Shown piece after piece: positions 1 to 64,000 of a stretch of DNA of 64,000 bases (positions are counted from its first letter, which is position 1; each line of letters begins with the position of its first letter). The DNA is from a virus. Both the position numbers and the translations under genes were made by a program. The stretch is taken from positions 1 through 64,000 of the IMG/VR virus record IMGVR_UViG_3300032249_001461; one strand, written 5' to 3'. A model generated the notes under the pieces. That model had not been told where the DNA came from and made no database searches. It saw only the letters and a list, made by a program, of their open reading frames with translations.

Positions 1-1
1 A

Positions 2-245
2 ACCGGAATCCAAGGAATAACCGGAATCCAAGGCATAGACGGCAGCCAAGGCACCACTGGTTCGCAAGGAATAACTGGTTCGCAAGGAATAACTGGTTCG
101 CAAGGAATAACCGGAATCCAAGGAATAACTGGAATCCAAGGTATCGACGGCAGCCAAGGCACCACTGGTTTGCAAGGAATAACCGGAATCCAAGGTATAG
201 ACGGCAGTCAAGGCACCACTGGTTCGCAAGGAATAACTGGAAGCA
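2..245 (+). repeat. 9-bp-based tandem repeats encoding Gly-X-Y triplets
   Basis: Nearly identical units such as ggaataactggttcgcaa and ggaatccaaggtatagac alternate in tandem. They are in frame with the collagen-like ORF, so the DNA repeat is a consequence of the protein repeat. Such arrays can change length by recombination and alter fibre length. Confidence 0.85.
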
Positions 246-472
246 TTGGAACTCATGCCTCCAGCCACCAGACGGGCGGTAGCGACGCTCTCACGGCTAG
301 CGACATCGGTGCAGCTAACGCAAACCACACGCACTCGCTCTCGTCTCTGACTCAGTCCAGCGCAACTACCGGGCAGGTGCCGCAATGGTCCGGTTCCGCG
401 TGGGTTGCTGTAGAGCCCTCCGGCGGTGTGTCAGCGAACGAATCCATTATAAACGCACTAATTTTCGGATAA
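2..472 (+). CDS. Collagen-like tail fibre protein, 3' part (5' end outside window)
   Basis: The frame is already open at the first bases of the window, so the gene is cut by the left edge; an internal ATG at 170 is not the natural start. The first ~80 codons encode Gly-X-Y triplets (GIT, GIQ, GID, GSQ, GTT) typical of phage collagen-like fibre shafts, which fold as trimeric rods. The last ~75 residues lose the triplet pattern and contain a GTHASSHQTGGSDAL stretch, as often seen near the tip of phage fibres. The gene ends 6 bp before the next structural gene on the same strand. The role as a host-recognition fibre or fibre extension is inferred from the repeat type and neighbours. Confidence 0.75.
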   Translation, partial: TGIQGITGIQGIDGSQGTTGSQGITGSQGITGSQGITGIQGITGIQGIDGSQGTTGLQGITGIQGIDGSQGTTGSQGITGSIGTHASSHQTGGSDALTASDIGAANANHTHSLSSLTQSSATTGQVPQWSGSAWVAVEPSGGVSANESIINALIFG

Positions 473-478
473 ATCACC

Positions 479-1006
479 ATGCCAAAAACATTCATTACGC
501 CCGCCTACACGTTCACGCCCGGTGCTTCGGGAGTCGGCACGGTCACGCTCCTGGGCCTCGCGGCGTTTGATGTGCGTCGGCTCGTCGCGATCATCAATCA
601 GACTCGCGGCGTGGTGATCTACTCCACCGGATCGGCGGCCGCGAGATACACCGCGGTGGCTGGCTCGACGCTCACGCTGTTCTTTGACACGTCAACGCAC
701 GACCCCGCGGACGTGCTGCAGGTGATCTACGAGGATCCAGCCACGCCGCTGCCTGACGGAGCGGCCACCGACTCGATGCTCGCGATGCTTTCGCGTCTCG
801 TGAAAATCTCAGAGAGCAGTGCGACAGTTGACCAGTTCCAGAGGCAGCGCGTCACGGTGGATGCGTTTTCCGCGCTCGCGAGTTTGCCATCGGTGACCGC
901 GGTCGCAAACCTGACTGCGACCGCTGGCATGGATCGCGAACAATGGATAAACGTCGCGAAAGCTACATACTTTCAATCAATCCGATCGCAACTCACGTTT
1001 TCTTGA
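479..1006 (+). CDS. Structural protein of unknown role, next to tail fibre genes
   Basis: A 175-residue protein lying 6 bp after the collagen-like gene and 12 bp before the next large structural gene. It is rich in Ala, Thr and Val with predicted beta-strand stretches, and has no signal peptide or catalytic motif that I recognise. The composition (many CGN arginine and GCG alanine codons) matches its two neighbours and differs from the AGG-rich genes further right. It is probably a virion or fibre-associated component because of its context; no family is recognised. Confidence 0.5.
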   Translation: MPKTFITPAYTFTPGASGVGTVTLLGLAAFDVRRLVAIINQTRGVVIYSTGSAAARYTAVAGSTLTLFFDTSTHDPADVLQVIYEDPATPLPDGAATDSMLAMLSRLVKISESSATVDQFQRQRVTVDAFSALASLPSVTAVANLTATAGMDREQWINVAKATYFQSIRSQLTFS

Positions 1007-1018
1007 GGAGTCCGTCCC

Positions 1019-3862
1019 ATGCCAGCCCTGTCAAAAAACACGCTCACGCCCCAAGTCGATCTGCCCACCTGGGAGTGGTGCCGATTCGCGCCAGCCGTGT
1101 CGGCTGCGGTTTCGTCGTCCTGCTCGGCAGACAACAGCGAGTTCAGTGCGGAGCACGGCCGCTACATTTACTACCTCATTGCCGCTACTCAGTTCGTTCG
1201 ATACGACACGTGGACGGATATGTATCAGCAGCTCGCGACGCCTGCTGTTGCGCCGGCCGCAATCAGCTCGATGAAATTTTTGCAGGGCATTGCACCCGAG
1301 GGCAACGTGATCGCGGCCGGTGCATCCACCGTCACTGTGGCGGCTGTCACGCAGCAGTCGCTTCGCGGCTACGACATCGTCATCGTGAGCGGGACGGGAG
1401 CAGGCCAGCGTCGCACGATCACTGCGGTCGCAGAGCCGGTCGCGGCCGACGTTGGCGTAGTCACCGCAGTCAGCAACACGCAAGGCACGCTGACTGTCAC
1501 GGACTCGACCAAGGCGTGGGTTGGCAACCAGTACGCGGGCTACTCGTTCCGCGTCACGGGCAACGCGGGCGCAGGGCAGATGCGACGCATCCTGAGCAAC
1601 TCCGCGACCGTCTTGACCCTGGGCGATACCAACCAGACGAACAAGACCTACAACAACCCCGGACAGTTTTTTCCCGCCATTAGTGCAGTAGCCGGTTCGC
1701 AGTCTTACTACGCAATCGAGTCGCAGGTGCTGACGGTCAACGCGGCGTGGACGGTGCAGCCTGACTCGACCAGCGTATACCGCATCCAGTCAGGCATGAT
1801 TGTCATGGCGTCCACTGCGGCTGTTACAGCGCCTTTTTACACGTTGCAGGCTTACGACATCGCAACGGATACCTGGTACATCCTGCCTGCCTACACGGGC
1901 ATGCTGGGCGCCGGAACCTACAGCGATCTGAGCCTCGACCGGACGGGCGAAATCTCCTCTGTGTGGGCGGCCGGCGTTGCCTCGTCCGCGAGCACGACGA
2001 CCACGCTGGTGGATGCGTCGCGAGGCGTCGATCGCGCCGCGTGGACGGTCAACCAGTGGGCTGGCTACTGGGTACACATTACGTCCGGCACTGGCGAGGG
2101 GCAGATTCGCCAGATCGCATCGAACACGAGCAACACCCTAACCTGGGCCACGGCGGGAACCGCTCCAACGGCCACCAGCCGCTACCAGATTTCTGGATTC
2201 GACGCTGGCACGGCAACGGCCGGTGCCGCATCCACGATTACAGACTCGACGAAGTCGTGGCCCGTGAACCGCTGGGCCAACTACCAAGTACGCATCCTCG
2301 CCGGAACCGGCATCGGCCAGGTGCGAGCAATCGCGAGCAACACGGCCACGGCGTTGACCGTCGTGACGCCGTGGGCAACGAACCCCGACACGACCTCCGT
2401 GTACGTGATCACGGGCGACGGCAATAAGGTCTTCTTTTACTTCGGCACTCTCGCGGCCGTGATGATCCATAATCTCGACTCGACCGTGCCGACTTTTGGC
2501 CGAGAGCAGGATTGGGGCACGGCACGCATTGCCTCGGCCACGGTTGGCGGCCATTTGCCGGTGGCGATCACCACGCTCGCAAACACGACAACGACAGCGA
2601 CCGTGACAACGGCGCATCCGCATCAGTTCCGTGTCGGCGATCTCGTGACTGTCCGCGGTGCGACGGACGCAAATTTCAACGTGACCGGAGTCGCGATCGC
2701 CACGGTGCCATCGGCCACGACGTTCACGTACACGATGGCCGGTTCCCCGGCGGCGACAACCATTGCTCTGGCCCTCAGCACCTCGACGCTGGTCGATGTC
2801 ACGAAGAACTGGTCTACGAACCAGTGGGCCGGTGCGACGTGCTACATGAACACGGCGGCAGTGACTGGCACTTCCGGTGGTGCGGCGGGGCAGTCGCTGC
2901 GAATCCTGTCGAACACAAGCAACACGCTCACGATGGTGACTGGGACGGCACCTGTCAACGGTCAGTCTCGCTACTCGATTGCGGCGTCGAGCGCTATCGG
3001 TGCGATGGACCAGGGCGTGGCGACAGGCACTCAGTCCACCACGACGCTGCAAGACACGAGCAAGGTCGGGTCGTTCACCGTCAACAACACCAGCGGCAGC
3101 ACGTCGATCAATGTGACCGGCGTGACATCCGGCCAGCTCTACGTCGGTCACGCTGTCTCGGGGACTGGCATTCCGACCGGCGCGGTCATCGCCGCGTTCG
3201 GCACGGGCACTGGTGGCGTCGGCACCTACACGCTGTCGCAGCCCTGCACCTCGACGAACACCGGCCTCACCATGAGCTCGGGCTGGGTCGTCAACGCCTA
3301 CGCGGGCAAGCGAGTAAGGTGCTTCGGCGGGGCAGGGCCTGTCGAAGTCGCGATCACCTCAAACACGAACAACACGCTCACGTTTGCTGTCACCACAGCC
3401 CCGGTCGCAGGCCAGACCGGCTACGTGATTCTGGAGCAGACGGTCAAGGCTGTTGGCGTAAGCTCGAACTGGGCCAGCGGCACAAGCGACGCCGGCATTC
3501 GTGGCAGGTATATGTTCGTGACACGCGGCGGTGCTGTGGCTGGATTCGATCGCGTCGACCTGACTACTGATCGGGTCAACGTGATGATGACCACGCCAGC
3601 CACGGAGACACTGACCACGGGCACGATGACGGCTTATGACGGCCAGGATCGCATTTTCTTCCACAAGGACGCCACCCAGCGAATCTACTCGCTCGACGTG
3701 GTGACCGGGCGAATCAGCGGTGCGTCGATGTACCCCTACGTCGCTCCGACCGCGATCATCGGCAACCGCATGGAGATTTTCACGACTCGCGACGGCTTGA
3801 AATACCTTTGGCTCAACCGAGCGTCGTTTGCCGAGTGCTTTCGATGCCTACTCTTTTGGTGA
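1019..3862 (+). CDS. Large repetitive tail/virion protein
   Basis: A 947-residue protein preceded by a gaggag Shine-Dalgarno. Its body is built from degenerate ~60-70-residue repeats in which a phrase like 'STTTLVDASRGV...W.VNQWAGYWVHITSGTGEGQIRQIASNTSNTLT' recurs at least five times in diverged form, each with W-x-x-N-x-W/Y-A-G, G-T-G-x-G-Q-x-R and I-x-S-N-T. Such beta-rich repeats fit a virion surface or fibre protein; this family is often seen beside phage tail genes, but I cannot name it. It uses many CGN arginine codons. The function is inferred from repeats and position only. Confidence 0.6.
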   Translation: MPALSKNTLTPQVDLPTWEWCRFAPAVSAAVSSSCSADNSEFSAEHGRYIYYLIAATQFVRYDTWTDMYQQLATPAVAPAAISSMKFLQGIAPEGNVIAAGASTVTVAAVTQQSLRGYDIVIVSGTGAGQRRTITAVAEPVAADVGVVTAVSNTQGTLTVTDSTKAWVGNQYAGYSFRVTGNAGAGQMRRILSNSATVLTLGDTNQTNKTYNNPGQFFPAISAVAGSQSYYAIESQVLTVNAAWTVQPDSTSVYRIQSGMIVMASTAAVTAPFYTLQAYDIATDTWYILPAYTGMLGAGTYSDLSLDRTGEISSVWAAGVASSASTTTTLVDASRGVDRAAWTVNQWAGYWVHITSGTGEGQIRQIASNTSNTLTWATAGTAPTATSRYQISGFDAGTATAGAASTITDSTKSWPVNRWANYQVRILAGTGIGQVRAIASNTATALTVVTPWATNPDTTSVYVITGDGNKVFFYFGTLAAVMIHNLDSTVPTFGREQDWGTARIASATVGGHLPVAITTLANTTTTATVTTAHPHQFRVGDLVTVRGATDANFNVTGVAIATVPSATTFTYTMAGSPAATTIALALSTSTLVDVTKNWSTNQWAGATCYMNTAAVTGTSGGAAGQSLRILSNTSNTLTMVTGTAPVNGQSRYSIAASSAIGAMDQGVATGTQSTTTLQDTSKVGSFTVNNTSGSTSINVTGVTSGQLYVGHAVSGTGIPTGAVIAAFGTGTGGVGTYTLSQPCTSTNTGLTMSSGWVVNAYAGKRVRCFGGAGPVEVAITSNTNNTLTFAVTTAPVAGQTGYVILEQTVKAVGVSSNWASGTSDAGIRGRYMFVTRGGAVAGFDRVDLTTDRVNVMMTTPATETLTTGTMTAYDGQDRIFFHKDATQRIYSLDVVTGRISGASMYPYVAPTAIIGNRMEIFTTRDGLKYLWLNRASFAECFRCLLFW

Positions 3863-3868
3863 GAAATT

Positions 3869-4030
3869 ATGACAATATCGCAACTGATTACACTTGCCGA
3901 AAACCGGCTCTCTTACTACTTGCAGGCCCGAGCTCTCGCATGGCAGACAGGCGATGTGGCGGCGCTGGCTGACGCGGAGGCAAACATCTCCGAAACTGAG
4001 TCGACGCTCATCAAGCTTCGGAACCTCTGA
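3869..4030 (+). CDS. Small tail-associated helical protein (53 aa)
   Basis: ATG at 3869 opens a 53-codon frame ending in TGA at 4028-4030, only 6 bp after the large repetitive gene. The protein starts MTISQLITLAENRLSYY and ends STLIKLRNL; it is almost entirely helical with a heptad-like pattern. Tiny proteins of this shape (LAENRL..., ETE.TL..LR.L) are common immediately after phage fibre genes, possibly as assembly factors, but no experiment assigns a function. Codon use matches the upstream fibre genes. Confidence 0.6.
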   Translation: MTISQLITLAENRLSYYLQARALAWQTGDVAALADAEANISETESTLIKLRNL

Positions 4031-4070
4031 TTCCATTTTTAGTTGGGATTTTTGCCAATTTGAGTGCTGG

Positions 4071-5306
4071 TCAATCCGAGTAGAAGAAATTTTTGATTTC
4101 ATTTATATCATTGGTTTGTAGCCTCATTTTTTCAAGCATTTCGGCGTCAACCAAGTCTTCCATCACCCACCAGTCTTCAAAACTGCACTCGCCCGAAGGA
4201 GAAACATCATTGACCACTAGTGTATAGCCCAAACTGGAAAGGTACCTTCTTGATTTATCCCTATAGGACTTCGTCAAATCCACGTAGTGGTCATGCTCGT
4301 AGGTGATGACCCTGAACTTATATTTTTCAAAAGGGATGGAAAGCATCGCATCAAAGGTGTTCTTGGGAGGCTCTATGTCAAGCTGAAGATAATCTATTAT
4401 TTCGCAATCAAAGTTTTCAGAAAGAATGGACGAATAATTCAAGGACAACGCATCGGCACAGATGACCCTGTTCTTCCTTGAAGCATGCTGCTCGGCCAGA
4501 TCGCGTTTCAATTCCACTCCGATGCCTTTCCAGCCCAATTCCTCTAGCAGAGCAGTATTGCTGTTGTGGTGGGAGTGTGCGGCGCCGATCTCCAGATAGG
4601 TTCCCTCCTTCTTTCCTCCCAGCATCGCAAGAACAAATAGATCCTGGCACACCTGCGAGTAGTTTCTCTCTATGAGATCAAGTCCGCAAAACTTAAATTT
4701 GAACTGCCCGTATTTGCTCTTATCGTACCTCACGGAACTCTCCGTCTCGTTTCCGGATCCAAGACGGGAAAGGTTGCCCTGGACTAGTTTGAGGTAGGAT
4801 TCGTTCATCACGGGGCCGTAATCGTCCATAATGAGTCTGAGGAGTTTTCTTGACTCGCTCGGCTTGCCGTACCACCAGGCGGCGACCGCCTTCTGAAAGA
4901 TCAGCATGTATTCGGACTCGTATGAGGAGCCGAATGCGAGGCCCGAGGGCTTCAGGGACGTCAATTCCAGTCCGAGCGAAGCATAAAGGTAGGAGTCCAT
5001 CCAGTTTCCCTTCCTCTCGTAGAACTGACTGATTAGGAAATATGCCTCGGGGTTTCTAGGCTTCATTTTCAGGGCGGACTTCAGTGCGTTTTCGCAGGTG
5101 TATTCCCTGTCTCCCAGGGCCCCAAAGCAGTAGTAGAGACGCAACATGCATTCGTACGACAGGTCGTCATCTTTAGAAAGTTCGGCCGCTCTTAGATAGA
5201 AGCCGCATGCTGGGGATAGGTGCCCTGAAACCTCGTAACACCGGGCAAGACTCATGTTGGCAGAAGGGTCAAGGGGATTTTGTACGTATGCGTGAAGTTC
5301 ATTCAT
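4071..5306 (-). CDS. TPR-like region fused to FkbM-type methyltransferase
   Basis: The open frame extends up to 5387, but the ATG at 5306 overlaps the upstream stop by 8 bp and is the likely start (411 aa). The N-terminal ~200 residues look like helical TPR repeats (e.g. PRNPEAYFLISQFYERKGNW). The C-terminal half is a Rossmann methyltransferase of the FkbM type: YSQVCQDLFV...EGTYLEIGAAH is the SAM-binding start, followed by GIGVELK and, further on, YLQLDIEPP. FkbM enzymes O-methylate sugars or polyketides. It ends a minus-strand run with a GH130-like protein; a glycosyltransferase and a sulfotransferase-like gene follow upstream, pointing to glycan modification of the host surface or of the virion. 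Confidence 0.75.
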   Translation of the reverse strand: MNELHAYVQNPLDPSANMSLARCYEVSGHLSPACGFYLRAAELSKDDDLSYECMLRLYYCFGALGDREYTCENALKSALKMKPRNPEAYFLISQFYERKGNWMDSYLYASLGLELTSLKPSGLAFGSSYESEYMLIFQKAVAAWWYGKPSESRKLLRLIMDDYGPVMNESYLKLVQGNLSRLGSGNETESSVRYDKSKYGQFKFKFCGLDLIERNYSQVCQDLFVLAMLGGKKEGTYLEIGAAHSHHNSNTALLEELGWKGIGVELKRDLAEQHASRKNRVICADALSLNYSSILSENFDCEIIDYLQLDIEPPKNTFDAMLSIPFEKYKFRVITYEHDHYVDLTKSYRDKSRRYLSSLGYTLVVNDVSPSGECSFEDWWVMEDLVDAEMLEKMRLQTNDINEIKNFFYSD

Positions 5307-6342
5307 ATGTTTTGAGTAACTTTCCAAGCATTGTTTTGGGAAATCCAAGAAGAAACGCGGCATTGTCCTGGAATCCGAAGGAAACAAGGAGAAAGTCGCC
5401 GTGTTCCGCCATTCCGCAGCAGAACTCTATCTTTGCGTCCATGAATGAGAACGAATCGGAAACCTCCACCAGTTCCCAGTCCTTGTCCCAGACCACGAAC
5501 CTGTGGGTGTAGATCGCATTCTTCTTGCCCGCTTCGGAACTGAAGAGATTGACCTCGTGAACAATGGCAAGGTAATGTCCGCCCACCGTTATCACTTGGG
5601 ATCCACCCCTGAGGTCGGAGGTGTTCAGCGGTTTCGGGTCGGACAGGAATACGGTCTTGCATGTCTTGGATGCGGGGTCGACCTCCACCACCTCGGTGGG
5701 GTTGGTCCATTTGATGTACGTGTACTCCTTGTCCAGGACGGGCATCCAGTTCTTCTCGCAGTAGCTGGAATCCGCACCGGGAGCGGGTATCCTGACCCTG
5801 CTCCTCTCCACGACCTTCTCCTTTTTGAATGACATCTCGGAGAGTTCCATCCTTCCTTGTCCGTTGGTGGTGGTGTCCCTTCTGACGCCGCTCAGGTAGA
5901 GCTTACCGCCCCACTCGACGAGCCTTCCGTCCTCAAGTCCCACAAACTCCCAGAGGGGTTCCTCGTCCAAGAAAGTTGTATCCACAATGTGGCTGGATGA
6001 TATGCTGAAGTTTTCATCTAGTCTGCAGAGTATGTTGTCGGTGATGAGCCTGAGGTCGTTCTCCTTGTGGAGGTAGCAGAGGGGCCCCCAGCTGTGCTCG
6101 AAGACGCCCTTCTCGCTGTGGTAGAGGACGTAGTTGAGGTTTCTTATGTTGAGGAGGAGTTCGCCCTTATTGCTGCGGCATATGGAGGGATTGCTCAGGG
6201 AAGGGCCCCTCATGGACGAAGGGGGGACCAGCAGGGGATGAAGGAAGCCCCCGCTATCCAGGGCGGTTTTTGCAAACATTGCATTAAAATAGTCCGCAAG
6301 TGTAAATAATATTGCACACAAACAACGGAAACGCATGATCAA
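5299..6342 (-). CDS. GH130/GH43-like five-bladed propeller glycosidase-type protein
   Basis: A frame of up to 347 residues; ATGs at 6342 and 6279 are both possible, and the later one (MFAKTALDSGG) avoids the divergent overlap. The sequence carries propeller-type motifs: GPSLSNPSI near the start, GLEDGRLVEWGGKLYLSG in the middle (the E-D-G/P-R motif of GH130-like enzymes), KNWMP, and HEV later. Known relatives are mannoside phosphorylases or catalytically uncertain relatives found in glycosyltransferase clusters. Its stop overlaps the start of the FkbM-type gene, so the two are probably translated together. The substrate is unknown. Confidence 0.55.
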   Translation of the reverse strand: MIMRFRCLCAILFTLADYFNAMFAKTALDSGGFLHPLLVPPSSMRGPSLSNPSICRSNKGELLLNIRNLNYVLYHSEKGVFEHSWGPLCYLHKENDLRLITDNILCRLDENFSISSSHIVDTTFLDEEPLWEFVGLEDGRLVEWGGKLYLSGVRRDTTTNGQGRMELSEMSFKKEKVVERSRVRIPAPGADSSYCEKNWMPVLDKEYTYIKWTNPTEVVEVDPASKTCKTVFLSDPKPLNTSDLRGGSQVITVGGHYLAIVHEVNLFSSEAGKKNAIYTHRFVVWDKDWELVEVSDSFSFMDAKIEFCCGMAEHGDFLLVSFGFQDNAAFLLGFPKTMLGKLLKTYE

Positions 6343-6709
6343 TTACGAGGCCACAGGACATATAAGGTTGGCGGGATGTGCCGGCCTCGGACTTTACAAA
6401 AACTACACGATACTCTTCCTCGTAGGATCAAGGGTATATGTGAAGAGAAAGGCCAGGCTCGGAGTAATGGAGCCTGTCGTGTTGAAAAGGATAAACAGGG
6501 TAGCTCTCGAATCGGCCTCTTACAGGGGAGTCCAGCCGGAGATCAATTATGTGGACACCTTCAACAGGGTGTGGATGGAAAACGAACTCTTGAGCGAGGA
6601 AAATGCCGTGGACCTCGCAAGGAAATATTGGGGCAACATAGAACAAATTGGAAGAAGGATGTTCGAGGAAGACGGATGCTTTCCCATCAAGCCGGAGGGA
6701 TGTCGCTGA
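6335..6709 (+). CDS. Conserved-looking phage protein of unknown function
   Basis: A 124-residue protein starting divergently from the glycan cluster (8-bp overlap with the longest frame of the opposite gene) and running into the convergent glycosyltransferase end. It begins MINYEATGHIRLAGCAGLG and includes a basic segment VYVKRKARLG and a helical C-terminal part ENAVDLARKYW. It lacks signal peptide, membrane segment and recognisable catalytic motif. The only plus-strand gene in this stretch; no family recognised. Confidence 0.5.
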   Translation: MINYEATGHIRLAGCAGLGLYKNYTILFLVGSRVYVKRKARLGVMEPVVLKRINRVALESASYRGVQPEINYVDTFNRVWMENELLSEENAVDLARKYWGNIEQIGRRMFEEDGCFPIKPEGCR

Positions 6710-7385
6710 CGAACCCCCATTCCGATTGCTTGTTTGCCACATAGTCCCTGGATTCGGCCATGTAGTCGGATATCCTGGAGCTCATTCCTGCGGTGAAAGA
6801 CATGTCCTTGAGCTGGCACCGTGCGGTTCTGACCTCGTCCGAATGGGCAAGGCATTTGGCTCCGTCGGCCTTGACAAGCCTGAGTGAGTTTTCGGCTGCG
6901 GCCCTGAACCTGAAATTGGAGCTTTCAAAGCCCCATCCCAGGTTCATGCTCTCGTCGTAGCCATTCACCGAAAGGAAGTGGCGTCTTGTCACTGCCACAA
7001 GGCCGGAGCATCCGTAGTTTCCAGAATCGTCTCTTTCATCGGCTCCGATGATGCAGTCGCCGGAAGAAAGCGAATCCCTGATGTTTTCTACAAAGCCATC
7101 GGGGATCACCACGTCGCAGTCGAGGTTGCAAAGAACTTCGCCGGACGCCGCCTTGTGAACTATGTTCTTGGCATGCGAGGCAACCCAGTACCTGGGCTTG
7201 GCCGTTCTTAGGAAGACGACGCCGGGCAGGTTTTTGGCGGCCCATTCTTCCAGTCCGTCGGAGCCTCCGTAATCCAGCAGGACGAATTCCACGCCGTCCG
7301 ATCCCGCCCTTGCGATGTTTTCGAGATACGTCTCCTTCAGATGGAAGAGCCTGTCCGTGCATGCGGTGCAAAACGATATCTTCAA
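6687..7385 (-). CDS. GT-A family 2/7-type glycosyltransferase
   Basis: A 232-residue protein with the GT-A layout: N-terminal nucleotide-sugar strand MKISFCTACTDR, a YWVASHAKNIVHKAASGEVLCNLDCDVV segment (discontinuous here; the DCD is the metal-binding DxD equivalent), and the acceptor-side motif GYDESMNLGWGFESSNF, typical of GT2/GT7 enzymes with a GWG-E motif. It probably transfers a sugar from a nucleotide donor in the cytoplasm. The start codon overlaps the stop of the upstream sulfotransferase-like gene by 4 bp, so they are coupled. Acceptor unknown; a role in glycosylating phage or host surface structures is inferred. Confidence 0.8.
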   Translation of the reverse strand: MKISFCTACTDRLFHLKETYLENIARAGSDGVEFVLLDYGGSDGLEEWAAKNLPGVVFLRTAKPRYWVASHAKNIVHKAASGEVLCNLDCDVVIPDGFVENIRDSLSSGDCIIGADERDDSGNYGCSGLVAVTRRHFLSVNGYDESMNLGWGFESSNFRFRAAAENSLRLVKADGAKCLAHSDEVRTARCQLKDMSFTAGMSSRISDYMAESRDYVANKQSEWGFVSDIPPA

Positions 7386-7963
7386 ATCCTAACCTCTTTC
7401 AGGCTCTTGAGGAAGTAGTGGTACCTCTCGTAGGCGTCCTGGCACTGCTCCACAGCGGACTCTTTCATAGCGCAAGGAGTCCCCTCGGAAAGATTCAGCC
7501 CTTCAAGTGGAGACGAAAGCCCGACATAGGACTCTATGCTCTTTAAAACCTCGCCCCTTGCGAGGTCATCCCAGGTCGCTATTACGGCGGAGGGGGTTCT
7601 TTTTGCCATCTCGCATATCCTGCGGAGCCGGAACCTGTAGTACCTCGAGGCCTCCTCCTCCCCGTAGCCCGAGGACATTATTCCCTCTAGGGACTGCCTG
7701 GCGGGACGGATGACATAGATGAACTTGCAGAACTCGTAGAGCTTCCTGCACGAAAGGGAGGCGTTGAACAGCAGGTGGTCGCCGTACACGGCGGAGCTGT
7801 TCCTCATCTTGTGCCCCCGGGAGAACATCCAGTTGAGCGAATCCGGAGAGGAATACTGCACTCTCGTAGAATGGATTTCGCACCTCGGATTTCTATTCAG
7901 GGATTCCACCAGTTCCGAGGAGCCCGAACCGAGGTGGCTTACCACAAAGCAGACCTTTTTCAT
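7382..7963 (-). CDS. Sulfotransferase-like protein
   Basis: A 193-residue protein with a P-loop-like 5' segment VSHLGSGSSELVESLNRNP and a central IYVIRPARQSLEGIMSSG stretch resembling the 3'-phosphate-binding region of PAPS-dependent sulfotransferases (R...S spacing). The canonical lysine of the PAPS loop is replaced within GSGSSEL, so activity is uncertain. It is the first gene of the minus-strand glycan operon and is coupled to the glycosyltransferase by a 4-bp overlap. The 69-bp gap to the divergent portal gene must hold promoters for both directions. Confidence 0.5.
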   Translation of the reverse strand: MKKVCFVVSHLGSGSSELVESLNRNPRCEIHSTRVQYSSPDSLNWMFSRGHKMRNSSAVYGDHLLFNASLSCRKLYEFCKFIYVIRPARQSLEGIMSSGYGEEEASRYYRFRLRRICEMAKRTPSAVIATWDDLARGEVLKSIESYVGLSSPLEGLNLSEGTPCAMKESAVEQCQDAYERYHYFLKSLKEVRI

Positions 7964-8032
7964 TTTTACGCATCCATTACAGCTATATTATCAGAGCTGA
8001 CGGGCTAGATATTGCCAAAGGAGACTTTCTAG

Positions 8033-10531
8033 ATGGCCTGGTGGGATTTTTACAAGCTTTGGACCTATCAGTTCGAGAAGGGTCCCATAGAGAGAATGGA
8101 CACCGCGCAGGTGACTGGCGCGGGTGTCGTCGTGCCAGACGCCATGCCCGACCTGAGGGGCGATTCCTACGGGGCGTCCCAGTCCCAGCTGAGGCTCTAC
8201 GACAGCAACGACTTCATAGACCTCAGCACGGTCACCAACCGCCAGAGCAGGTACAAGGAGTACGAGAGGCTCAGGAGCGTGGCGGAGGTCGAGATGGCGA
8301 TGACCGTGATCGCGGACGAGGCCTGCATATCCGGCGACACGAGGATATCCACCCTCTTCGACGGGCCGAGGACGATACGCTGGCTCGCCGATAGATGGGA
8401 GAAGGATCCAAGTCCCTTCCTCGTCTACTGCTGGGACTTCGACAAGGAGGACTACACGCTCGGATGGGCATACGACCCGAGGGTCGTCAAGAAGTCCAAG
8501 ACAATAAAGGTACTGCTCGACAACGGCGACAGCTTCGTGGTCACACCCGACCACAGGATTCTCACGAGGGATCAGGAGTGGGTGAATGCCGAGGACCTCG
8601 AGGAGGGCAGCGAGCTCATGCCCTTCTACAGGATGGAGCCGAACAGGAAGATCAACGGATGCAGGACGAGGATGTTCCCGAGGATATTCACGTTCGACGG
8701 CTGGAAGCACGAGAGGCAGTTCATAGAGGAGTGGAGGGACGAGAAGAACAGGAAGAAGTACGAGAAGGTCCGCGAGGCCTCCAGGCTCATCGCCGCCGGA
8801 GCCACGACCCGCGACATAGAAGGCATCATGAAGAACTCGTGGAAGAGCGTGGACTCGTGGATCAAGAAGGAGGGCTTCTGCCACGGCGAGATCAAGTGGC
8901 TCGGGGGGATGAAGGACAGGCGGAAGGTCATGGGCATCATCCCAGGCACGGAGATAGAGGTCTTCGACCTGAGCGTCAAGGGCCACGAGAACTTCTGCAC
9001 GGACTCCGTCGTGATGCACAACTGCCAGAGGAACGAAAACGGAAACGTGATGAAGATACACTGCGAGAACACGCAGGTGAAGAAGGAACTGGAGTTCCTG
9101 TGCTTCAACAGGAACATGCTCAACCTGAACAGGAAGGCGTGGCAGATGGTCAAGAAGCTCGTCATATTCGGCGACGGCTTCTACGAGCTCGTCACCGACC
9201 CAACCAACCCCAAGGAGGGAGTCCTCAAGATACAGGAGCTCCCGCCCGACAGCATCTACAAGATCATCACCACGAAGGGGAGGGTGGTGGAGTTCCAGCA
9301 GAGCAAGGAGGGCCCCGACTACCAGGCGCTGACAAGGAGCGAAGTCACCAAGGCGACAGACCTTGAGTTGATGCAATCCACCTCCATCAGGTTTGCTCCG
9401 AGCCAGGTGGTCCACATGTACATCGGCGACGACAGGAGGACCTTCTATCCGTACGGCCAGTCTCTGATGGAGCCGGCAAGGGGACCGGCGCACCAATTAA
9501 GATTGATGGAAGATGCGATGATGGTGTACCGCCTCACAAGAAGCCCCGAAAGGCGCGTCTTCTATATCGACGTCGGACAGCTCCCCCCTTTCAAGGCGGA
9601 GGCCTTCGTGGAGAGGATGAAGGACCAGTTCAGGAAGAAGAAGGTGGGATCCGGCAGGGGAACAGGGGCGAACGCAGTAGAGGAGAGATGGCACGCCCCC
9701 GCCGCCGACGAGGACTACTGGATTCCGATACGCCCCAGTGCGAACACGAGGATAGAGACGCTTCCGGGCGCCCAGAACCTCGGCGAGATAGACGACGCCC
9801 TGTACTTCAGAAACAAGCTCTTCACGGCCCTCAACTTCCCCAAGAACTACATGAGCAACGAGGACGCGGGGGCTACGAGGATCACGCTCAGCGCCCAGGA
9901 CGCCAGGTTCGCCAGGATGGTGGAGAGGATACAGGCCAGCATCGAGGACGGAATCCTGGAGATCTGCGAGCGGCACCTCGAGATGAGGGGCTTCCCGAGC
10001 GACGCCTACGAGGACCTCAAGGTGGAGATGACGCCGCCGAGCAGCTGGAAGGAGCTGAGCGAGGCCGAGATCATGAGCAACAGGATCAACGTGGCCACCA
10101 CGCTGAAGTCAAGCATGCTCATGGGAGACTTCGACCTGCTCACGAAGTTCATGAGGTTCTCCGAGGATGAGGCGGAGAGGATCATATCGCGGAACAAGAT
10201 TCAGAAGCTTGAGGACCTCAAGATACAGATAATAGGTCAGAATCCGCAGCTCCTCGGCGTCGGGACGCCATCTAGCGATTCTGGCGGGCCGGAAATGGGG
10301 GCCGAGGCGGGCGGGCCGACGCCGAACCTGGAGGCCGGAATGGGAGGGGAACAGCCCCCCGCCGACGGACAGCAAGACGAGGCTCCGGCAGAGCCTCGGG
10401 AAAAGGAAACAGGGGAGCCCACGGCCCTCCCCGATCCCACCGAGGATGAGATCAAAAAATACAACCTCGGACTAGAGGACTACACAAAGACCATTGACGA
10501 CGAGGACGTTGACTGGAGCGAGGAGGGCTAG
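8033..10531 (+). CDS. Portal protein (T4 gp20-like) interrupted by an intein
   Basis: The ORF encodes 832 residues; removing a 233-residue intein (C98-N330) leaves 599, near the 524 residues of T4 gp20. The exteins carry portal features: N-terminal RQSRYKEYERLRSVAEVEMAM, the IADEA/C join, RNENGNVMKIHCEN, NYMSNEDAGATRITLSAQD and a C-terminal acidic tail. It forms the dodecameric ring at the head vertex through which DNA is packaged. A clear aaaggag Shine-Dalgarno lies before the ATG. It begins the head module in the T4 order portal-protease-scaffold-capsid. The C-terminal 80 residues are rich in Gly, Pro and Glu. Confidence 0.9.
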   Translation: MAWWDFYKLWTYQFEKGPIERMDTAQVTGAGVVVPDAMPDLRGDSYGASQSQLRLYDSNDFIDLSTVTNRQSRYKEYERLRSVAEVEMAMTVIADEACISGDTRISTLFDGPRTIRWLADRWEKDPSPFLVYCWDFDKEDYTLGWAYDPRVVKKSKTIKVLLDNGDSFVVTPDHRILTRDQEWVNAEDLEEGSELMPFYRMEPNRKINGCRTRMFPRIFTFDGWKHERQFIEEWRDEKNRKKYEKVREASRLIAAGATTRDIEGIMKNSWKSVDSWIKKEGFCHGEIKWLGGMKDRRKVMGIIPGTEIEVFDLSVKGHENFCTDSVVMHNCQRNENGNVMKIHCENTQVKKELEFLCFNRNMLNLNRKAWQMVKKLVIFGDGFYELVTDPTNPKEGVLKIQELPPDSIYKIITTKGRVVEFQQSKEGPDYQALTRSEVTKATDLELMQSTSIRFAPSQVVHMYIGDDRRTFYPYGQSLMEPARGPAHQLRLMEDAMMVYRLTRSPERRVFYIDVGQLPPFKAEAFVERMKDQFRKKKVGSGRGTGANAVEERWHAPAADEDYWIPIRPSANTRIETLPGAQNLGEIDDALYFRNKLFTALNFPKNYMSNEDAGATRITLSAQDARFARMVERIQASIEDGILEICERHLEMRGFPSDAYEDLKVEMTPPSSWKELSEAEIMSNRINVATTLKSSMLMGDFDLLTKFMRFSEDEAERIISRNKIQKLEDLKIQIIGQNPQLLGVGTPSSDSGGPEMGAEAGGPTPNLEAGMGGEQPPADGQQDEAPAEPREKETGEPTALPDPTEDEIKKYNLGLEDYTKTIDDEDVDWSEEG
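8324..9022 (+). mobile_element. Intein inside the portal protein (233 aa, in-frame)
   Basis: The insert begins with C98 (CISGDTRI, block A), has block B GDSFVVTPDHRI with the TxxH-type core, and ends with EVFDLSVKGHENF and VVMHN followed by extein Cys (blocks F and G; penultimate His and final Asn). These are the residues needed for self-splicing. No LAGLIDADG or HNH endonuclease is visible. The ~80-residue middle holds a helix-turn-helix-like segment (ASRLIAAGATTRDIEG ... KSVDSWIKKEG), which could be the DNA-binding remnant of a homing nuclease. The insertion point is directly after IADEA in a conserved portal region, as inteins prefer. Confidence 0.88.
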
Positions 10532-10695
10532 TGACCCCCTGGGAAATCAGAAACAAAATAGCAGAAATAAGGGACTACATAGCCTCACGATACTTTGATC
10601 CAAGCCAGGCAAAAAGCCTGTATGCGGAGAGGGAAAGGCTAGAAAGAATGCTGAAGGAACTCGAGAACGATCAGCAAGAACAAGCCGAAGCTTAG
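10531..10695 (+). CDS. Small coiled-coil protein after the portal gene (54 aa)
   Basis: A GTG at 10531 overlaps the last base of the portal stop (TAGTG) and opens 54 codons ending in TAG at 10693-10695. The product starts VTPWEIRNKIAEIRDYIASR and is strongly helical and charged (AERERLERMLKELEND). T4 has the small core protein gene 67 in the same place, but sequence similarity cannot be judged by eye. Tight coupling to the portal gene supports that it is real and head-related. Confidence 0.6.
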   Translation: MTPWEIRNKIAEIRDYIASRYFDPSQAKSLYAERERLERMLKELENDQQEQAEA

Positions 10696-10733
10696 TGAAA
10701 AGAAGCTTTTAGGAATACTGTGATACATATGGC

Positions 10734-11558
10734 ATGACCCGCTTCAAGGAATGGCTCATCAACGAGGCTGCCATAGGCCCACAGAACATTCGGTACGACA
10801 CCCAAGGGAGGCCAAACTTCAGGGTCTCAATAAGGAACCAAGGACAGATAATAGGCCTTGAAATCTTGCAGGGTTCCAACTACAAATACGCGGGCGACAT
10901 GGTGAGCGATGACTTCGGAGACGAAAATCTTCTCAAGGGATACAAGATATACAACTGGCATGCGGATATGCCGCAAGGAGCCGGCTACGGTCCCATGTTC
11001 TACGACATAGCCCTGGAGATCGCCACGAAGAACGGCGGATATTTGGCTCCTTCTACGCTCCTGAACAGGTTCAAGAACATTCATGACGCCAAGGAAAGGA
11101 AGGGCCATGGCGGAGGCGACGCCACGGACGCGGCCGAGAGCGTTTACAAGTTTATTTACGAAAGGCGAGGGGATGTGGAGAAAGTCCAGCCCAACATAGT
11201 ACTTGCCAACGAACCCGACCAGGCAGAAAAGCCGTGGATGTACGAGTTTTACCAAAAGAAGCCAACCGTGCTTCCGCAACTAATTGAAATGAACAGGAAA
11301 GGACGGCCAGTCCTGGTCAGTGGAGTGGGAATACAAGCCGAGCCGATAATTGACATGAACTTCAATGCCATGCGGCAGAAAGAACAGCCACAGCAAAATC
11401 AACCCACCCAAGCCCCTAAGCAACCCCAATTTCATGGCTTCCAAATGGGCGACACGAAAACTTGGCAACAGCGACAGAAGCATCTTAATTCCATGGGAAT
11501 AGACACTGCAGAATGGAGCCGTGCGGAGATCATGAGGGGTGTGAAAAACAAGGACTAG
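10734..11558 (+). CDS. Tagged (capsid-targeting-like) protein with conserved phage GPMFYDIALE domain
   Basis: A 274-residue protein starting MTRFKEWLINEA, the F-x-E-W-L tag followed by I-N-E-A, which fits the I/L-x-E cleavage rule of T4 prohead protease. The middle holds GYGPMFYDIALEIATKNGG and ATDAAESVYKFIYERR, resembling a short domain (GPLLYD.A.E ... V...Y..R.DV) found in many phage proteins of unknown function. The C-terminus has a Gln/Pro-rich linker. An ATACATA box ends 4 bp before the ATG and no Shine-Dalgarno is visible. Its location in the head module agrees with an internal virion protein. The 3' end meets the AAA+ gene on the other strand (4 bp overlap). Confidence 0.65.
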   Translation: MTRFKEWLINEAAIGPQNIRYDTQGRPNFRVSIRNQGQIIGLEILQGSNYKYAGDMVSDDFGDENLLKGYKIYNWHADMPQGAGYGPMFYDIALEIATKNGGYLAPSTLLNRFKNIHDAKERKGHGGGDATDAAESVYKFIYERRGDVEKVQPNIVLANEPDQAEKPWMYEFYQKKPTVLPQLIEMNRKGRPVLVSGVGIQAEPIIDMNFNAMRQKEQPQQNQPTQAPKQPQFHGFQMGDTKTWQQRQKHLNSMGIDTAEWSRAEIMRGVKNKD

Positions 11559-12670
11559 AACCCCACCCGCCTCCTCTCTTCCTTTTCATGAAAGTTGTCG
11601 TCTTCGTTGTATATCTCCGCGAGGGTCATCGGCTCTTCAGTCCGCCTCTTTGACTTCATGGACTTGAATACCTTGTTGCACTCCTCGGGCGAAAGAGCTT
11701 TGAAATGATGCTCCATAAGAAGCCTACCCTTCCTCACGAGGGCGGAGTCTATGTTCTCCCTGTCGGTGTTGAAGGTCGCGATCACAAGGATGTTCAGGCA
11801 GTCGCCGAGGATTCCGTCCGTTATGTTCAGGATGTTGCTGATGGCCTCGTTGTCCTGTGTGTTTCTGCTGCGCAGAACCTTCTCCGCATCCTCAAGAAGT
11901 AGTATGCAGTTCCTGTAGCCCATTATGAAGCTCATGAAGTCGGGATTCGTGAGCTGCTCCGCGGATCCGGACGAAAGGTATATTACCTTCCTAGTGGTCT
12001 TGGTCGTCAGGTATTTTATAAACGTACTCTTTCCCGTTCCGGGATCCCCCGAAAAGAGCATCAGCCCGTTCTTGTTCTTGGATATGGACTTGACCACCTT
12101 GTCGAACTTCGCCTTTGCCTCAGACCCGTAGTTGAGCTCAAGGTCTATGTTCTTCTGTGGAAGCTTTATGTCGAAGCGCTGGAGGTTCAGCATCCCGTCG
12201 GAGCTGCAGAGGACATAGACGTTGCTGTGCTTCTTCTGACTGGAGTCCTTGTCTATCGTCTCCCTGACGAGGCCGAGCGTCTTGGCATTCTGGTATAAAA
12301 TTTTGCAGGCGTAGTTCGCGGAGTCCTTTTCTGACGGGCCAGAATCCTCGTCCTCCCCGGAAAAATACTCTATCCTGTTGACGAGGCTCTCCCGGAGGTA
12401 GAAGAAGAGCAGTGCGTCATCGTGCCGGTAGCACACCTCGTTCTGAAAGACCGACTCCTTGCCTTCCACGATCTTCTCCGACTCGGAGAAAAATATGCGT
12501 TCCGCCCCAATTTTCTCAAGCTTTCCGAAAGTCGTCTTCTTGATAGGAAGGCGGTATTCGTAAATGTCAGGATGCGATCCGTAGAGTTCTATGTAATGGT
12601 GGAAGGGATTGAAATAGGTGCCGTAGTCGTTATGACTCTTCCTGGCATATGGGTTGAATTTGATTTCCAT
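11555..12670 (-). CDS. AAA+ ATPase (BCS1/FtsH-like)
   Basis: A 371-residue protein whose C-terminal ~180 residues form an AAA+ module: Walker A SGDPGTGKST near residues 207-216, Walker B CILLLEDAE near 255-262, a sensor/SRH region ILVIATFNTDRENIDSALVRKGR with terminal arginine, and an EECNKVF lid helix. The first 180 residues are of no recognised family and may bind the substrate. Such AAA+ proteins remodel or extract protein complexes. It lies on the opposite strand inside the head module. A CATATAAT box precedes the ATG by about 8 bp. The target is unknown. Confidence 0.85.
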   Translation of the reverse strand: MEIKFNPYARKSHNDYGTYFNPFHHYIELYGSHPDIYEYRLPIKKTTFGKLEKIGAERIFFSESEKIVEGKESVFQNEVCYRHDDALLFFYLRESLVNRIEYFSGEDEDSGPSEKDSANYACKILYQNAKTLGLVRETIDKDSSQKKHSNVYVLCSSDGMLNLQRFDIKLPQKNIDLELNYGSEAKAKFDKVVKSISKNKNGLMLFSGDPGTGKSTFIKYLTTKTTRKVIYLSSGSAEQLTNPDFMSFIMGYRNCILLLEDAEKVLRSRNTQDNEAISNILNITDGILGDCLNILVIATFNTDRENIDSALVRKGRLLMEHHFKALSPEECNKVFKSMKSKRRTEEPMTLAEIYNEDDNFHEKEERRRVGF

Positions 12671-12743
12671 GGACGGAGATTATATGCGCTCGCGGACGAA
12701 AATCAATAGGTCCTTGAGAATTTGAGTTATCAAGCATAGTTCC

Positions 12744-13025
12744 CTAAATCGCGAAAGATACGAATCTAGGATTTTTGGACAACTCCTGTCCGGGGATAAC
12801 CTCTTTCCAGTAGAAACCAGAAAGGTTTGGCCTCCTTCGTCGTTCCCCAGCACCGATAGGTCTGAGGTCAAGCGAAATATTTGTGGAGGCGTTGAAATCA
12901 GCGTCGGCTGTGAAGTTGCAGGCGCTGCAATCAAACTTCCTTCCCTTTCTATTTCTCTTGCGAGTCCAACCACAGCATGAGCATCTCTGGCTTAGAAGAT
13001 CGAATAATACTTTTGTCGCGAAATT
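12744..13025 (-). pseudogene. Dead tnpB fragment (C-terminal zinc ribbon and RuvC-III)
   Basis: The frame is open only from a TGA at 13026-13028 to the TAG at 12744-12746 and has no start. It reads LSQRCSCCGWTRKRNRKGRK, then FDCSACNFTADADFNASTNI and ends PNLSGFYWKE...: two C-x-x-C pairs and the DADFNAS-N motif of the TnpB/IS605-OrfB C-terminus including its last catalytic Asp. The N-terminal 250-300 residues are missing, so this is a relic of an IS605-type insertion between the ATPase and the next head gene. It sits in the otherwise gene-free 12671-13222 stretch. Confidence 0.75.
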
Positions 13026-13144
13026 TCACATTGTATTTAGCGGTAAATTTTGTGTTTTTGCAAGAAAATGAATCTTAAAGCATACTATACATTTGAAACT
13101 CTACTTTTTCGGCGGCTGTCCGACGAAAAACGCGGCCCGTACGA

Positions 13145-13156
13145 CTATATAGGTTT
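13145..13156 (+). promoter_or_regulatory. CTATATA late-type promoter box before the head core gene
   Basis: CTATATA at 13145-13151 is followed by 5 bases and then ATG TTT TAG, a two-codon reading frame, before a 57-bp leader that carries a ttaggag Shine-Dalgarno for the gene at 13223. The box and the 5-base spacing match those seen directly before many other genes here. Confidence 0.5.
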
Positions 13157-13222
13157 ATGTTTTAGCCGCCCTAGGCGTGAAGGACTCTCGAAGAAATATT
13201 TCGCAGGAATTTAGGAGCATAA

Positions 13223-15016
13223 ATGAAAAGAAAACTCATCGGCTACGATGCATTCAACAAAATAAAGACCGAATCGCTTTCCAACGTGCAGGGGGAGCTG
13301 GAAGGCGCGGCCGACCTGCTCGCGAGAACCCTTGAGCTCGAGGGTCTGTCCCTCGTCTCCTACGGCTCGCAGGAAGCCCTTTTCGAGTCCGCGGACGGCA
13401 CTCACGTCCACGCCAACTACGAGGTGAAGAACGGCTTCGTGCAGTTCGACCAGGTAGAGCAGCTCGTCATCAACGAGGAGTCCGAGGTCGCCGCATCGAA
13501 GGAAGTCATATCCAGAATGATCGACTCGCTCATAGAGTCCGACGAGGGCAAGGCCGACGAGCTCTTCGCGGAGTGGATGGGCCTCCCCAGGACCAAGAGG
13601 GTCTTCACGGAGATGAAGAAGCTCCGCGTCGTCCCGATCCGCAAGAAGGTCGGCGGAAAGACCAAGATCGTCGGATACCGCAAGGCCCGCTGGAACGTGA
13701 CCCCCAAGAGCCACGAGAGCGCGAGCAAGACGGCCAGAAGGGTCAGGGGCAAGAAGGTCGCCCAGAGGAAGCTCCCCGAGGGCCTCAGGAAGTTCCTCGC
13801 CCAGAGGCGCGAGAGGGTTAAGAAGACCATCGGCGAGTGGCACGTCATCGCGGAGAACGTCCTCGGATACATGGATATCGCCGAAAACGGCCCCGCAGTA
13901 GACCAGTGCCAGGTCCTCAGGCATGAGGGCGAGGTAGTGGGCGTGAGAGTCCCGACCGCCAAGCTCCGCAACGAGGCCAGGGTGCTCAAGTTCAACTGGA
14001 AGACCCTCAACACCGACGTCGTCGTGAAGAGGAATGCCAGCAAGAAGATCAGCGAGAACCAGGATTTCACCAGGGAGATCGCCGAACTCAAGAGATTCAA
14101 CGCCCTCTCGGACAGCCAGGCCGTGGATGAGTCCATAGAGAAGATATCAACAAAGCACCCCGAGGTGATCTATCTGACCGAGGCGGAGCTCTCCAGACAG
14201 ATCAAGAGGTGCCTCGAGAGCGTCAGCGCAACCAACTACGACGACGAGACATGCCGCTTCCTCGCGGAAGGAATACTCCGCACAGCCCACGAGAACCTCG
14301 TCGACAGAGTGTCGAAGGTCGTGAAGCTCGCCGGAGCCAGGATCAACGAACAGGCCGCCGACAAGTACGCGGAGTTCAAGAACGTCGCGGAAGCCTTCTA
14401 TAAGAAGCTCGACGAAAGCACCATGTTGGAGATGCAGGCCTTCGTGGACGTCTACGAGGCCCTCAGGCAGATCCACGAGATGTCCGTCGAAGAAAAGAAC
14501 GAGATCGTCGCAGACGAGACCGCGGAACACCTCGACGCACTGCTCCCCATCGTCAGGAACGAGTCGGAGCCTTCTCTTGACGTCCTCGCAGACGCGGCCG
14601 AATGGCTCTACGACGTGGTCGAAGCCACCGCACCCGAGGAGTGGAAGACAGATGAGCCGGTCGTAAGCGACAACGGCGAACATCCCGTCCTGCTCAAGAA
14701 GGGCAAGCAGACCCAGTACGACGCGGAAAAGCCGGGCCAGACGCCCGCTGCCCACCACACAAGCGACGGCAAGGAATATGCCGGAGCCGCAGCCAAGGAG
14801 CTGGAGGGAGAGGGATGGGGCAACATCGGAGGCGATGGGGTCTACCCCGAAATGGACAACCCCTACGTACTCAAGGGAGGGGAATACAAGATCGCCGGAG
14901 AAAAGGACGTGGACTCGGACACCGACCAGCTCGCCCATTGGGGCGACAACGACACGTGGCCGAACCTGCAGAACCCCTACTCTAAGGCCAGCGTCACACC
15001 CACGGAAGCCAAATAA
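13223..15016 (+). CDS. Candidate prohead core / head protein
   Basis: A 597-residue protein between the portal and protease genes, where T4 keeps its core genes 67 and 68. It starts MKRKLIGYDAFNKIKTES with a good Shine-Dalgarno (ttaggag). Residues ~135-205 are very basic with RRVRGKKVAQRK, as expected of a protein in contact with DNA or scaffold. The C-terminus repeats an aromatic motif: GVYPEMDNPYVLKGGEYK and later DTWPNLQNPYSKA. No enzyme motif is seen. It could be a core or DNA-binding head protein; the family is not recognised. Confidence 0.55.
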   Translation: MKRKLIGYDAFNKIKTESLSNVQGELEGAADLLARTLELEGLSLVSYGSQEALFESADGTHVHANYEVKNGFVQFDQVEQLVINEESEVAASKEVISRMIDSLIESDEGKADELFAEWMGLPRTKRVFTEMKKLRVVPIRKKVGGKTKIVGYRKARWNVTPKSHESASKTARRVRGKKVAQRKLPEGLRKFLAQRRERVKKTIGEWHVIAENVLGYMDIAENGPAVDQCQVLRHEGEVVGVRVPTAKLRNEARVLKFNWKTLNTDVVVKRNASKKISENQDFTREIAELKRFNALSDSQAVDESIEKISTKHPEVIYLTEAELSRQIKRCLESVSATNYDDETCRFLAEGILRTAHENLVDRVSKVVKLAGARINEQAADKYAEFKNVAEAFYKKLDESTMLEMQAFVDVYEALRQIHEMSVEEKNEIVADETAEHLDALLPIVRNESEPSLDVLADAAEWLYDVVEATAPEEWKTDEPVVSDNGEHPVLLKKGKQTQYDAEKPGQTPAAHHTSDGKEYAGAAAKELEGEGWGNIGGDGVYPEMDNPYVLKGGEYKIAGEKDVDSDTDQLAHWGDNDTWPNLQNPYSKASVTPTEAK

Positions 15017-15030
15017 ACAGGAGGTGAATT

Positions 15031-15753
15031 GTGCATCTGCTATTGGAACACGAGATGATTCCAGGGACGGTATACGAAAACAGGCTGATCCTCGGAGGGG
15101 GCAACTGCGCCATCCTCAATGAAATGAACCTCCAAGAGACCGCGGGCTCCACAGGATCCCTCGTCAAGTTCAGGGGCAAGTTCCAGGAGGCGGACGCCAT
15201 CAACAAGAACAAGAGAACCTATCCCTACGAAATCCTGAACGAGAACGTCAAGGCTCTCAAGGAATCCATAGACAACGGCGGACTCATCGGCGAACTAGAC
15301 CACCCCACCGACAGCATCGTCCACTTCGCCAACGCCAGCCACAAGATCACCAAACTCTGGTGGGAGGGCAAGACCCTCATGGGCGAAGGCCTCATACTCA
15401 ACACACCCCACGGCAAGATCCTCAAGGCGCTCATCAACGACGGCGTCCGAGTGGGAATCAGCAGCCGCGGAGTCGGCAACGGAAAGGTGAACGAACAGGG
15501 AATACTCGTCATCGGAGAGAGCTACAAACTCATAACCTTCGACGCAGTCGCAGACCCAAGCACCTCGCAGGCCTACCAGGAGAAGGTTGTCTCCAAGGAA
15601 AGCGTGAGCCACGTTTCTCTTCCACAAACAGCACACGCAACTGCAAAAAATGAAAACAGCGGCATACATACTCTGACCAAAGAGCTTGTTATCGCCGCTC
15701 TCGGTGGAATTGTTCAGAAACAAGCCAAAGAAATTAAAGAGAGGTTGAACTAA
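15031..15753 (+). CDS. Prohead core protease (T4 gp21-like)
   Basis: A 240-residue protein beginning with GTG after a perfect aggaggtga Shine-Dalgarno. It has the herpesvirus-assemblin-type serine protease layout of gp21: NKRTYPYEIL, the histidine motif LIGELDHPTDS near residues 87-97, SHKITKLWW, and the serine motif GVRVGISSRGVG near 145-156. It cleaves scaffold, capsid and internal proteins during head maturation, with the T4 enzyme cutting after I/L-x-E. Its stop TAA overlaps the scaffold ATG by one base. Its specificity is the key link to the tagged proteins in this window. Confidence 0.9.
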   Translation: MHLLLEHEMIPGTVYENRLILGGGNCAILNEMNLQETAGSTGSLVKFRGKFQEADAINKNKRTYPYEILNENVKALKESIDNGGLIGELDHPTDSIVHFANASHKITKLWWEGKTLMGEGLILNTPHGKILKALINDGVRVGISSRGVGNGKVNEQGILVIGESYKLITFDAVADPSTSQAYQEKVVSKESVSHVSLPQTAHATAKNENSGIHTLTKELVIAALGGIVQKQAKEIKERLN

Positions 15754-16667
15754 TGGAAAAAATCGTCGAAGCTTTGACAAAGTTGCTGCCCGAGGATTCC
15801 GTCGCGGACGTCACGGAAGCGGTCAAGACCGAACTGGAAAATGCAAAGCAGGCCTACGAGCAGGAATTCAGCTCGAAGCTTGAAGAGGCCTACTCCGAAC
15901 TCTCCGAGGAACTCAAGACCGCCGAAGAGACGGCCATACAGGGCTACAAGGAAGCCTATGCCATCATCCAGGATCTCCGCGCCAGACTCGGAACCCAGCA
16001 GAAGGAGTTCGAGCTCGGAATGGAAGAGGGCTACGAAGAGGCCTACCAGATGCTCGTCGCAGAAAAGAAGAAGAACGAGAATCTAGAAGTCGAAATGTAC
16101 GACCAGTTCAACACCAAGCTACACGAGATGAAGGAGTACATGGTCGACAAGGTCGACGCCTTCCTCCAGTACAAGAGCAACGAACTATACGAGTCGGCCC
16201 GCCACGAAGTTGAGAACGACCCCCGCACTGCGGAACACAAGGTCGCACTCGACCGAGTCCTGGAGTGCGTCGCCGACTACGTCGGTGACGAGAGCTTCAC
16301 GTCAGCCACCAACGCCAAGGTTGAAGAGGCCACACGCAAGGCAGGCGAACTCAAGAGCCAGATCAAGATCCTGGAAGCCAGGAACATCAGACTCAGCGCA
16401 GAAAACACCAAGCTTACCGAGGCAGTCCGCGAGACCCAGAAGGTCATAACGGAGTCGGCCAAGGAAGAAAAGAAAGAAAGAGTTGAAAAGGCAAAGAATG
16501 TGCAGGGGAGAGGACGTGCTGTCAACGACTCTGAGCTTGTTGCCGAATGGAGTGACAATAAGTCCGAAGAAAAGAAGTCAAATGTTGACAAAACTTTGGT
16601 CGAAAACCTTGATCCGGACCTGCTTCGTCAAATGCAGGTTCTTGCCGGAACCAAGAACAACGACTGA
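15753..16667 (+). CDS. Prohead scaffold protein (T4 gp22-like)
   Basis: A 304-residue, highly charged, almost wholly helical coiled-coil protein (e.g. EEAYSELSEELKTAEETAI, GYEEAYQMLVAEKKK). It starts with MEKIVEALTKLLPED, overlapping the protease stop by one base, and precedes the major capsid gene by 41 bp. Position, charge and coiled-coil character match gp22, the main scaffold around which the capsid assembles before it is degraded by gp21. Sequence of scaffolds is poorly conserved, so synteny is the main evidence. Confidence 0.85.
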   Translation: MEKIVEALTKLLPEDSVADVTEAVKTELENAKQAYEQEFSSKLEEAYSELSEELKTAEETAIQGYKEAYAIIQDLRARLGTQQKEFELGMEEGYEEAYQMLVAEKKKNENLEVEMYDQFNTKLHEMKEYMVDKVDAFLQYKSNELYESARHEVENDPRTAEHKVALDRVLECVADYVGDESFTSATNAKVEEATRKAGELKSQIKILEARNIRLSAENTKLTEAVRETQKVITESAKEEKKERVEKAKNVQGRGRAVNDSELVAEWSDNKSEEKKSNVDKTLVENLDPDLLRQMQVLAGTKNND

Positions 16668-16708
16668 TTTTAGACAGTATCTTTAGTTAAACCAAGGAGA
16701 ATAACCAA

Positions 16709-18136
16709 ATGCAAGCTAATGCCAAGTTTCTTAATGAGGCGAGGGAGCTGGAATCTCGTTGGGCGCAAACAGGTTTGCTAGAGAACATAAGCGACAAGTA
16801 CACACGTTCTTGCACTGCCGTTCTCCTCGAAAACCAGCGTCTCATCAACGAGAGCTCAACCGACTCGGGCGACGTAGCCCAGTTCAAGAGAATCTCGATT
16901 CCGCTCGTTCGCAGAATATATCCGCAGCTTATCGCCAACAAGGTGGTCTCGGTCCAGCCGCTACTCGGCCCGACCGGCCTAGTGTACTACCTCCGTTTTA
17001 GATACGGCAGCAACAAGGGCAGCGTCCGTGGAGCCAGCAAGGCTGGATTCCCCGGCGACGACGCCAACTCGCTCCAGCAGCTCGCCTCGGGCGATGCCAA
17101 CCTGAGCGTCTACTACTCGCACCAGTTCGTCGAGAACGAGTCGAGCTCAGTTGACGCGGGCGGCACCAGCTCGACGTTCGTGCTCGAGCACACCCCGGTT
17201 CTTGCTGGCACCGTGACCGGCACCGTGTACGACGGAAGCGTCGCAGTCCAGACCTTCGTGGTCTCGGAGAGCGGCACCTTCACGTTCCACGATGTCGGCA
17301 CCCCCGCCAACAAGGCGACCGTCGGTTCGTTGAACCTCACCACGGGCGAACTCGCCCTGACGTGGAACAACGACCCGGGTCCGAACCGTGTTGTTGTCTC
17401 GTACGAGTACAACATGGAGTGCAACCAGGACCTCCCCGAAATCAACCTCGTCGTTGAGTCGGAAGAGATCGCTGCCAAGACCAGAAAGCTCAAGGCCGTG
17501 TGGAGCTACGAGGCCCAGCAGGACCTCCGCAGCCAGCACAACCTCGACGCCGAGGCTGAACTCACCGCCGTCCTGGCACAGGAGATCAACCTTGAAATCG
17601 ACCGTGAGGTTCTCTCGGACCTGCGTAACAACGCCGGCACCGTCGCCTCGTGGGACTTCAATACCGCCCTTGGTGATACCATCAAGGAAAAGTATGAGTC
17701 GCTCTATGTCAAGGTAGTTGAGGTCAGCAACGTGGTGCATCGCAAGACGCTCCGCGGTGGCTGCAACTGGCTCGTGACCAGCCCCGAAGTCGCCTCGATC
17801 TTTGAGACGGCCACCGCTGGTTTCGCTCCGGCTCCCTCGGAAGGTTTCACATCGTCGCTCGGCATCCAGTATGTCGGCACCGTGAACAACCGTTGGAGGC
17901 TCTACAAGGATCCGCTGTTCCCGACGGGACAGATCCTCATGGGCTATAAGGGCGACAGCTATATGGACAGTGGTTACTTCTACTGCCCGTACGTGCCACT
18001 CACCCAGACCCCAGTTGTCCTCGACCCAGAGTCCTTTTGCCCACGCAAGGGAATACTCACGAGGTATGGGAAGAAACTCCTTCGTGAGGGTGCCAAGTTT
18101 TACGCACGCCTCAGCGTAGCCAATTTTGTGATTTAG
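16709..18136 (+). CDS. Major capsid protein (T4 gp23-like)
   Basis: A 475-residue protein with an aaggag Shine-Dalgarno. The C-terminal half matches gp23: KTRKLKAVWSYEAQQDLRSQH, DAEAELTAVLAQEINLEIDRE and GYKGDSYMDSGYFYCPYVP. The HK97 fold of gp23 forms the head shell. The first ~50 residues contain candidate gp21 sites (FLNEAR, RLINES) that would be removed on maturation. An extra beta-rich stretch near residues 150-235 (VAVQTFVVSESGTFTFHDVG) could be the surface insertion domain. Two strong terminators follow immediately, consistent with very high expression. Confidence 0.95.
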   Translation: MQANAKFLNEARELESRWAQTGLLENISDKYTRSCTAVLLENQRLINESSTDSGDVAQFKRISIPLVRRIYPQLIANKVVSVQPLLGPTGLVYYLRFRYGSNKGSVRGASKAGFPGDDANSLQQLASGDANLSVYYSHQFVENESSSVDAGGTSSTFVLEHTPVLAGTVTGTVYDGSVAVQTFVVSESGTFTFHDVGTPANKATVGSLNLTTGELALTWNNDPGPNRVVVSYEYNMECNQDLPEINLVVESEEIAAKTRKLKAVWSYEAQQDLRSQHNLDAEAELTAVLAQEINLEIDREVLSDLRNNAGTVASWDFNTALGDTIKEKYESLYVKVVEVSNVVHRKTLRGGCNWLVTSPEVASIFETATAGFAPAPSEGFTSSLGIQYVGTVNNRWRLYKDPLFPTGQILMGYKGDSYMDSGYFYCPYVPLTQTPVVLDPESFCPRKGILTRYGKKLLREGAKFYARLSVANFVI

Positions 18137-18138
18137 GC

Positions 18139-18206
18139 AAAAACCCTTGTTTTCAAGGGTTTTCCGAACAAGAAACCTCCGGTCGCAAGACCGGGGGTTT
18201 TTTTGT
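18139..18206 (+). terminator. Two tandem rho-independent terminators after the capsid gene
   Basis: The first hairpin is aaaacccttg-tttt-caagggtttt (18140-18163). The second is cctccggtc-gcaa-gaccgggggt followed by seven T residues (18176-18204). Both directly follow the capsid stop codon. Confidence 0.9.
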
Positions 18207-18330
18207 TGCTTTTCAGAACAAAAGGCTATTGAGGGGAATTCTTACTGCGTGATAAAAAACTGTTTCGTGCAAAAACGATATTGCGTGAGATTGATTTTTG
18301 TAGTACTATATTGGAATAGGAGGAATTCCG

Positions 18331-18669
18331 ATGTACCAAGTCAAATGCCCCGAGTGTGGCCAAGAAAGAGTCGTAAGGGCCAAAAAGAAATGGATGGACG
18401 ACGGTCTTGTCAAAATCTGTATGAGCTGCTGTCAGAAGGGAAAGAAGAAAAGTCCCGAGACGCTTGCCAAGCTATCCGAAATAGCGAAGCGCCAACAAAC
18501 CCCCGAACTGATTGAGAAGAAGAGGCAGTTCATGAAAGACCACCCAGAGTGCTGGCAAGGCAAACTGGTGCCGGGTTTGGGTGGCGGGTGGAACAAGGGC
18601 ATGCATACGGACGAGGAGACTCTGAAGAAGATTTCTGAAGGTGTCAGGAAGGCAAAGGAGAAGAAATAA
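18331..18669 (+). CDS. NUMOD3-type zinc-binding DNA-binding protein, homing-associated
   Basis: A 112-residue protein preceded by aggagg. It begins with a zinc-binding pattern C-P-E-C ... C-M-S-C-C and then carries NUMOD3-like segments (SPETLAKLSEIAKRQ; GMHTDEETLKKISEGVRKAK), the short helical DNA-binding repeats found in homing endonucleases. No nuclease motif remains. Its TAA overlaps the ATG of the next gene, so it could be the DNA-binding subunit or a split-off N-terminus of the neighbouring nuclease. The pair sits right after the capsid gene, a usual homing-gene position. Confidence 0.6.
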   Translation: MYQVKCPECGQERVVRAKKKWMDDGLVKICMSCCQKGKKKSPETLAKLSEIAKRQQTPELIEKKRQFMKDHPECWQGKLVPGLGGGWNKGMHTDEETLKKISEGVRKAKEKK

Positions 18670-19784
18670 TGAACATAGAAGAACTTGAAAAAAAATACGA
18701 GGAATGCGGATTCAGGGATAAGATTTGCGTTCCGTGCGACATTGAGGGGTGTGGACGGCATTCTTGGACAAATAAGGATTCGGCAATACGCAACATCAGA
18801 AAGAACGGATTTTTCAGGTGTAGAATCTGCTCCTATTCGGACGAAAGCAGAAAGAAGATAGCAGAAGCCAGTTCCTACAAACGATCACCAGAAACCTGCC
18901 AGAAAATGGCAGAGGCCAAGAAAGCCTTCTACAGAACTGACGAGGGAAAGAACCTCAAGAAGAAGCTTTCCATCATGGCTGCTGAGAACCACTCCCAGAA
19001 CAAGTACGAAAAATCAAAGAGGAGAGGCGTTTTCCAGTCCAAGAAGACCGGCAGGAACCTCTCCTATGACTCCTCCTACGAACTGCGTCTGTGCTGGATG
19101 CTAGACTCAGACGAGGAAGTAGCAGATTTTGAAACCCAGATTGGCTTCCGCATAGACGGCCACGGGAGGTGTCTAGATTGCTTGGTGACCTACAAGGACG
19201 GAAGAAAGAAGGCCATAGAGGTAAAGCCCAAGCAGAGGCTTGACGAATTTGCCCACCAGATTGACGACAGTCGCCGTCACGCCACACAAAAAGGCTGGGG
19301 GTTCCAGGTGATGACGGAGGAAGACCTCGGTATGAACTGCGACCAGATTCGCACGTGGGCAGACGAATACCGCACCAAGGTAACGGGGATTGACTACAAC
19401 GCCTACAGAGACGAGACCATAAGGAGGAAGTCAAAAAAGTTCTACGACACCCACATCGCCACCGACAAGGTCTCTGTCTACTGCGAGTATTGCAAGGAGG
19501 ATCACAATCCCCTCCGGCTCACATACGACAAGAACATAGCCCGCAACGGCCGGTACATCTGCGAGCGCGAGGGGGGTCACATAGCGGGCAGCAGGCCAAA
19601 GAAGAAGAAGGTGAACCCCCATGCCGCTTCGGGATCCAAGGAATGCTTGGGGTGCAAGCAGGTGTTGCCCTTCTCGGAATACGGCCTGGACAAGTCCAGG
19701 AGTGACGGTTACGCCAGCAAGTGCAAGGAGTGCAGGAGGGTGGCTGCGAATGAGAAATATGCGGGGAAGAGGTCTGATCTCTAG
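18669..19784 (+). CDS. Free-standing homing endonuclease, NUMOD3 + PD-(D/E)XK type
   Basis: A 371-residue protein. The N-terminal part has cysteine pairs and a NUMOD3-like helix (SPETCQKMAEAKKAFYR). The middle has a TnsA-like PD-(D/E)XK core: YDSSYELRLCWMLD (Glu), HGRCLDCLVTYKDG (Asp) and KKAIEVKPKQR (E-x-K). The C-terminus has two more cysteine motifs (VYCEYCKEDH; CLGCKQVLP and CKECRR) probably binding zinc. Such architecture is that of phage homing endonucleases that cut capsid-gene or nearby alleles lacking the element. It is coupled by overlap to the small NUMOD3 gene before it. Confidence 0.75.
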   Translation: MNIEELEKKYEECGFRDKICVPCDIEGCGRHSWTNKDSAIRNIRKNGFFRCRICSYSDESRKKIAEASSYKRSPETCQKMAEAKKAFYRTDEGKNLKKKLSIMAAENHSQNKYEKSKRRGVFQSKKTGRNLSYDSSYELRLCWMLDSDEEVADFETQIGFRIDGHGRCLDCLVTYKDGRKKAIEVKPKQRLDEFAHQIDDSRRHATQKGWGFQVMTEEDLGMNCDQIRTWADEYRTKVTGIDYNAYRDETIRRKSKKFYDTHIATDKVSVYCEYCKEDHNPLRLTYDKNIARNGRYICEREGGHIAGSRPKKKKVNPHAASGSKECLGCKQVLPFSEYGLDKSRSDGYASKCKECRRVAANEKYAGKRSDL

Positions 19785-19785
19785 T

Positions 19786-21183
19786 CTACTTCAGAATCAA
19801 CTCCAAATAATTCTTAACCGCCTCTACGGCCTCGTTCGGTGCGACATCAAACCATTCTCCGTTCAAATGACGCTTGGCGAAATGTCTGTGCATTAGTCGC
19901 TCAAAGGAAGTCATGTTTTCACACTTAAATTTAGCCACCATTTTGAGTTTTCTAGGGTTTCCAGTTTGAAGCGCGGGCATTCTTTTTGAAGGCGAATTGG
20001 ATAATCCTATTTTTGTTGGGCCGCTTTCTTGATTTTCACAAATAACATATACAAAACCTTTGTTTTTACACTCGGCTCCGCCAATTTTTGTTTTTCTTAT
20101 TGATCTCGGATTGATTGAAAACCCCATAAACTTTGAATAGTTAGAAAGCAATTTATTTACTCCTCCGCTTGTCAGAGGTCCTCGTATGCCTATAAAAACT
20201 TTGTCACTTAAAGTCGGGGGTCGGACATCAAGCCAAGCGGCAAGTGCCCGAGAAGATTCAGAATTGAGTGCAACTATGTTGGCACCTTTTTTGTTGCAAA
20301 AGACAATCTTGATCAGGCCGCTGGAGACATCCAAGTCTGACAATTTCAATTCTACTAATTCGCTTGAGAGGCATCCTGTGTCAATAAGCACATGGAAAAT
20401 CGCACTGCTCCTCGTGTCTCCACGAGCCTTTGCCTCAAGAAGCAATTTGTTTATTTCTTCTTTGTCAAGTAATTTTGGCTTGATCTTTGTCCTTCCCCTC
20501 ATCTCCTTCACGAACTTTGCAGGATTAGAATTCAATTCACCTTTCTCCACAAGCCAATTAAAAAACTTACGAACTAAAACCACATTTCTGTTGACTGTAG
20601 AGTATGACAACCCAGATTGTCCGATTGAAAAAACTTGAAAATCTACAAAATCTTGTGTGACAATGTCTTTTGAGGAAAATGATTTATATTTGTGTTTATT
20701 TATCCAAATCATAAATCTGCGTAGGTCTTTGTGAATTGCCCTAGTTGTACTATCTTTGATGTTTTGTTCTTCGATAAACTGGGCGAATAGTATTTTTTCT
20801 TGATCGCCACAATTTACTCCTTTAAATGTTTTTGTGACCATTTCAGATTTGCTGATTTTCTTTCTTTCTGCGGGCAAACGAGGTTGTAAATTGAGGGGTG
20901 GAAGTTTGGGTTTGCCGGATATTTTGACATTCTTTTTTTTGTGTCTGCCTGCCCTGAAGAATATGATCTGACCGTTGATTCCGACATTGTTGTGGTGAAC
21001 ATATAGAATAATTTTCTGTTGTTCTCGGGTGAAGTAAGGCCTTCCTTTCTCGTCTCTATTTGGCAAAGGAAAAATGGTTCCAACAAGCTCGTTGAATCTC
21101 GTTCGGCTCATGCCGATCATCTTGGCCGCCCCGGATATTGATACGAAATCTCGCAATTCGTCCATGTTCATGAATTCTTTCAA
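19786..21183 (-). CDS. HTH + degenerate tyrosine recombinase + T5orf172 GIY-YIG fusion
   Basis: A 465-residue protein with four parts: an excisionase/MerR-like HTH (residues ~10-80), a core-binding domain of tyrosine recombinases (~130-225), a recombinase catalytic fold (~235-370) and a T5orf172/MUG113 GIY-YIG domain (~376-447). The recombinase lacks its key residues: the first Arg is Leu272 in DTGCLSSEL, the H-x-x-R-H box reads NPRSIRKT, and the nucleophile Tyr region is replaced by the nuclease domain. The GIY-YIG part is complete (GFVYVI, KIGLS, R401, E429, H432, GEWF). It is therefore probably a site-specific nuclease using a recombinase scaffold for DNA recognition. The gene is more AT-rich than its surroundings. 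Confidence 0.7.
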   Translation of the reverse strand: MKEFMNMDELRDFVSISGAAKMIGMSRTRFNELVGTIFPLPNRDEKGRPYFTREQQKIILYVHHNNVGINGQIIFFRAGRHKKKNVKISGKPKLPPLNLQPRLPAERKKISKSEMVTKTFKGVNCGDQEKILFAQFIEEQNIKDSTTRAIHKDLRRFMIWINKHKYKSFSSKDIVTQDFVDFQVFSIGQSGLSYSTVNRNVVLVRKFFNWLVEKGELNSNPAKFVKEMRGRTKIKPKLLDKEEINKLLLEAKARGDTRSSAIFHVLIDTGCLSSELVELKLSDLDVSSGLIKIVFCNKKGANIVALNSESSRALAAWLDVRPPTLSDKVFIGIRGPLTSGGVNKLLSNYSKFMGFSINPRSIRKTKIGGAECKNKGFVYVICENQESGPTKIGLSNSPSKRMPALQTGNPRKLKMVAKFKCENMTSFERLMHRHFAKRHLNGEWFDVAPNEAVEAVKNYLELILK

Positions 21184-21261
21184 CTATAATATCCTATCCT
21201 ATATGATTCCTTGTCATTCAGCAAGAGCTGTCGGCCAACGAAAAATACGCTCTGAAAATCG

Positions 21262-21273
21262 CTATATAGGCGT
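21262..21273 (+). promoter_or_regulatory. CTATATA box 5 bp before an ATG (leaderless-type promoter)
   Basis: CTATATA at 21262-21268, then ggcgt, then the ATG at 21274. No Shine-Dalgarno fits between them. If transcription starts at the distance usual for a -10/TATA-type box, the mRNA begins at or inside the start codon. Confidence 0.5.
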
Positions 21274-21729
21274 ATGAAGACTTTCAATGAATGGCTGAAG
21301 GGCAGAGTTATATCGGAAAACGATCCCGACTACCGGGAGCCGAGCTTCTCCAAGATATTGGGCGAGGACGGCGACGAGCCGTTCACGGTAGAGGTGGATG
21401 TTGCCGAGGGTCACTGGACGGTTTCTGGTCCGCTGTGGGCGGTTGGATATGTGATGAACGGGTCGGAGCCCAAGGCGGGCGGCCCGGTGCAGGAAGAAAA
21501 GGGCGTTGTAATGTTCAAGACGCCCGGCAGGAGGCTTGAAAATCTTCCTCCCGCCCTCAAGATGGCGGCTACAACCTGGATAGACAAGGAGGTTGAGTGG
21601 TCCATACAGAACTACGAGGAAGAAGACCCGAGGGACTACGACGACCGAGACGACTACAATCCCGATCCTGATGGTCATGGTTATTGGGACAACTACTGGA
21701 ATCACGGACCCGGACGCGACCCGGATTGA
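21274..21729 (+). CDS. Tagged acidic protein, candidate internal head protein
   Basis: A 151-residue protein starting MKTFNEWLKGRVISEN, close to the T4 internal-protein tag MKTYQEFIAEA; ISE-N gives a candidate gp21 cleavage site. The rest is acidic with a very Asp/Tyr-rich end (DYDDRDDYNPDPDG). No enzyme motif is seen. It stands alone behind a leaderless-type promoter. The packaging role is inferred only from the tag. Confidence 0.55.
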   Translation: MKTFNEWLKGRVISENDPDYREPSFSKILGEDGDEPFTVEVDVAEGHWTVSGPLWAVGYVMNGSEPKAGGPVQEEKGVVMFKTPGRRLENLPPALKMAATTWIDKEVEWSIQNYEEEDPRDYDDRDDYNPDPDGHGYWDNYWNHGPGRDPD

Positions 21730-21839
21730 TTTGGTGGGAATGTCTGGAATAATTTAATTCAGTTGTGCCGACACAAAGATGTTTCGCTCCATATATAATG
21801 TTGGGCAGGAAGCCTGCGTTTTTACAAAAGGAGTTTTAA

Positions 21840-22268
21840 ATGAGTGCAACAACAAGTGAAGGAACCGGAAACGGTTCGGCGGCGGACATCAAGTCCAAGA
21901 TCTACAACGGAACGGTAAAGTCGGAGAACATTGACCCGAGTACGGTCATCACCTCGGACGTGGCCGACGGTGCTGTTACGACTGCCAAGATCGCTGACGG
22001 TGCTGTTACTACTGCAAAGATTGCGTCTGGTGCTGTCACGGTCGCCAAGATGGGCGTCTTCAAGTCGAGCGAGCAGACCGGAACGGGTTCGGAGCAGTCC
22101 ATTTCTCACGGGCTTGGTGTCACCCCCGGCCTCGTCATCGTCTATCCCACCGACACTTCGGTCGCCACCGCCGGAGTCTATGTGGTCGCCGAGGGAACCC
22201 ACACGACGAGTGTCGTTAAGGTCACCGTGACCACTGGAAAGAAGTACAGAGTCGTGGCCTTTGTCTGA
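21840..22268 (+). CDS. Short virion/fibre protein with shared attachment module
   Basis: A 142-residue protein with a strong aaaaggag Shine-Dalgarno. Its first 35 residues (SEGTGNGSAADIKSKIYNG...) nearly repeat the N-terminus of the fibre gene on the minus strand at 63029, so this is a shared attachment or oligomerisation module. Then come three GAVT-TAKIADGAV-type repeats, and a C-terminal beta domain (ISHGLGVTPGLVIVYPTDTS) like those in small phage decoration or fibre-tip proteins. It is followed by a terminator. Confidence 0.65.
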   Translation: MSATTSEGTGNGSAADIKSKIYNGTVKSENIDPSTVITSDVADGAVTTAKIADGAVTTAKIASGAVTVAKMGVFKSSEQTGTGSEQSISHGLGVTPGLVIVYPTDTSVATAGVYVVAEGTHTTSVVKVTVTTGKKYRVVAFV

Positions 22269-22289
22269 TAGAAGGCACGCATGATTCCA

Positions 22290-22322
22290 GCACAGGGCGG
22301 GTTTCCCCGCCCTGTGCCTTTT
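22290..22322 (+). terminator. Rho-independent terminator
   Basis: A 12-bp perfect stem gcacagggcggg / cccgccctgtgc with loop tttc, followed by cttttta, 22 bp after the stop of the virion gene. Confidence 0.9.
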
Positions 22323-22427
22323 ATACGCCTCCCGCCAGAAAACCCAGTACTCTTTAGGGGCCGGTATGAATGGCGGTAAAATTATATACACACACTATAT
22401 ATGGTGTCGTTCAAGAAAGGTGAAAAT

Positions 22428-22694
22428 ATGAAAAGTTTTAATGAGTGGAGAAAGTTACATGAGTCGCTTGACCCAATATCGTTTCTTCAAGATAACGAGC
22501 ATGAGTGGGTTACAGTAGGAATAGATTCAGAAGGTCACAAAATACACATATTCCCCAATTCCTTGCCAGGGGAACTTCCTCGCAGGCTTGATGGAGAAAA
22601 TTGGTCAGAAAAACACTTTGATGGTGGCGTTCAAGAAATGACCGGAAAAGAACTTTTGACCCTAAAAGACAGAGTTGAATTTGTGATGCACTAA
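22428..22694 (+). CDS. Tagged small protein, candidate internal head protein
   Basis: The frame is open from 22401, but the ATG at 22428 behind aaaggtg gives the tagged start MKSFNEWRKLHESLDP (88 aa); LHE-S is a candidate gp21 site. The remainder is a compact hydrophilic protein with no recognised domain. It ends only 7 bp before the left edge of the IS element. Confidence 0.55.
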   Translation: MKSFNEWRKLHESLDPISFLQDNEHEWVTVGIDSEGHKIHIFPNSLPGELPRRLDGENWSEKHFDGGVQEMTGKELLTLKDRVEFVMH

Positions 22695-22697
22695 AAT

Positions 22698-23099
22698 TCA
22701 CCCTTGATTCTTAATATATTCTTGGATTGTTTTGGTGGAAGCGTCACCTGTTGAGCATACGAAATAGCCATCACTCCAGAATGTCTTCTCTTTTCAGAAG
22801 TGCTTCTTCAAATACACTTCATAGTTTTTCCAAGCATAGAAAGTTGTCTGCTGTTTCAATAGCATGACTAGTTTGGATGGTGCCAATGTGGGTGGAATGT
22901 CTACAAGCAAATGCAGATGATCTTTGTCTGATTCCATCTCGTCAATCTTCACATTGTTCTTGTTACAAACATCGTAGCACCACTGCTTGATATCATCGCT
23001 CAAGTCATTTACGAGCAGTCTTTTTCTGTACTTCACCACAAATATGATGTGCAGTTTGATAAGGAATTTGTGCCTATTTTTAGAGTGGTATTCAACCAT
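22698..23099 (-). pseudogene. tnpA: IS200-type transposase TnpA with in-frame stop
   Basis: The full frame would give 133 residues, the normal TnpA length. The HUH motif HLHLLV lies at residues 61-66, preceded by the usual DEMESDKDH. At 22794-22796 a TGA replaces the tryptophan codon expected after YLKKHF; the frame then continues KEKTFWSDGYF and STKTIQEYIKNQG to a second TGA. The catalytic tyrosine of this family is in that last segment (QEYI), so the truncated 101-residue product cannot act. TGG to TGA is a single transition. TGA serves as a normal stop elsewhere in the window, so recoding is unlikely. Confidence 0.85.
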
Positions 23100-24301
23100 A
23101 CATTTATGTAGTAAAATTTTTTTGAGAATTTTACATAAATCTTACTATATAAGGATATGAAGGCTACCCGGAACATCAAGTATAGGATATATGCCAAAAA
23201 TGGCAAGTTGAAAAAACTGCAACAGACGCTTGATGTATGCCGTAGCACCTATAACAAGGTGTTGGAAACACGAAAAAACAGTTGGGAAAAAGACAAGAAA
23301 AGCCTAGGAGTTTACGACTGCCATAATCTCATTAAAACTTGGAAGATAGAGGGTGTTCACTCGCAGGTTTTACAAAATGTTTCAGCCAGAGTTGATCTAG
23401 CATTCCAAGGATTCTTCCGAAGACTAAAAGAAAGCAAAGACAAGGCTGGATATCCAAGATTCAAAAGTTACGACAGATACAACTCTTTTTGTTTTCCTCA
23501 GTCTGGATTCAAACTTACTGGCAATAAACTTTACCTTTCAAAGATTGGCGAAGTAAAAGTAATCAAACATAGAGAACTAATTGGCAAAGTAAAGACTTGC
23601 ACCATCAAGCGAGAGGCGAACGATTGGTATGTGATTTTTTCCTGCGATATGGAAGTAATACCGCAGGAAAGGATTGAGACAAGGGCGGTTGGGATTGATG
23701 TGGGTTGTATAGATTTTGCAACAATGAGTGATGGCTCAACAATAAAAAACCCACACTACTTGAGGCAGTCAGAAGACGAACTCAAAAAGATTCAATCAAA
23801 ATACAGCAAATTAAAGAATCTTCCCAGAGAAGACAAGAAGAAGATTAAAACTAAAAAGCAACTTGTGAACCTTCACCTAAAGGTCAAAAATCAAAGAAAA
23901 GACTTCTTGCACAAGACAAGCAGAAGTCTGGTAAACAAATATTCAGTCATCTGCGTTGAGAAGTTAAGCGTAAAAAACATGCTCAAGGATAACTGGAGAA
24001 AACTGAACAAAAGCATACTTGATAGTGGCTGGACTAGTTTTCGCAATATGCTACATTACAAAGCGGAAGAGGCTGGTTGTGTAGTAGCGGAAGTGAAGCC
24101 AGAATACACAAGTCAGATATGCAGCGGTTGCGGAATTAAGGTTAAAAAAGAACTGGGCGAGCGAAATCACGACTGTTTTGCCTGTGGATTACAGTTAAGC
24201 CGTGACCTTAATGCTGCAAAAAACATATTAAGAGTTGGAATGAACTCTTTAGACAGCAATGTCTTAGAAGCCCACTCCCTTTAGGGGGTGGGAGCATTCA
24301 C
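22702..24301 (+). mobile_element. IS200/IS605-family element (tnpA broken, tnpB intact)
   Basis: The element holds divergent tnpA and tnpB. A TTCAC lies at 22697-22701, directly outside the tnpA end, and another at 24297-24301 closes the tnpB end, which is the layout of a target-flanking motif and right-end cleavage site. The right end has a perfect-looking subterminal hairpin cccactccc-ttta-gggggtggg (24271-24292). There is no target duplication, as expected for this single-strand transposing family. Exact ends are inferred, not proven. The left end abuts a tagged gene and the right end supplies the stop codon of the ASCH gene. Confidence 0.75.
23157..24284 (+). CDS. tnpB: TnpB RNA-guided nuclease (IS605 OrfB)
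   Basis: A full-length 375-residue TnpB. RuvC residues are all present: D181 in GIDVG, E268 in CVEKLSVKNM and D350 in SRDLNAAKN. The zinc ribbon uses C322/C325 and C340/C343. Family members cut DNA guided by an RNA made from the right end of the element, and thereby keep the IS in place. The stop codon TAG lies in the loop of the right-end hairpin. CTATATA stands 5 bp before the ATG, together with a weak aggat. The nuclease looks intact although its partner tnpA is dead. Confidence 0.92.
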   Translation: MKATRNIKYRIYAKNGKLKKLQQTLDVCRSTYNKVLETRKNSWEKDKKSLGVYDCHNLIKTWKIEGVHSQVLQNVSARVDLAFQGFFRRLKESKDKAGYPRFKSYDRYNSFCFPQSGFKLTGNKLYLSKIGEVKVIKHRELIGKVKTCTIKREANDWYVIFSCDMEVIPQERIETRAVGIDVGCIDFATMSDGSTIKNPHYLRQSEDELKKIQSKYSKLKNLPREDKKKIKTKKQLVNLHLKVKNQRKDFLHKTSRSLVNKYSVICVEKLSVKNMLKDNWRKLNKSILDSGWTSFRNMLHYKAEEAGCVVAEVKPEYTSQICSGCGIKVKKELGERNHDCFACGLQLSRDLNAAKNILRVGMNSLDSNVLEAHSL

Positions 24302-24679
24302 TACTATTCCTCTGTTTGTGACGGGCCGGGGCTTTGTTCTTTTTGGATTCATGATTGGGTATCCCCATTTCCCGTTTGGCCCTATGTAGAAGGGGGATTC
24401 TGGGCCGACTCGGTGTCTCTTCCAGTCCCGGTCGAACTCCCTTTGGTTCCGGTAGAATATTGGTTCGCCTATTGTGGCGTATCCGACCAGGGTTGCGGGC
24501 CCCTTTCCCGTTCTGACTATGCCCACGCGCTTTCCTATGGTGCTGTTTAGGCTTCTTGAGTCGCGGGTCTCCATGGTCTTGATTCCGTCCAGGATGAGGT
24601 CGGTGAACGGCTGTGATCTGTCGCTGATGTTGATGCCCTTTTGGGGTTCGTTGTTTTCCAGCCAGGTTCTGAAGTCCAT
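24281..24679 (-). CDS. ASCH-like domain protein with capsid-targeting-like tag
   Basis: A 132-residue protein starting MDFRTWLENNEPQ. The core QPFTDLILDGIKTMETRDSR, GKRVGIVRTGKG and LVGYATIGEP fits the ASCH fold (PUA-like beta barrel that binds RNA or modified nucleotides). Its last residues VNAPTP and the stop come from the right end of the IS, so the original C-terminus was probably altered by the insertion. A CATAAAT box ends 5 bp before the ATG. Whether the protein is packaged is inferred from the tag. Confidence 0.65.
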   Translation of the reverse strand: MDFRTWLENNEPQKGINISDRSQPFTDLILDGIKTMETRDSRSLNSTIGKRVGIVRTGKGPATLVGYATIGEPIFYRNQREFDRDWKRHRVGPESPFYIGPNGKWGYPIMNPKRTKPRPVTNRGIVVNAPTP

Positions 24680-24726
24680 GTCCTATTTATGAAGTTTGTG
24701 CGCTAAATAGGCTTCGGAGGACAAAC

Positions 24727-25065
24727 ATGAAAACTTTCTTTGAGATGCTCAGATTGCTAGAGGACGAGGGGCTTGCGGACAAGGTTCCCCAGGACGCCGC
24801 GGAACAGCCGGAGGGGCCGGTTGAACAGCCGCAGGAGCCCGCTTCGGGGAGAGAAGAGCGCAAGCACTACATGTTCTTCTCTAATCTCAAGGCCATCAAG
24901 GGCATGGCGGAGGAGATGCTGGCTATGGATGCCGCGAAGATAGACGAGATGCTCGCGGACGGTCATGACTGGGCGGCCGACCACGTCGCGACGAGCAAGG
25001 ACGATGTCGAGGAGGTCTACAACTGGCTTTCGGGCGAGATGAGTGATTCTGGGAATCCCTCTTGA
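24727..25065 (+). CDS. Tagged acidic protein, candidate internal head protein
   Basis: A 112-residue protein starting MKTFFEMLRLLEDEGLADK; LLE-D is a candidate gp21 site. A Pro/Glu/Gln linker (residues ~20-45) is followed by a helical domain HYMFFSNLKAIKGMAEEML and ATSKDDVEEVYNWL. A cggagga Shine-Dalgarno precedes the ATG. It is divergent from the tagged ASCH gene across a 47-bp gap. Function unknown beyond the tag. Confidence 0.55.
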   Translation: MKTFFEMLRLLEDEGLADKVPQDAAEQPEGPVEQPQEPASGREERKHYMFFSNLKAIKGMAEEMLAMDAAKIDEMLADGHDWAADHVATSKDDVEEVYNWLSGEMSDSGNPS

Positions 25066-25134
25066 TCTAGGCGTTGGGGACTAATTTGTCCAATATCCGC
25101 TCGTGATATCTGACGTCAAAACCGGGGCCCGTTT

Positions 25135-26238
25135 TCATTTCATGTTCTTTATTATGGTCTCGGCTATTGCTCTGGCAAGGAGGGGTGGCACTGCGTTGCC
25201 TATCTGGTTGTACTGGGACAGGTGCTTCTCCCAAGACATGAGGGTTCTCTTGCCTTTGAACATGTAGTCGTCCGGGAACGACTGCAACCTGGCTCCCTCG
25301 CGTGCGGTGAAGTTCCTGTCCTGTGTCGGGTGTACGAAGTTGCTCTGAAAAGACGCTGGGATTGTCGGGCAGGGCTGGTCGCCGAAGACCCTGAAGTTGT
25401 TCTGCGAGAAGACCTTTCCCGACTTGACCTTTGAGTCGCCTCTTTTGACGGCGGAGTGTTCTTCTGCCACGTCCGCCACCGATTGGCCCGGCTTGATCTG
25501 CTTGAATCTCTCCACAAGCCTTTCGGTGTGTCGCATGCACACGTGGTTGTACAGTTCAATCGACGAACCGCGCATGGCCTTCTGATATTCGGTGGCTGGC
25601 TGGAGCGTGTACTGGCTCTTTTCCTCGCCCCTGTTTTTCCTGTCAAGTGGGGGAAGGTCGGAGATGGCATCTAGCACGGATACGGGTTCGGAGTTCTTTT
25701 CCGGGTACATGCTTTCCGGATTGATACCCAAGTCTTTTCTTGTGCCGATGAAGAATATCCTTCTTCTCTTCTGCGGCACGCCGTAGTCGGATGCGTCCAG
25801 GGTTTCCAGGGCGACCTTGTAGCCGAGGTCGGAGAAGACCTCCATGATGATGTCCTTGACTGATTCGTTGTTCGCATTTTTTGATGAGAGCAGGCCCGGC
25901 ACGTTTTCCATGACGAAGAACTTGGGGCCGGACAGTTCCACGGATTTGGCGAAATGCATGAAGAGCGAGTTTCTCGGGTCGCTCGGATCGCGGTTGCCGG
26001 AAAGGGAGAATCCCTGGCACGGCGGGCCTCCCACCATGCCGTCTATCGACGAGGGAAGAATTGACTGCAGGTCTTGGTCTTCTATTGATCCCGTGACTAC
26101 TCTGGCACTGTGGTTTGCCGCGTAGGTTTCGGCCGCCCATGCATCTTTTTCAAAGGCTATCGTTGTATTGAATCCCGCGTCGGCGAAACCTTTGCTCAAT
26201 CCCCCGCATCCCGCAAAAAGGTCAACTATTTCTAGCAT
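25135..26238 (-). CDS. C5-cytosine DNA methyltransferase of a type II R-M system
   Basis: A 367-residue enzyme with the full set of m5C motifs: I DLFAGCGGLSKGF, IV GGPPCQGFS with nucleophile C74, VI MENVPG, VIII QKRRRIFFIG, IX and X IGNAVPPLLARAI. It methylates cytosine at an unknown target. It overlaps by 17 bp the end of the upstream putative restriction endonuclease, so the two are one operon. Its job would be to protect phage DNA from the partner nuclease. Confidence 0.93.
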   Translation of the reverse strand: MLEIVDLFAGCGGLSKGFADAGFNTTIAFEKDAWAAETYAANHSARVVTGSIEDQDLQSILPSSIDGMVGGPPCQGFSLSGNRDPSDPRNSLFMHFAKSVELSGPKFFVMENVPGLLSSKNANNESVKDIIMEVFSDLGYKVALETLDASDYGVPQKRRRIFFIGTRKDLGINPESMYPEKNSEPVSVLDAISDLPPLDRKNRGEEKSQYTLQPATEYQKAMRGSSIELYNHVCMRHTERLVERFKQIKPGQSVADVAEEHSAVKRGDSKVKSGKVFSQNNFRVFGDQPCPTIPASFQSNFVHPTQDRNFTAREGARLQSFPDDYMFKGKRTLMSWEKHLSQYNQIGNAVPPLLARAIAETIIKNMK

Positions 26239-26974
26239 GCTTTGTTAGGTTTTCCTTGAAATAAGACAATATTTGAATCAGCCTCGGCTCCTCCGCCAGC
26301 TTTTCCTTGGCGGAGAACTCCTTGTCCGAATCTCTTTTATTGTTTAAGAGAGTCAGAACATTGAAATCAAAATTGGAATTTGGATTGACTGTCCTTTTGT
26401 TGAAAACAAGGTCTTTGAACCCTTGAGAAAAGGCCGATTGGTCGGCGGAAAAGGAGGCGGACGGATATTTCTGTACTTCTCCGCCGAGCGAGTTTTCAAC
26501 CTGATATATGAAGAAGGCCACGGTTCTGCTCAACATGTGGATTGATTCAAATTCCGAAAAAGTCCTCTTGAACATGGTTATGTCGCAGTAGGCCTTGCTT
26601 TCTCCGACCATGACTAGTTCGTCGTCTATGTATACAAAGACGTCTGGCCCTATGCCCTGATTGGCCTTTTCGGCGAATATTTTCGGGCTTCGGATTATTC
26701 TGCCGAAGTCTGTTCTGTAGGCGTAGGATATCTTTTTACGCTCTATTCTGAGACGGGCGGAATCCTGGCCGAGCATTTCGCACCAGGCGTACTTTATCAA
26801 ATCCGTGCAGTTACCCTCCAAAAGAGAGCCTTTTTTGCCCCTCATCTGTCCGCCGGAGTAGGCCGCGAGCTTTCTTATTCCCTCGTTTATATTATTGCAA
26901 AGTTCAATCACGGGTCTGGCCTTATTTTTCCAAGCCAGATTTATAATGAAATCTATTGAAAAACGCAATGGCAA
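26222..26974 (-). CDS. Putative type II restriction endonuclease (PD-(D/E)XK)
   Basis: A 250-residue protein in the longest frame, with a TTG start at 26974; a GTG a little further in (V22) is an alternative. The catalytic signature is GIGPDVFVYIDDEL...VGESKAY, that is D111 and E125-x-K127, preceded by a conserved Glu-rich helix. It overlaps the m5C methyltransferase by 17 bp in the order nuclease then methylase. I recognise no named restriction family, so the call rests on the PD-ExK core plus the methylase partner. The gene is AT-richer than neighbours, suggesting transfer. Confidence 0.7.
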   Translation of the reverse strand: MPLRFSIDFIINLAWKNKARPVIELCNNINEGIRKLAAYSGGQMRGKKGSLLEGNCTDLIKYAWCEMLGQDSARLRIERKKISYAYRTDFGRIIRSPKIFAEKANQGIGPDVFVYIDDELVMVGESKAYCDITMFKRTFSEFESIHMLSRTVAFFIYQVENSLGGEVQKYPSASFSADQSAFSQGFKDLVFNKRTVNPNSNFDFNVLTLLNNKRDSDKEFSAKEKLAEEPRLIQILSYFKENLTKHARNS

Positions 26975-27044
26975 TTTGAGGGCTTGACTAAATTTTTTTC
27001 AGCCTTGGCTTGCGTTGGCGTTCAAAATTCGCATCCATAATGCT

Positions 27045-27164
27045 ATGTACATTTTTATGCATGTGCCTCACGATATTTTGTTGGCTTTTTACGGAGTCTT
27101 GTTCTTTGAACTGTCCATGCCGGTGTTTGTCTGGTCGTGGGACAGGTATCTCAGAAGGAATTGA
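27045..27164 (+). CDS. Possible small membrane protein (39 aa)
   Basis: ATG at 27045 opens 39 codons to TGA at 27162-27164. The product begins MYIFMHVPHDILLAFYGVLF and has one long hydrophobic stretch ending WSWDRYLRRN, giving a positive-inside C-terminal tail. It has no Shine-Dalgarno; a CATAATG box lies directly upstream. Its end overlaps the convergent phosphoesterase by 14 bp. This could be a chance frame; a holin-like or regulatory small protein is possible. Confidence 0.35.
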   Translation: MYIFMHVPHDILLAFYGVLFFELSMPVFVWSWDRYLRRN

Positions 27165-27828
27165 CCCTTATGGTGCCGTTTTCTATTGAAATATAGGAGC
27201 AAGGAGTCTCGGTCCAGCATCCTCCGTTGTAGTACCAGACCTCTCCGGATGCGTCCTCGGCCGCCAGGTGCGTGTGGCCGCAGCAGACGGCGTCCATGCC
27301 TCTTTTTCTGGCGTGGCTTTTCGCTCTTTCCTTTATCTGTTCGGAACATCTGAGGAAGGTCTTGCTGCTCCTCTTTGCCAGTTTGGCGAGGTAGAAGCTT
27401 TTGTCGATCATCTGGATCATTCTGTATATTCTGTCGGCCATTTTTGTGAGGATCGGATATTCGGCTATGAAGTTGTCGAAGCCGTCTCCGTGCATGACAA
27501 GGACTTTCTTGTCTCCGCTGACCAGGCTGTATTCCTCGACGAAGTCCACGCCTATGAGGTGGGATATGATCTCCGCGGGGCCGTCGTGGTTGCCGTTGAT
27601 CCAGACTATGTGGGTTGTCTTGGAGAGGCTCCTCATCCTCGACAGGACTTTCCAGTGCGATCCCTTGAGTTTTCTGAAGTCCCAGCTGTCGAACAGATCG
27701 CCGTTTACGATCAGTTCCTTAGTCCTTATGCTTCCGCGTTCTATTAGATCGAGGAAGTCCGCCATTTTCTTTGACTGGCAGACTTCGCTTCCGAGGTGTA
27801 TGTCACTGACTATTACGGCGTCGTACAT
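27151..27828 (-). CDS. Calcineurin-like metallophosphoesterase (LpxH-like)
   Basis: A 225-residue protein with all five motifs of the family: SDIHLGS, NGDLFDSWD, INGNHD, VMHGDGFD and CCGHTHLA. Spacing is like LpxH-type UDP-2,3-diacylglucosamine hydrolases, which act on lipid A precursors, but phage relatives may hydrolyse nucleotides or other phosphodiesters. CTAGATA ends 5 bp before the ATG. It follows the lipoprotein-like gene by 8 bp on the same strand. Confidence 0.88.
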   Translation of the reverse strand: MYDAVIVSDIHLGSEVCQSKKMADFLDLIERGSIRTKELIVNGDLFDSWDFRKLKGSHWKVLSRMRSLSKTTHIVWINGNHDGPAEIISHLIGVDFVEEYSLVSGDKKVLVMHGDGFDNFIAEYPILTKMADRIYRMIQMIDKSFYLAKLAKRSSKTFLRCSEQIKERAKSHARKRGMDAVCCGHTHLAAEDASGEVWYYNGGCWTETPCSYISIENGTIRVNSF

Positions 27829-27836
27829 GCCCCTAT

Positions 27837-28487
27837 CTAGGGTTGTCGGAAGAGTTGATTTCGCTTGAATGTGACGACGCTTTTTTGATTTGAAATTTCA
27901 ATTATGTTGGATTTGAGCCGTTCTAGGTCTCTCCTGTTGGTCTCCGCGACCTTCTTGTCCATGTATTCTTTGAAGAAGAACGGGATTGTTTTTCTTATTC
28001 TGAGTTCGCTTTTGGCCGAGACGTGCGTTTTGGGCAAGGCATCTTCCAGGGAGGGGCTGATTTCCACGATCTTTTCGTAGGCGAGGACTTGAGGCTGGGG
28101 GCTTGTCAGGTTGGTTTTCAGCGACAGCACATACTTGTTAAGATTCATCTTTTGCGTGAATGGGAGCTTCAGTTCGCCAAGGTCGTGTTCCTTCTTTTCC
28201 ACGGTGAAAACCAAGGTTCCTTCAAGCTTGTAGTCCTTGATTCTGAGAATTCTCTGCGGCGCCTCTACTTCGAAGTTCTCCCAGTGCTTCTGTGTGACTG
28301 TACCGTCGCTGTCCTCCACCATCTTTTCTAAGGAGTTCTTTGTTGCGAGTCCCTTTATCACCTGCAGGTAGGGCTTTTCAATTGTGAATTCTATTTCTTC
28401 GGAACTGTGTGATTCATGAATTTGCATGCAGAAATAACCGCATGCTATGAGGATGGTTCCGAGTACTGGCAGTATGTATTTTTTCAT
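27837..28487 (-). CDS. Predicted lipoprotein or exported protein, unknown function
   Basis: A 216-residue protein with an N-terminal export signal MKKYILPVLGTILIACGYF; L-I-A-C fits a lipobox with Cys17 as lipid site. The mature part is beta-rich then helical at the end (NRRDLERLKSNIIEIS). It may sit in the host envelope facing the periplasm, a place used by superinfection-exclusion or lysis proteins; neither is shown. It lies between a methyltransferase and a phosphoesterase, 7-8 bp apart, so all three are likely co-transcribed. Confidence 0.55.
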   Translation of the reverse strand: MKKYILPVLGTILIACGYFCMQIHESHSSEEIEFTIEKPYLQVIKGLATKNSLEKMVEDSDGTVTQKHWENFEVEAPQRILRIKDYKLEGTLVFTVEKKEHDLGELKLPFTQKMNLNKYVLSLKTNLTSPQPQVLAYEKIVEISPSLEDALPKTHVSAKSELRIRKTIPFFFKEYMDKKVAETNRRDLERLKSNIIEISNQKSVVTFKRNQLFRQP

Positions 28488-28494
28488 ATATTAT

Positions 28495-29469
28495 TCAGAG
28501 TATCTGTCTGTTTATTTCTTCTGTGATTGCCTTTATTAAGGGAATTCCCACGGAATTTCCTACTTGTCTGTAGGCGTTCCCCTTGTTCGGGCTGATTTTG
28601 AATTTCTTCGGGAAACCCTGGAGCGAGTAGCATTCCCTGATCGTGAGTTTTCTGACCTTTGCTCCGTCGTATATCCAGAATCTGCCCGCGGTTTCCTGGG
28701 ATGAGAGCGTGGGGTGCGTCCCCGAGACGTGGTAGATCCTGTTGGGCTGTTTGTGGACTCTGGAGAGGTGTTCCGTATTCGGTCTTACTCCGCTCTTCCT
28801 GGAGGGCTTGTTCCTGTATCCGGCGAAGATGAGTCCCGATTTCTGTCTCTTGAGGAGACCTTCTTCGAGGATTGTGTAGGTTGACGGATCAAGCGATTCA
28901 GATGTTTCGTTTTCTAGGATGTCTTTGATGTTCTTTTTTTTGAACTTCTTCTTTTTCACCGGGGTGAAGTCAAATGGCTTGTCTTTGGAGGCTACGATGA
29001 TCGTTCTTTCCCTGTTCTGGGCGAGTCCGAAGTCCGCCGTGTTCAGAACCTCGTGGGAGAAGTGGTATCCTTGTTCTTCTAGCGAACTTTTGATCACCTC
29101 CAGGGTTCTTCCCTTGTCGTGGTGCACTAGGTTCTTTACATTTTCCAGAAAGACAACCTTCGGCTTTTTGGCCTTGGCTATTCTGAGGACATCAAAGAAC
29201 AGGGTGCCTCGGGTATCCTCGAATCCTCTTTTGTTTCCCGCGATGCTGAATGCTTGGCACGGGAATCCGCCCGCAAGGACATCGTGGTCGGGGATGCTGT
29301 TTTCGTCGGCTTGTTTTATGTCCCCCGCCGGATCGTCGCCGAAATTGGCCTTGTAGACCTCCCTGCACGATGGGTTCAGTTCCGAGGAGTAGACGCATTT
29401 TCCGCCCGAGGAATCCAACGCGATCCTGAATCCGCCTATCCCCGCAAAAAGGTCAATGTACTTGAACAT
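28495..29469 (-). CDS. Orphan C5-cytosine DNA methyltransferase
   Basis: A 324-residue enzyme with IDLFAGIGGFRIAL, GGFPCQAFSIAG (C71 nucleophile), VFLENVKNLV, QNRERTIIVA and the C-terminal QVGNSVGIPL. It differs clearly from the other m5C enzyme at 25135 and has no nuclease neighbour, so it is an orphan that could protect phage DNA from a host restriction enzyme of the same target. It begins a three-gene minus-strand run with the lipoprotein-like and phosphoesterase genes. Confidence 0.92.
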   Translation of the reverse strand: MFKYIDLFAGIGGFRIALDSSGGKCVYSSELNPSCREVYKANFGDDPAGDIKQADENSIPDHDVLAGGFPCQAFSIAGNKRGFEDTRGTLFFDVLRIAKAKKPKVVFLENVKNLVHHDKGRTLEVIKSSLEEQGYHFSHEVLNTADFGLAQNRERTIIVASKDKPFDFTPVKKKKFKKKNIKDILENETSESLDPSTYTILEEGLLKRQKSGLIFAGYRNKPSRKSGVRPNTEHLSRVHKQPNRIYHVSGTHPTLSSQETAGRFWIYDGAKVRKLTIRECYSLQGFPKKFKISPNKGNAYRQVGNSVGIPLIKAITEEINRQIL

Positions 29470-29516
29470 CGGCTCTTAAATCTAGTGTTTTCTGTATTTA
29501 AGTCAATAGATATGGC

Positions 29517-30566
29517 ATGGATTTCAAAGAATGGCTATTGAGCGAGGTGGACTGGGAGGGTGACTTCTCCGACGTCAAGAAGGAGTGCGTCAGTCACGAT
29601 GCGCTAGTGGAGTACCTCAATTCCGTGAGGGCGAACTACGGCAAGAAGACCGCGGACAGGGAGAAGTTCCCTGTGTCCATGCCGTTCGTGCATGCAAGGT
29701 CGGAGCTCTTCAAGGACGGGGACGTAGACGTGGAGGACTTTGCAAGAAGGATGAGCGAGCCTCCGAAGAACATAGTCAACACGAACGAGAAGATATTGAA
29801 GAGCGGCGGCCCCCACGAGTTCGTGTACAAGACGGGGATACCCGCGTTCAGAGGAATAGTATACGACAAGAGCGAAGGCAAATTCTATGTGATAAACACC
29901 TGCCCGGGCGCGGGTTCGTGCGTGGTGATATGCTACGCGAGACACGGCAGGTACATACAGTACCCAAACGCGTACGACAGCATGACGCGCAGGCTCAACT
30001 TCCTCCTCAACCATCCGGACCAGTACGAGGAGCAGATGTACCGGGAGATGAAGGAGAAGTGCGAGGAACACGGGGCGAGAGAGGGATACAAGTCAAAGGT
30101 GATAATGAGATGGAACGACTCCGGGGACTTCTTCACCAACAGGTACAAGAAGATAGCGGAGAAGGTGATGGAAAGGCTCAAAAAGGACGGATACAACGTA
30201 GACAGCTACGCATACACGAAGGTCGCGGACGTCGCGGACAACTCGGCGTTCCAGACGACGTTCTCCAGCGGAGCCAACATGACTCAGACCGGCAAGGTGG
30301 ATTTCGCCAAGAACAAGATGTCGATGGTCGTCCCGAAGGAGATATTCAAAGACCTTGATCTGATGAAGATATCGGACGAGCAGACCCTCAAGCAGAGGGT
30401 CGCCAAGAAGTTCGTACTTCCGATTGGCGACGTACTTACCTACGGCGAGATGATGGCGACCCCGAAGGGCGAGGTTCCCAAGTGGCACGTGCTAGTCACC
30501 CCCGGAGACGGGGACGATGCGGCCTTCAGAAGAGATGTGAAGACAATACTGCTCACCCAGCATTAA
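29517..30566 (+). CDS. GP88-like domain protein with capsid-targeting-like tag
   Basis: A 349-residue protein starting MDFKEWLLSEVDWEG; LSE-V is a candidate gp21 site. The body matches the 'Gene product 88' family known from phages: FYVINTCPGAGSCVVICYA with its cysteines, then R-x-N-F, RWNDSGDFF and YAYTKVAD. The cysteines may bind metal or form a cluster. The activity of this family is unknown. An ATAGATA box ends 4 bp before the ATG. If the tag works, this domain would be carried in the head and injected. Confidence 0.7.
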   Translation: MDFKEWLLSEVDWEGDFSDVKKECVSHDALVEYLNSVRANYGKKTADREKFPVSMPFVHARSELFKDGDVDVEDFARRMSEPPKNIVNTNEKILKSGGPHEFVYKTGIPAFRGIVYDKSEGKFYVINTCPGAGSCVVICYARHGRYIQYPNAYDSMTRRLNFLLNHPDQYEEQMYREMKEKCEEHGAREGYKSKVIMRWNDSGDFFTNRYKKIAEKVMERLKKDGYNVDSYAYTKVADVADNSAFQTTFSSGANMTQTGKVDFAKNKMSMVVPKEIFKDLDLMKISDEQTLKQRVAKKFVLPIGDVLTYGEMMATPKGEVPKWHVLVTPGDGDDAAFRRDVKTILLTQH

Positions 30567-30795
30567 AGGTCGCAATCGAATACGCCAGGCAAAATCCGAA
30601 GTGGATCATGATGTACGCCAGCATCAGTTTGGTCACAACGACCATGGGTTCGCTGTATGCCATTTGCTCTAGGATGGATTCCATCCTTTTTTTGTCAATT
30701 TCGTTCTGCACGAGCAGATAGTTGAACTGCACCTCGGTGTATTCCCGCCCGAGATACTTCTTTGCCAGTTCCAGTTCTTTTTCCGATATGTCCAT
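30553..30795 (-). CDS. Small C-tail-anchored membrane protein
   Basis: An 80-residue protein, helical and charged for ~50 residues (MDISEKELELAKKYLGREY) with one hydrophobic segment near the C-terminus (MVVVTKLMLAYIMIHFGFCL). It would face the cytoplasm and be anchored by its tail. Its last 14 bp overlap the convergent GP88-like gene. No family recognised. Confidence 0.5.
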   Translation of the reverse strand: MDISEKELELAKKYLGREYTEVQFNYLLVQNEIDKKRMESILEQMAYSEPMVVVTKLMLAYIMIHFGFCLAYSIATFNAG

Positions 30796-30857
30796 ATATC
30801 ACATGATTAAATCATATATAATTGTGGATGTCAATCCATTAACAAGGAGGATTTAAA

Positions 30858-31172
30858 ATGGCGACATATACAGTTGATCTCACCCCCACCGTGGTGACGC
30901 AGACCTCGGAGGCCAGCCTCGACACCTCGGTTCTCAACGGACTTTCGCTGCAGAGGACGAAGGAGAGCCTTCTCGTCGTCAACGGCGTCAATCGCAAACA
31001 GCTCTACAGGCTTGCTGACGGCGAGACCTATGACGACACGACCTTCGTTACCGTCGTCCCGAACGTCGTGGCGGGTAACCCGAACTTTCCGGCCGGAAGG
31101 CCTTCGATCGTCTCCGTCAATGTGACGGTCGGCCATCCGACGGCCTCGGGAACTACCGGAAGCACTATCTGA
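30858..31172 (+). CDS. Small, well-expressed virion protein candidate
   Basis: A 104-residue beta-rich protein with a CATATAT box, a leader and a strong caaggagg Shine-Dalgarno, followed by a good terminator. This isolated, strongly expressed setup is typical for a virion decoration or neck component. The sequence (ATYTVDLTPTVVTQTSEAS, NGVNRKQLYRLADGETYDD) shows no enzyme motif. The structural role is inferred from expression signals only. Confidence 0.5.
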   Translation: MATYTVDLTPTVVTQTSEASLDTSVLNGLSLQRTKESLLVVNGVNRKQLYRLADGETYDDTTFVTVVPNVVAGNPNFPAGRPSIVSVNVTVGHPTASGTTGSTI

Positions 31173-31186
31173 TTGTTTTTTGAACT

Positions 31187-31219
31187 GGGGGCGGGGCTTG
31201 GGCTCCGCCCCCTTTTTTT
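31187..31219 (+). terminator. Rho-independent terminator
   Basis: Stem gggggcggggc / gctccgccccc with loop ttgg and a run of seven T residues, 14 bp after the stop of the small virion gene. Confidence 0.88.
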
Positions 31220-31236
31220 GATGCATACATATTTTC

Positions 31237-31821
31237 ATGGAAAGGCCTACCACCCTCATAATGTTCTCTGGCGGACTTGACTCTACTGGAGTGTTCTGGA
31301 AACTCATAAACGAGCGGGAGGAGTTGCATGTCCATCATCTCTACCTTGTAAACAGGGAGAACAGGGCGAAGGCCGAGGACAGGGCCGTCAGTGACATCGT
31401 TGCATACATGAAGAACATAAGGGACTTCGGCTTCTCTGAAAGCTACCACGAGTACCCGTGCTACAACAACAGTAACTTTCTATGGGACAGCGATCTGTTC
31501 TCTTTCGTGGCCGGTGGCATGTGCATCAGCATGCCGAGCATAAGAAATGTCGCCATAGGAATGACCGCGTCGGACATGAGGAGAGGAATATCGGATAGGG
31601 TGGAAAGGGCCAAAAGAATATTTGAGGCGTTCGGGACGAATGCGAAGAAGGTGTATCCGGTCGGAGACAAGACCAAGAGGCAGGTGTATCAGATGCTGCC
31701 GGAGGAATTGAGGGCGTTGAGCTGGAGTTGTCGGACACCCGTCTACGACGGCGACGACATCAGGAAGTGCGGAAGGTGCGCGGCGTGCAGGGAGATGGCA
31801 AGGATCAACCGTCCCATATGA
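31237..31821 (+). CDS. QueC-like 7-cyano-7-deazaguanine synthase
   Basis: A 194-residue PP-loop ATP pyrophosphatase: SGGLDST at residues 11-17 and the C-terminal zinc site SWSC...CGRCAAC (four Cys). QueC makes preQ0, the base used for tRNA queuosine and, in several phages, for replacing guanine in DNA to escape restriction. The protein is shorter than usual (about 220-230 aa) and diverged between the two motifs. No folE, queD, queE or dpdA homologue is seen in this window, so pathway completeness is unknown. Confidence 0.7.
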   Translation: MERPTTLIMFSGGLDSTGVFWKLINEREELHVHHLYLVNRENRAKAEDRAVSDIVAYMKNIRDFGFSESYHEYPCYNNSNFLWDSDLFSFVAGGMCISMPSIRNVAIGMTASDMRRGISDRVERAKRIFEAFGTNAKKVYPVGDKTKRQVYQMLPEELRALSWSCRTPVYDGDDIRKCGRCAACREMARINRPI

Positions 31822-32251
31822 CCATCACTATGCCCGGCTGGGTCTCCACCACCTCCTTGGCCCCCGGGAACTCGGAGGGGAAGTGGGTGGCGTACTTCAT
31901 GCCCTCAAACTTCCTCTTGAACACCCTGCACACCAGCCTGTCGCACTTCCTGCGCAGTCCGTCCGCCAGAGACATGCCGGCCAAGTTGAGGACTCCGTCT
32001 CCGATTATCACATCGGCCATGGAGGACAAACCGGCCCAGTCGCACGCTATGACCGGTTTTTTCTGCATCCTGGGGTTGATATCTACCATGTAGTCACAAA
32101 TGTGCGTGAGTTCCTTGGTCATTCCGAGTAGGCATACGGGACCAAATCCTCGGCATTTGTCCTCGTAGATTTTGACCTCTTTTTCGTCGGGGGAAAGCGG
32201 GGGGTGGAGGTTCTGCCAGTGCTGGGCGTCTTGGATCAATTTGTCGTCCAT
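31805..32251 (-). CDS. Short Rossmann-fold, methyltransferase-like protein
   Basis: A 148-residue protein reading FGPVCLLGMTKELTHICD, YMVDINPRMQKKPVIACDW and ADVIIGDGVLNL, a pattern of strands and acidic turns like a class I SAM-dependent methyltransferase core with a shortened glycine loop and missing the final strands. It is probably a reduced or non-catalytic relative. Its end overlaps the QueC-like gene by 17 bp; TATATATA precedes the start by 6 bp and is shared with the divergent fibre gene. Confidence 0.45.
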   Translation of the reverse strand: MDDKLIQDAQHWQNLHPPLSPDEKEVKIYEDKCRGFGPVCLLGMTKELTHICDYMVDINPRMQKKPVIACDWAGLSSMADVIIGDGVLNLAGMSLADGLRRKCDRLVCRVFKRKFEGMKYATHFPSEFPGAKEVVETQPGIVMVIWDG

Positions 32252-32288
32252 ATTGGATATATATACCCTCTAGGAGACCAACAAAAAA

Positions 32289-35200
32289 ATGAAAACATAC
32301 GCCAGCAACCTTACCTCAATGCCATCTTGGCTCGCAGAATATGGTAATCAAACCGGGAAAACCTTGGATGCCGACTTTGGTTTTGATTCTGATGGTATGT
32401 ATTTTATTGGGAATGCTGGAGATGAGAACCCGGTCGTCGCATACAGCGTAAGAACCAATTTCAACATATCTGGGCATCAAGCTTGCGAGGTGATATTTAC
32501 CGCTGACCACACTAATTCTTGCTCGGACCAGGGCATATGTTTTTACAATGATGGGCAATCGCCAAACTGGAATTGGGATCCAGATCCTTCAAGAATAGCG
32601 TTTTCCATAAATTGTCCTGTCCCCAATATTTACGGCACAAACAAGTTTGCAAATAATTCTGGCGAGCATTACGGATCATATGATGAGTTCTGTGGTCCAG
32701 GCGACTGCCCGGAAGCTGGGACTCCCGTTCTTGGTCCCGGCATCTATACATTCAAGGTAACATACGACCCCGCCGCCAGAACTGTTACCGCCATCACTTA
32801 TGAGGGGCCGGACACCTCCGGAGCCGTGGTTGACACCATTGTTTTGCATGAGAAGTTGATGGGTGGAGCGTACCGAATTGGATTTGATGCCGATAACGAT
32901 GGTGGCACGGCATACTTCACAAACCTCACGATAAATGTCTACGAGACAAACGGCATATCGGACGACACAGAGTTGAACAATCAACTCAGCAACCTCAAAG
33001 AGGCTCATTCGCAAATCACTGATCTTGTCGAAGGCGCCCTTTTCAATTTTTCAGACGATGCTGACTTGGATGACGGCTCAGATCCGAACTTTGGTCAATT
33101 GGGATTTGGTAGTGAAATATGCATCCAAGACGATGGCAAAATTGTAGTAGCTGGATATTCTGGAACTAATGATTATTCAAAAAATATCAGAAGAATAGAT
33201 GTTTTTGGCAAAGAAGATGAATCGTTCACACCGCCAGTTTTCAATGGCCTATTAAGTAGCGTTGTTCAGATGAGTGACGGAAGGTTGGTTGTGGGCGGTT
33301 TTTTTACTAGTTTTGAAAGATTTGATGGAGCATCTAACAGTGGATCAATAACATTTGATGCCGATTATCAAGGACACACCGGCATCAATGGAAATGGTAT
33401 TTTCCTGCCTCCGTCTGCAAGTGTTGTTGAGGTTGGTTGGGTTGTAACCTTTCAAGATTCAAGCACGAGAACTGTGGTTTCTTCCTATTTTTATGAGCCT
33501 TTAAACTACTGGGTTGTAGGCTTTGAAAGCAACGTAACATTGGATCCTGCTTTCCCACTAACAATATCACAAGCCTGGGATCCCGATATCATATTAGACA
33601 ATCAAGTCATTATTGGGGGAATGGTTTGCTTAAATCCGGACGGATCAATAAGCAAGAGAAATGGCGGAGATATTGGCTTTGAAGACAGGGCTGAAAGTAT
33701 CATTGGCGTATCTATTTACACCATAAAATTGCTGGACGATGACAGCGTTCTGGTCGGGGGGCATTTTACTCATTATGACGATGTAGAATCTCCTTATTTG
33801 GCAAAAATAGATAGCGATGGAGTTATAGATGAAGTTTTTGCCGCCAATATTTTAGGCTTGGGCATAAGTTTGAGTGATTCTGTGTCTGCAATTGCTGTTG
33901 ATGATAGTGGGAAAATACTAATTGGGGGCGGATTTGATAAAAGCATCATCAGGCTTAATGGCGATGGATCACTGGACATTTCGTTTGATTCCGGGGACGG
34001 CTTCACCGGCCAGATGGTGAATGGGGTTTTTGCAATACTTCCATTATCAAGCGGAAAGATATTGGTTGGACATTCTGGCACAGATTATGACGGGTCTAGT
34101 TGTAACCGTGGGTTGGTAAGATTGAACAGTGACGGATCTTTGGACAACACATACACCCCAGACCTTTACGAGTCTGAGGGCTTTGGATTTGTAGTTGCCA
34201 TTGCCCAACAAGAAAATGAAAAGTTGCTTGTCGGCGGAGCCTTTGACATTTTAGAGGGAGGCAGTCTAAACAAAATAGTCCGACTGAACACTGATGGTTC
34301 TTTGGACGAAAGCTTCAGCAGCGGATTTGGATTTACCCCTGCTGGCTACAATTGGGCGCCACAAACAAATGATATTAAATTAGATTCAGTTGGTAATGTT
34401 TATGTTGCAGGAAACTTTACTGACTACAACCATGCGGCAAGGTTCCAGTACGCTAAGCTAAATGCCAATGGTGCGTTGCAGCCATGGAGCGTTCTGCCTG
34501 CATTCAAACAAATGGGCATCGATGATGGAATGCTCGATGTTTATGACGGAGCAAACTTTATCAACACAAATCTCACGCATCCTTATCTTGATATTAAATG
34601 CAATGGTGGCAATGATCCCATCAGCGGTGGAGAGGGAGGATGCTCTGGTGACTACGAAAAGAGCATTCCTTCCACTCACACCATGGCTTGGAACGGAGAA
34701 GTCGAGGAAGATTTTTATGATGATAGCTTTCCCAACGAATTAGCCAAATACAGATATCAACCTATCACAGACAGCCATGTTATGGTTGGAGATGGATATT
34801 TCGGGACTGGAAGTAGTTACTTTACAGCCATGTTTCCCGGAATGTTCGTGCTTGCGGCAAACAACATAAGCATTAATCAGTTCTCTATAACAGGTGATAT
34901 AGGCTCGGATGGAGATGGGGTTGATGTCATAGAGGTTTATCCGATCACTGTTGGTGAATCTACATATACTGCTTACCTTAAGAGCAACTACGGATCAAAC
35001 GGGAGCTCAACAGACCCATCCATAAATCACATAATAATTGTTGATGGAGATGGAAGCGGAATCGAGCAGTTTTACGATCCCACATCGGAAGGAGACGAAC
35101 ATTGCCTGACTGGTCTTGATGGCAAGACAAAACTCTTCTATCTCATAATTTCCAAGGGTTGCGTGGAAGATTTAAACGACGAAGACTGCGGCAACCGCAT

Positions 35201-35540
35201 GAGTGCAACTGAAGTTCAAAATGTTGCTGCTAAATTTTTGGAGATTGTTGCAACTTGTGGAGCAGAGTCCGAACTCGACCTCAGCCCGGATCATCCGGAA
35301 AGACTGCCGAACTACAAGTTCTACGGCGAGGGCAATATGGACACCTCGGTCGTGGAGCAGGGCGGCAAGAGAATATCGCTCCAGAGAAGCGGCTGGCTTG
35401 AAGTGACCGACGGCTGTGGGGGAAGAAGAATCGTCTATGCGAAGGACGGCCAGACCTATTTGACTGCACCCGAGGTTCCGGGGGTTCAGGCCAACCCGAC
35501 GGGCAATCCTAATGTTTCGGATTCGGGAAGCACCTTCTAG
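32289..35540 (+). CDS. Large tail fibre/adhesin with lectin-like and delta-60 repeat regions
   Basis: A 1083-residue protein. Residues 1-220 are a beta-sandwich, lectin-like domain (TFKVTYDPAARTVTAITYEG). Residues ~255-700 carry at least seven delta-60-type propeller repeats with the phrase D-G-S-L-D-x-S-F-x-x-G-x-G-F and KILVGGxF. A Cys-containing fibre region follows, and the last ~100 residues (from SPDHPERLPNYKF) revert to GC-rich, AGG/AAG codons like the core phage genes, while the middle is AT-rich. This suggests a foreign receptor-binding part grafted onto a phage C-terminal module. ggag Shine-Dalgarno before ATG. Confidence 0.75.
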   Translation: MKTYASNLTSMPSWLAEYGNQTGKTLDADFGFDSDGMYFIGNAGDENPVVAYSVRTNFNISGHQACEVIFTADHTNSCSDQGICFYNDGQSPNWNWDPDPSRIAFSINCPVPNIYGTNKFANNSGEHYGSYDEFCGPGDCPEAGTPVLGPGIYTFKVTYDPAARTVTAITYEGPDTSGAVVDTIVLHEKLMGGAYRIGFDADNDGGTAYFTNLTINVYETNGISDDTELNNQLSNLKEAHSQITDLVEGALFNFSDDADLDDGSDPNFGQLGFGSEICIQDDGKIVVAGYSGTNDYSKNIRRIDVFGKEDESFTPPVFNGLLSSVVQMSDGRLVVGGFFTSFERFDGASNSGSITFDADYQGHTGINGNGIFLPPSASVVEVGWVVTFQDSSTRTVVSSYFYEPLNYWVVGFESNVTLDPAFPLTISQAWDPDIILDNQVIIGGMVCLNPDGSISKRNGGDIGFEDRAESIIGVSIYTIKLLDDDSVLVGGHFTHYDDVESPYLAKIDSDGVIDEVFAANILGLGISLSDSVSAIAVDDSGKILIGGGFDKSIIRLNGDGSLDISFDSGDGFTGQMVNGVFAILPLSSGKILVGHSGTDYDGSSCNRGLVRLNSDGSLDNTYTPDLYESEGFGFVVAIAQQENEKLLVGGAFDILEGGSLNKIVRLNTDGSLDESFSSGFGFTPAGYNWAPQTNDIKLDSVGNVYVAGNFTDYNHAARFQYAKLNANGALQPWSVLPAFKQMGIDDGMLDVYDGANFINTNLTHPYLDIKCNGGNDPISGGEGGCSGDYEKSIPSTHTMAWNGEVEEDFYDDSFPNELAKYRYQPITDSHVMVGDGYFGTGSSYFTAMFPGMFVLAANNISINQFSITGDIGSDGDGVDVIEVYPITVGESTYTAYLKSNYGSNGSSTDPSINHIIIVDGDGSGIEQFYDPTSEGDEHCLTGLDGKTKLFYLIISKGCVEDLNDEDCGNRMSATEVQNVAAKFLEIVATCGAESELDLSPDHPERLPNYKFYGEGNMDTSVVEQGGKRISLQRSGWLEVTDGCGGRRIVYAKDGQTYLTAPEVPGVQANPTGNPNVSDSGSTF

Positions 35541-35555
35541 GAGCTATTTTAGATC

Positions 35556-35936
35556 ATGCTATCACTACAGGAATACAAACAGATAAAGGGCGCAAAAGGG
35601 CTCGTTCAGAAGATGTTCGAGGCCAGGCAGGTCGCCCACAACTGCCATCTGAGGTCCAAGAGCTTCGCGGAGCACAAGGCTCTCAACTCTTTTTATGATG
35701 ATTTGCTGGACCTTGTTGACAAGTTCGTAGAAACCTATCAGGGACAGCACGGCCTTATCGGCGATTGCAATTTCACGGTTGAAAGCGTTGCAAATGCCAC
35801 GGAGTATCTGGAGGACTGCGCAAAATTGTTCTCGGTCGGAAGGGACTCGCTCAAGGAATCCCACCTCCAGAACATCATGGACGAGGTCATAGCGCTGACT
35901 TATAGAACCGTCTACAAGCTTAAGTTTTTGAAGTGA
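35556..35936 (+). CDS. DUF5856-like helical protein (ferritin/Dps-like shape), tagged
   Basis: A 126-residue all-helical protein: MLSLQEYKQIKGAKG, then MFEARQVAHNCHLRSKSFAEHKALNSFYDDLLD. This region matches a widespread phage family of unknown function with H..H, E-H-K and four-helix Dps-like pattern. The start also fits the looser version of the head-targeting tag (M-x-S-L-x-E-Y). It lies 15 bp after the fibre gene and before a bidirectional terminator. Metal or DNA binding is possible but not shown. Confidence 0.6.
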   Translation: MLSLQEYKQIKGAKGLVQKMFEARQVAHNCHLRSKSFAEHKALNSFYDDLLDLVDKFVETYQGQHGLIGDCNFTVESVANATEYLEDCAKLFSVGRDSLKESHLQNIMDEVIALTYRTVYKLKFLK

Positions 35937-35943
35937 ACAAAAG

Positions 35944-35981
35944 AAGACGGCGCCATGCTTTTAGACATGGCGCCGTCTTTG
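35944..35981. terminator. Bidirectional rho-independent terminator
   Basis: A 14-bp perfect stem aagacggcgccatg / catggcgccgtctt with loop cttttaga, and T-rich/A-rich flanks on both sides. It separates the helical gene on the plus strand from the cysteine-rich gene on the minus strand and can serve both. Confidence 0.9.
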
Positions 35982-36000
35982 TCTTTATGGAAAGGTCAGA

Positions 36001-36342
36001 CTACTTGCAGCAGCAGTCGCACTTTTCCTTGCGGCGCGACTCCAAGACGAGCGTCTTGGGCTTCTGGCAGCAGTCATCCTTGCACGAGCAAGAATCCTTG
36101 CAGCAATTCTTCGCCTCACGGGCTTCCTGGCGGTCGGCCACGCGGTTGAGCCTGCGAACCTGCCAAGGGGCGAGCTTCACCACTCGGGCCTCTTCGCAGA
36201 CTGTGGCTTGCACGACGGGTGCAGCGGACTGAACGGTGGTGGTCTTCAGAACGCTGACTGTGTCGTCGGCAGGTGTCGGTGTTCCCGCGTACGTGGTGGC
36301 TACGGAAACGGCAATTGCTAGGGCGGCGAAAATACTTCTCAT
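36001..36342 (-). CDS. Secreted cysteine-rich small protein (moron-like)
   Basis: ATG at 36342 behind caggag gives 113 residues; a longer frame to 36435 lacks such a signal. Residues 1-19 (MRSIFAALAIAVSVATTYA) are a classic signal peptide. The mature part has a basic segment WQVRRLNRVADRQ and a tail with ten or more cysteines in CC, CSC, CC and CDCCC clusters, suitable for metal binding or disulfides in the periplasm. It has its own host-like promoter and a terminator, so it can be expressed apart from phage genes. The function is unknown. Confidence 0.65.
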   Translation of the reverse strand: MRSIFAALAIAVSVATTYAGTPTPADDTVSVLKTTTVQSAAPVVQATVCEEARVVKLAPWQVRRLNRVADRQEAREAKNCCKDSCSCKDDCCQKPKTLVLESRRKEKCDCCCK

Positions 36343-36391
36343 TAAAAAATCTCCTGTTGTTTGGACACCGAACCATTCGGCGAACAACATG

Positions 36392-36419
36392 ATTATAGTC
36401 CAAACCCCGCAAAAGTAAA
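36392..36419 (-). promoter_or_regulatory. Host sigma70-like promoter for the cysteine-rich gene
   Basis: On the minus strand TTTACT (36414-36419), 16-bp spacer, then a perfect TATAAT (36392-36397), about 50 bp before the ATG at 36342. It is unlike the CTATATA boxes used by other genes here. Confidence 0.6.
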
Positions 36420-36460
36420 GAATTATTTTGGGCAATTAGGGCAAGGTGGCGAATTGGAAA

Positions 36461-36952
36461 TCAGTAGTTTTTAGAAACTTTCGCGGATACATGGACGACC
36501 GTTGATTTGGATGCTATTTCTGCACAAACTTCGCCGTTAGAAGTATTGAAGCTAGTGATCTTCCACGGGGCGGTCAAGTTTTCAAAATACCTTCGTGTCA
36601 GGTTGGGGCTTCCTTTTTCGTCGTACGAAGCGGCGGAGGGAGCGGGGGGCGAAAGTTTGCTTTTGAGGGTTTGAATGCCAATTCCGAGTGCGTTTGCCGC
36701 CTTCCTTTGGCTGCCTCCTTGCTCCTCGACCGCCTTTGTGATCCTGGCTGCCTCAAGATCGGCGTTGCTGGCGGCCACCGGAGGGCGGGAATATGAGGAT
36801 GACCCGAGCATGGAAATGAAGGCCTTTTTGTTGAGTTTCTGATTTCCTTTGCACGCACCCCTGTTTTCTTGATATGAGGATTCGCGTCCGCCCAAAGAAA
36901 GCATGGCTCTTTCTAGGACGCACTCCTTGTATTTCTGTCCGGGCTTGCACAT
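36461..36952 (-). CDS. Fis-type HTH DNA-binding protein
   Basis: A 163-residue protein with a Fis-family helix-turn-helix: DLEAARITKAVEEQGGSQRK, AANALGIGIQTLKSKL (residues ~64-100). The N-terminal part is basic with Cys residues; the C-terminal ~50 residues form an unknown beta domain (RRYFENLTAPWKITSF). It could regulate phage or host transcription or bend DNA. CTATATA ends 5 bp before its ATG, leaving no leader. Confidence 0.65.
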   Translation of the reverse strand: MCKPGQKYKECVLERAMLSLGGRESSYQENRGACKGNQKLNKKAFISMLGSSSYSRPPVAASNADLEAARITKAVEEQGGSQRKAANALGIGIQTLKSKLSPPAPSAASYDEKGSPNLTRRYFENLTAPWKITSFNTSNGEVCAEIASKSTVVHVSAKVSKNY

Positions 36953-36985
36953 GCCAATATATAGTGATCGGAGCTATCTTATTCC
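36953..36985. promoter_or_regulatory. 33-bp divergent intergenic region with two leaderless-type promoters
   Basis: On the minus strand CTATATA (36958-36964) ends 5 bp before the ATG at 36952. On the plus strand CTATCTT (36974-36980) ends 5 bp before the ATG at 36986. Two divergent genes fit in 33 bp without room for leaders. Confidence 0.6.
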
Positions 36986-37267
36986 ATGGGCTCTGCAATA
37001 AGGCAAGACAGCTACTGGTATGCGGACGGCGAGGGTGACGAGGCCAAGATGAAGGCCTTGTGCGTAATGTGCGCCAAGAAGCAGAACAAGGGATGGTTTT
37101 GGGAGGGGAAGGTTTTGGGCTACGGCGATTACGACCTCTTCTGCAGCTCGTGCGGTAATGCCATCCACATCAGGGGGAATATTGAAACTCAAGCCGATAA
37201 TAAAACTGAACGACAGCAAGAGCCATCTGGTGCCGTGGATACTGGACAAGTTTCCCGAGGGCTATAG
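36986..37267 (+). CDS. Small zinc-ribbon protein
   Basis: A 93-residue protein with C-V-M-C (residues 26-29) and C-S-S-C (54-57), a typical treble-clef or zinc-ribbon spacing, and aromatic residues between. The last ~29 codons overlap the start of the next gene in another frame, and the C-terminal sequence there looks like a by-product. Probably a small nucleic-acid or protein adaptor; no family recognised. Confidence 0.5.
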   Translation: MGSAIRQDSYWYADGEGDEAKMKALCVMCAKKQNKGWFWEGKVLGYGDYDLFCSSCGNAIHIRGNIETQADNKTERQQEPSGAVDTGQVSRGL

Positions 37268-37901
37268 AAGCATGACATATCTAGAGCCGTTTCTTGGCTC
37301 TGGATCTGTGTTGCTCAACAAGGATCCATCCGCGGAGGAGGTTGCAAACGACACAGACGCAGGAATGGTCGATCTTTGGAGGGCGGTTCGGGACGAGCCA
37401 AAGGCCTTTGTCTCAAAAACGAGGAGGATGGAATACAAGGAATCAACCTTCTCCAGATGCCAGAAGTCCGTCAGCGCTGATTATCTGGATCGGGCCTTGT
37501 GCGAGTTTGCCATGAGGCAGATGAGCAAGAGCGGACTTAAAAAGACATTCCTTCCAAAGGACGGAAATGTCAAATGCAAGGACTGCTGGCACTCCATTTT
37601 GGAGAAGGTTCCTGCGGTGCAGGAAAGGATCAGAAGCGTTCATTTCCTAAATAAGGACGCTCTTTCGATAATAAGGTCTTTCAGCCACGAGAACTGCCTT
37701 GTCTACTGTGATCCGCCCGCCCCCGAGGACGGCGGACCCATGGATTCAAACAGGCACATAGAGCTCAACGAACTTCTGAAGGAGTTCAGGGGAAAAGTGA
37801 TAATTTCGGCCCACAATTGCGCTTTGTACAAGAGGCTTTACGCCGGCTGGGCGAGAAAGGGCGTGCCGGGAAGGAACGAGTCCATATGGCTCAATTTTTG
37901 A
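37182..37901 (+). CDS. D12-class N6-adenine DNA methyltransferase with DPPA motif
   Basis: The best start is TTG at 37182, 6 bp after aggggga (239 aa), giving LKLKPIIKLNDSKSHLVPWI, the usual Dam-like opening; ATG at 37158 is the alternative. Motif I is YLEPFLGSGSVLL (residues 33-45). Motif IV, normally DPPY, is DPPA at 177-180, so the stacking Tyr is lost. Two cysteines (KCKDC) sit in the variable region. Dam-like enzymes methylate adenine in short sites. Loss of the Tyr may reduce or change activity. Followed 22 bp later by the tagged-protein array. Confidence 0.75.
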   Translation: MKLKPIIKLNDSKSHLVPWILDKFPEGYRSMTYLEPFLGSGSVLLNKDPSAEEVANDTDAGMVDLWRAVRDEPKAFVSKTRRMEYKESTFSRCQKSVSADYLDRALCEFAMRQMSKSGLKKTFLPKDGNVKCKDCWHSILEKVPAVQERIRSVHFLNKDALSIIRSFSHENCLVYCDPPAPEDGGPMDSNRHIELNELLKEFRGKVIISAHNCALYKRLYAGWARKGVPGRNESIWLNF

Positions 37902-37923
37902 ATTCCGGGCACTAGATAGTTCC

Positions 37924-38196
37924 ATGTTTAGCTTCCGTGAATTCCGCGAGAAAAAGGACGAAACCAAGGCCCTGGAAGTCGTAATGAAGGGCATGAACCT
38001 TCAGAGCGACGGCGATTTCTGGGACGGTTTCTTGAGCCTTTGCGGCAACGCAGACGGAATGGCATTGCTCCTCGATGTGCCCAGAGAAAAGGTGACCGCG
38101 TTGGCGGGCAGGATCGGAAGGCTCAAGGGGATGGTCGGCGATGACGACAACCAAGCAACGAAGGACAGACTAATAAAAACTGGGGGAGATGTATGA
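37924..38196 (+). CDS. Tagged small protein 1 of a five-gene array
   Basis: A 90-residue protein starting MFSFREFREKKDETKAL, a variant of the head-targeting tag. The rest is helical. CTAGATA ends 5 bp before the ATG. Its TGA overlaps the next ATG by 4 bp, so the array of five genes from 37924 to 39491 is one coupled operon. The tag and chain of small proteins recall T4 internal proteins IPI-IPIII; other sequence shows no known domain. Confidence 0.55.
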   Translation: MFSFREFREKKDETKALEVVMKGMNLQSDGDFWDGFLSLCGNADGMALLLDVPREKVTALAGRIGRLKGMVGDDDNQATKDRLIKTGGDV

Positions 38197-38528
38197 AGAG
38201 CATAAGAGAGTGGAGGGAGGAGAATGGGATGAATGAGGCTTCGGGGATGGCGGGATCCAATCCATTCAGCAATGCGGCATTCCGCAACGTGATGGGCGGA
38301 GGAGAAGTAGACCCCGCGATCAAGCTCAAGCTCAGGTCGCGCATTTTGGATTTGGTAAAGGAATTCCCGGAGATGGGACAGGCTCAACTATTCCAGTCCA
38401 TCATGTCGGTCGTCGGTCAGATTCTGACGCATGGTTCTGGAAGCAAGGTTTCTGCGGGGAATCTTTACGGCAAACTCAACAACGGCGCGCCACAAGGCCA
38501 GCCGAACAATCAGGAGGCAATGAAATGA
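38193..38528 (+). CDS. Tagged small protein 2 of a five-gene array
   Basis: A 111-residue protein starting MKSIREWREENGMNEASG; MNE-A is close to the gp21 site rule. The central part AIKLKLRSRILDLVKEFPE and FQSIMSVVGQIL is similar in layout to the next two proteins, so they are tandem duplicates. A Gln/Asn-rich tail follows. Start and stop overlap neighbours by 4 bp. Confidence 0.6.
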   Translation: MKSIREWREENGMNEASGMAGSNPFSNAAFRNVMGGGEVDPAIKLKLRSRILDLVKEFPEMGQAQLFQSIMSVVGQILTHGSGSKVSAGNLYGKLNNGAPQGQPNNQEAMK

Positions 38529-38863
38529 AATCGATAAGAGAATGGATGAAGGAGAGGGGAATCGTCAGCGAGGACATGAACAAGATGGCCTTTTCCAGGT
38601 TCATGCGCGATCCGGGCGACGCGGGGACTACGATGGAATTGGACACTTCGTTGAAGTCCAAGCTTAATCCTGTGATAGATCGCATCATGAAGATGGAGGA
38701 GTTTGCGGACGAGGATCCCGAGACCCTCCTCAGGCAGATCATGGCGGTCGTTTCCGCGAGGCTCGCGGGCATGTCGGGCAGCACGCTGTCGACGAGCAGG
38801 GTCGTTGACAAGATGAACAGGCTCGGAAACAACGACGAGCCGATAGCCCGAGAGGTTGGATGA
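38525..38863 (+). CDS. Tagged small protein 3 of a five-gene array
   Basis: A 112-residue protein starting MKSIREWMKERGIVSEDM, almost the same first seven residues as protein 2. The helical core SLKSKLNPVIDRIMKMEEF and LLRQIMAVVSARL aligns with that of protein 2 (AIKLKLRSRILDLV, LFQSIMSVVGQIL). VSE-D could be a protease site. 4-bp overlaps on both sides. Confidence 0.6.
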   Translation: MKSIREWMKERGIVSEDMNKMAFSRFMRDPGDAGTTMELDTSLKSKLNPVIDRIMKMEEFADEDPETLLRQIMAVVSARLAGMSGSTLSTSRVVDKMNRLGNNDEPIAREVG

Positions 38864-39159
38864 TACCTTCTTTCCTTTCTTGGATGGAGAGCGACGAGGT
38901 CTCCCCCCTCACGGAGCCCCAGCACAAGCGTGGCGAGGGCGGGATGAGGCTTGATGCCATAGTTGAACGCCGTATGAAGCAGATCATCATGGATTTGGAA
39001 AGTTCGGGCAAGGGCACGCAAGAGGAGATTCTCGCCGCGGTGCAGAAGTACCTTTCTACGAAGGGAGTGAAGGGCAACCAGGCTCCACAGCAACAGAACC
39101 AGCAGGCACAGGAGCCGGCCCCCAACCAGCAGGCCCAGTCGGGAGACGCGGTAATATGA
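38860..39159 (+). CDS. Tagged small protein 4 of a five-gene array
   Basis: A 99-residue protein starting MIPSFLSWMESDEVSPL, with F-x-x-W at the tag position. The helical core MRLDAIVERRMKQIIMDLES and EEILAAVQKYLS is again like proteins 2 and 3; the tail is Gln/Ala/Pro-rich (APQQQNQQAQEPAPN). 4-bp overlaps on both sides. Confidence 0.55.
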   Translation: MIPSFLSWMESDEVSPLTEPQHKRGEGGMRLDAIVERRMKQIIMDLESSGKGTQEEILAAVQKYLSTKGVKGNQAPQQQNQQAQEPAPNQQAQSGDAVI

Positions 39160-39491
39160 AGAAGTTTTCGCAGTGGATGGAAGAAAACCACGGCAGGGAC
39201 GAAAAATGGCTCGGCCAGGAGAGGGCGAGGCTCATGAAATGGCCCCGCGAAGACCTAATAGCCTGGCTCAGGTGGAACGACCCCAACGGCTCCTTTACCG
39301 ACGAGGACGCCGAAGCCGAGGGCATGGATCCCTTGGACGTCGAAGGCGCCGTAGAAATCATCATGCAGCACGTTGAGGAGAACCTCGAGACCCCCGAGGA
39401 GATGAGGGCGGCCTCGTCGAGACAGGCCTATCGCCAGCCCGCCATGCCCCTGGCTTGGGATGCGAAGGGGCTTATGTCCCGTTCCCGCTGA
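39156..39491 (+). CDS. Tagged small protein 5 of a five-gene array
   Basis: A 111-residue protein starting MKKFSQWMEENHGRDEK. It has a Trp-rich middle (MKWPREDLIAWLRWNDPNG) and an acidic helix. It ends the array and is convergent with the aminotransferase operon (3-bp gap). Only the tag relates it clearly to the others. Confidence 0.55.
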   Translation: MKKFSQWMEENHGRDEKWLGQERARLMKWPREDLIAWLRWNDPNGSFTDEDAEAEGMDPLDVEGAVEIIMQHVEENLETPEEMRAASSRQAYRQPAMPLAWDAKGLMSRSR

Positions 39492-39494
39492 AAT

Positions 39495-40775
39495 TCAAAG
39501 AGCCTTTTCTATGAATCCGACCGCTTCATCCACGTCCATCTTGGAGAACGTGAGATGAGGCCTGAATCGCACCGACTTCTTGCCGCACGGCAGGGCAAGC
39601 ACGTTCTCCTCAAGTCGCGTGAGGAACGAGTTTCTTTTGTCTGTGGAGCCAAAGTCAAATGACAACATCAGGCCTCTGCCTCTGATGTTGCTCACTTTTC
39701 CGTGCAAATGCTTGAGGCAAGAAAGAAAGTATTCCCCGACCTCCTTCGCATTTGACACAAGGTCGTCCTCCTGGATGATCTCCATCTGCATGGTGGATCT
39801 GACCATGTCCACTATGTTTCCTCCCCATGTGGAGTTTATTCTTGATGGCTCCGTGAAGACGTTGTCCTTTACCTCGTCCAGTCTTTCCCCGCCGCATATC
39901 CCGCAAACCTGAACCTTCTTTCCGAAGCACATGATGTCGGGCTTTATGTCAAAATGCTGGTAAGCCCATGTCTTGCCCGTCATGCCCATTCCCGTCTGTA
40001 CCTCGTCGAAAATGAGAAGGCATTCTTTTTCATCGGCAAGTCTTCTCAATGCGCTGAAGAATTCGTATCTGAAGTGGTTGTCTCCGCCCTCGCCCTGTAT
40101 CGGCTCAAGGATGATTGCCGCCACATTTCCGCTCTCAAGAGCCTTTTTCGCTTCGTTTATCGCTATGGTCTCGGAGTTCCTGGCCTTTATTTCATCGACG
40201 CCGTCGAGATTGTGCCACGCCTTGGGATTGTGGATTTTCTTCCAGTTGAACTTGGGAAATCCGTAGGTCTTTGGATTCTTTGGGTCCCCGTTGTTCGTCA
40301 TGCTCATGGCGTATCCGCTTCTGCCGTGGACGGCCTCGTTCATGTATACGACCTGCAGGCTGTTGTATGCCTTGTCCTCGCTTATTCCCATCTTCTTTGC
40401 CTTCCAGTCGAATGCAGCCTTCAGTGCGTTTTCCACAGCGAGAGCTCCGCCGCAGATGTAGAAGTGGTGCGGAAAGTCGCGGGTGAATTCCGAGAACTTA
40501 TTCACGAAGTCCGCGAACTGCGTGGTGTACATGTCGGAGTTCGCAACTTTGTTCACCGCGGCGTCCGAAAGCCTTTCCTTCTGGCAGGTCATCTTCGGGT
40601 GGTTCCACCCGAGAGCCTGGCTCGCAAACTGCGAGAAGCAGTCCAGGTACTGCCTTCCCGTTCTCTCGTCCACAACCCACGATCCCTGGCTTCTTTTCAG
40701 ATCTACGACTATCGCATTCTTGTCTATGAGAAGTTTTGAGCCAAGAACACTTATGACGTCGTTTGGATCTGTCAT
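39495..40775 (-). CDS. Class III PLP aminotransferase, L-lysine 6-aminotransferase-like
   Basis: The ATG at 40775 overlaps the upstream stop by 4 bp (426 aa); the frame is open further to 40838. Class III features: FYICGGALAVENALKAAFDW, NEAVHGRSGYAMS, ILEPIQGEGGDNHF, LLIFDEVQTGMGMTGKTWA, and FGKK as the PLP-lysine. The FGKKVQVCG and GRSGYA details resemble LAT, which moves the epsilon-amino group of lysine to 2-oxoglutarate. Alternatives are other omega-aminotransferases. It is the last gene of a coupled three-gene operon with two small unknown proteins. Why a phage needs it is not known. Confidence 0.75.
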   Translation of the reverse strand: MTDPNDVISVLGSKLLIDKNAIVVDLKRSQGSWVVDERTGRQYLDCFSQFASQALGWNHPKMTCQKERLSDAAVNKVANSDMYTTQFADFVNKFSEFTRDFPHHFYICGGALAVENALKAAFDWKAKKMGISEDKAYNSLQVVYMNEAVHGRSGYAMSMTNNGDPKNPKTYGFPKFNWKKIHNPKAWHNLDGVDEIKARNSETIAINEAKKALESGNVAAIILEPIQGEGGDNHFRYEFFSALRRLADEKECLLIFDEVQTGMGMTGKTWAYQHFDIKPDIMCFGKKVQVCGICGGERLDEVKDNVFTEPSRINSTWGGNIVDMVRSTMQMEIIQEDDLVSNAKEVGEYFLSCLKHLHGKVSNIRGRGLMLSFDFGSTDKRNSFLTRLEENVLALPCGKKSVRFRPHLTFSKMDVDEAVGFIEKAL

Positions 40776-41098
40776 GGAACCTCGTATTTGAGTCGGAAGT
40801 CGCTCATCAGGATTGTTTCTGCATAGTCGTATAGGCACTTCTCATTTTTGTCATCTATTTGCCTTAATCTATATACGGCCACCCGCTGATTTCCGTCCAG
40901 GTGTCCTCCCGTCAGGTATTCTATCAGCTTCTCCCCCAGGGTCTCCCTTTCCATCTCGTTTCCGTCCACGATTCTTTTGAGTATCTTCGGGGGTTTGTTG
41001 CCGTTTATCTCTATGGCTATGTCAAGGCAGCCGTCGGCCGGACCCCCTACGAGCATGGCGTCCCATTCGTATCCGTACCCCTCATCGTCCTTGATCAT
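40772..41098 (-). CDS. Small protein coupled to the aminotransferase gene
   Basis: ATG at 41098 overlaps the upstream stop (ATGA) and yields 108 residues; GTG at 41104 is an alternative. It begins MIKDDEGYGYEWDAMLVGGPADG and ends with a basic-aromatic stretch RLKYEVP. The GGPADG phrase occurs in many small phage proteins of unknown function. The stop overlaps the aminotransferase ATG by 4 bp. No catalytic motif recognised. Confidence 0.55.
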   Translation of the reverse strand: MIKDDEGYGYEWDAMLVGGPADGCLDIAIEINGNKPPKILKRIVDGNEMERETLGEKLIEYLTGGHLDGNQRVAVYRLRQIDDKNEKCLYDYAETILMSDFRLKYEVP

Positions 41099-41424
41099 AT
41101 CCACCCCTCCAACGTGGCTCTCTTTATCTCTTCCGTCGTGACTTTTCTGCCGAGGGCTTCCGAAACGCTTTTGATGAACTCTCTTTCTATCTTCTTCTGC
41201 TCCTCCACGAGGAAGTTTATCCCCTTGTGCTTGGCTTCTAGGAATCTGAGTACGTCTATTTTGAAATCAAGCTTTTTGCCGTCTATGAAAACGGCCTTTT
41301 CAACGCCGTCCTCCTGTGGGTTCGGCCCCAGCGGACGCATTTTCACTTCAAATTTTCGCTTGAAGTTGCCCTTGGCATCTAGCGGGGGTATTTCGCCTAT
41401 CATCTTTGTTCTGTCCTGTTCCAT
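41095..41424 (-). CDS. Small helical protein, first gene of the aminotransferase operon
   Basis: A 109-residue protein starting MEQDRTKMIGEIPPLDAKG, with a basic N-terminal half (FKRKFEVKMRPLG) and a helical C-terminal half (VEEQKKIEREFIKSVSEALG). CTATAAT ends 5 bp before the ATG with no Shine-Dalgarno. It overlaps the next gene by 4 bp. No family recognised. Confidence 0.5.
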   Translation of the reverse strand: MEQDRTKMIGEIPPLDAKGNFKRKFEVKMRPLGPNPQEDGVEKAVFIDGKKLDFKIDVLRFLEAKHKGINFLVEEQKKIEREFIKSVSEALGRKVTTEEIKRATLEGWI

Positions 41425-41459
41425 GTCTTATTATAGTTCAATTAGAGCCTATATACTGC
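41425..41459. promoter_or_regulatory. 35-bp divergent intergenic region with two leaderless-type promoters
   Basis: On the minus strand CTATAAT (41430-41436) ends 5 bp before the ATG at 41424. On the plus strand CTATATA (41449-41455) ends 4 bp before the ATG at 41460. Neither gene has a Shine-Dalgarno in this gap. Confidence 0.65.
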
Positions 41460-41960
41460 ATGTTGTGGATTGAATCTTCCCTGAAAGACCTGTATAAGAG
41501 CTCCGAGGATGCTTTCCCCGGCACCAGGATGAGGCAATATGCGACCCAGCCCGTGAGGGTGGAACATCTGGAGTGGGTGCCTTTTCTCGGGGTGGGAACG
41601 CTTTTCGTCAAGGCCACGGTGAGAAACGAGGGCAGGAAGAACGAATCCATAATGCTTTTCAAGGGGGTGGGCTACGGAGACGAAAAGGGCAGGATTCCCC
41701 TCATTGACTCCTCGGGCAGGAAGGTCTTTCTGAAGAGGCTTTCGGAGGCGGAGGGCGACGTGCTCGTCAGGTGCTCGTGCGGAGACTTCTTCAACAGATT
41801 CAACTACTACAACAGCCTTGATGGCTCCCTGTTTGGAAGAAAAAGACGGAAGTACGAGGGGAGGGGGCTGTGGGAGGCAAATCCCAATGGTCTGCCCGGC
41901 ATGTGCAAGCATTTGATGAAGATGACCTTGGTTTTGCGCGAATCGGGACTGTTGGTCTAG
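41460..41960 (+). CDS. SWIM-type zinc-finger protein
   Basis: The ATG at 41460 sits 4 bp after a CTATATA box (166 aa); the frame is open a little further upstream without signals. The C-terminal part has VLVRCSCGDFFNRFNYYN ... NGLPGMCKHLMKM, that is C-x-C-x(n)-C-x-H, the SWIM zinc-finger pattern that binds DNA or protein. The N-terminal half is a beta-rich domain (VEHLEWVPFLGVGTLFVKA). Likely phage-specific; partner unknown. Confidence 0.65.
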   Translation: MLWIESSLKDLYKSSEDAFPGTRMRQYATQPVRVEHLEWVPFLGVGTLFVKATVRNEGRKNESIMLFKGVGYGDEKGRIPLIDSSGRKVFLKRLSEAEGDVLVRCSCGDFFNRFNYYNSLDGSLFGRKRRKYEGRGLWEANPNGLPGMCKHLMKMTLVLRESGLLV

Positions 41961-41994
41961 TAAAGTCTTCAGCGGCTCGAATATATAATCAAGC

Positions 41995-42558
41995 ATGACA
42001 CACATGATCAATCCGAAGATAACGCCCTCCCAGAGATTTCTCATAATAGGAACCATCCTTGGGGGGAGCTCTATAATCAAGCCCACGAAGGGCAAGAACT
42101 GCTATATGTCCATGAGGGAAAAGGACTTTTCCTGGCTCAAATTCAAGGCGGAGCAACTGAAGGATCTTACCTCGCAGTCTCCAATGACCATTGAGAAGAC
42201 GAACAGGTGGCATTCCGTGTGCTATCCGCTGTTCAACGAATACCACGCGATGTTCTACGAGGGAAAGGAGAGGGTGATCCGCACGGAAGCATTGAACCTG
42301 CTGCACGACTCCAGCATAGCCATATGGTTCGGCGACGCGGGAAAGTGCAAAGGCGACAGCGTGATAATCAACACCAACATATGGGGCAAGAAGGGAACGG
42401 ATGCGATAATCGAGTACTTCCGCAGCCTGGACTGGCAGTGCGACATTGTCATGGAAAGGAAAAACTACAGAATCGGACTGGACAGGGATTCTTCGAAGGA
42501 ATTTCTCAAAATGGTTTCCTCGTATCTTCCAAAGGACAGGAAATGTGGAAGAGACTAG
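41995..42558 (+). CDS. LAGLIDADG homing endonuclease (free-standing)
   Basis: A 187-residue protein with two LAGLIDADG-type helices: RFLIIGTILGGSSIIKP near residues 14-30 and LHDSSIAIWFGDAGKCKGD near 102-120, and the NTNIWGKKGTDAIIEYF segment typical of the LAGLIDADG_2 family. The second helix has GDAG in place of the common DDG, but keeps an acidic residue. ATATATA is 7 bp before the ATG. Such nucleases spread their own gene into related phages. Confidence 0.78.
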   Translation: MTHMINPKITPSQRFLIIGTILGGSSIIKPTKGKNCYMSMREKDFSWLKFKAEQLKDLTSQSPMTIEKTNRWHSVCYPLFNEYHAMFYEGKERVIRTEALNLLHDSSIAIWFGDAGKCKGDSVIINTNIWGKKGTDAIIEYFRSLDWQCDIVMERKNYRIGLDRDSSKEFLKMVSSYLPKDRKCGRD

Positions 42559-43025
42559 GCAAGGACGGATCCAGGTGCTGGGGGTCTAGGGGAGCCGGCA
42601 TTTTCTTCACCGACGGCCGCAAGGTTCTCTTGCTCAAGAGAAGCGAGAAGGGGGACGGGTTCGGAACATGGGGGCTTCCCGGAGGCAAGGTCGAGGAAGG
42701 GGAGACCGACATAGACGCCGCGATGCGAGAGGCCAAGGAGGAGTGCGGAAGGGTTGCGGGTCAGAGGTTCGGCGACCTTCGGGAAAAGGACGGCATGCAC
42801 GAGTGGACGACCTTCTTATTCAGGGTTGACAAGCCATTCAAGTGCAGGCTCAGTGATGAGCACAGCGACTGGAAATGGGTCAAATTCAAATCTCTGGACG
42901 ATTACGAGCTGCACCCAAAACTGAAGGAGAATCTGGACAGGCATCTGAAGGCGGTGAAAAAGTCCGCGGGGAAAGGAGTCATTAAATTCAGAGAATGGCT
43001 TGAATTCAGATGCGATAGACGCTGA
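42543..43025 (+). CDS. Nudix hydrolase with a C-terminal F-R-E-W-L motif
   Basis: The ATG at 42543 (MWKRLGKDGSRCWGSRG) overlaps the homing gene end by 16 bp and gives 160 residues; the longer frame is only chance. The Nudix box GGKVEEGETDIDAAMREAKE (residues ~47-66, then ECG) is complete with REAKEE catalytic glutamates. Nudix enzymes hydrolyse nucleoside diphosphate derivatives such as oxidised dNTPs, NAD or capped RNA. The C-terminus IKFREWLEFRCDRR copies the tag normally seen at the N-terminus of other proteins here. Confidence 0.85.
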   Translation: MWKRLGKDGSRCWGSRGAGIFFTDGRKVLLLKRSEKGDGFGTWGLPGGKVEEGETDIDAAMREAKEECGRVAGQRFGDLREKDGMHEWTTFLFRVDKPFKCRLSDEHSDWKWVKFKSLDDYELHPKLKENLDRHLKAVKKSAGKGVIKFREWLEFRCDRR

Positions 43026-43054
43026 ATTCCTGATTCCCTTTCCTCCCTAAACCT

Positions 43055-43492
43055 TCAGTCCCTCACTATCGTTACGCCCGACATCGGATCTTCGGTAAGG
43101 AGCCTTTCCTTTTCTGTCCCGTTGGGATCCGCCTCGTTGAGGGGGAGATCTTCCAGAACCTTGTGCTCCACTTTGCCCGTCTTCGTTACCTGTTCGGGCT
43201 GATCCAGTATCAACTTGTTTTCCACTTTTTCCTCCTTATTTTCTTCGGCCAGGGTTCTTACCAGAACGGCCTCCCTCGGAACCATGGAAAGGAAATAGCT
43301 GTCGCCCTCCCAAGTGCCGTTGGGCTCGATCCACCTCTTTCCGTCCTTTGATGCCTTCGGAAGTTCAAGCGAGGCAGAGGCATTTCTGTTCCTGAAGAGG
43401 TAGAGTCCAGTTCCCTTCTGGTAGTAGTCCAGAGTCTGCTTCTTCTGCTGTGTTCTTTCCAGCCTGCCGACCTTCTTGCTGGTTCTTTTCAT
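43055..43492 (-). CDS. Unknown protein, possibly virion-associated
   Basis: A 145-residue hydrophilic protein: basic N-terminus MKRTSKKVGRLERTQQKKQ, then a compact part with YYQKGTGLYLFRNRNASASL and WEGDSYFLSMVPREAVLV, and an acidic Glu-rich C-terminal half. No recognised domain or catalytic motif. It stands alone between convergent Nudix and divergent micro-ORF. Confidence 0.4.
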   Translation of the reverse strand: MKRTSKKVGRLERTQQKKQTLDYYQKGTGLYLFRNRNASASLELPKASKDGKRWIEPNGTWEGDSYFLSMVPREAVLVRTLAEENKEEKVENKLILDQPEQVTKTGKVEHKVLEDLPLNEADPNGTEKERLLTEDPMSGVTIVRD

Positions 43493-43545
43493 GTTTGCCT
43501 TTTAATTTGTGTCCAGACGATATATTAGAGTAGTTAGGAGAGAAA

Positions 43546-43620
43546 ATGTCGAAAATTAAGCCCAAAAAGCGGACGGACATTGAATCAGGGAAGTTTCTAA
43601 AAGTTGATCCTTACTGTTGA
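43546..43620 (+). CDS. Possible micro-protein (24 aa) with strong ribosome site
   Basis: A TATATTAG box, then taggagagaaa and ATG at 43546, 24 codons (MSKIKPKKRTDIESGKF... ending DPYC) to TGA at 43618-43620. The very good Shine-Dalgarno and spacing argue for translation; the short length and overlap with the convergent gene end at 43611 argue for caution. Confidence 0.35.
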   Translation: MSKIKPKKRTDIESGKFLKVDPYC

Positions 43621-45617
43621 TTTTTTCTAATCATGCCCGCGAGTGGCGGAGGCCTTGATGAATCAAATTTGGGTTCAACGTAGGTTTTTGACGGGAACAT
43701 CTTGGACAACTCCTGACACAGGAATTTCAGTCCCTTGTCAACCCATGAAATTATCGTGGCCTTCTCGTTCGATCCGAGTTCAAAGGACCGTCCCAACTTA
43801 CTCAAAAGAGCTTCTGCAACTTCATCATTGCTCAGTCCTATGACATTCAGTTGGCTCTTGCAGTCCGTTTTTTCTCCTCCTCTGATTTCACCCGTGGAAG
43901 TCCTTTGTATCACTGCATCCAGGAATTTATCTGGGGACATGACTCTTCCGTAAGCGTCGCAATTGAGTCCAAACTTTAGACACACCGCAATCGCCCATTT
44001 TGGATTGCGGCTTTTCAGCCTTGACAATGCCAGTGCGAGTTTTTTGATAAGTTCGCTTCTTTCGTTTCCTGCCATTACTTCGCCGGCGGGCGTGGAGCTT
44101 CTCCTTGATATTCCAGAGTCCGAATCGCCTTGCGCCCCCCTGCCGTATGCTCTTTCGTCGTCGGTGGGCGAGGCGGCGTCCCAAGATGATCCGTCGTCCT
44201 TGGACCCCATCACGCTCATGAAGCTCGGGCCTGATTTTGACCTTTTCAGGAAGTAGGTCCTGTAGTTCTGGAGCGTGGCTATCATCTTGTCGGGATCTAG
44301 AGATAGTATGGCTGGGTTTCTTGGTGCCTTGGAAAATACGTCTTTTATTATCTCAAACCTGAACCTTTCTTTTTCGGGCATGCTTTCAGGAGCGTATTCG
44401 CCTTCTTTTCCACCCTTGAATTTGTTCAAATAGTCTATGTATGATTCAAGACTTGTGGGAGTCTTTCCTTCCGCCTGATCCTTCAGAGCTTCTTTGACGT
44501 CAACATTGATTCTGCTGCTCTTCTTGTCCCTGTTGGAGTATTCGTCCCTTGTCCCCTTGCTCGGGGATAGCGCTATTCTCCTTTCATCCTCGGCCTTGGC
44601 GGGCTCCTTGTAAAGCAGTCTCTTGAAGTGATCTAGGATTTCGTCTACGAAATCGTCGTCTTCAAGTTCGTTGGATGAGGTGCCGAATTTGCTCTTGTCA
44701 CTCCTCAATCCGCCCCAAGGACTGAGTCCCCCTCGTCTTCTAGGTCTTTTTGAAACCTTGTCCATCATTCTCAGGATGAACTTGTTGGCGAGTTCCTCGG
44801 CGTCATACAGCTTCATTCCGTAGCCTCCGGCTCCAGTGTTCCTGCTGGATCGTGCCAAATACGAGTACTGCTGGGCGAACACCGAGTACAGAATTGTAAA
44901 AAAATCTTTCCTGGCTCTGGTGATGTTCTTCTTCACTTGCTCGTCAGTGATGCCAGCGGGTATTTCATTGCCCGATTCCTCGGCGGCGTCGTAGAAGGCC
45001 TTTTCCAACATAGAATCTATCTGCTCCCTGCTATACTCGGGGCTTCCTTCCTTGGTGCGCGAGGACATGAGCTCTTCCACATCAATATAGCCGAGATTCT
45101 TTAGAATGGGGATCGCATCTTCCATTTTGAAGTCGTCTTCCATCACATCCTGAAGGGAGATGTCGTCGTCTTCGCCGCCGTCTTGTTCGGAATCCCGACC
45201 GTATCCTGGGTCGCTTTTCATCCTCATGGCCTGGATCTGTCGGACGGCCTCCCTTCTCTTGAGCATTCCATCCCATCTCATCCACAAGGCCGCGTCTTTT
45301 AGTGCTTTTGCGGCCTCCCGTTCGGAAGTGATAACCTTGCCGTCTTCAAGACGTATTTTCATCTTGGATTCTGGCTCGTTGTTGTCCCGCTCCTGCTCCT
45401 GTTCCTGGCTGGAGTTCACCGGCTTTGCGTCCTCCGAGCCGGAGAAGGGGTCGTCCAGTTCGGCGGGAGTTCCTTCGTCATCCTCATCCTCCATGGATTC
45501 AAGAAAAAACCGGGCCGTCTTTCTGACTGCCATTTCCGCGATTGTCTCGTTCAGGGCGGGTTCGTAGACCTCCGTCCTAATTCTGTCGAGTTCCAGCCAC
45601 TCTTTGAGACAAAGCAT
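43611..45617 (-). CDS. Large tagged protein with sigma-factor-like patterns
   Basis: A 668-residue protein starting MLCLKEWLELDRIRTE, a head-targeting-like tag. It is acidic and low-complexity up to ~residue 160. Residues ~225-285 (RARKDFFTILYSVFAQQYSY ... YDAEELANKFILRMMDK) resemble sigma-70 region 2 (core-binding, D-A-E-E/D-L). Residues ~530-650 (LALALSRLKSRNPKWAIAV, GLSNDEVAEALLSKLG, SWVDKGLKFLCQEL) resemble region 4 HTH. The match is by pattern only and could be chance. If right, this would be a sigma-like factor carried in the virion. aagggga lies before the ATG. Confidence 0.45.
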   Translation of the reverse strand: MLCLKEWLELDRIRTEVYEPALNETIAEMAVRKTARFFLESMEDEDDEGTPAELDDPFSGSEDAKPVNSSQEQEQERDNNEPESKMKIRLEDGKVITSEREAAKALKDAALWMRWDGMLKRREAVRQIQAMRMKSDPGYGRDSEQDGGEDDDISLQDVMEDDFKMEDAIPILKNLGYIDVEELMSSRTKEGSPEYSREQIDSMLEKAFYDAAEESGNEIPAGITDEQVKKNITRARKDFFTILYSVFAQQYSYLARSSRNTGAGGYGMKLYDAEELANKFILRMMDKVSKRPRRRGGLSPWGGLRSDKSKFGTSSNELEDDDFVDEILDHFKRLLYKEPAKAEDERRIALSPSKGTRDEYSNRDKKSSRINVDVKEALKDQAEGKTPTSLESYIDYLNKFKGGKEGEYAPESMPEKERFRFEIIKDVFSKAPRNPAILSLDPDKMIATLQNYRTYFLKRSKSGPSFMSVMGSKDDGSSWDAASPTDDERAYGRGAQGDSDSGISRRSSTPAGEVMAGNERSELIKKLALALSRLKSRNPKWAIAVCLKFGLNCDAYGRVMSPDKFLDAVIQRTSTGEIRGGEKTDCKSQLNVIGLSNDEVAEALLSKLGRSFELGSNEKATIISWVDKGLKFLCQELSKMFPSKTYVEPKFDSSRPPPLAGMIRKNQQ

Positions 45618-45715
45618 TTTTAGAATCCCCTTTTAATTAGCATTGAACTATATATGTCTTAAGAAAAACATTCCGAAGCAACTATATAATCCGAGCCCCT
45701 TTTTTGGAGATAGAT

Positions 45716-45982
45716 ATGAAATCATTTTTGGACTGGTTGAAAGAGGAAAGGCTGGAGCTCCCGACCTTCACGGACGCGGGCGAAGCGGAAGGAAATGTTG
45801 ATGCTCCCGCCGGGAAGAAGACTGTGGAGGAGAAGACGAAGAGAACCGGACTTAGCGCCAACTATCCTCCGGCCTATGTTTCGGGCCAGTACCCGCACAA
45901 GTATTTCAATCCCTCCAAGGCTACGGCTGACCTCGACATAAAGAACATCGAGGACAAGAACGTCGTAACCCCCGAGGAGTAG
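45716..45982 (+). CDS. Tagged small protein, candidate internal head protein
   Basis: ATG at 45716 behind tttggag gives MKSFLDWLKEERLELPTFTD (88 aa); an in-frame ATG at 45704 is less well placed. The middle is Lys/Glu-rich and the end has NYPPAYVSGQYPHKYFNP. CTATATA lies about 35 bp upstream of the ATG. Three bases separate it from the next gene. Packaging is inferred from the tag. Confidence 0.55.
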   Translation: MKSFLDWLKEERLELPTFTDAGEAEGNVDAPAGKKTVEEKTKRTGLSANYPPAYVSGQYPHKYFNPSKATADLDIKNIEDKNVVTPEE

Positions 45983-45984
45983 TC

Positions 45985-46233
45985 ATGGGTTGCGGATGCG
46001 GCGGAGGAAAAAACCTCCGTTCCACGAGGAGTTCTTCCACGCCCACGCCGGCACAGACCGGCACGAATGTGAGGCAGGTTCAGCTGCAGTCTGCGCAGAG
46101 GCAGGCTCTTATTCAGCAGGCCAGGGAGAGAATAAACCAGAACCAGGTCAATTCCCTGGACACCGAGGCGGAGAGAAAAAGAAGGATTCAGGTGTCCCTG
46201 AGAAACAGGAACATGAGGCCGAGGGAAAACTAG
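45985..46233 (+). CDS. Small MGCGCGGG-type phage protein
   Basis: An 82-residue protein starting MGCGCGGGKNLRS and continuing with a Ser/Thr/Pro linker and a Gln/Arg-rich helix (SAQRQALIQQARERINQNQ). Cys-Gly N-termini like this are common in T4-type phages, with no known role; Cys3/Cys5 could bind metal. It follows the tagged gene by 2 bp and meets the convergent LolA-like gene. Confidence 0.5.
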   Translation: MGCGCGGGKNLRSTRSSSTPTPAQTGTNVRQVQLQSAQRQALIQQARERINQNQVNSLDTEAERKRRIQVSLRNRNMRPREN

Positions 46234-46970
46234 AATCCGATCAGGCTTATCTTTTTCATCCCCTCCGGCATTTTTATTTCGGGCGGTTCGTCTGTGTTGA
46301 TGACCACGTTCTTCATCTCAAAATCCAAAGATGCGTTCTCCTCGTGCCAGAATACATTCACTTCCTTTGGGATTTCAAAGCCGTCTATTTTCTGATGGGA
46401 TTTGAAAGTCGCCGTCATCATGGGGAGCCCATCTCTGTGGTATGTCACTCCCTTCATCTTGTCGTCTTTGAAGAGCACGCATTTGACGAGGTCGCCCTCG
46501 GAGCGCGTAAGGCACGCGACCCCTTCTTGAACGGAAATTGATTCCCATATGATCTCGTCCACGCCAAGAGCCGAAGTGATGAGGTCTGGCCTCATGGGCA
46601 GGACGACCCTTGTGGATGAAATCTTGGGCAGAGGGCAGTGGTATATGGATTCTTTGTCAAAATCCCGCATCCAGAACCAGTAGTCCCTTCCATCCGTCCC
46701 TATCTCGGCCTGTTTTCTTCCGAAAAACGAGCTCGTGACCGCAAGTACCTTGGATGGCTTTATGTAAACAACCTCCGTCTTGGCGCCTATTGAGGATACA
46801 TTGCAAGAAATGCTCTTTATGGAAGAGACGGAGGCGTTGAAGTCGCGTATGTGTCCAACAACCTCCTCTTCGCTTGGGATGCGTGCTGGCTCCTCCGTCT
46901 TGGGGAGGATGAGAAAGAGGACCAATAGGAATGCCGCAAATGATGCGGCCAAAAATGCTTTGCGGTACAT
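46230..46970 (-). CDS. Membrane-anchored LolA-like protein
   Basis: A 246-residue protein with an N-terminal hydrophobic anchor or signal (RKAFLAASFAAFLLVLFLIL) and a periplasmic beta domain. The order of segments (GTDGRDYWFWMRDFDKESIY, VTYHRDGLPMMTATFKSHQ, IPKEVNVFW) is like LolA/LolB or DUF4292-type lipoprotein carriers that make a half-barrel binding lipid. It lies divergent to a tagged acidic protein; TAATATA overlaps its ATG. A role at the host envelope is inferred. Confidence 0.5.
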   Translation of the reverse strand: MYRKAFLAASFAAFLLVLFLILPKTEEPARIPSEEEVVGHIRDFNASVSSIKSISCNVSSIGAKTEVVYIKPSKVLAVTSSFFGRKQAEIGTDGRDYWFWMRDFDKESIYHCPLPKISSTRVVLPMRPDLITSALGVDEIIWESISVQEGVACLTRSEGDLVKCVLFKDDKMKGVTYHRDGLPMMTATFKSHQKIDGFEIPKEVNVFWHEENASLDFEMKNVVINTDEPPEIKMPEGMKKISLIGF

Positions 46971-47004
46971 ATATATTAGGTCACTTATTTACACCGGAGT
47001 CATC

Positions 47005-47820
47005 ATGCTTTCGTACAAGGACTACAAGAAACTCAACGAATCGCTCTACGGAGCATTCAATCTCGGTCTGAAGGGCGCCAACGTGGTTGGGGGAATCGTC
47101 AGCGCATCATCGGTCAACGGCACTGAAGCGGCTCTCGAGGCCAGGGCCGAGGAGGCCATCGAGGAAGCCAAGAAGATGAAGAAGAAGATGGAGTCGGACG
47201 AGGAGCATGACGAGGAAGAGGTCGAAGAGAAGGATTCCGACGAAGGCGAGGACTCGGACGAAGATCATGACGAAGAAGAGCATGACGACGAAGAGAGCGA
47301 AGAAGAGGAAGATTCCGAAGAGGACTCCGACGAAGAGGACGAAGAGGAGTCCGATCCCAAATTCATGAAGAAGAAGGCCAAGAAGGAGTGGGCCGAGGTC
47401 CTTGCCGATCTAGAGGCAGTCTTGGAGGACGTATCAAACGAGGCCAACCTTGCAGAAATAAAGAAAGGCCTGGAGATCATCAGGGAGGGCGCGAAGAAGG
47501 GCCACAAGAAGGGCTGCGACTGCAATTTCTGCAAGAGCGTCAAGGCCAAAAAGGAAGGCAAAGACGAGGGAGATGACGAAGGCCTGACGGCCGGACAGAA
47601 GAAGCTTCCCAAGGCCCTACAGGACGCCATCCTCGCGAAGAAGGACAAGAAGGGCGACAAAGAAGACAAGAAGTGCGGGAAGTACATGAAGGAGGACGAT
47701 GCCGCGTGGTGGAACAGCGTCAACAGCATGCTCGGAACCGAGGACCAGAAGGGCTGGGACGGTTGGACTGAGGTGGGCGAAATAGAGACTGCCATAAGGG
47801 ACGAGCAGAACCCCGTATGA
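47005..47820 (+). CDS. Very acidic tagged protein, candidate internal head protein
   Basis: The ATG at 47005 behind ccggagt is the likely start (271 aa): MLSYKDYKKLNESLYGAF, a relaxed tag with LNE-S. Residues ~60-120 are almost only Asp, Glu and Ser. Then come Lys-rich stretches with CDCNFC, a possible metal site, and an aromatic C-terminus. The frame opens upstream to 46780 but that part is antisense to the LolA-like gene. Extreme acidity with a head tag would suit a protein that displaces or neutralises basic partners. Confidence 0.6.
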   Translation: MLSYKDYKKLNESLYGAFNLGLKGANVVGGIVSASSVNGTEAALEARAEEAIEEAKKMKKKMESDEEHDEEEVEEKDSDEGEDSDEDHDEEEHDDEESEEEEDSEEDSDEEDEEESDPKFMKKKAKKEWAEVLADLEAVLEDVSNEANLAEIKKGLEIIREGAKKGHKKGCDCNFCKSVKAKKEGKDEGDDEGLTAGQKKLPKALQDAILAKKDKKGDKEDKKCGKYMKEDDAAWWNSVNSMLGTEDQKGWDGWTEVGEIETAIRDEQNPV

Positions 47821-47963
47821 TAAAAGAACAAGTCCTAATACTAAAAGTCATATACGAGGACGAAGAAAAAAATCCTCCGCACACATGGAACTGGACCGAT
47901 CTTGTGGGTGGAGGACACAAAGTGGAAGTGATGAACCACGGAGCGTCCGAAAAGGCGGACTAA
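47817..47963 (+). CDS. Small protein coupled to the acidic tagged gene (48 aa)
   Basis: The ATG at 47817 overlaps the upstream TGA (ATGA) and opens 48 codons to TAA at 47961-47963. The product starts MIKEQVLILKVIYEDEEKNP and includes HTWNWTDLV. Small proteins with NPP-x-x-W-x-W-x-x-L are common in T4-type phages; no function is known. Coupling and this pattern support that it is real. Confidence 0.6.
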   Translation: MIKEQVLILKVIYEDEEKNPPHTWNWTDLVGGGHKVEVMNHGASEKAD

Positions 47964-48013
47964 AACCCATTTGTTGACCATATATAACTATGTGGTAACA
48001 ACAAGGAGGTTGT

Positions 48014-48499
48014 ATGTTCAAATTCAAAGATAAGGCCAATCCCGTAGGCGTAATACACAAGGTCTCGGAGATTGAGGAAAAGCTCGTCAAATACGCAAGA
48101 ATGTGGGACGAGCAGAGGGCGAGGGGCTTCTGGCTGTCAAAGTCCGACAGGTCCAGGCTCACCCATTTCATGCTGGTCGCCCTTGATGACTTCATGATTT
48201 CGGTTGCGATTCTGTCCATACCCGGCCCCGACAAGAAGGCAACCGTGCTGGATGCGATGGACAGGCTCTATGAGTACACCGTACGCGAGGCTCTGCCCAT
48301 ATGGCTGAGGCCGTTCGCCGAGCCCGTAAAGCAGTATGTGGTATATGTCCTTGTGTCGTTTGCGATCGACTGGGCAGTGCAGAAGTACAATACCGGAAGC
48401 TGGGGCAGGACGGTGGAGACCAGCGCCCTTGCAAGAATCCTGAAGAAGGCGGGCTGCGAGTCATTTCCGTGCGTCAGGTGCTCAAGGAGGGAAGCATGA
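48014..48499 (+). CDS. Unknown helical protein before the subtilisin gene
   Basis: A 161-residue protein behind a perfect aaggaggt Shine-Dalgarno and a CATATAT box 35 bp upstream. It is helical (VSEIEEKLVKYARMWDEQRA) with a moderately hydrophobic region (VKQYVVYVLVSFAIDWAV) that may contact membrane. Its TGA overlaps the ATG of the protease gene, so they are co-translated; it could be a chaperone, inhibitor or anchor for it. No family recognised. Confidence 0.5.
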   Translation: MFKFKDKANPVGVIHKVSEIEEKLVKYARMWDEQRARGFWLSKSDRSRLTHFMLVALDDFMISVAILSIPGPDKKATVLDAMDRLYEYTVREALPIWLRPFAEPVKQYVVYVLVSFAIDWAVQKYNTGSWGRTVETSALARILKKAGCESFPCVRCSRREA

Positions 48500-49437
48500 G
48501 AAGCAAAAACAATCAGTGTAGCCTCTTTCCCTACGAAAGAGAGGAAGTTTTTTCCATACAGGACGCGATGCAGAAGGCGGGATGGAACATCACTGCATTT
48601 GACCTCCCCGGCGCCTGGTCTAAATCAAAGGGAGAGGGCGTGAAAATAGCGGTCATAGACACGGGCGTGGACCTAGATCATCCCGACCTTGTCAGGAATC
48701 TTCTTCCCGGAATGAACTTCATAGACGCTTCTTCGCAGCCTTGGGACGACAACCACCACGGAACCCATGTTGCGGGCATAATAGTTGCGGAGAACAATGA
48801 AATAGGAATGGTCGGAGTCGCCCCGTCATCAAAGGTGATCCCCATAAAGGTCCTGGACAGGAGCGGAAACGGAAGTCTGACGAACGTGGCCAAGGGCATC
48901 AGATGGGCCGTGGACGAGGGCAAGGCGGATCTGATATGCATGTCGCTGGGATCTCCGAACCCAGTCCAGGAGGTGAGGAAGGCCGTCCAGTATGCTGAAT
49001 CCAAGGGCGTGGTCTGCTTCGTTGCCGCCGGAAATTCGGGAATGACAAAGAACATATTCTATCCGGCCGAATATCCGGAAACCATCGCGATTGGTTCAAT
49101 AGATGAAAACCTGAGCAGGTCTAGGTTCAGCAACACTGGCCACAACCTGGACTTCATGGCTCCGGGAAACAGAATATTCTCGACTGTCCCAGACAACTGG
49201 TATGCCGTGCTGAGCGGGACGAGCATGGCGGCTCCTTTTGCCACGGGGGTGGCGGCGCTGGTACTTTCCTATTCTAGGAACAACGGACCGGGAATGAAAC
49301 TGAACACGGCGGAGGACTATAGAAATGCTTTCAGGGACCATACGATCCCTATCACGGACGCCCTCCTTAAGGATCAGAAGTTCTATCAGGGATTCGGAAT
49401 ACTCGAGCCGAGGAAGCTATTCGAGGCGTTGGGCTGA
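48496..49437 (+). CDS. Subtilisin-like serine protease (S8)
   Basis: The ATG at 48496 overlaps the upstream stop by 4 bp (313 aa). The catalytic triad is complete: D55 in VIDTGVDLDHPDL, H88 in HHGTHVAGI, S243 in GTSMAAPFATG, plus oxyanion Asn in AAGNSG. There is no signal peptide and only ~40 residues before the catalytic domain, so it lacks a classic prodomain and probably acts inside the cell or in the virion. Targets are unknown. Confidence 0.92.
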   Translation: MRSKNNQCSLFPYEREEVFSIQDAMQKAGWNITAFDLPGAWSKSKGEGVKIAVIDTGVDLDHPDLVRNLLPGMNFIDASSQPWDDNHHGTHVAGIIVAENNEIGMVGVAPSSKVIPIKVLDRSGNGSLTNVAKGIRWAVDEGKADLICMSLGSPNPVQEVRKAVQYAESKGVVCFVAAGNSGMTKNIFYPAEYPETIAIGSIDENLSRSRFSNTGHNLDFMAPGNRIFSTVPDNWYAVLSGTSMAAPFATGVAALVLSYSRNNGPGMKLNTAEDYRNAFRDHTIPITDALLKDQKFYQGFGILEPRKLFEALG

Positions 49438-49968
49438 TTCCGACTCCCTCATTTCGTAGATCATTGTGGCGATCTCCTTCTTCGCGGGGGGAGATCGCCC
49501 TTCTTTTTCATATTTCTCAAGCAGCTCTTCAAATTTGACTATGTTGGAATTCAGGACTGAAGCCTTCTCGTAACGCTCGCTTTTCACCGCTATTCTGTAC
49601 TTCTGCTTCAGTTCAGCCAGGAACTTCAGGGGGTCTGTTTTCTCCGCCTGGTCCATCTTCCATGTTATGGGAATGCTCCCCACATGTCTGTCTCCTTCTT
49701 GCACTGCCTTGATCACATGCTCTATGGTTCCCTCAAAAGCATCGTAGCAACTTGCGCATCCCATCCTGCTTCCCTTCAGAACATCCTCCAATTTCATTCC
49801 ACAAGAGTCGCACGAGGCGTCCTCTTCGGACATTTTTATTCTGGATGTGGCGCTGATGTACAGGCAGTCCTCGCAAACCATGTGGGTCTTGACCTTTTCC
49901 CCGTGCTTTTCTGTGATGTGGAAGCACTTGTGCTTAAGGCAGGGCTTGCCGTTCAGGGGGCATGTCAT
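49417..49968 (-). CDS. McsA-like protein (Cys pairs and UVR motif)
   Basis: The ATG at 49968 (MTCPLNGKPCLKHKCFHIT) gives 183 residues; the frame is open to 50043 but that overlaps the upstream gene. Features of McsA: C-D-S-C-G-M, RMGCASCYDAFEGTIEHV, RHVGSIP and a UVR motif YRIAVKSERYEKASVLNSNI. McsA activates the McsB arginine kinase and modulates Clp proteolysis in Firmicutes. An extra N-terminal Cys/His cluster is present. No McsB is seen here, so the phage protein may act on host regulators. Confidence 0.7.
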   Translation of the reverse strand: MTCPLNGKPCLKHKCFHITEKHGEKVKTHMVCEDCLYISATSRIKMSEEDASCDSCGMKLEDVLKGSRMGCASCYDAFEGTIEHVIKAVQEGDRHVGSIPITWKMDQAEKTDPLKFLAELKQKYRIAVKSERYEKASVLNSNIVKFEELLEKYEKEGRSPPAKKEIATMIYEMRESESAQRLE

Positions 49969-50011
49969 TTCGCTAACTTTCTTTTTATGTAAGGGGCGTA
50001 GTAGATGAAAT

Positions 50012-51637
50012 TCATCCGCACTGATACGAAGTCGGCCCGACATTTACAGTGCCGAAAGCCCCCTCTCCAATAGCGTTGACGGCTGAAATTCTTACAGTAC
50101 CGCCTTCCCATGTGTCGAAGTTTAGAATTCCATTTACCGCCGTTTTGAATGCGTTTCCACTTGTTATTGACCTAAAGGCCGCAAATGAATCCGCCTGTGT
50201 CCTAATTCTGTATCCGGTAATTGCCGATCCTCCGTTGCTAGAAGGGGCAGAAAATGAAATGTAATAATCTGGAAAACAAGAACCGCCAAACTGATTTGCA
50301 TTAATGCCGGTCGGAGCACCCGGTACTGTCGCGCTGTTGGGCGTGGCGGTGGGAGTGTTGGTCGGTGTTGAAGTAGATGTGTTTGTCGGCGTGGATGTGG
50401 CGGTCGGCGTATTGGTCGGCGTATTAGTCGGTGTGGATGTGGCTGTCGGCGTATTGGTCGGCGTATTGGTCGGTGTGGATGTGGCGGTGGGAGTATTGGT
50501 CGGTGTATTGGTCGGTGTGGATGTGGCTGTCGGTGTATTGGTCGGTGTATTGGTCGGTGTATTGGTCGGTGTGGATGTGGCTGTCGGTGTATTGGTCGGT
50601 GTATTGTTCGGCGTGGATGTTGCGGTCAGTGTTGGTGTTGAGGTTGCGGTCGGTGTGTTGGTGGTAGTCGGCGTAGAAGTTTGGGCGGGAGTGTTGGTAG
50701 GAGTTGAATTAGCGGTGGATGTGTTGGTCGGAGTTGAAGTAGGAGTGTTTGTGGCGGTGGGCGTATTGGTCGGTGTATTGGTTGACATTGGCGTTGGTGT
50801 AGGTGCGCTTGAACTTGAACTAGATTCCTGCAAAAATGGCTTTCCCGAAACCTTGACCGTAAATCCGTCATTGAGGCGGAACTCTGCGCCTGGAGGGGTT
50901 GTCCTTTTGACCCAGACGGGAGCGAAGTCACCAGGATTCATCCTTCCTAGAAGCAAGGGTTCCGAACGAAAAGTCACTCCGGAAGGAGTCATCCGATCTG
51001 TCACAAGGTGTGGGGCGGAAGAATTTATGGGGCGTCCGTCCGAAATCTTTCTTACGGCTATGGTCGGGGCGTCGGCTCCGCCAGTCAAGTTGTTCTCTTG
51101 AACCAGCATGGTGGGCCAACTCTTGTTGTCGTTGTCGCCCGAGAAGGTGACTGTGAAAGAAGTCGTATTCCCCGATATGGAATAGGTCACTCCGGCGGCG
51201 GCTCCGACGTACGAAAGGGCGTTCAGAAGGCTTGACAGGAACCCGAATGGAGAAGATCCCCAGTTCACGGATACCGGCGTGCTTCCAAGCATGAACACTG
51301 CGGTTCCCGAAGTTGGACTTCCCGTCACATCTATTCTCTGGACATCCGTGGATTTGGCAATTCCGATATCCACATATGATCCGCCCGAATTCTGTGAGGA
51401 CACGACGACTTGGGTGTCGTAGAGAGTCACGGACGATCCGGAGTTTTTCACGTAAAAGCAGCGGTGATCCACCTTGCCAGACGAAGCCTCTTCGGAGGTT
51501 ATGTCGGGAAACAGATTGTTCAGCGATCCGAGGACGGGGAACGAGGAGGGACCGCCCCCAGTGGATTTGCTGGGGTCTGCGTTGTTCGCGCCTCCGGAGA
51601 GAAGAAATTCTATGTTGGTGGAGCCTATGGTCGTCAT
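50012..51637 (-). CDS. Virion fibre with Thr/Pro repeat stalk and fibronectin III tip
   Basis: A 541-residue protein: an N-terminal virion domain (residues ~1-280) beginning [19 protein letters not shown], a ~150-residue stalk of [10 protein letters not shown] repeats, and a C-terminal fibronectin type III-like domain ([14 protein letters not shown] ... [15 protein letters not shown] ... [13 protein letters not shown]). Such Ig/FnIII tips on phage structural proteins are thought to bind cell surfaces or glycans. The stalk comes from a minisatellite and may vary in length. Confidence 0.75.
50338..50790 (-). repeat. Minisatellite coding for the [10 protein letters not shown] stalk
   Basis: Tandem units of 12-30 bp such as ggtgtattggtcggtgtggatgtggc run for about 450 bp. 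All are multiples of 3 and stay in frame with the fibre gene, so length changes would not break it. Confidence 0.9.
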
Positions 51638-51696
51638 TACTGGTTATGTATTGACTTTGGCGAGCAAAAAAGCCATATTATCTTCGGGAGGCCACA

Positions 51697-52384
51697 ATGC
51701 CGTTTTCGTTCGGAAGCGACCCCGAGTTTATACTTTCCGATAAAAAAGGCAAGTTCAGAAGCGCCATAGGAATAGTGAAGGCGAGCAAGGAAAAAAGGCT
51801 CGGAGTGGGGGGAAACCACTTCTTCTACGACAACGTGCTCGCCGAATGCACGGTTGAACCCTCGTTTTCAAGGGATCAGGCCGTGGAAAATGCGAAAAAG
51901 TCCCTGAAAACCTACGCGGAGATAATCCGTCCTTTCAGGCTGACATGCCTGGCTTCCGCAGATTTCAACGAATCCGAAATGAAACACAAGGATGCCAGGA
52001 AGGCAGGGTGCGAGGTTGAGATGTGCGCCTACAGCCTTTCCGAGGTTCCGGCCGGCAGGATCAAGAAATTTTTCAGGAAGTCAAATTTCAGAACCGCTGG
52101 GGGGCATGTTCACCTCGGAACGGACATGGGCGGGTCGCACGAGCATTCGGTCATGCTCGTAAGGATGCTTGATCTTTTTCTTGGTGTCTCTAGCCTTCTG
52201 GTGGACAGGGACTTGCCGAGCGTGAATAGAAGGAAAGTCTACGGTCTTCCAGGAAGGTACAGACAGCCCTCGCATGGCGTCGAATACAGAACCATGGGCA
52301 ACTTCTGGCTCTCCAGCCCCATTCTCGTGGAGCTCGTATATGACATTTGCGAATATGTAATGAAGGCGATGAAAGAACGAATTT
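51697..52384 (+). pseudogene. Phage COOH-NH2 ligase (phiEco32 type 2), 5' part cut by an IS
   Basis: The 229 codons before the insertion carry the ligase pattern: FGSDPEFIL, the acidic metal residues in LAECTVEPSFSRDQ, AGGHVHLGTDMGG, LVDRDLPSVNRRKVYGLPG and VEYRTMGNFW. This is the glutamine-synthetase-like COOH-NH2 ligase family of phages, which joins an amine to a carboxylate. The frame runs into the IS (ending ICQLPTP at 52404). Joining 52384 to 53648 restores a 322-residue frame, so the gene was intact before insertion. The truncated protein retains most catalytic motifs. Confidence 0.8.
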
Positions 52385-53647
52385 GTCAATTACCCACCCC
52401 CTAAAGGGAGTGGGCTTGTAAATCACCGGAGCCTTCTCCACAGTGTCTACTATAAGCCAATTGACACATGGCTCGTTCTTCAACAGCTTGCCGTTGAAGA
52501 AGCGACCGGAGTGCTACATTTTTAGCACCGACACGGTCTGCGTTGTCCGAGAACTTGCAGGCAACGCACCGAAAAACCAGTCCATTTCGGTTGGACTTAT
52601 CAACGCAACCACAACAAGGACAACCCCTGCTCGTATTTTTTGCAGGAACATTGTCAACGGTTATCCCAACAGAATTAGCCTTGTATGTGACAAAAAACTC
52701 AAGCATAAAGTAGGGCCACCTGTTATTCCTTGATCTCTGCTTGTGGTGTTGTTTTTTGTTTTCCTTGGTAAATTTCTGTTTGAAGCCGGTCAACTTTTCC
52801 AATGTTATGGTTCTTGCATTGTTCAAACTTGCAAAATTAACCAATTGCTTACTTGCAATGTGTAATATATTCTGTGTTACGGCTTTTTCTCTTCCGCTTA
52901 ACCGCTTTAGTAAACGGTGTGCTGAACGAGTGCCAACACTGGCTACTTTTGCTCTTGTTTGTCTGATGCAGAGTCTTTTGTGATTTAGTTCACCTCCCTT
53001 GATGTAAAGTGTCTTGTTTGAATTAGGGTCTATTGCAACGAGTATGTTTTTCTGTCCACGGTCAACCCCAATTATTCCGCCTTCAACTCTTGGTTCAACT
53101 TGGTCAATTTCAACTGTCAAGCACAACCACCATTGACCTTTACTGAATTTCAACTTTGAGTCACTCCATTTGCCTTTAGGAAGCGGTCGTGACTTGTAGG
53201 AAACCAGTTCGCCCCAGATGCTCATTCCCTTTTTTCTGATGTTGAAATCCCGTTTCCAGCAAAGTGGCAAACTTGTCTTGTTGTATGTCGCAAAGCTCCA
53301 ATTCTTGTTGCTTTTCATGCTTCTGTATGTTCCAACCACATGGCGGAACAAGGAGCAAGTCAATTGGCTGGGAAGATTGAATTTTTCTCTCACCATGCCG
53401 TAGAACTCTTTGCTCAATTGACCCGGAGTGTTGACTTTCTTGCGAGAATAGATTATCTTAGACAGCCAGTTTGCGGCATCCTTGTAGGATTCGGCGTATT
53501 GGCTGAACTTGGAATGCTCGCTTGTTATTTTGAGTTTGTATGTTCGTAGGGCTTTCGTCACGAACTTATATAGTAAGATTGTGACGAAAATTATTTAGGA
53601 GGTAACGGCAATTCCTCCCAGCCCCTAAAGGGACTGGGTTTCCTTGC
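52385..53647 (-). mobile_element. Second IS605-type element (tnpB only)
   Basis: The 1263-bp element carries only tnpB on the minus strand. The right end (near 52385) has hairpin cccactccc-ttta-gggggtggg then taattgac; the left end (near 53647) has a similar hairpin cccagtccc-ttta-ggggctggg. Removing exactly 52385-53647 rejoins a reading frame of the interrupted ligase, which fixes the ends well. The left flank reads gaattcg. It lacks tnpA, so it needs a helper in trans; the copy at 22.7 kb has a dead tnpA. Confidence 0.82.
52401..53561 (-). CDS. tnpB: TnpB RNA-guided nuclease of the second IS
   Basis: A full 386-residue TnpB, clearly diverged from the one at 23157. RuvC residues: D167 (GVDRG), E255 (LEKLTGF) and D342 (NADRVGAKN). 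Zinc ribbon C314/C317 and C332/C335. The C-terminal ~35 codons double as a structured RNA region: a 9-bp stem ttcttcaac / gttgaagaa and further helices, then the right-end hairpin containing the stop codon. CTATATA lies just before the ATG. It looks functional. Confidence 0.9.
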   Translation of the reverse strand: MTKALRTYKLKITSEHSKFSQYAESYKDAANWLSKIIYSRKKVNTPGQLSKEFYGMVREKFNLPSQLTCSLFRHVVGTYRSMKSNKNWSFATYNKTSLPLCWKRDFNIRKKGMSIWGELVSYKSRPLPKGKWSDSKLKFSKGQWWLCLTVEIDQVEPRVEGGIIGVDRGQKNILVAIDPNSNKTLYIKGGELNHKRLCIRQTRAKVASVGTRSAHRLLKRLSGREKAVTQNILHIASKQLVNFASLNNARTITLEKLTGFKQKFTKENKKQHHKQRSRNNRWPYFMLEFFVTYKANSVGITVDNVPAKNTSRGCPCCGCVDKSNRNGLVFRCVACKFSDNADRVGAKNVALRSLLQRQAVEERAMCQLAYSRHCGEGSGDLQAHSL

Positions 53648-53928
53648 CGAATTCAGATGAAAATTTCTGGACCGTGGACAGGGAGAAGCTGGAATCCGAC
53701 GACTTCTGGAATGCCGGGGGCGATCCTGCCAAATGCCACCGCTGCCACGGCTATGATATCAATCTGATGAGGAGGATGTTCAATCTTGAATTCAAGGACA
53801 TTGTCTCTGAAGCAAAAGAGATAATTGACCTTGTGCTTCTGATGCTGCCGGACAAAATCAGAAGAGGGCTGTCCGATCTGGGGGGCAGGAGTTTTGATGT
53901 CTACGAAGAGTGGGGGCTTACCTCTTAG
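53648..53928 (+). pseudogene. COOH-NH2 ligase, 3' part after the IS
   Basis: The segment continues the interrupted ligase in frame: NSDENFWTVDREKLESDDFW, CHRCHGYDINLMRRMF and a helical end to TAG. An ATG-like opening at 53644 lies in IS sequence and is not a natural start. A zinc-like C-H-R-C is present. Without the 5' part this piece is probably not expressed usefully. Confidence 0.75.
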
Positions 53929-54385
53929 GGCCTCGCTTGAGCCTGACTGGGTTCAGCTTCTCCGCATGTCGGTCCTTGACGCCCTTCAGCCCGTGCATCA
54001 TGTTGACGAGTTCCTTCGCCATCTCCGCGGGCGTGTCGTTCCTGCACTTTTCGGACCTCTGTATGGATACCGTCTTCCTGTCCTTGTTGTAGAAGCCGTT
54101 TGACATTATGAAACAGCCTCCCTCCTCCTTCGGGCTGTAGCTGATCATGCCCACCCACTCCCCGTCGTCCCAGTTCCTGGAACTCACCATTATCCTTGCG
54201 GGCTCCTCGTCGAATATCTGCCGCACGTGGTATCCGCGCTTCTTGAGGCCGGCGCTGACGTAGCCGAGGGCTATCTTCGCAAAGCCCTCCAGAACCTCCT
54301 TCGTCCTGGTTCTGTAGTTGACTTCCACGCTGTACCGCGTGTTGCCCTCGTCCATCCTCTTTTCCATCCACTCCTGAAATCTCAT
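53918..54385 (-). CDS. Tagged protein, candidate internal head protein
   Basis: ATG at 54385 gives 155 residues starting MRFQEWMEKRMDEGNTRY; longer upstream frame is antisense to the next gene. The body has beta segments (IMVSSRNWDDGEWVGMISYS) and a basic end (NPVRLKRGPKR). ATATATA ends 5 bp before the ATG with no Shine-Dalgarno. It ends 11 bp into the truncated ligase on the other strand. Only the tag hints at function. Confidence 0.55.
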   Translation of the reverse strand: MRFQEWMEKRMDEGNTRYSVEVNYRTRTKEVLEGFAKIALGYVSAGLKKRGYHVRQIFDEEPARIMVSSRNWDDGEWVGMISYSPKEEGGCFIMSNGFYNKDRKTVSIQRSEKCRNDTPAEMAKELVNMMHGLKGVKDRHAEKLNPVRLKRGPKR

Positions 54386-54422
54386 GGAGTTATATATGGG
54401 ATAGGGGCAGCTATTATATTGG
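54386..54422. promoter_or_regulatory. 37-bp divergent region with two leaderless-type promoters
   Basis: On the minus strand ATATATA (54391-54397) ends 5 bp before the ATG at 54385. On the plus strand CTATTAT (54411-54417) ends 5 bp before the ATG at 54423. No Shine-Dalgarno fits for either. Confidence 0.6.
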
Positions 54423-55067
54423 ATGAAACTCCGTATATTGGTCGCCTGTGAGTACTCCGGTTCGGTGCGGGACGCCTTCAGGGCTCTTGGCCACGATGCC
54501 ATGTCGTGCGACCTCCTTCCCACCGACGTGCCCGGACCCCACCACCAGGGCGACGTGTTTGATGTCATAAACGAGGGATTTGACCTCATGGTCGCCCATC
54601 CTCCATGCACCCACCTCGCGGTGAGCGGGGCGAGGTGGTTCAAGCACAAGCAGAACGAGCAGAAGGAGGCTCTGGAGTTCGTCCAGAGGCTGATGGACGC
54701 CCCCATCAAGCACATAGCCATAGAGAACCCCGTCAGCATCATAAGCAGCAGAATACGGAGACCTGAACAGATAATTCAGCCGTGGATGTTCGGAGACCCG
54801 TTCCAGAAGACGACCTGTCTGTGGCTCAAGAACCTGCCCGGGCTGAAGCCCACCAAGATTGTGGACAAGGGGGAGTTCTTCGAATGGACGGACAAGAAGA
54901 CCGGCAAGAAGAAAAGGCAGGCGGTGTGGTACAAGGAGGCATGGAGCAAGGGCGATCTGCGCTGGAAGATAAGGAGCAAGACCTTCCAGGGAATAGCGGA
55001 CGCCATGGCCGACCAGTGGTCCAGGCATGCCGTTCAAGACAAGCAGGTCACGTCCTTAAATCCGTAG
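54423..55067 (+). CDS. Phage C5-methyltransferase-like protein (PPCT type)
   Basis: A 214-residue protein of a family frequent in phages: ILVACEYSGSVRDAFRALGH, SCDLLPTDVPGPH, LMVAHPPCTHLAVSGARWF and AIENPVSII. The PPC-T and E-N-P motifs parallel motifs IV and VI of m5C methyltransferases, with the cysteine kept, but the protein lacks a target recognition domain and is shorter. Activity on DNA is unproven. Convergent with the dioxygenase gene (34-bp overlap). Confidence 0.65.
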   Translation: MKLRILVACEYSGSVRDAFRALGHDAMSCDLLPTDVPGPHHQGDVFDVINEGFDLMVAHPPCTHLAVSGARWFKHKQNEQKEALEFVQRLMDAPIKHIAIENPVSIISSRIRRPEQIIQPWMFGDPFQKTTCLWLKNLPGLKPTKIVDKGEFFEWTDKKTGKKKRQAVWYKEAWSKGDLRWKIRSKTFQGIADAMADQWSRHAVQDKQVTSLNP

Positions 55068-55732
55068 GGATCTTTCAGACTCGCTTGGCTTTCGGCTATC
55101 TTGTACCATGCAGTGAAGGCGATTCTTATGCCACCGGCGTTCTTCCTCACGCCGTGGATGTAGTCGCGGGAGCAAGGAAATCCGAAGAGCCTTCTTGTCT
55201 TCGGTTTCACGTCAATGTCCTTCAATGGAAGGGTTGTTTCTCCGCCCGCAAAATCGTCCGAAAGATAGATGAGTGAGGTGTATATCCTAGTCGGAGTGTG
55301 GTTCGGCTGCCATTCGTTCTTGGACGGATTTTTAAATCCTTCATGCCCGTGGTCTTCGGGCTTCCCTAGGTTCCTATCGGCCTGGCAGTGGGGCCTTTCG
55401 GCATCGGCATGGTAACCCATGGAGAAATTCACGCAGACAGATATGCCGCAGTACTCCTCGGAAATCACGGGGAGGCTAGTTTTTTCAAGGAGAATGTCAT
55501 ATAGAACTTTGTGAGATCGCCTGACAGATTCGTTGAGATCATCGTTGACAGAATTGCTCCTCTTGGAGTCGAACGAAAGGGGCATGAATTTGTAGAACGA
55601 CTCTCCCGAGTCCATCTTGAGAAGGGCCTCTTGGTATGGAAGAGAGCCTTTGGCAAACTCCAACATGGATGACAAGTCGGATTCGGATATGGCATCATCC
55701 AATATGACGGCTTGATCGTGAATTGTAAGCAT
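55034..55732 (-). CDS. 2-oxoglutarate/Fe(II)-dependent oxygenase
   Basis: A 232-residue protein with the double-stranded beta-helix iron site: H-A-D in MGYHADAERPHC, distal His in RDYIHGVRK and the 2OG-binding Arg in GIRIAFTAWY; also TSLIYLSDDFAGGETTL typical of prolyl-hydroxylase-like enzymes. It hydroxylates an unknown substrate. It is followed by the DUF6065 gene upstream on the same strand (3-bp gap), a pair that suggests shared work on peptide or surface modification. CATACATA box before the ATG. Confidence 0.85.
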   Translation of the reverse strand: MLTIHDQAVILDDAISESDLSSMLEFAKGSLPYQEALLKMDSGESFYKFMPLSFDSKRSNSVNDDLNESVRRSHKVLYDILLEKTSLPVISEEYCGISVCVNFSMGYHADAERPHCQADRNLGKPEDHGHEGFKNPSKNEWQPNHTPTRIYTSLIYLSDDFAGGETTLPLKDIDVKPKTRRLFGFPCSRDYIHGVRKNAGGIRIAFTAWYKIAESQASLKDPYGFKDVTCLS

Positions 55733-55735
55733 GAA

Positions 55736-56449
55736 TTATGTATGATCAGGATATACGAAGTTCGGCGTCTTGGGATGAGTTCTGTGTCCCTCTGTCTTGT
55801 TTCCCTCGAGGTCTGTTCCCTTGAAATAATTCTTCTGCCAGTCTTTGTCGGTTCTGGGGCCGCTGTTGAATTTGGACCTAGATTCGCACCATTCGCCATA
55901 CTGTCGCTTCAGTTCGGGATTGCTGTCTATGCTCGTCATTTCCGCGGACAAATCATCGAAAACATCAATTCTTACCGGAAACAAATGGGCTATCACATCT
56001 CTCTGTTTTATATGGACGGTTCCGGGGGCGGTGAATTTCCAGTTCATCGTGAATGGGAAGGGCAGCCAATGGGTCTCTACAATGCCCGAAAGACATGTGA
56101 TGTTGTGTATGGGTTCGTTTGGCGAGCCGGTCACATAAAGACCATATGGAAATTCTGTTCTGAATAGGTAGCCCGTGTGCCACGTGAGAGTGCCTTCGCC
56201 GAAATGGGAAATGGGAAAGCAGGAGCCTGATACGCGGGTGACCTTTACATCATCGCGCCCTTGTCCGCCTTTCCACTCGGCCACCACTTCGCTCTTGGAT
56301 ATGAGCTCCCAGCCGTAGCTGTTGGCCATCGTGAGCGGAAGGCATCTGTATGGGTTCTTGTTTATGGACTCGTCCATCCACTTTCTGTTCGGACTCCCAG
56401 GGCGCATCTCCATCGGATCGTCCACAACTTTGTAAGCTTTTACATTCAT
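55736..56449 (-). CDS. DUF6065-like protein
   Basis: A 237-residue protein reading YRCLPLTMANSYGWELIS, FGEGTLTWHTGYLFRTEFP, GLYVTGSPNEPIH and ETHWLPFPFTMNWKFTAPG, the pattern of the DUF6065 family seen beside oxygenases. Beta-rich, no membrane segment. The C-terminal ~40 residues are basic (KFNSGPRTDKDWQKNYF). It is the likely partner of the 2OG oxygenase that follows. Confidence 0.65.
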   Translation of the reverse strand: MNVKAYKVVDDPMEMRPGSPNRKWMDESINKNPYRCLPLTMANSYGWELISKSEVVAEWKGGQGRDDVKVTRVSGSCFPISHFGEGTLTWHTGYLFRTEFPYGLYVTGSPNEPIHNITCLSGIVETHWLPFPFTMNWKFTAPGTVHIKQRDVIAHLFPVRIDVFDDLSAEMTSIDSNPELKRQYGEWCESRSKFNSGPRTDKDWQKNYFKGTDLEGNKTEGHRTHPKTPNFVYPDHT

Positions 56450-56574
56450 CTGAATCCGGCGGGAAGCCTAGTTCCTTTAGGTGCTGGGGAATTGACATTG
56501 CATCCTCAACAAGGGTGACGCAAAGCGTCTGTCTAGACTAATATATTATTGAATAAAGTCAATCCGCCAGAAAA

Positions 56575-56709
56575 CTATTCCGCACTTCCTCCCGGTCCCG
56601 GTGGCAAGGGAGGAAGGTAATTTGGAACGGGCGTTGGAACGGGCGTTGGAACGGGCGTTGGAACGGGCGTTGGAACGGGCGTTGGAACGGGCGTTGGTTC
56701 TTCGCTCAC
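56575..56709 (-). CDS. Small PTPV-repeat protein overlapping the Pro-rich gene
   Basis: GTG at 56709 overlaps the TGA of the Pro-rich gene and lies ~6 bp after gggaggag, a strong Shine-Dalgarno. The 44-residue product VSEEPTPVPTPVPTPV... has six P-T-P-V units and ends PPGPGGSAE, nearly the same end (GPGGGAE) as the gene before it. It may be a separate small protein, or the out-of-frame tail of that gene. Confidence 0.5.
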   Translation of the reverse strand: MSEEPTPVPTPVPTPVPTPVPTPVPTPVPNYLPPLPPGPGGSAE

Positions 56710-57196
56710 TCTGCTCCTCCCCCGGGGCCCTGCGGGGGCCCCGGCGGCGGTGAGGGAGGCGGCTCTGGTGGAGGTGAGGGAGGCGGCAGTGGTGGAGGTG
56801 AGGGAGGCGGCTCTGGTGGAGGTGAGGGAGGCGGCAGTGGTGGAGGTAAGGGACCGGGTCCGGGAGTGTAGCAGCCATCTCTGTCTATAAGACGAGTGCT
56901 GCAATTTGTTTCTATATAGTAAAGCGCGCGTCCCACGCAGAGCGGGCCTGGTTCGCAACTTGAGCTGCTTGAGCCCGATGAGCTGCTTGAGCCCGATGAG
57001 CTGCTTGATCCCGATGTGCTGCTTGATCCCGATGTGCTGCTTGAGCCCGATGTGCTGCTTGAACCCGATGTGCTGCTTGAACCCGATGTGCTGCTTGATC
57101 CCGATGTGCTGCTTGATCCCGATGTGCTGCTTGGTTGCGGCGGCGGCGTTGGTTGCGGCGGCGTTGGTTGCGGCGGCGTTGGTTGCGGCGGCGTTG
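56624..57196 (-). repeat. Cluster of four minisatellites
   Basis: Six 12-bp units ggaacgggcgtt (56624-56695), ~24/48-bp units ggtggaggtgagggaggcgg (56740-56850), 18-bp units gatgtgctgcttgatccc (56959-57131) and 15-bp units ggttgcggcggcgtt (57132-57196). All are coding and a multiple of 3. Confidence 0.9.
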
Positions 57197-57341
57197 GAAA
57201 TGGCGGAAATGGCGGAAATGGAGAAGGAGGAAATGGAGAAGGAGGAACGCCACTGCAACAATCATTCGGATCGTCGTAGGGTCCTCCTACTTGATTTTGT
57301 GTGTTTGCGTTGAAATTTTTTTGTTCTATGCAATATGGCAT
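56706..57341 (-). CDS. Proline-rich and Ser/Gly-repeat structural protein
   Basis: A 211-residue low-complexity protein: MPYCIEQKNFNANTQNQVGG, PPQPTPPQP repeats, a run of STSGSS units (residues ~72-128), a short Cys-containing folded part (CEPGPLCVGRALYYIETNC) and a C-terminal PPPSPPPEPPP run. It looks like an extended virion spacer or fibre with a small disulfide domain. It is formed by three different minisatellites. No homologue family recognised. Confidence 0.55.
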   Translation of the reverse strand: MPYCIEQKNFNANTQNQVGGPYDDPNDCCSGVPPSPFPPSPFPPFPPFPTPPQPTPPQPTPPQPTPPPQPSSTSGSSSTSGSSSTSGSSSTSGSSSTSGSSSTSGSSSTSGSSSSSGSSSSSGSSSSSCEPGPLCVGRALYYIETNCSTRLIDRDGCYTPGPGPLPPPLPPPSPPPEPPPSPPPLPPPSPPPEPPPSPPPGPPQGPGGGAE

Positions 57342-57409
57342 TTTTATGATGGCGCTTGCGGATTGTTCACGGTATATAGTTTGATTTTTCCTAAAAACTC
57401 AACTCGGAT

Positions 57410-59464
57410 TCAGGACAGATTTGAGGCCTTTATCACTTCGCCCTCGCCCGATCCCTTGTCCACGAAGGTGAACGATATGTCCTGCCAACCGCGGAGGACA
57501 GGTTCGCCATGCTCGTCCTTGTTTTTGATTGATGCGGACACCGATCTTCTGACTGACTCCCTGGCCTTGCTGAAGTGCTTGGAGTGCAGCCAAACCTCCA
57601 GGTCGTTAGAGTCTTCAGGCCACTTGAATATGACGAGGCCATCCTCGTAGGCCTTCTCTTCTGCGATCTCCTTCTCGTATTTCCAGACGTCGGACTCGTC
57701 GGCCTCCGGCTCGTACTTCCAGCTCTCCTCCTCCTCTTCCTTCTTGAGCCGATCCTTCTTCCAGTCCACGAAGTCGTCAAAATAGTCGTCCTTTATTTCT
57801 TTCTTGGCGTCCTCTTCGGAAGTGCCATCCCATTCGCCCTCGGAGAACCTGTCCTCGATGTACTCATCCCACTCGTAGTCTATGTCGGACTCCACCTCCT
57901 CCCTGTCCTGTCCGTAGGTTTCCGACTTCCTTTCCTCCGCGTTCGCATAGGCCTCCTCGCTCGCCTTCTCGTGGGCCGCGCCGAACACCTCCTCCTTGTC
58001 TACGATGTCATTGTCAAGGGCAAGCCGGGACACCTCCACGTCGTCACCGTCGAGATATTTCAAAGGAACGTCCTTCCATGAAGTGTCGGTTCCTACCTGC
58101 ATGTACTTGAAGGAGCCCCTGCCGATGGTATCCCTGTCCATCGCCTCCTTCTCCTCTCGCTTTTTTTCGTCTTCTTCCTCCCTGGTCTTTATCTTCTTAT
58201 GGGCGTCCTCTATCTGATCCTTGCCTCGTATGTTTATGTGTTCTGCGAGTTTCTTGAGGTACTCTATGTCTCCGGGCCTGATGGTCTCCCCGGACTCCAA
58301 CCAGGAGTTTATGGCCTCCTCGTACTCCCTCTTGAACCTCTCGTAATTCCCGCTTGCGTGCTTGGAAAGAAGGGGCGATATGGAGAACATCCTTATCGCG
58401 TTGCTCATCCAAAGCCGTGGGTTCTCCACCATGTAGGAGTACTCTTCCTCATGTATTTCCTTGTATAGTCTGATGGCGTCGTCTGCGTCCTGCGTCTTTG
58501 ACGCCTCCTCCATGACTTCATACATGTGCTGGCTGTCGCCCTTCAGAGCCTCGATGAAGAATGTGAGGAACGGACTTTCGTTGTGCTGCCAGTTGATGTA
58601 CTTTACCAGTTCGTCAAGCGGAACCTTCGTGTTTTCGGGGGTTGTGTCCTTGTCCCACGAATGCCGGAAGTACTTGTAGACCTGCTCTCTTGCCTTGGGG
58701 TGGTTTGCGAGCATCTTGTCCGCGAGGAACTTGATGTAGGAGGAAGACTTTTTTATCTTGGTCGCATCGTCGTCGTGTTCTTGTTTGCCCCTTTTGGACC
58801 ACACGGTTTCGGCTCCCCCGTAGTTCCAGCCCTTTACTATGCTGTAATGTTCTATGATGTCATTGTCTATCAGCGGTTGGGCCGCCTTCTTCATCGCGCC
58901 GACGATCTTTTCGATCTGCATCGCGGCGCTTCCGGGGTTAACCCGCATGAAATACGCCCACGATCCGCTCATCCTGCTGAAGGAGACGCCGGCGGTGGCC
59001 TTCTTCGCGTTCGCAGATGTCTTGCCCATTTCGGGTGTTGATGTGGAGGAGAACTCCTTTTCGCCCTTCATCCCCTTCATGGCGGGATGGTCGTCGTCCA
59101 CGCCGGCTGCCGACATGGCTCCCATCCATGCGCTGTCGCCTTCCTTGTAGGGCAGGGGCTTGAGTCCCGATGCGGCCAGCGATGCGGCGAGCGACTTGAT
59201 GAACGCCCTGTCCGCCCCGTTTCCGGCCTCTATGGGCGTCTTCTTTATGATCCCGACCACCGTCGCGGCGCCATCGGACAGTTTTACGTATCCAGGACGC
59301 TCCTCCGAAAACGGCCACACCTCGAAGGACGAATAGTAATCGCCGGCTCCATAGGAGAACTCCACGACGTTGTTGTTCTCCCTTGACTTTCCGAGAGACG
59401 CCTCCCCGGAGCCCGTATTAACCACTATGTTTTCATGAAGAAGGAGCCATTCCTTGAATCGCAT
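57410..59464 (-). CDS. Large tagged protein, candidate internal virion protein
   Basis: A 684-residue protein starting MRFKEWLLLHENIVVNTG; LHE-N is a candidate gp21 site. Residues ~40-240 form a beta/alpha domain (FEVWPFSEERPGYVKLSDG, TAGVSFSRMSGSWAYFM); the middle is helical; residues ~430-620 are extremely Glu/Asp/Lys-rich (REEEDEKKREEKEAMDRD); a small domain closes the end. An ATAGATA box ends 4 bp before the ATG, no Shine-Dalgarno. Large tagged proteins like this may be the counterpart of T4 Alt, an enzyme packed in the head; no ADP-ribosyltransferase motif is evident. Confidence 0.6.
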   Translation of the reverse strand: MRFKEWLLLHENIVVNTGSGEASLGKSRENNNVVEFSYGAGDYYSSFEVWPFSEERPGYVKLSDGAATVVGIIKKTPIEAGNGADRAFIKSLAASLAASGLKPLPYKEGDSAWMGAMSAAGVDDDHPAMKGMKGEKEFSSTSTPEMGKTSANAKKATAGVSFSRMSGSWAYFMRVNPGSAAMQIEKIVGAMKKAAQPLIDNDIIEHYSIVKGWNYGGAETVWSKRGKQEHDDDATKIKKSSSYIKFLADKMLANHPKAREQVYKYFRHSWDKDTTPENTKVPLDELVKYINWQHNESPFLTFFIEALKGDSQHMYEVMEEASKTQDADDAIRLYKEIHEEEYSYMVENPRLWMSNAIRMFSISPLLSKHASGNYERFKREYEEAINSWLESGETIRPGDIEYLKKLAEHINIRGKDQIEDAHKKIKTREEEDEKKREEKEAMDRDTIGRGSFKYMQVGTDTSWKDVPLKYLDGDDVEVSRLALDNDIVDKEEVFGAAHEKASEEAYANAEERKSETYGQDREEVESDIDYEWDEYIEDRFSEGEWDGTSEEDAKKEIKDDYFDDFVDWKKDRLKKEEEEESWKYEPEADESDVWKYEKEIAEEKAYEDGLVIFKWPEDSNDLEVWLHSKHFSKARESVRRSVSASIKNKDEHGEPVLRGWQDISFTFVDKGSGEGEVIKASNLS

Positions 59465-59573
59465 GCCCTATCTATCCACGGCGGCGGGAGAACTCTATCT
59501 GAAAGAGAAAAGTTTGGTCACAAAGGGCGAGCGATAGATGAACTGCGACCAAAACCTGACGAAAAACAAATGC

Positions 59574-59688
59574 TTCCCCCGCGGGGGCTGTGGCGGAATG
59601 AGCCATGTGTCAATGTGCTCATGGTAGACGCTGCGGAGGCCGCTCCGGTGATTTGCAAGCCCAATCCCTTCGGAGGGCGGTAATTGAC
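59574..59688 (+). ncRNA. Solo IS605 right end, omega-RNA-like relic or element
   Basis: This 115-bp stretch matches the 3' end of the tnpB at 52401 (minus strand) over ~95 bp, e.g. gagccatgtgtcaat, gctccggtgattt and cggtaattgac, but no tnpB body precedes it. The 9-bp stem (59574-59582 with 59590-59598) keeps pairing although its sequence differs almost completely from the stem in the intact IS (52476-52484 with 52493-52501). Two further helices also keep pairing. The translated C-terminus is broken by a TGA. This suggests selection on RNA structure rather than protein. Confidence 0.6.
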
Positions 59689-59690
59689 TG

Positions 59691-61292
59691 CTAAACGACT
59701 CCAAGGATGGACGAACCATTGACGCCGCGTTGAATCGGGTACTGAGTGCGAGAGCCCAGGGTCACCGTGCCGGTATACGTTGCCGCAGGAAACGAGAACG
59801 AACTGTCGTTGAACGTGGCATCGCCATTTACGGGGCCGGCGTTCGATGCGTTGTCGTTAAACGTGGCCATGCCAGAGACGCTTCCTCCGTCGTTGGACGA
59901 ACTGTCGTTGAACGTCCAGTTTTGCCCTGGCGTGGCGAAAATCCAGTTCGTTGCGTCTTGGCTCCACGTTTCGTTGCCGTTAAGCACAAACGAAACCGGC
60001 GTCCCTGAAGAGAAAGTCACGGAGCCAGAGACATCTCCTAGTGGCACGCTCGCGCCATAAGCACTTTCCGTCACAGTAATGTTTCCAACGCTACCCGTGT
60101 TGCTCCAGAGAATGCCGACAAACGTGGCGTCGGCAACATTGCCCGCGTTGACTGAACTGTCGTAAAAGGTGGCCGCGATGTATCCCGGCCCAAGTTGGCT
60201 GCTGACCGAGCCATAATTGATTGCATTTCCACTGAAGGCCGCACCGAAGGCAGTCACCACGCTATTCATGTTGCTGGCGTCTCCAGAAAAGCTGCAGTTA
60301 TTGGAGTACACCGAGCCAGCGTTAATCGCGTTTCCGCCAAAAGAAAAGTCGCCGGCGCCAGCACCCGCGCTGCCGTTGTTGACTGCGTTATCGGCAAACG
60401 CCCCGGAGATAGCAAGCGTGCCGGTGACACTGTTGACTGTGTTGTTACTGAAGCCCGCTTCTGACGCGCTTCCGCTGTTGACCGCGCTATCATTGAACTG
60501 TGCGTAATATGAGATGGTGCCGATGTTGGACGAAGAGTCATTGAACTGCGACCCACCATATGCAGCGGTGTTGACCCCTCCACTGTTGGACGAAGAGTCA
60601 TTGAACGTGCCGCTGTGGCCCACCGACCCACCGTTGGTTGCAGTGTCGTTGAATGTCGCGTTGTTACTCACCGTTCCACCGTTGGACGAACTGTCGTTAA
60701 ATGTCGCGTCGCCACCCACCGTTCCGCCGTTGGACGAACTGTCGTTGAACTCTGCATTGCCAACCACCGACCCACCGTTGCTTGAACTGTCGTTGTATGT
60801 CGCCTCCCCAGTGACGCTAGTGTCTCTGCTTGCAGAAGCGTCGTTGTGCGTGGCGTTGAGAGTGACGGTGCCATAATTTACTGCGTTGTCGTTGAATGTC
60901 GCGTTGGTAGCGGTGGCGAAGCTCGCGTTAAACGCATCGCCACCAAACGTCGCATGGCCTGCGACCGTGCCCGCGTTGTAGCCGCCCCCGCCAAACGTCG
61001 CGTTGCCGGTGATCGTTCCGCCGTTTCCCGCTGCTCCGTTAAACGTCGCGAGCCCGTTTTCCGCAAGGGTAATTGCAATTCCCAGAGTTTGACCGCCGAT
61101 GTCATCCAACAATGTGAAATTAGCCACCGTTGGCTCGCTGCCACCGTTGGACGTTACGCTCGCGCTTGCGATCACGTTGTCGGCACTAGACGGCAGGGCT
61201 GCGGCGGGCGTGGTGAACGCGGCATCTCCCCACCAGTTTCCCAGTTCCGTCCATTCACCATCGACCGCGCCATTGAAGTAGAGCGTTGCCAT
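59691..61292 (-). CDS. Beta-helix-type fibre with FNDSSSNGG repeats
   Basis: A 533-residue protein with an aggag Shine-Dalgarno. After an N-terminal domain (MATLYFNGAVDGEWTELGNW), it is made of ~16-18-residue repeats such as ATFNDSSSNGGTVGGDA, repeated more than fifteen times, as in parallel beta-helix adhesins. GC-rich codons like those of the 0-4 kb fibres. Its last codons are next to the IS relic. It ends a minus-strand operon of three fibre genes (63029 to 59691). Confidence 0.65.
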   Translation of the reverse strand: MATLYFNGAVDGEWTELGNWWGDAAFTTPAAALPSSADNVIASASVTSNGGSEPTVANFTLLDDIGGQTLGIAITLAENGLATFNGAAGNGGTITGNATFGGGGYNAGTVAGHATFGGDAFNASFATATNATFNDNAVNYGTVTLNATHNDASASRDTSVTGEATYNDSSSNGGSVVGNAEFNDSSSNGGTVGGDATFNDSSSNGGTVSNNATFNDTATNGGSVGHSGTFNDSSSNSGGVNTAAYGGSQFNDSSSNIGTISYYAQFNDSAVNSGSASEAGFSNNTVNSVTGTLAISGAFADNAVNNGSAGAGAGDFSFGGNAINAGSVYSNNCSFSGDASNMNSVVTAFGAAFSGNAINYGSVSSQLGPGYIAATFYDSSVNAGNVADATFVGILWSNTGSVGNITVTESAYGASVPLGDVSGSVTFSSGTPVSFVLNGNETWSQDATNWIFATPGQNWTFNDSSSNDGGSVSGMATFNDNASNAGPVNGDATFNDSSFSFPAATYTGTVTLGSRTQYPIQRGVNGSSILGVV

Positions 61293-61306
61293 TTATTTTC
61301 TCCTAA

Positions 61307-61621
61307 TTAATTTCTAGCCGGGGGAGTCGGTGGAACGAACAATTTCTCCAGACCAGCCTTAATGTCGCTGCCAAGCAACTCAAGAACTCTGCTCTCAACT
61401 TGAGATTGAGTATAATCACCCGCAACGTCGTAGGCTTCGCCTTTCCATAGAACTAGTGGATGAGGGCAGGGGCGAATTTGAGCCATGGCGCTCTTTCTTT
61501 TGTTGTTATCAATAATGGTAATGTCCAATAATGTTAGTGTAATGGGCTTTTGAACTCTTACCTCTCCATTTGCTCTGATTATTGTTGGTGGTTGTATAGT
61601 GACTGGATTGGATAGATTCAT
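61307..61621 (-). CDS. Small fibre-operon protein
   Basis: A 104-residue protein with taggag before the ATG. It starts MNLSNPVTIQPPTIIRANG and has RKSAMAQIRPCPHPLVLWKG and SQVESRVLELLG. It lies between two fibre genes (14 and 24 bp gaps), so it may be a fibre chaperone or connector. Small proteins like this accompany fibres in many T4-type phages; no function known. Confidence 0.5.
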   Translation of the reverse strand: MNLSNPVTIQPPTIIRANGEVRVQKPITLTLLDITIIDNNKRKSAMAQIRPCPHPLVLWKGEAYDVAGDYTQSQVESRVLELLGSDIKAGLEKLFVPPTPPARN

Positions 61622-61645
61622 AAAATTCTCCTAGTAATTGAAATT

Positions 61646-63029
61646 TTAGTAGCCTGGAACGAAAGCGACAACGTCCCACTTGTCTCTTCCGGCATGGTAA
61701 GTTGCGGCCAAAACATCCATTTTGTTCGCAGAGGTACTGAACGGAAGAGGCGAAGTGGCACTACTAGGAATGTTAAATTTATTACCAAGAGATACTGTGC
61801 GATTGCCCGTACCATCTTGGGTTATTCTCCAACGTAGTGTTTTGCCGTTGACGGGATTGGTTGGATTGGACAATGTGGTGTTGCCAGTGAGCGTTATGTC
61901 AAATATGTCTCCGGCGCCAGCATCAGTATTTATTGTCGAAGAGTATGATGAACTAACGACCGTTGTTGAGCCACCAAGTACGGAAGTTCCATTACTGTCT
62001 AGGATGTCACCGTCTATTGGTAATGTTAATCTGCCGTCTGCGCCAAAAGTCCAGTGATTATTGTCATTGTCTGTGCCGACGACGACATCTCCGCCGTTTT
62101 TTTTCTATCTTGACATACTGATCATCGTCGCCCAAATAAATATCAACCGTCGATGGATCGCCTGCCACAAGATGAACATGACTATGCTCTGAACTGGATG
62201 TTCCGTTGTTGGTCACAGTAATATATTGACCGGTTGGCATGCCATAGGATTCATCAAAATTGTAATATAATGTCGGATAATTGTTTGCGTCTGCGACATC
62301 CGGGCCAGGTCTTGTTCCGTCAACACTTGTTAATGTCAAAGTAAATTCAGCAATATTGCTATTGGCTGGTATGGTCCAAGTAATACTTTCTGATTCTGGA
62401 CCGGTTGTGCTTACGAAAGTCAGCTTGCCAGTTAGCGCTCGACCCAACGATTGTGGAGTAACTCCTGCGCCAGATATTGTATAGTTTACTGTTCCAAAAT
62501 TAGGCCAGCCATTTAGAGTGACTGAAATGGTGATTGGACTGCCATATACTATGTATCCGCTAGAATTAAGCCCCCAACCAGCCGCAGTTGGACGAATTAC
62601 CAAACTCTGTCCGGATTGTGCTGTTGGTGGCGTTAAGGATACTGTATTGTTTGTTTCGCTTAATGTGCTGCCGCTGGGCAGTGTCAGCTCGCCATTTGCA
62701 TCAAACTTCCAACTATATCCGGGAGGTCCGCCGAAGACTTCAAATGCGTGGTCAGCCCCGCCGATTTTAATCTGACTGTTAGGAGCGGTATTAAGTGGCG
62801 CTGTTCCGATGCGAACCCCGCCGTCATTCTCAACAACGACCTGGGCAGATCCTCCTGACAATGTTAGGGTTCCATTTGCGCCGCCCGACAAGGCCACACC
62901 CGGAGCGATGTCGTTGGAGGTTATTGATCCGTCCTGGATGTTTTCTCCCTTGACCACGCCGTTGTATATCTTTGGCAGTATGTCGGCCGCTGATCCGTGT
63001 CCGGTTCCTTCAGAAGTGTTTGCTGGCAT
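61646..63029 (-). pseudogene. Tail fibre gene with +1 shift at an A8 run
   Basis: The gene starts at 63029 (aaaggag before ATG) with MPANTSEGTGHGSAADILPK, the module shared with the gene at 21840. The frame stays open for 321 codons to 62064. At the A8 run (62097-62104) removal of one A gives a continuous 460-residue frame: IEKNGGDVVVG, then GADGRLTLPIDGDILDSNG, NGKTLRWRITQDGTGNR and the stop at 61646, all typical of fibre C-termini. The shift may be a real switch, transcript slippage or an assembly error. Confidence 0.7.
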
Positions 63030-63084
63030 ATGTGTGCTCCTTTGAGTAAGCGTATCTAGTGGTCTAAAAAAAAGGTTTTGTCAA

Positions 63085-63999
63085 TCAAACTTGAAATTCC
63101 CATCTGGCCTTCCCGCAGTCCCATATCCTTGACAGGCCTCGTGAGTTCGCCCATTGGAGCTCGGTCATGTCGTGAGGGCAGTTCGCCTGCTTCTTGCTCT
63201 GGCTCTGCTTGCTGAATCTCTTCTTGGGATTTTTCATGTTGACATAGCAGTAGTCCGGAGGCAGTTCTCCCGCCTTCTTAAATCCGAGCCTCTCGTACAC
63301 CGATCCGTCACTGTACCTGTTGTCGCTCCAAGAGATTATCTTCTTCGCCCCGTTTTCACGGCACCATTCAGCACAGGCCTTGAACAGTTTGCCGGATCCA
63401 CCCACGACCTGAAGCCCCGTCTTGAAACAGAGCCTGGTGAGGACGACGGAGTCGTTGTTCTTCTTTCTGTGGTGCCTTCCGAGGTCAACGACGCCGACGA
63501 GCTCCTCGCCATGGAACAGACCGAAGCAGACATGGCTCAATTTGTTCGCGCCCTGGAGGTGGTGGGCTTCGCAGAAGTCTCCCATTTCCTTTTTGCTGAT
63601 TTCTTTTGTGGTGCATCTCCTTGCTTGGATTCTTTTTTCAAATATTCCGAGCTTTGAAAGTATCATGCTCTTGCATATATCGTTTTTAGAATTCCACTCG
63701 TCGTCGAATATGGTGAGGAGTTGTATTCCCTTTTCCCTGCACCTTTTCCACTTGTCGTGATGGTACGGGCGGGTTTTGGGACTGAAGGAGTCTTCGGCGT
63801 GCCAGAATATTCCACAGAACTCTATGGCCAAATTTTGATCTTTGTCGTATATGTCAAGTTCTCTGTTTTCTAAAACAGAGAAGTCATTATTGAAATTATG
63901 TCCAAATGAATTCAACCAATCTCTGATCTCATTCTGTTGCTTGAGATTGGGTCTATTTTCGGGGAGACACAAAGGGCTTTTGGCGCCATACCTCTCCAT
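63085..63999 (-). CDS. Vsr-like homing endonuclease with GNAT-like domain (may extend beyond window)
   Basis: At least 304 residues; the first ATG is at the last bases of the window, so the true start may lie outside. Residues ~40-110 have the Vsr/EDxHD-like nuclease pattern: LDIYDKDQNLAIEFCGIFWH, HHDKWKRCREKGIQLLTIFD, DEW. Residues ~150-260 look GNAT-like (FGLFHGEELVGVVDLGRH ... SDGSVYERLGFKKAGE). The C-terminal part is basic with Cys and may bind DNA. This architecture is common in phage homing genes of the Hef type. Confidence 0.7.
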   Translation of the reverse strand: MERYGAKSPLCLPENRPNLKQQNEIRDWLNSFGHNFNNDFSVLENRELDIYDKDQNLAIEFCGIFWHAEDSFSPKTRPYHHDKWKRCREKGIQLLTIFDDEWNSKNDICKSMILSKLGIFEKRIQARRCTTKEISKKEMGDFCEAHHLQGANKLSHVCFGLFHGEELVGVVDLGRHHRKKNNDSVVLTRLCFKTGLQVVGGSGKLFKACAEWCRENGAKKIISWSDNRYSDGSVYERLGFKKAGELPPDYCYVNMKNPKKRFSKQSQSKKQANCPHDMTELQWANSRGLSRIWDCGKARWEFQV

Positions 64000-64000
64000 G

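Follow-up and report, generated by a model that had tools for sequence, protein, structure and literature searches.

A gene beside the main capsid gene of a large T4-like virus of bacteria joins, in one reading frame, a tyrosine recombinase to a GIY-YIG nuclease, and the question that it raises is what a recombinase apparently deprived of its catalytic residues may do at the front of a nuclease. The gene lies in a 64,000-nt stretch of DNA, analysed as a whole and hereafter called the window. It runs for 465 codons from a TTG at 21183 with no internal stop, an ATG at 21171 or 21165 being the likelier start. From the N- to the C-terminus, the predicted protein contains an HTH-like region, for which evidence is weak, a truncated XerC/XerD-like tyrosine recombinase and a complete GIY-YIG domain of the T5orf172 type. 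An earlier note on this DNA had proposed that recombinase and nuclease share a gene, and the open reading frame, alignments, profiles and predicted folds all agree with it.

The locus behind the capsid gene

The features around the fusion gene are the following:

16709..18136, plus strand: gp23 major capsid protein gene (Pfam Gp23, 1e-84; PHROG major head protein)
18331..18669, plus strand: ORF with a NUMOD3 motif, first part of a homing-type gene (in L007 and L012, a single ORF spans it and the nuclease)
18669..19784, plus strand: TnsA-like (PD-(D/E)XK) nuclease with a zinc-ribbon tail, a homing-type gene found 3' of gp23 in many relatives
19786..21183, minus strand: fusion gene
21231..21276, plus strand: leader that marks the right border of the insert; homologous to the TnsA-like gene's 3' tail
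21274..21729, plus strand: MKTF-x-EWL-type ORF, neighbour of the empty site (such tagged ORFs directly follow the TnsA-like gene in six relatives)

The fusion gene is convergent with the TnsA-like gene and lies 2 bp from it. The claim of homing genes next to the capsid gene holds for this locus, where gp23 and the TnsA-like/NUMOD3 nuclease gene are adjacent. The latter combination of a TnsA-like PD-(D/E)XK nuclease with NUMOD3 and a zinc ribbon is found 3' of gp23 in many loci, as one ORF or as two, and is probably a homing gene family in its own right; its resemblance to TnsA is confined to the nuclease. The variable region also contains an IS200/IS605-type TnpA and TnpB pair (22794-24284), which is as AT-rich as the fusion gene. 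A tRNA-Pyl called by ARAGORN at 29048-29125 on the plus strand of the window, within a minus-strand ORF (28495-29469), is probably spurious. A protein search of the 99.9-kb record for tyrosine recombinases found the fusion gene alone, and no inverted repeats of the kind that form a recombinase-type site were detected in 19700-21300.

The base composition of the gene sets it apart from its surroundings. Its GC content is 39.7%, versus 52% for the window, and differs little by segment (42% for residues 1-100, 38% for residues 101-365 and 41% for residues 366-465). Equally AT-rich windows of 1398 bases amount to about 2% and, besides the fusion gene itself, all of them lie at 22.2-24.4 kb, within the IS605-type element. 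Likewise, GC3 is 0.37-0.51 in the fusion gene as against 0.69 in the TnsA-like gene and 0.76 in gp23. Low GC and low GC3, similar along the whole length, make the fusion gene look foreign, and foreign as one unit.

The two halves of the protein

Within the fusion gene, all on the minus strand, the following features were assigned:

20992..21165, minus strand: HTH-like N-terminal region, residues 7-64 (helices 7-23, 27-37 and 53-64 in a low-confidence model)
20539..20805, minus strand: core-binding (CB, SAM-like) domain, residues 127-215 (Phage_int_SAM_1, XerD alignment, model pLDDT about 62-87)
20089..20472, minus strand: truncated recombinase catalytic (CAT) domain, predicted to be catalytically dead, residues 238-365 (Phage_integrase profile, model, Foldseek)
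20368..20370, minus strand: Leu272 at the Arg I position (recombinase alignments)
20293..20295, minus strand: Asn297, probable substitute for the beta-hairpin Lys (alignments; hairpin register uncertain)
20104..20106, minus strand: Arg360 at the His II position of HxxR (recombinase alignments)
20095..20097, minus strand: Arg363, the Arg II residue, kept (recombinase alignments)
19810..20058, minus strand: complete GIY-YIG (T5orf172) nuclease domain, residues 376-458 (Pfam, residue conservation, model pLDDT 87)

Pfam, PHROGs and NCBIfam concur in identifying residues 129-365 as a XerC/XerD-like tyrosine recombinase. Phage_int_SAM_1 matches residues 136-215 (1.6e-4), Phage_integrase matches residues 238-365 (4e-11, reaching only profile positions 2-135 of 172), and the NCBIfam XerC and XerD models match residues 136-364 (5.5e-26 and 2.5e-25) with scores far under their equivalog cut-offs. 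A model of the full protein, built from a seven-row alignment that held integrase rows only, has pLDDT values of 66-88 in the CB helices from residue 190 and of 80-91 in most of residues 240-360. Foldseek places this model with XerA, XerH, Tn1549 Int, Cre and lambda Int (E 1e-6 to 5e-9, probability 1.0), with TM-scores of 0.4-0.57 depending on the target, which are moderate because the placement of the domains in the model is uncertain. Judging from the model, the CB and CAT recombinase fold is present, with the CAT domain truncated. For the recombinase half, no close relative was found in INPHARED, PLSDB or the pattern scans of GTDB and IMG/VR, the best matches being about 25-32% identical.

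Catalytic positions were read by aligning the protein with XerD, XerA and five other recombinases. From the catalytic set R-K-H-R-(H/W)-Y, Arg II alone is clearly kept. The loss of Arg I to Leu272, proposed by the earlier note, is seen in these alignments. The same note had read NPRSIRKT as a lost H-x-x-R-H; His II is indeed replaced by Arg360 and the third His/Trp is absent, but the Lys of IRKT does not mark a catalytic loss, since HSIRKT also occurs in a phage recombinase that has all the other motifs. The third His/Trp and the nucleophilic Tyr are missing because the chain enters the GIY-YIG domain after Thr365, so that the recombinase Tyr disappears where the nuclease begins, as had been claimed. 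About ten residues separate Thr365 from the start of the GIY-YIG domain, and Tyr379, located 16 residues beyond Arg II, is the Tyr of the GIY-YIG motif. The lost catalytic residues were thus not found in displaced positions, save possibly the beta-hairpin Lys, whose loss is uncertain because Lys298 and Lys299 lie one and two residues from Asn297. To judge from these residues, such a recombinase is incapable of exchanging strands by the mechanism known for the family.

Ahead of the recombinase, the HTH was seen by eye, and helices are in place there in the low-confidence model (pLDDT 53-68); the region has neither a Pfam nor a PDB match.

The nuclease domain is complete. Pfam T5orf172 matches residues 376-458 at 4e-15 over profile positions 1-99 of 101 (56.5 bits versus a cut-off of 20), and MUG113 matches residues 391-458 at 9e-15. 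The domain keeps Y379, K391, G393, R401, E428, H432 and the GEWFD of residues 442-446, all of them near-invariant across 29 relatives, and the full Pfam match together with R401 and E428 accords with the proposal of a complete GIY-YIG nuclease with its R and E; E428 is presumably the catalytic Glu, from what is known of the family. A model of the domain from its own alignment (pLDDT 87) shows the expected strand-strand-helix-strand-helix-helix order. Since Foldseek returned for it only weak matches to Slx1 (probability 0.5, TM 0.44-0.56, E about 1), the case for the nuclease half is carried by sequence families; a PDB profile search with the GIY alignment gave no useful match. On its conserved positions, the nuclease is intact-looking and a member of the known T5orf172 family.

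Distribution, empty site and insertion

By its capsid protein, the closest named record is the 595-kb uncultured phage LR756511.1 (78%). No similar protein was found in LR756511.1 or in 23 other related records, the sole exception being a remnant in L001. The fusion gene is likewise found in 0 of 80 IMG/VR loci whose gp23 is 82-97% identical, many of which have a TnsA-like gene after gp23. L001 is a fragment of a sister phage (gp23 88% identical in DNA) that carries the TnsA-like gene followed by the last 57 codons only of the fusion gene. Over these codons there are 12 base differences, 9 of them at third positions, a small sample, with dN 0.037, dS 0.25 and dN/dS about 0.15, values that cover part of the nuclease only.

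A comparison with relatives lacking the gene, which the earlier note had suggested as a way to find the empty site, revealed the TnsA-like/MKTF junction in six of them. In L007, L012, L013, L018, L019 and L022, the ATG of an MKTF-type ORF lies within about 12 bp of the TnsA-like stop, and this ORF has as its leader the TnsA-like gene's own 3' tail. The fusion gene is bracketed by this tail (to 19784) and by a second, diverged leader copy (21231-21276), so that the inserted piece would be the fusion gene with no more than about 50 bp besides. The leader copies differ too much to represent a fresh target duplication. Presence in one phage and absence from its close relatives at a single site, a mark of homing genes, is what the fusion gene displays; an exchange between leaders, of which there are several per locus, is as likely an entry route as homing.

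The leader, AACGARAAATAYGC...CTAGATAGGGCATGAA, lies ahead of many MKTF-type ORFs and coincides with the coding tail at the 3' end of the TnsA-like gene. Seven of the 13 exact matches to its core fall at that tail. Sites of the leader outside the window include L012 5260, L014 9868 and L019 7924 and 9673; it is possibly an exchange point for cassettes. In addition, an MKTF-x-EWL-like N-terminal tag is common to otherwise different small ORFs near gp23, both in the window (21274+, 24727+, 29517+, 45716+ and 24281-) and in L007, L012, L014, L018, L019 and L022. The tag occurs 5 times in the window and 41 times in 795 kb of related loci, versus 0 in simple shuffles. The principle of a capsid-targeting sequence has been described for the internal head proteins of T4 (PMC3012670), and by analogy the tagged ORFs may encode ejected head proteins.

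The same architecture was sought more widely, and no second recombinase-T5orf172 fusion was found in INPHARED, in PLSDB or in pattern-limited scans of IMG/VR and GTDB. A tblastn search of INPHARED (50,697 records) and PLSDB (72,556), which would reveal a collinear fusion of moderate similarity, gave 0 matches covering 80% of the query. IMG/VR and GTDB were scanned with the fusion protein and with GIY alignments by way of short peptide patterns; these patterns reach close recombinase relatives or T5orf172 domains with GEWFD only, and "unique" therefore means unique within these searches. Nor was a second fusion present in 296 genomes of one phylum or in 398 genomes of another, where two long ORFs were checked and contained no recombinase. 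Apparent junction-crossing matches in L003, L165, L137 and L138 proved to be an ordinary integrase or to have HTH or unrelated N-termini. Other T5orf172 proteins (L104, L165, L251) have HTH or other N-termini, which fits the known domain shuffling. In L165 (389-994 and 998-1426), the N-terminal HTH of the T5orf172 protein resembles the HTH of the neighbouring ORF, which lies just upstream of a terminase-like gene; this is possibly a second instance in which T5orf172 acquired the DNA-binding part of a neighbour.

A dead recombinase as proposed DNA reader, and its precedents

To the question of function, we propose that this is a mobile, freestanding homing-type T5orf172 nuclease gene in which a catalytically dead XerC/D-like recombinase serves as the DNA-recognition part, an interpretation to which we give an even chance. 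It is favored by the presence of both domains in one frame at high significance; by the loss of Arg I, His II, the third His/Trp and Tyr from a protein that keeps the fold and the DNA-binding scaffold; by the retention of near-invariant GIY-YIG residues, with dN/dS of about 0.15 in 57 codons; and by sporadic presence, foreign GC and the empty site in six relatives. Slot, sporadic spread, minimal insertion and remnant are as a homing gene predicts, while binding, cutting and homing themselves are inferred. The earlier note's possible new class of homing endonuclease goes beyond the data, as the nuclease falls within the T5orf172 family already described.

Of the mechanisms considered, the recombinase as a putative DNA-reading platform for the nuclease has the best support. 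The C-shaped clamp on DNA can persist in a recombinase that is catalytically dead, and the clamp formed by CB and CAT, perhaps with the HTH, would bind one recombinase-type half-site. The GIY-YIG domain, standing in place of the last helices of the recombinase, would then cut DNA near this half-site, at a target that is probably located 3' of gp23 in the hypervariable region, and during co-infection the break in the gene-less allele would be repaired by copying the fusion gene. Given the precedents of TnsF and Odn, a nuclease cutting next to a recombinase-type site is the simplest expectation.

The alternative that survives best, which we nonetheless consider unlikely, is an anti-parasite nuclease in which a captured part of a satellite or prophage integrase directs cuts to the attachment site of a rival or to the binding sites of the integrase. 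Indeed, phage ICP1 has in Odn a T5orf172 nuclease that carries the RepA_N domain of a satellite and cuts the satellite origin (PMC8263062), and the fusion gene is AT-rich and foreign-looking. However, it occupies a homing-gene slot, and the best matches of its recombinase part are about 25-32% identical, versus 42% for the N-terminal domain of Odn and its model; with no near donor integrase found in the collections searched, this role is ranked under homing. Less probable still is an accidental or decaying fusion of a broken integrase remnant and a T5orf172 gene, in which DNA would not be usefully targeted. There is a single example, and its only relative is a 3' remnant, but 465 codons stay open with uniform composition, the recombinase core still scores 5e-26 to XerC with pLDDT mostly 80-91 and with its changes at catalytic positions, and the nuclease part shows a synonymous excess.

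We find it quite improbable that the protein belongs to a recombination or transposition system in which the nuclease assists a recombinase. Tsy transposons do contain YRec, HTH, TnsF and GIY-YIG as separate genes, and their nuclease boosts transposition (PMC10293859). Integrase genes also adjoin GIY-YIG genes in L101, L131, L176 and a few others, but this adjacency (about 7 of about 120 loci) may be chance and was dropped as a sign of functional pairing; moreover, no active tyrosine recombinase is adjacent to the fusion gene, whose neighbours are gp23 and homing-type genes. Finally, an assembly join of an integrase gene and a T5orf172 gene, which the earlier note had named as a possible source of the domain order, is very improbable. 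The junction is known from one contig and absent from every other, but the open frame and AT-rich composition continue alike across it, both gene ends are anchored in one phage locus common to relatives, and L001 shares the 3' end together with the gene next to it.

If the recombinase part does read DNA for the nuclease, then a tyrosine recombinase, whose sites are long and specific, can be put to new use to aim a nuclease within a single chain. The protein may represent a novel design for a site-specific nuclease, with a disabled recombinase clamp aiming a GIY-YIG domain that replaces the catalytic helices, either for homing or for attack on the attachment sites of rivals, a proposal that we hold to be evenly balanced. 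It would join two themes known separately, the choice of targets by dead recombinases, as in TnsF, and the swapping of DNA-binding domains by T5orf172 nucleases, as in Odn and the homing genes of ICP1, and the DNA site could be found by experiment from a single protein.

Among known systems, XerC/XerD recombinases align in CB and CAT with residues 136-365, but the fusion protein differs from them in lacking Arg I, His II, the third His/Trp and Tyr, and in carrying a nuclease in place of the C-terminal helices. TnsF of the Tn6022-type Tn7 elements shares the recombinase fold without a catalytic Tyr, its role being target choice (PMC10293859). Unlike TnsF, which has zinc fingers and a partner transposase, the fusion protein has no zinc-finger match, and no Tn7 transposase was found among the scanned neighbours. 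In Tsy the GIY-YIG gene lies nearby, whereas here dead recombinase and nuclease form one chain. T5orf172 nucleases are known phage homing genes with swapped DNA-binding domains (PMC10448857). Like the fusion, the phage T5orf172 homing endonucleases (ICP1 and others) are sporadic single genes with T5orf172 at one end and, at the other, a DNA-binding part subject to shuffling; that part is mostly a CapR/DUF723/DUF4397 zinc finger or RepA_N in known members (PMC10448857), in contrast to the dead recombinase and HTH-like N-terminus described here. Odn is likewise a T5orf172 chimera with a DNA-binding domain from the protein of another mobile element, and it cuts where the borrowed part binds (PMC8263062). 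In Odn the borrowed part is a replication-initiator domain with an identified donor, whereas in the fusion it derives from a recombinase, for which no donor was found in the collections searched. The pairing of a dead recombinase with T5orf172 in one chain thus appears to be new, while its parts have precedents in Odn and TnsF.
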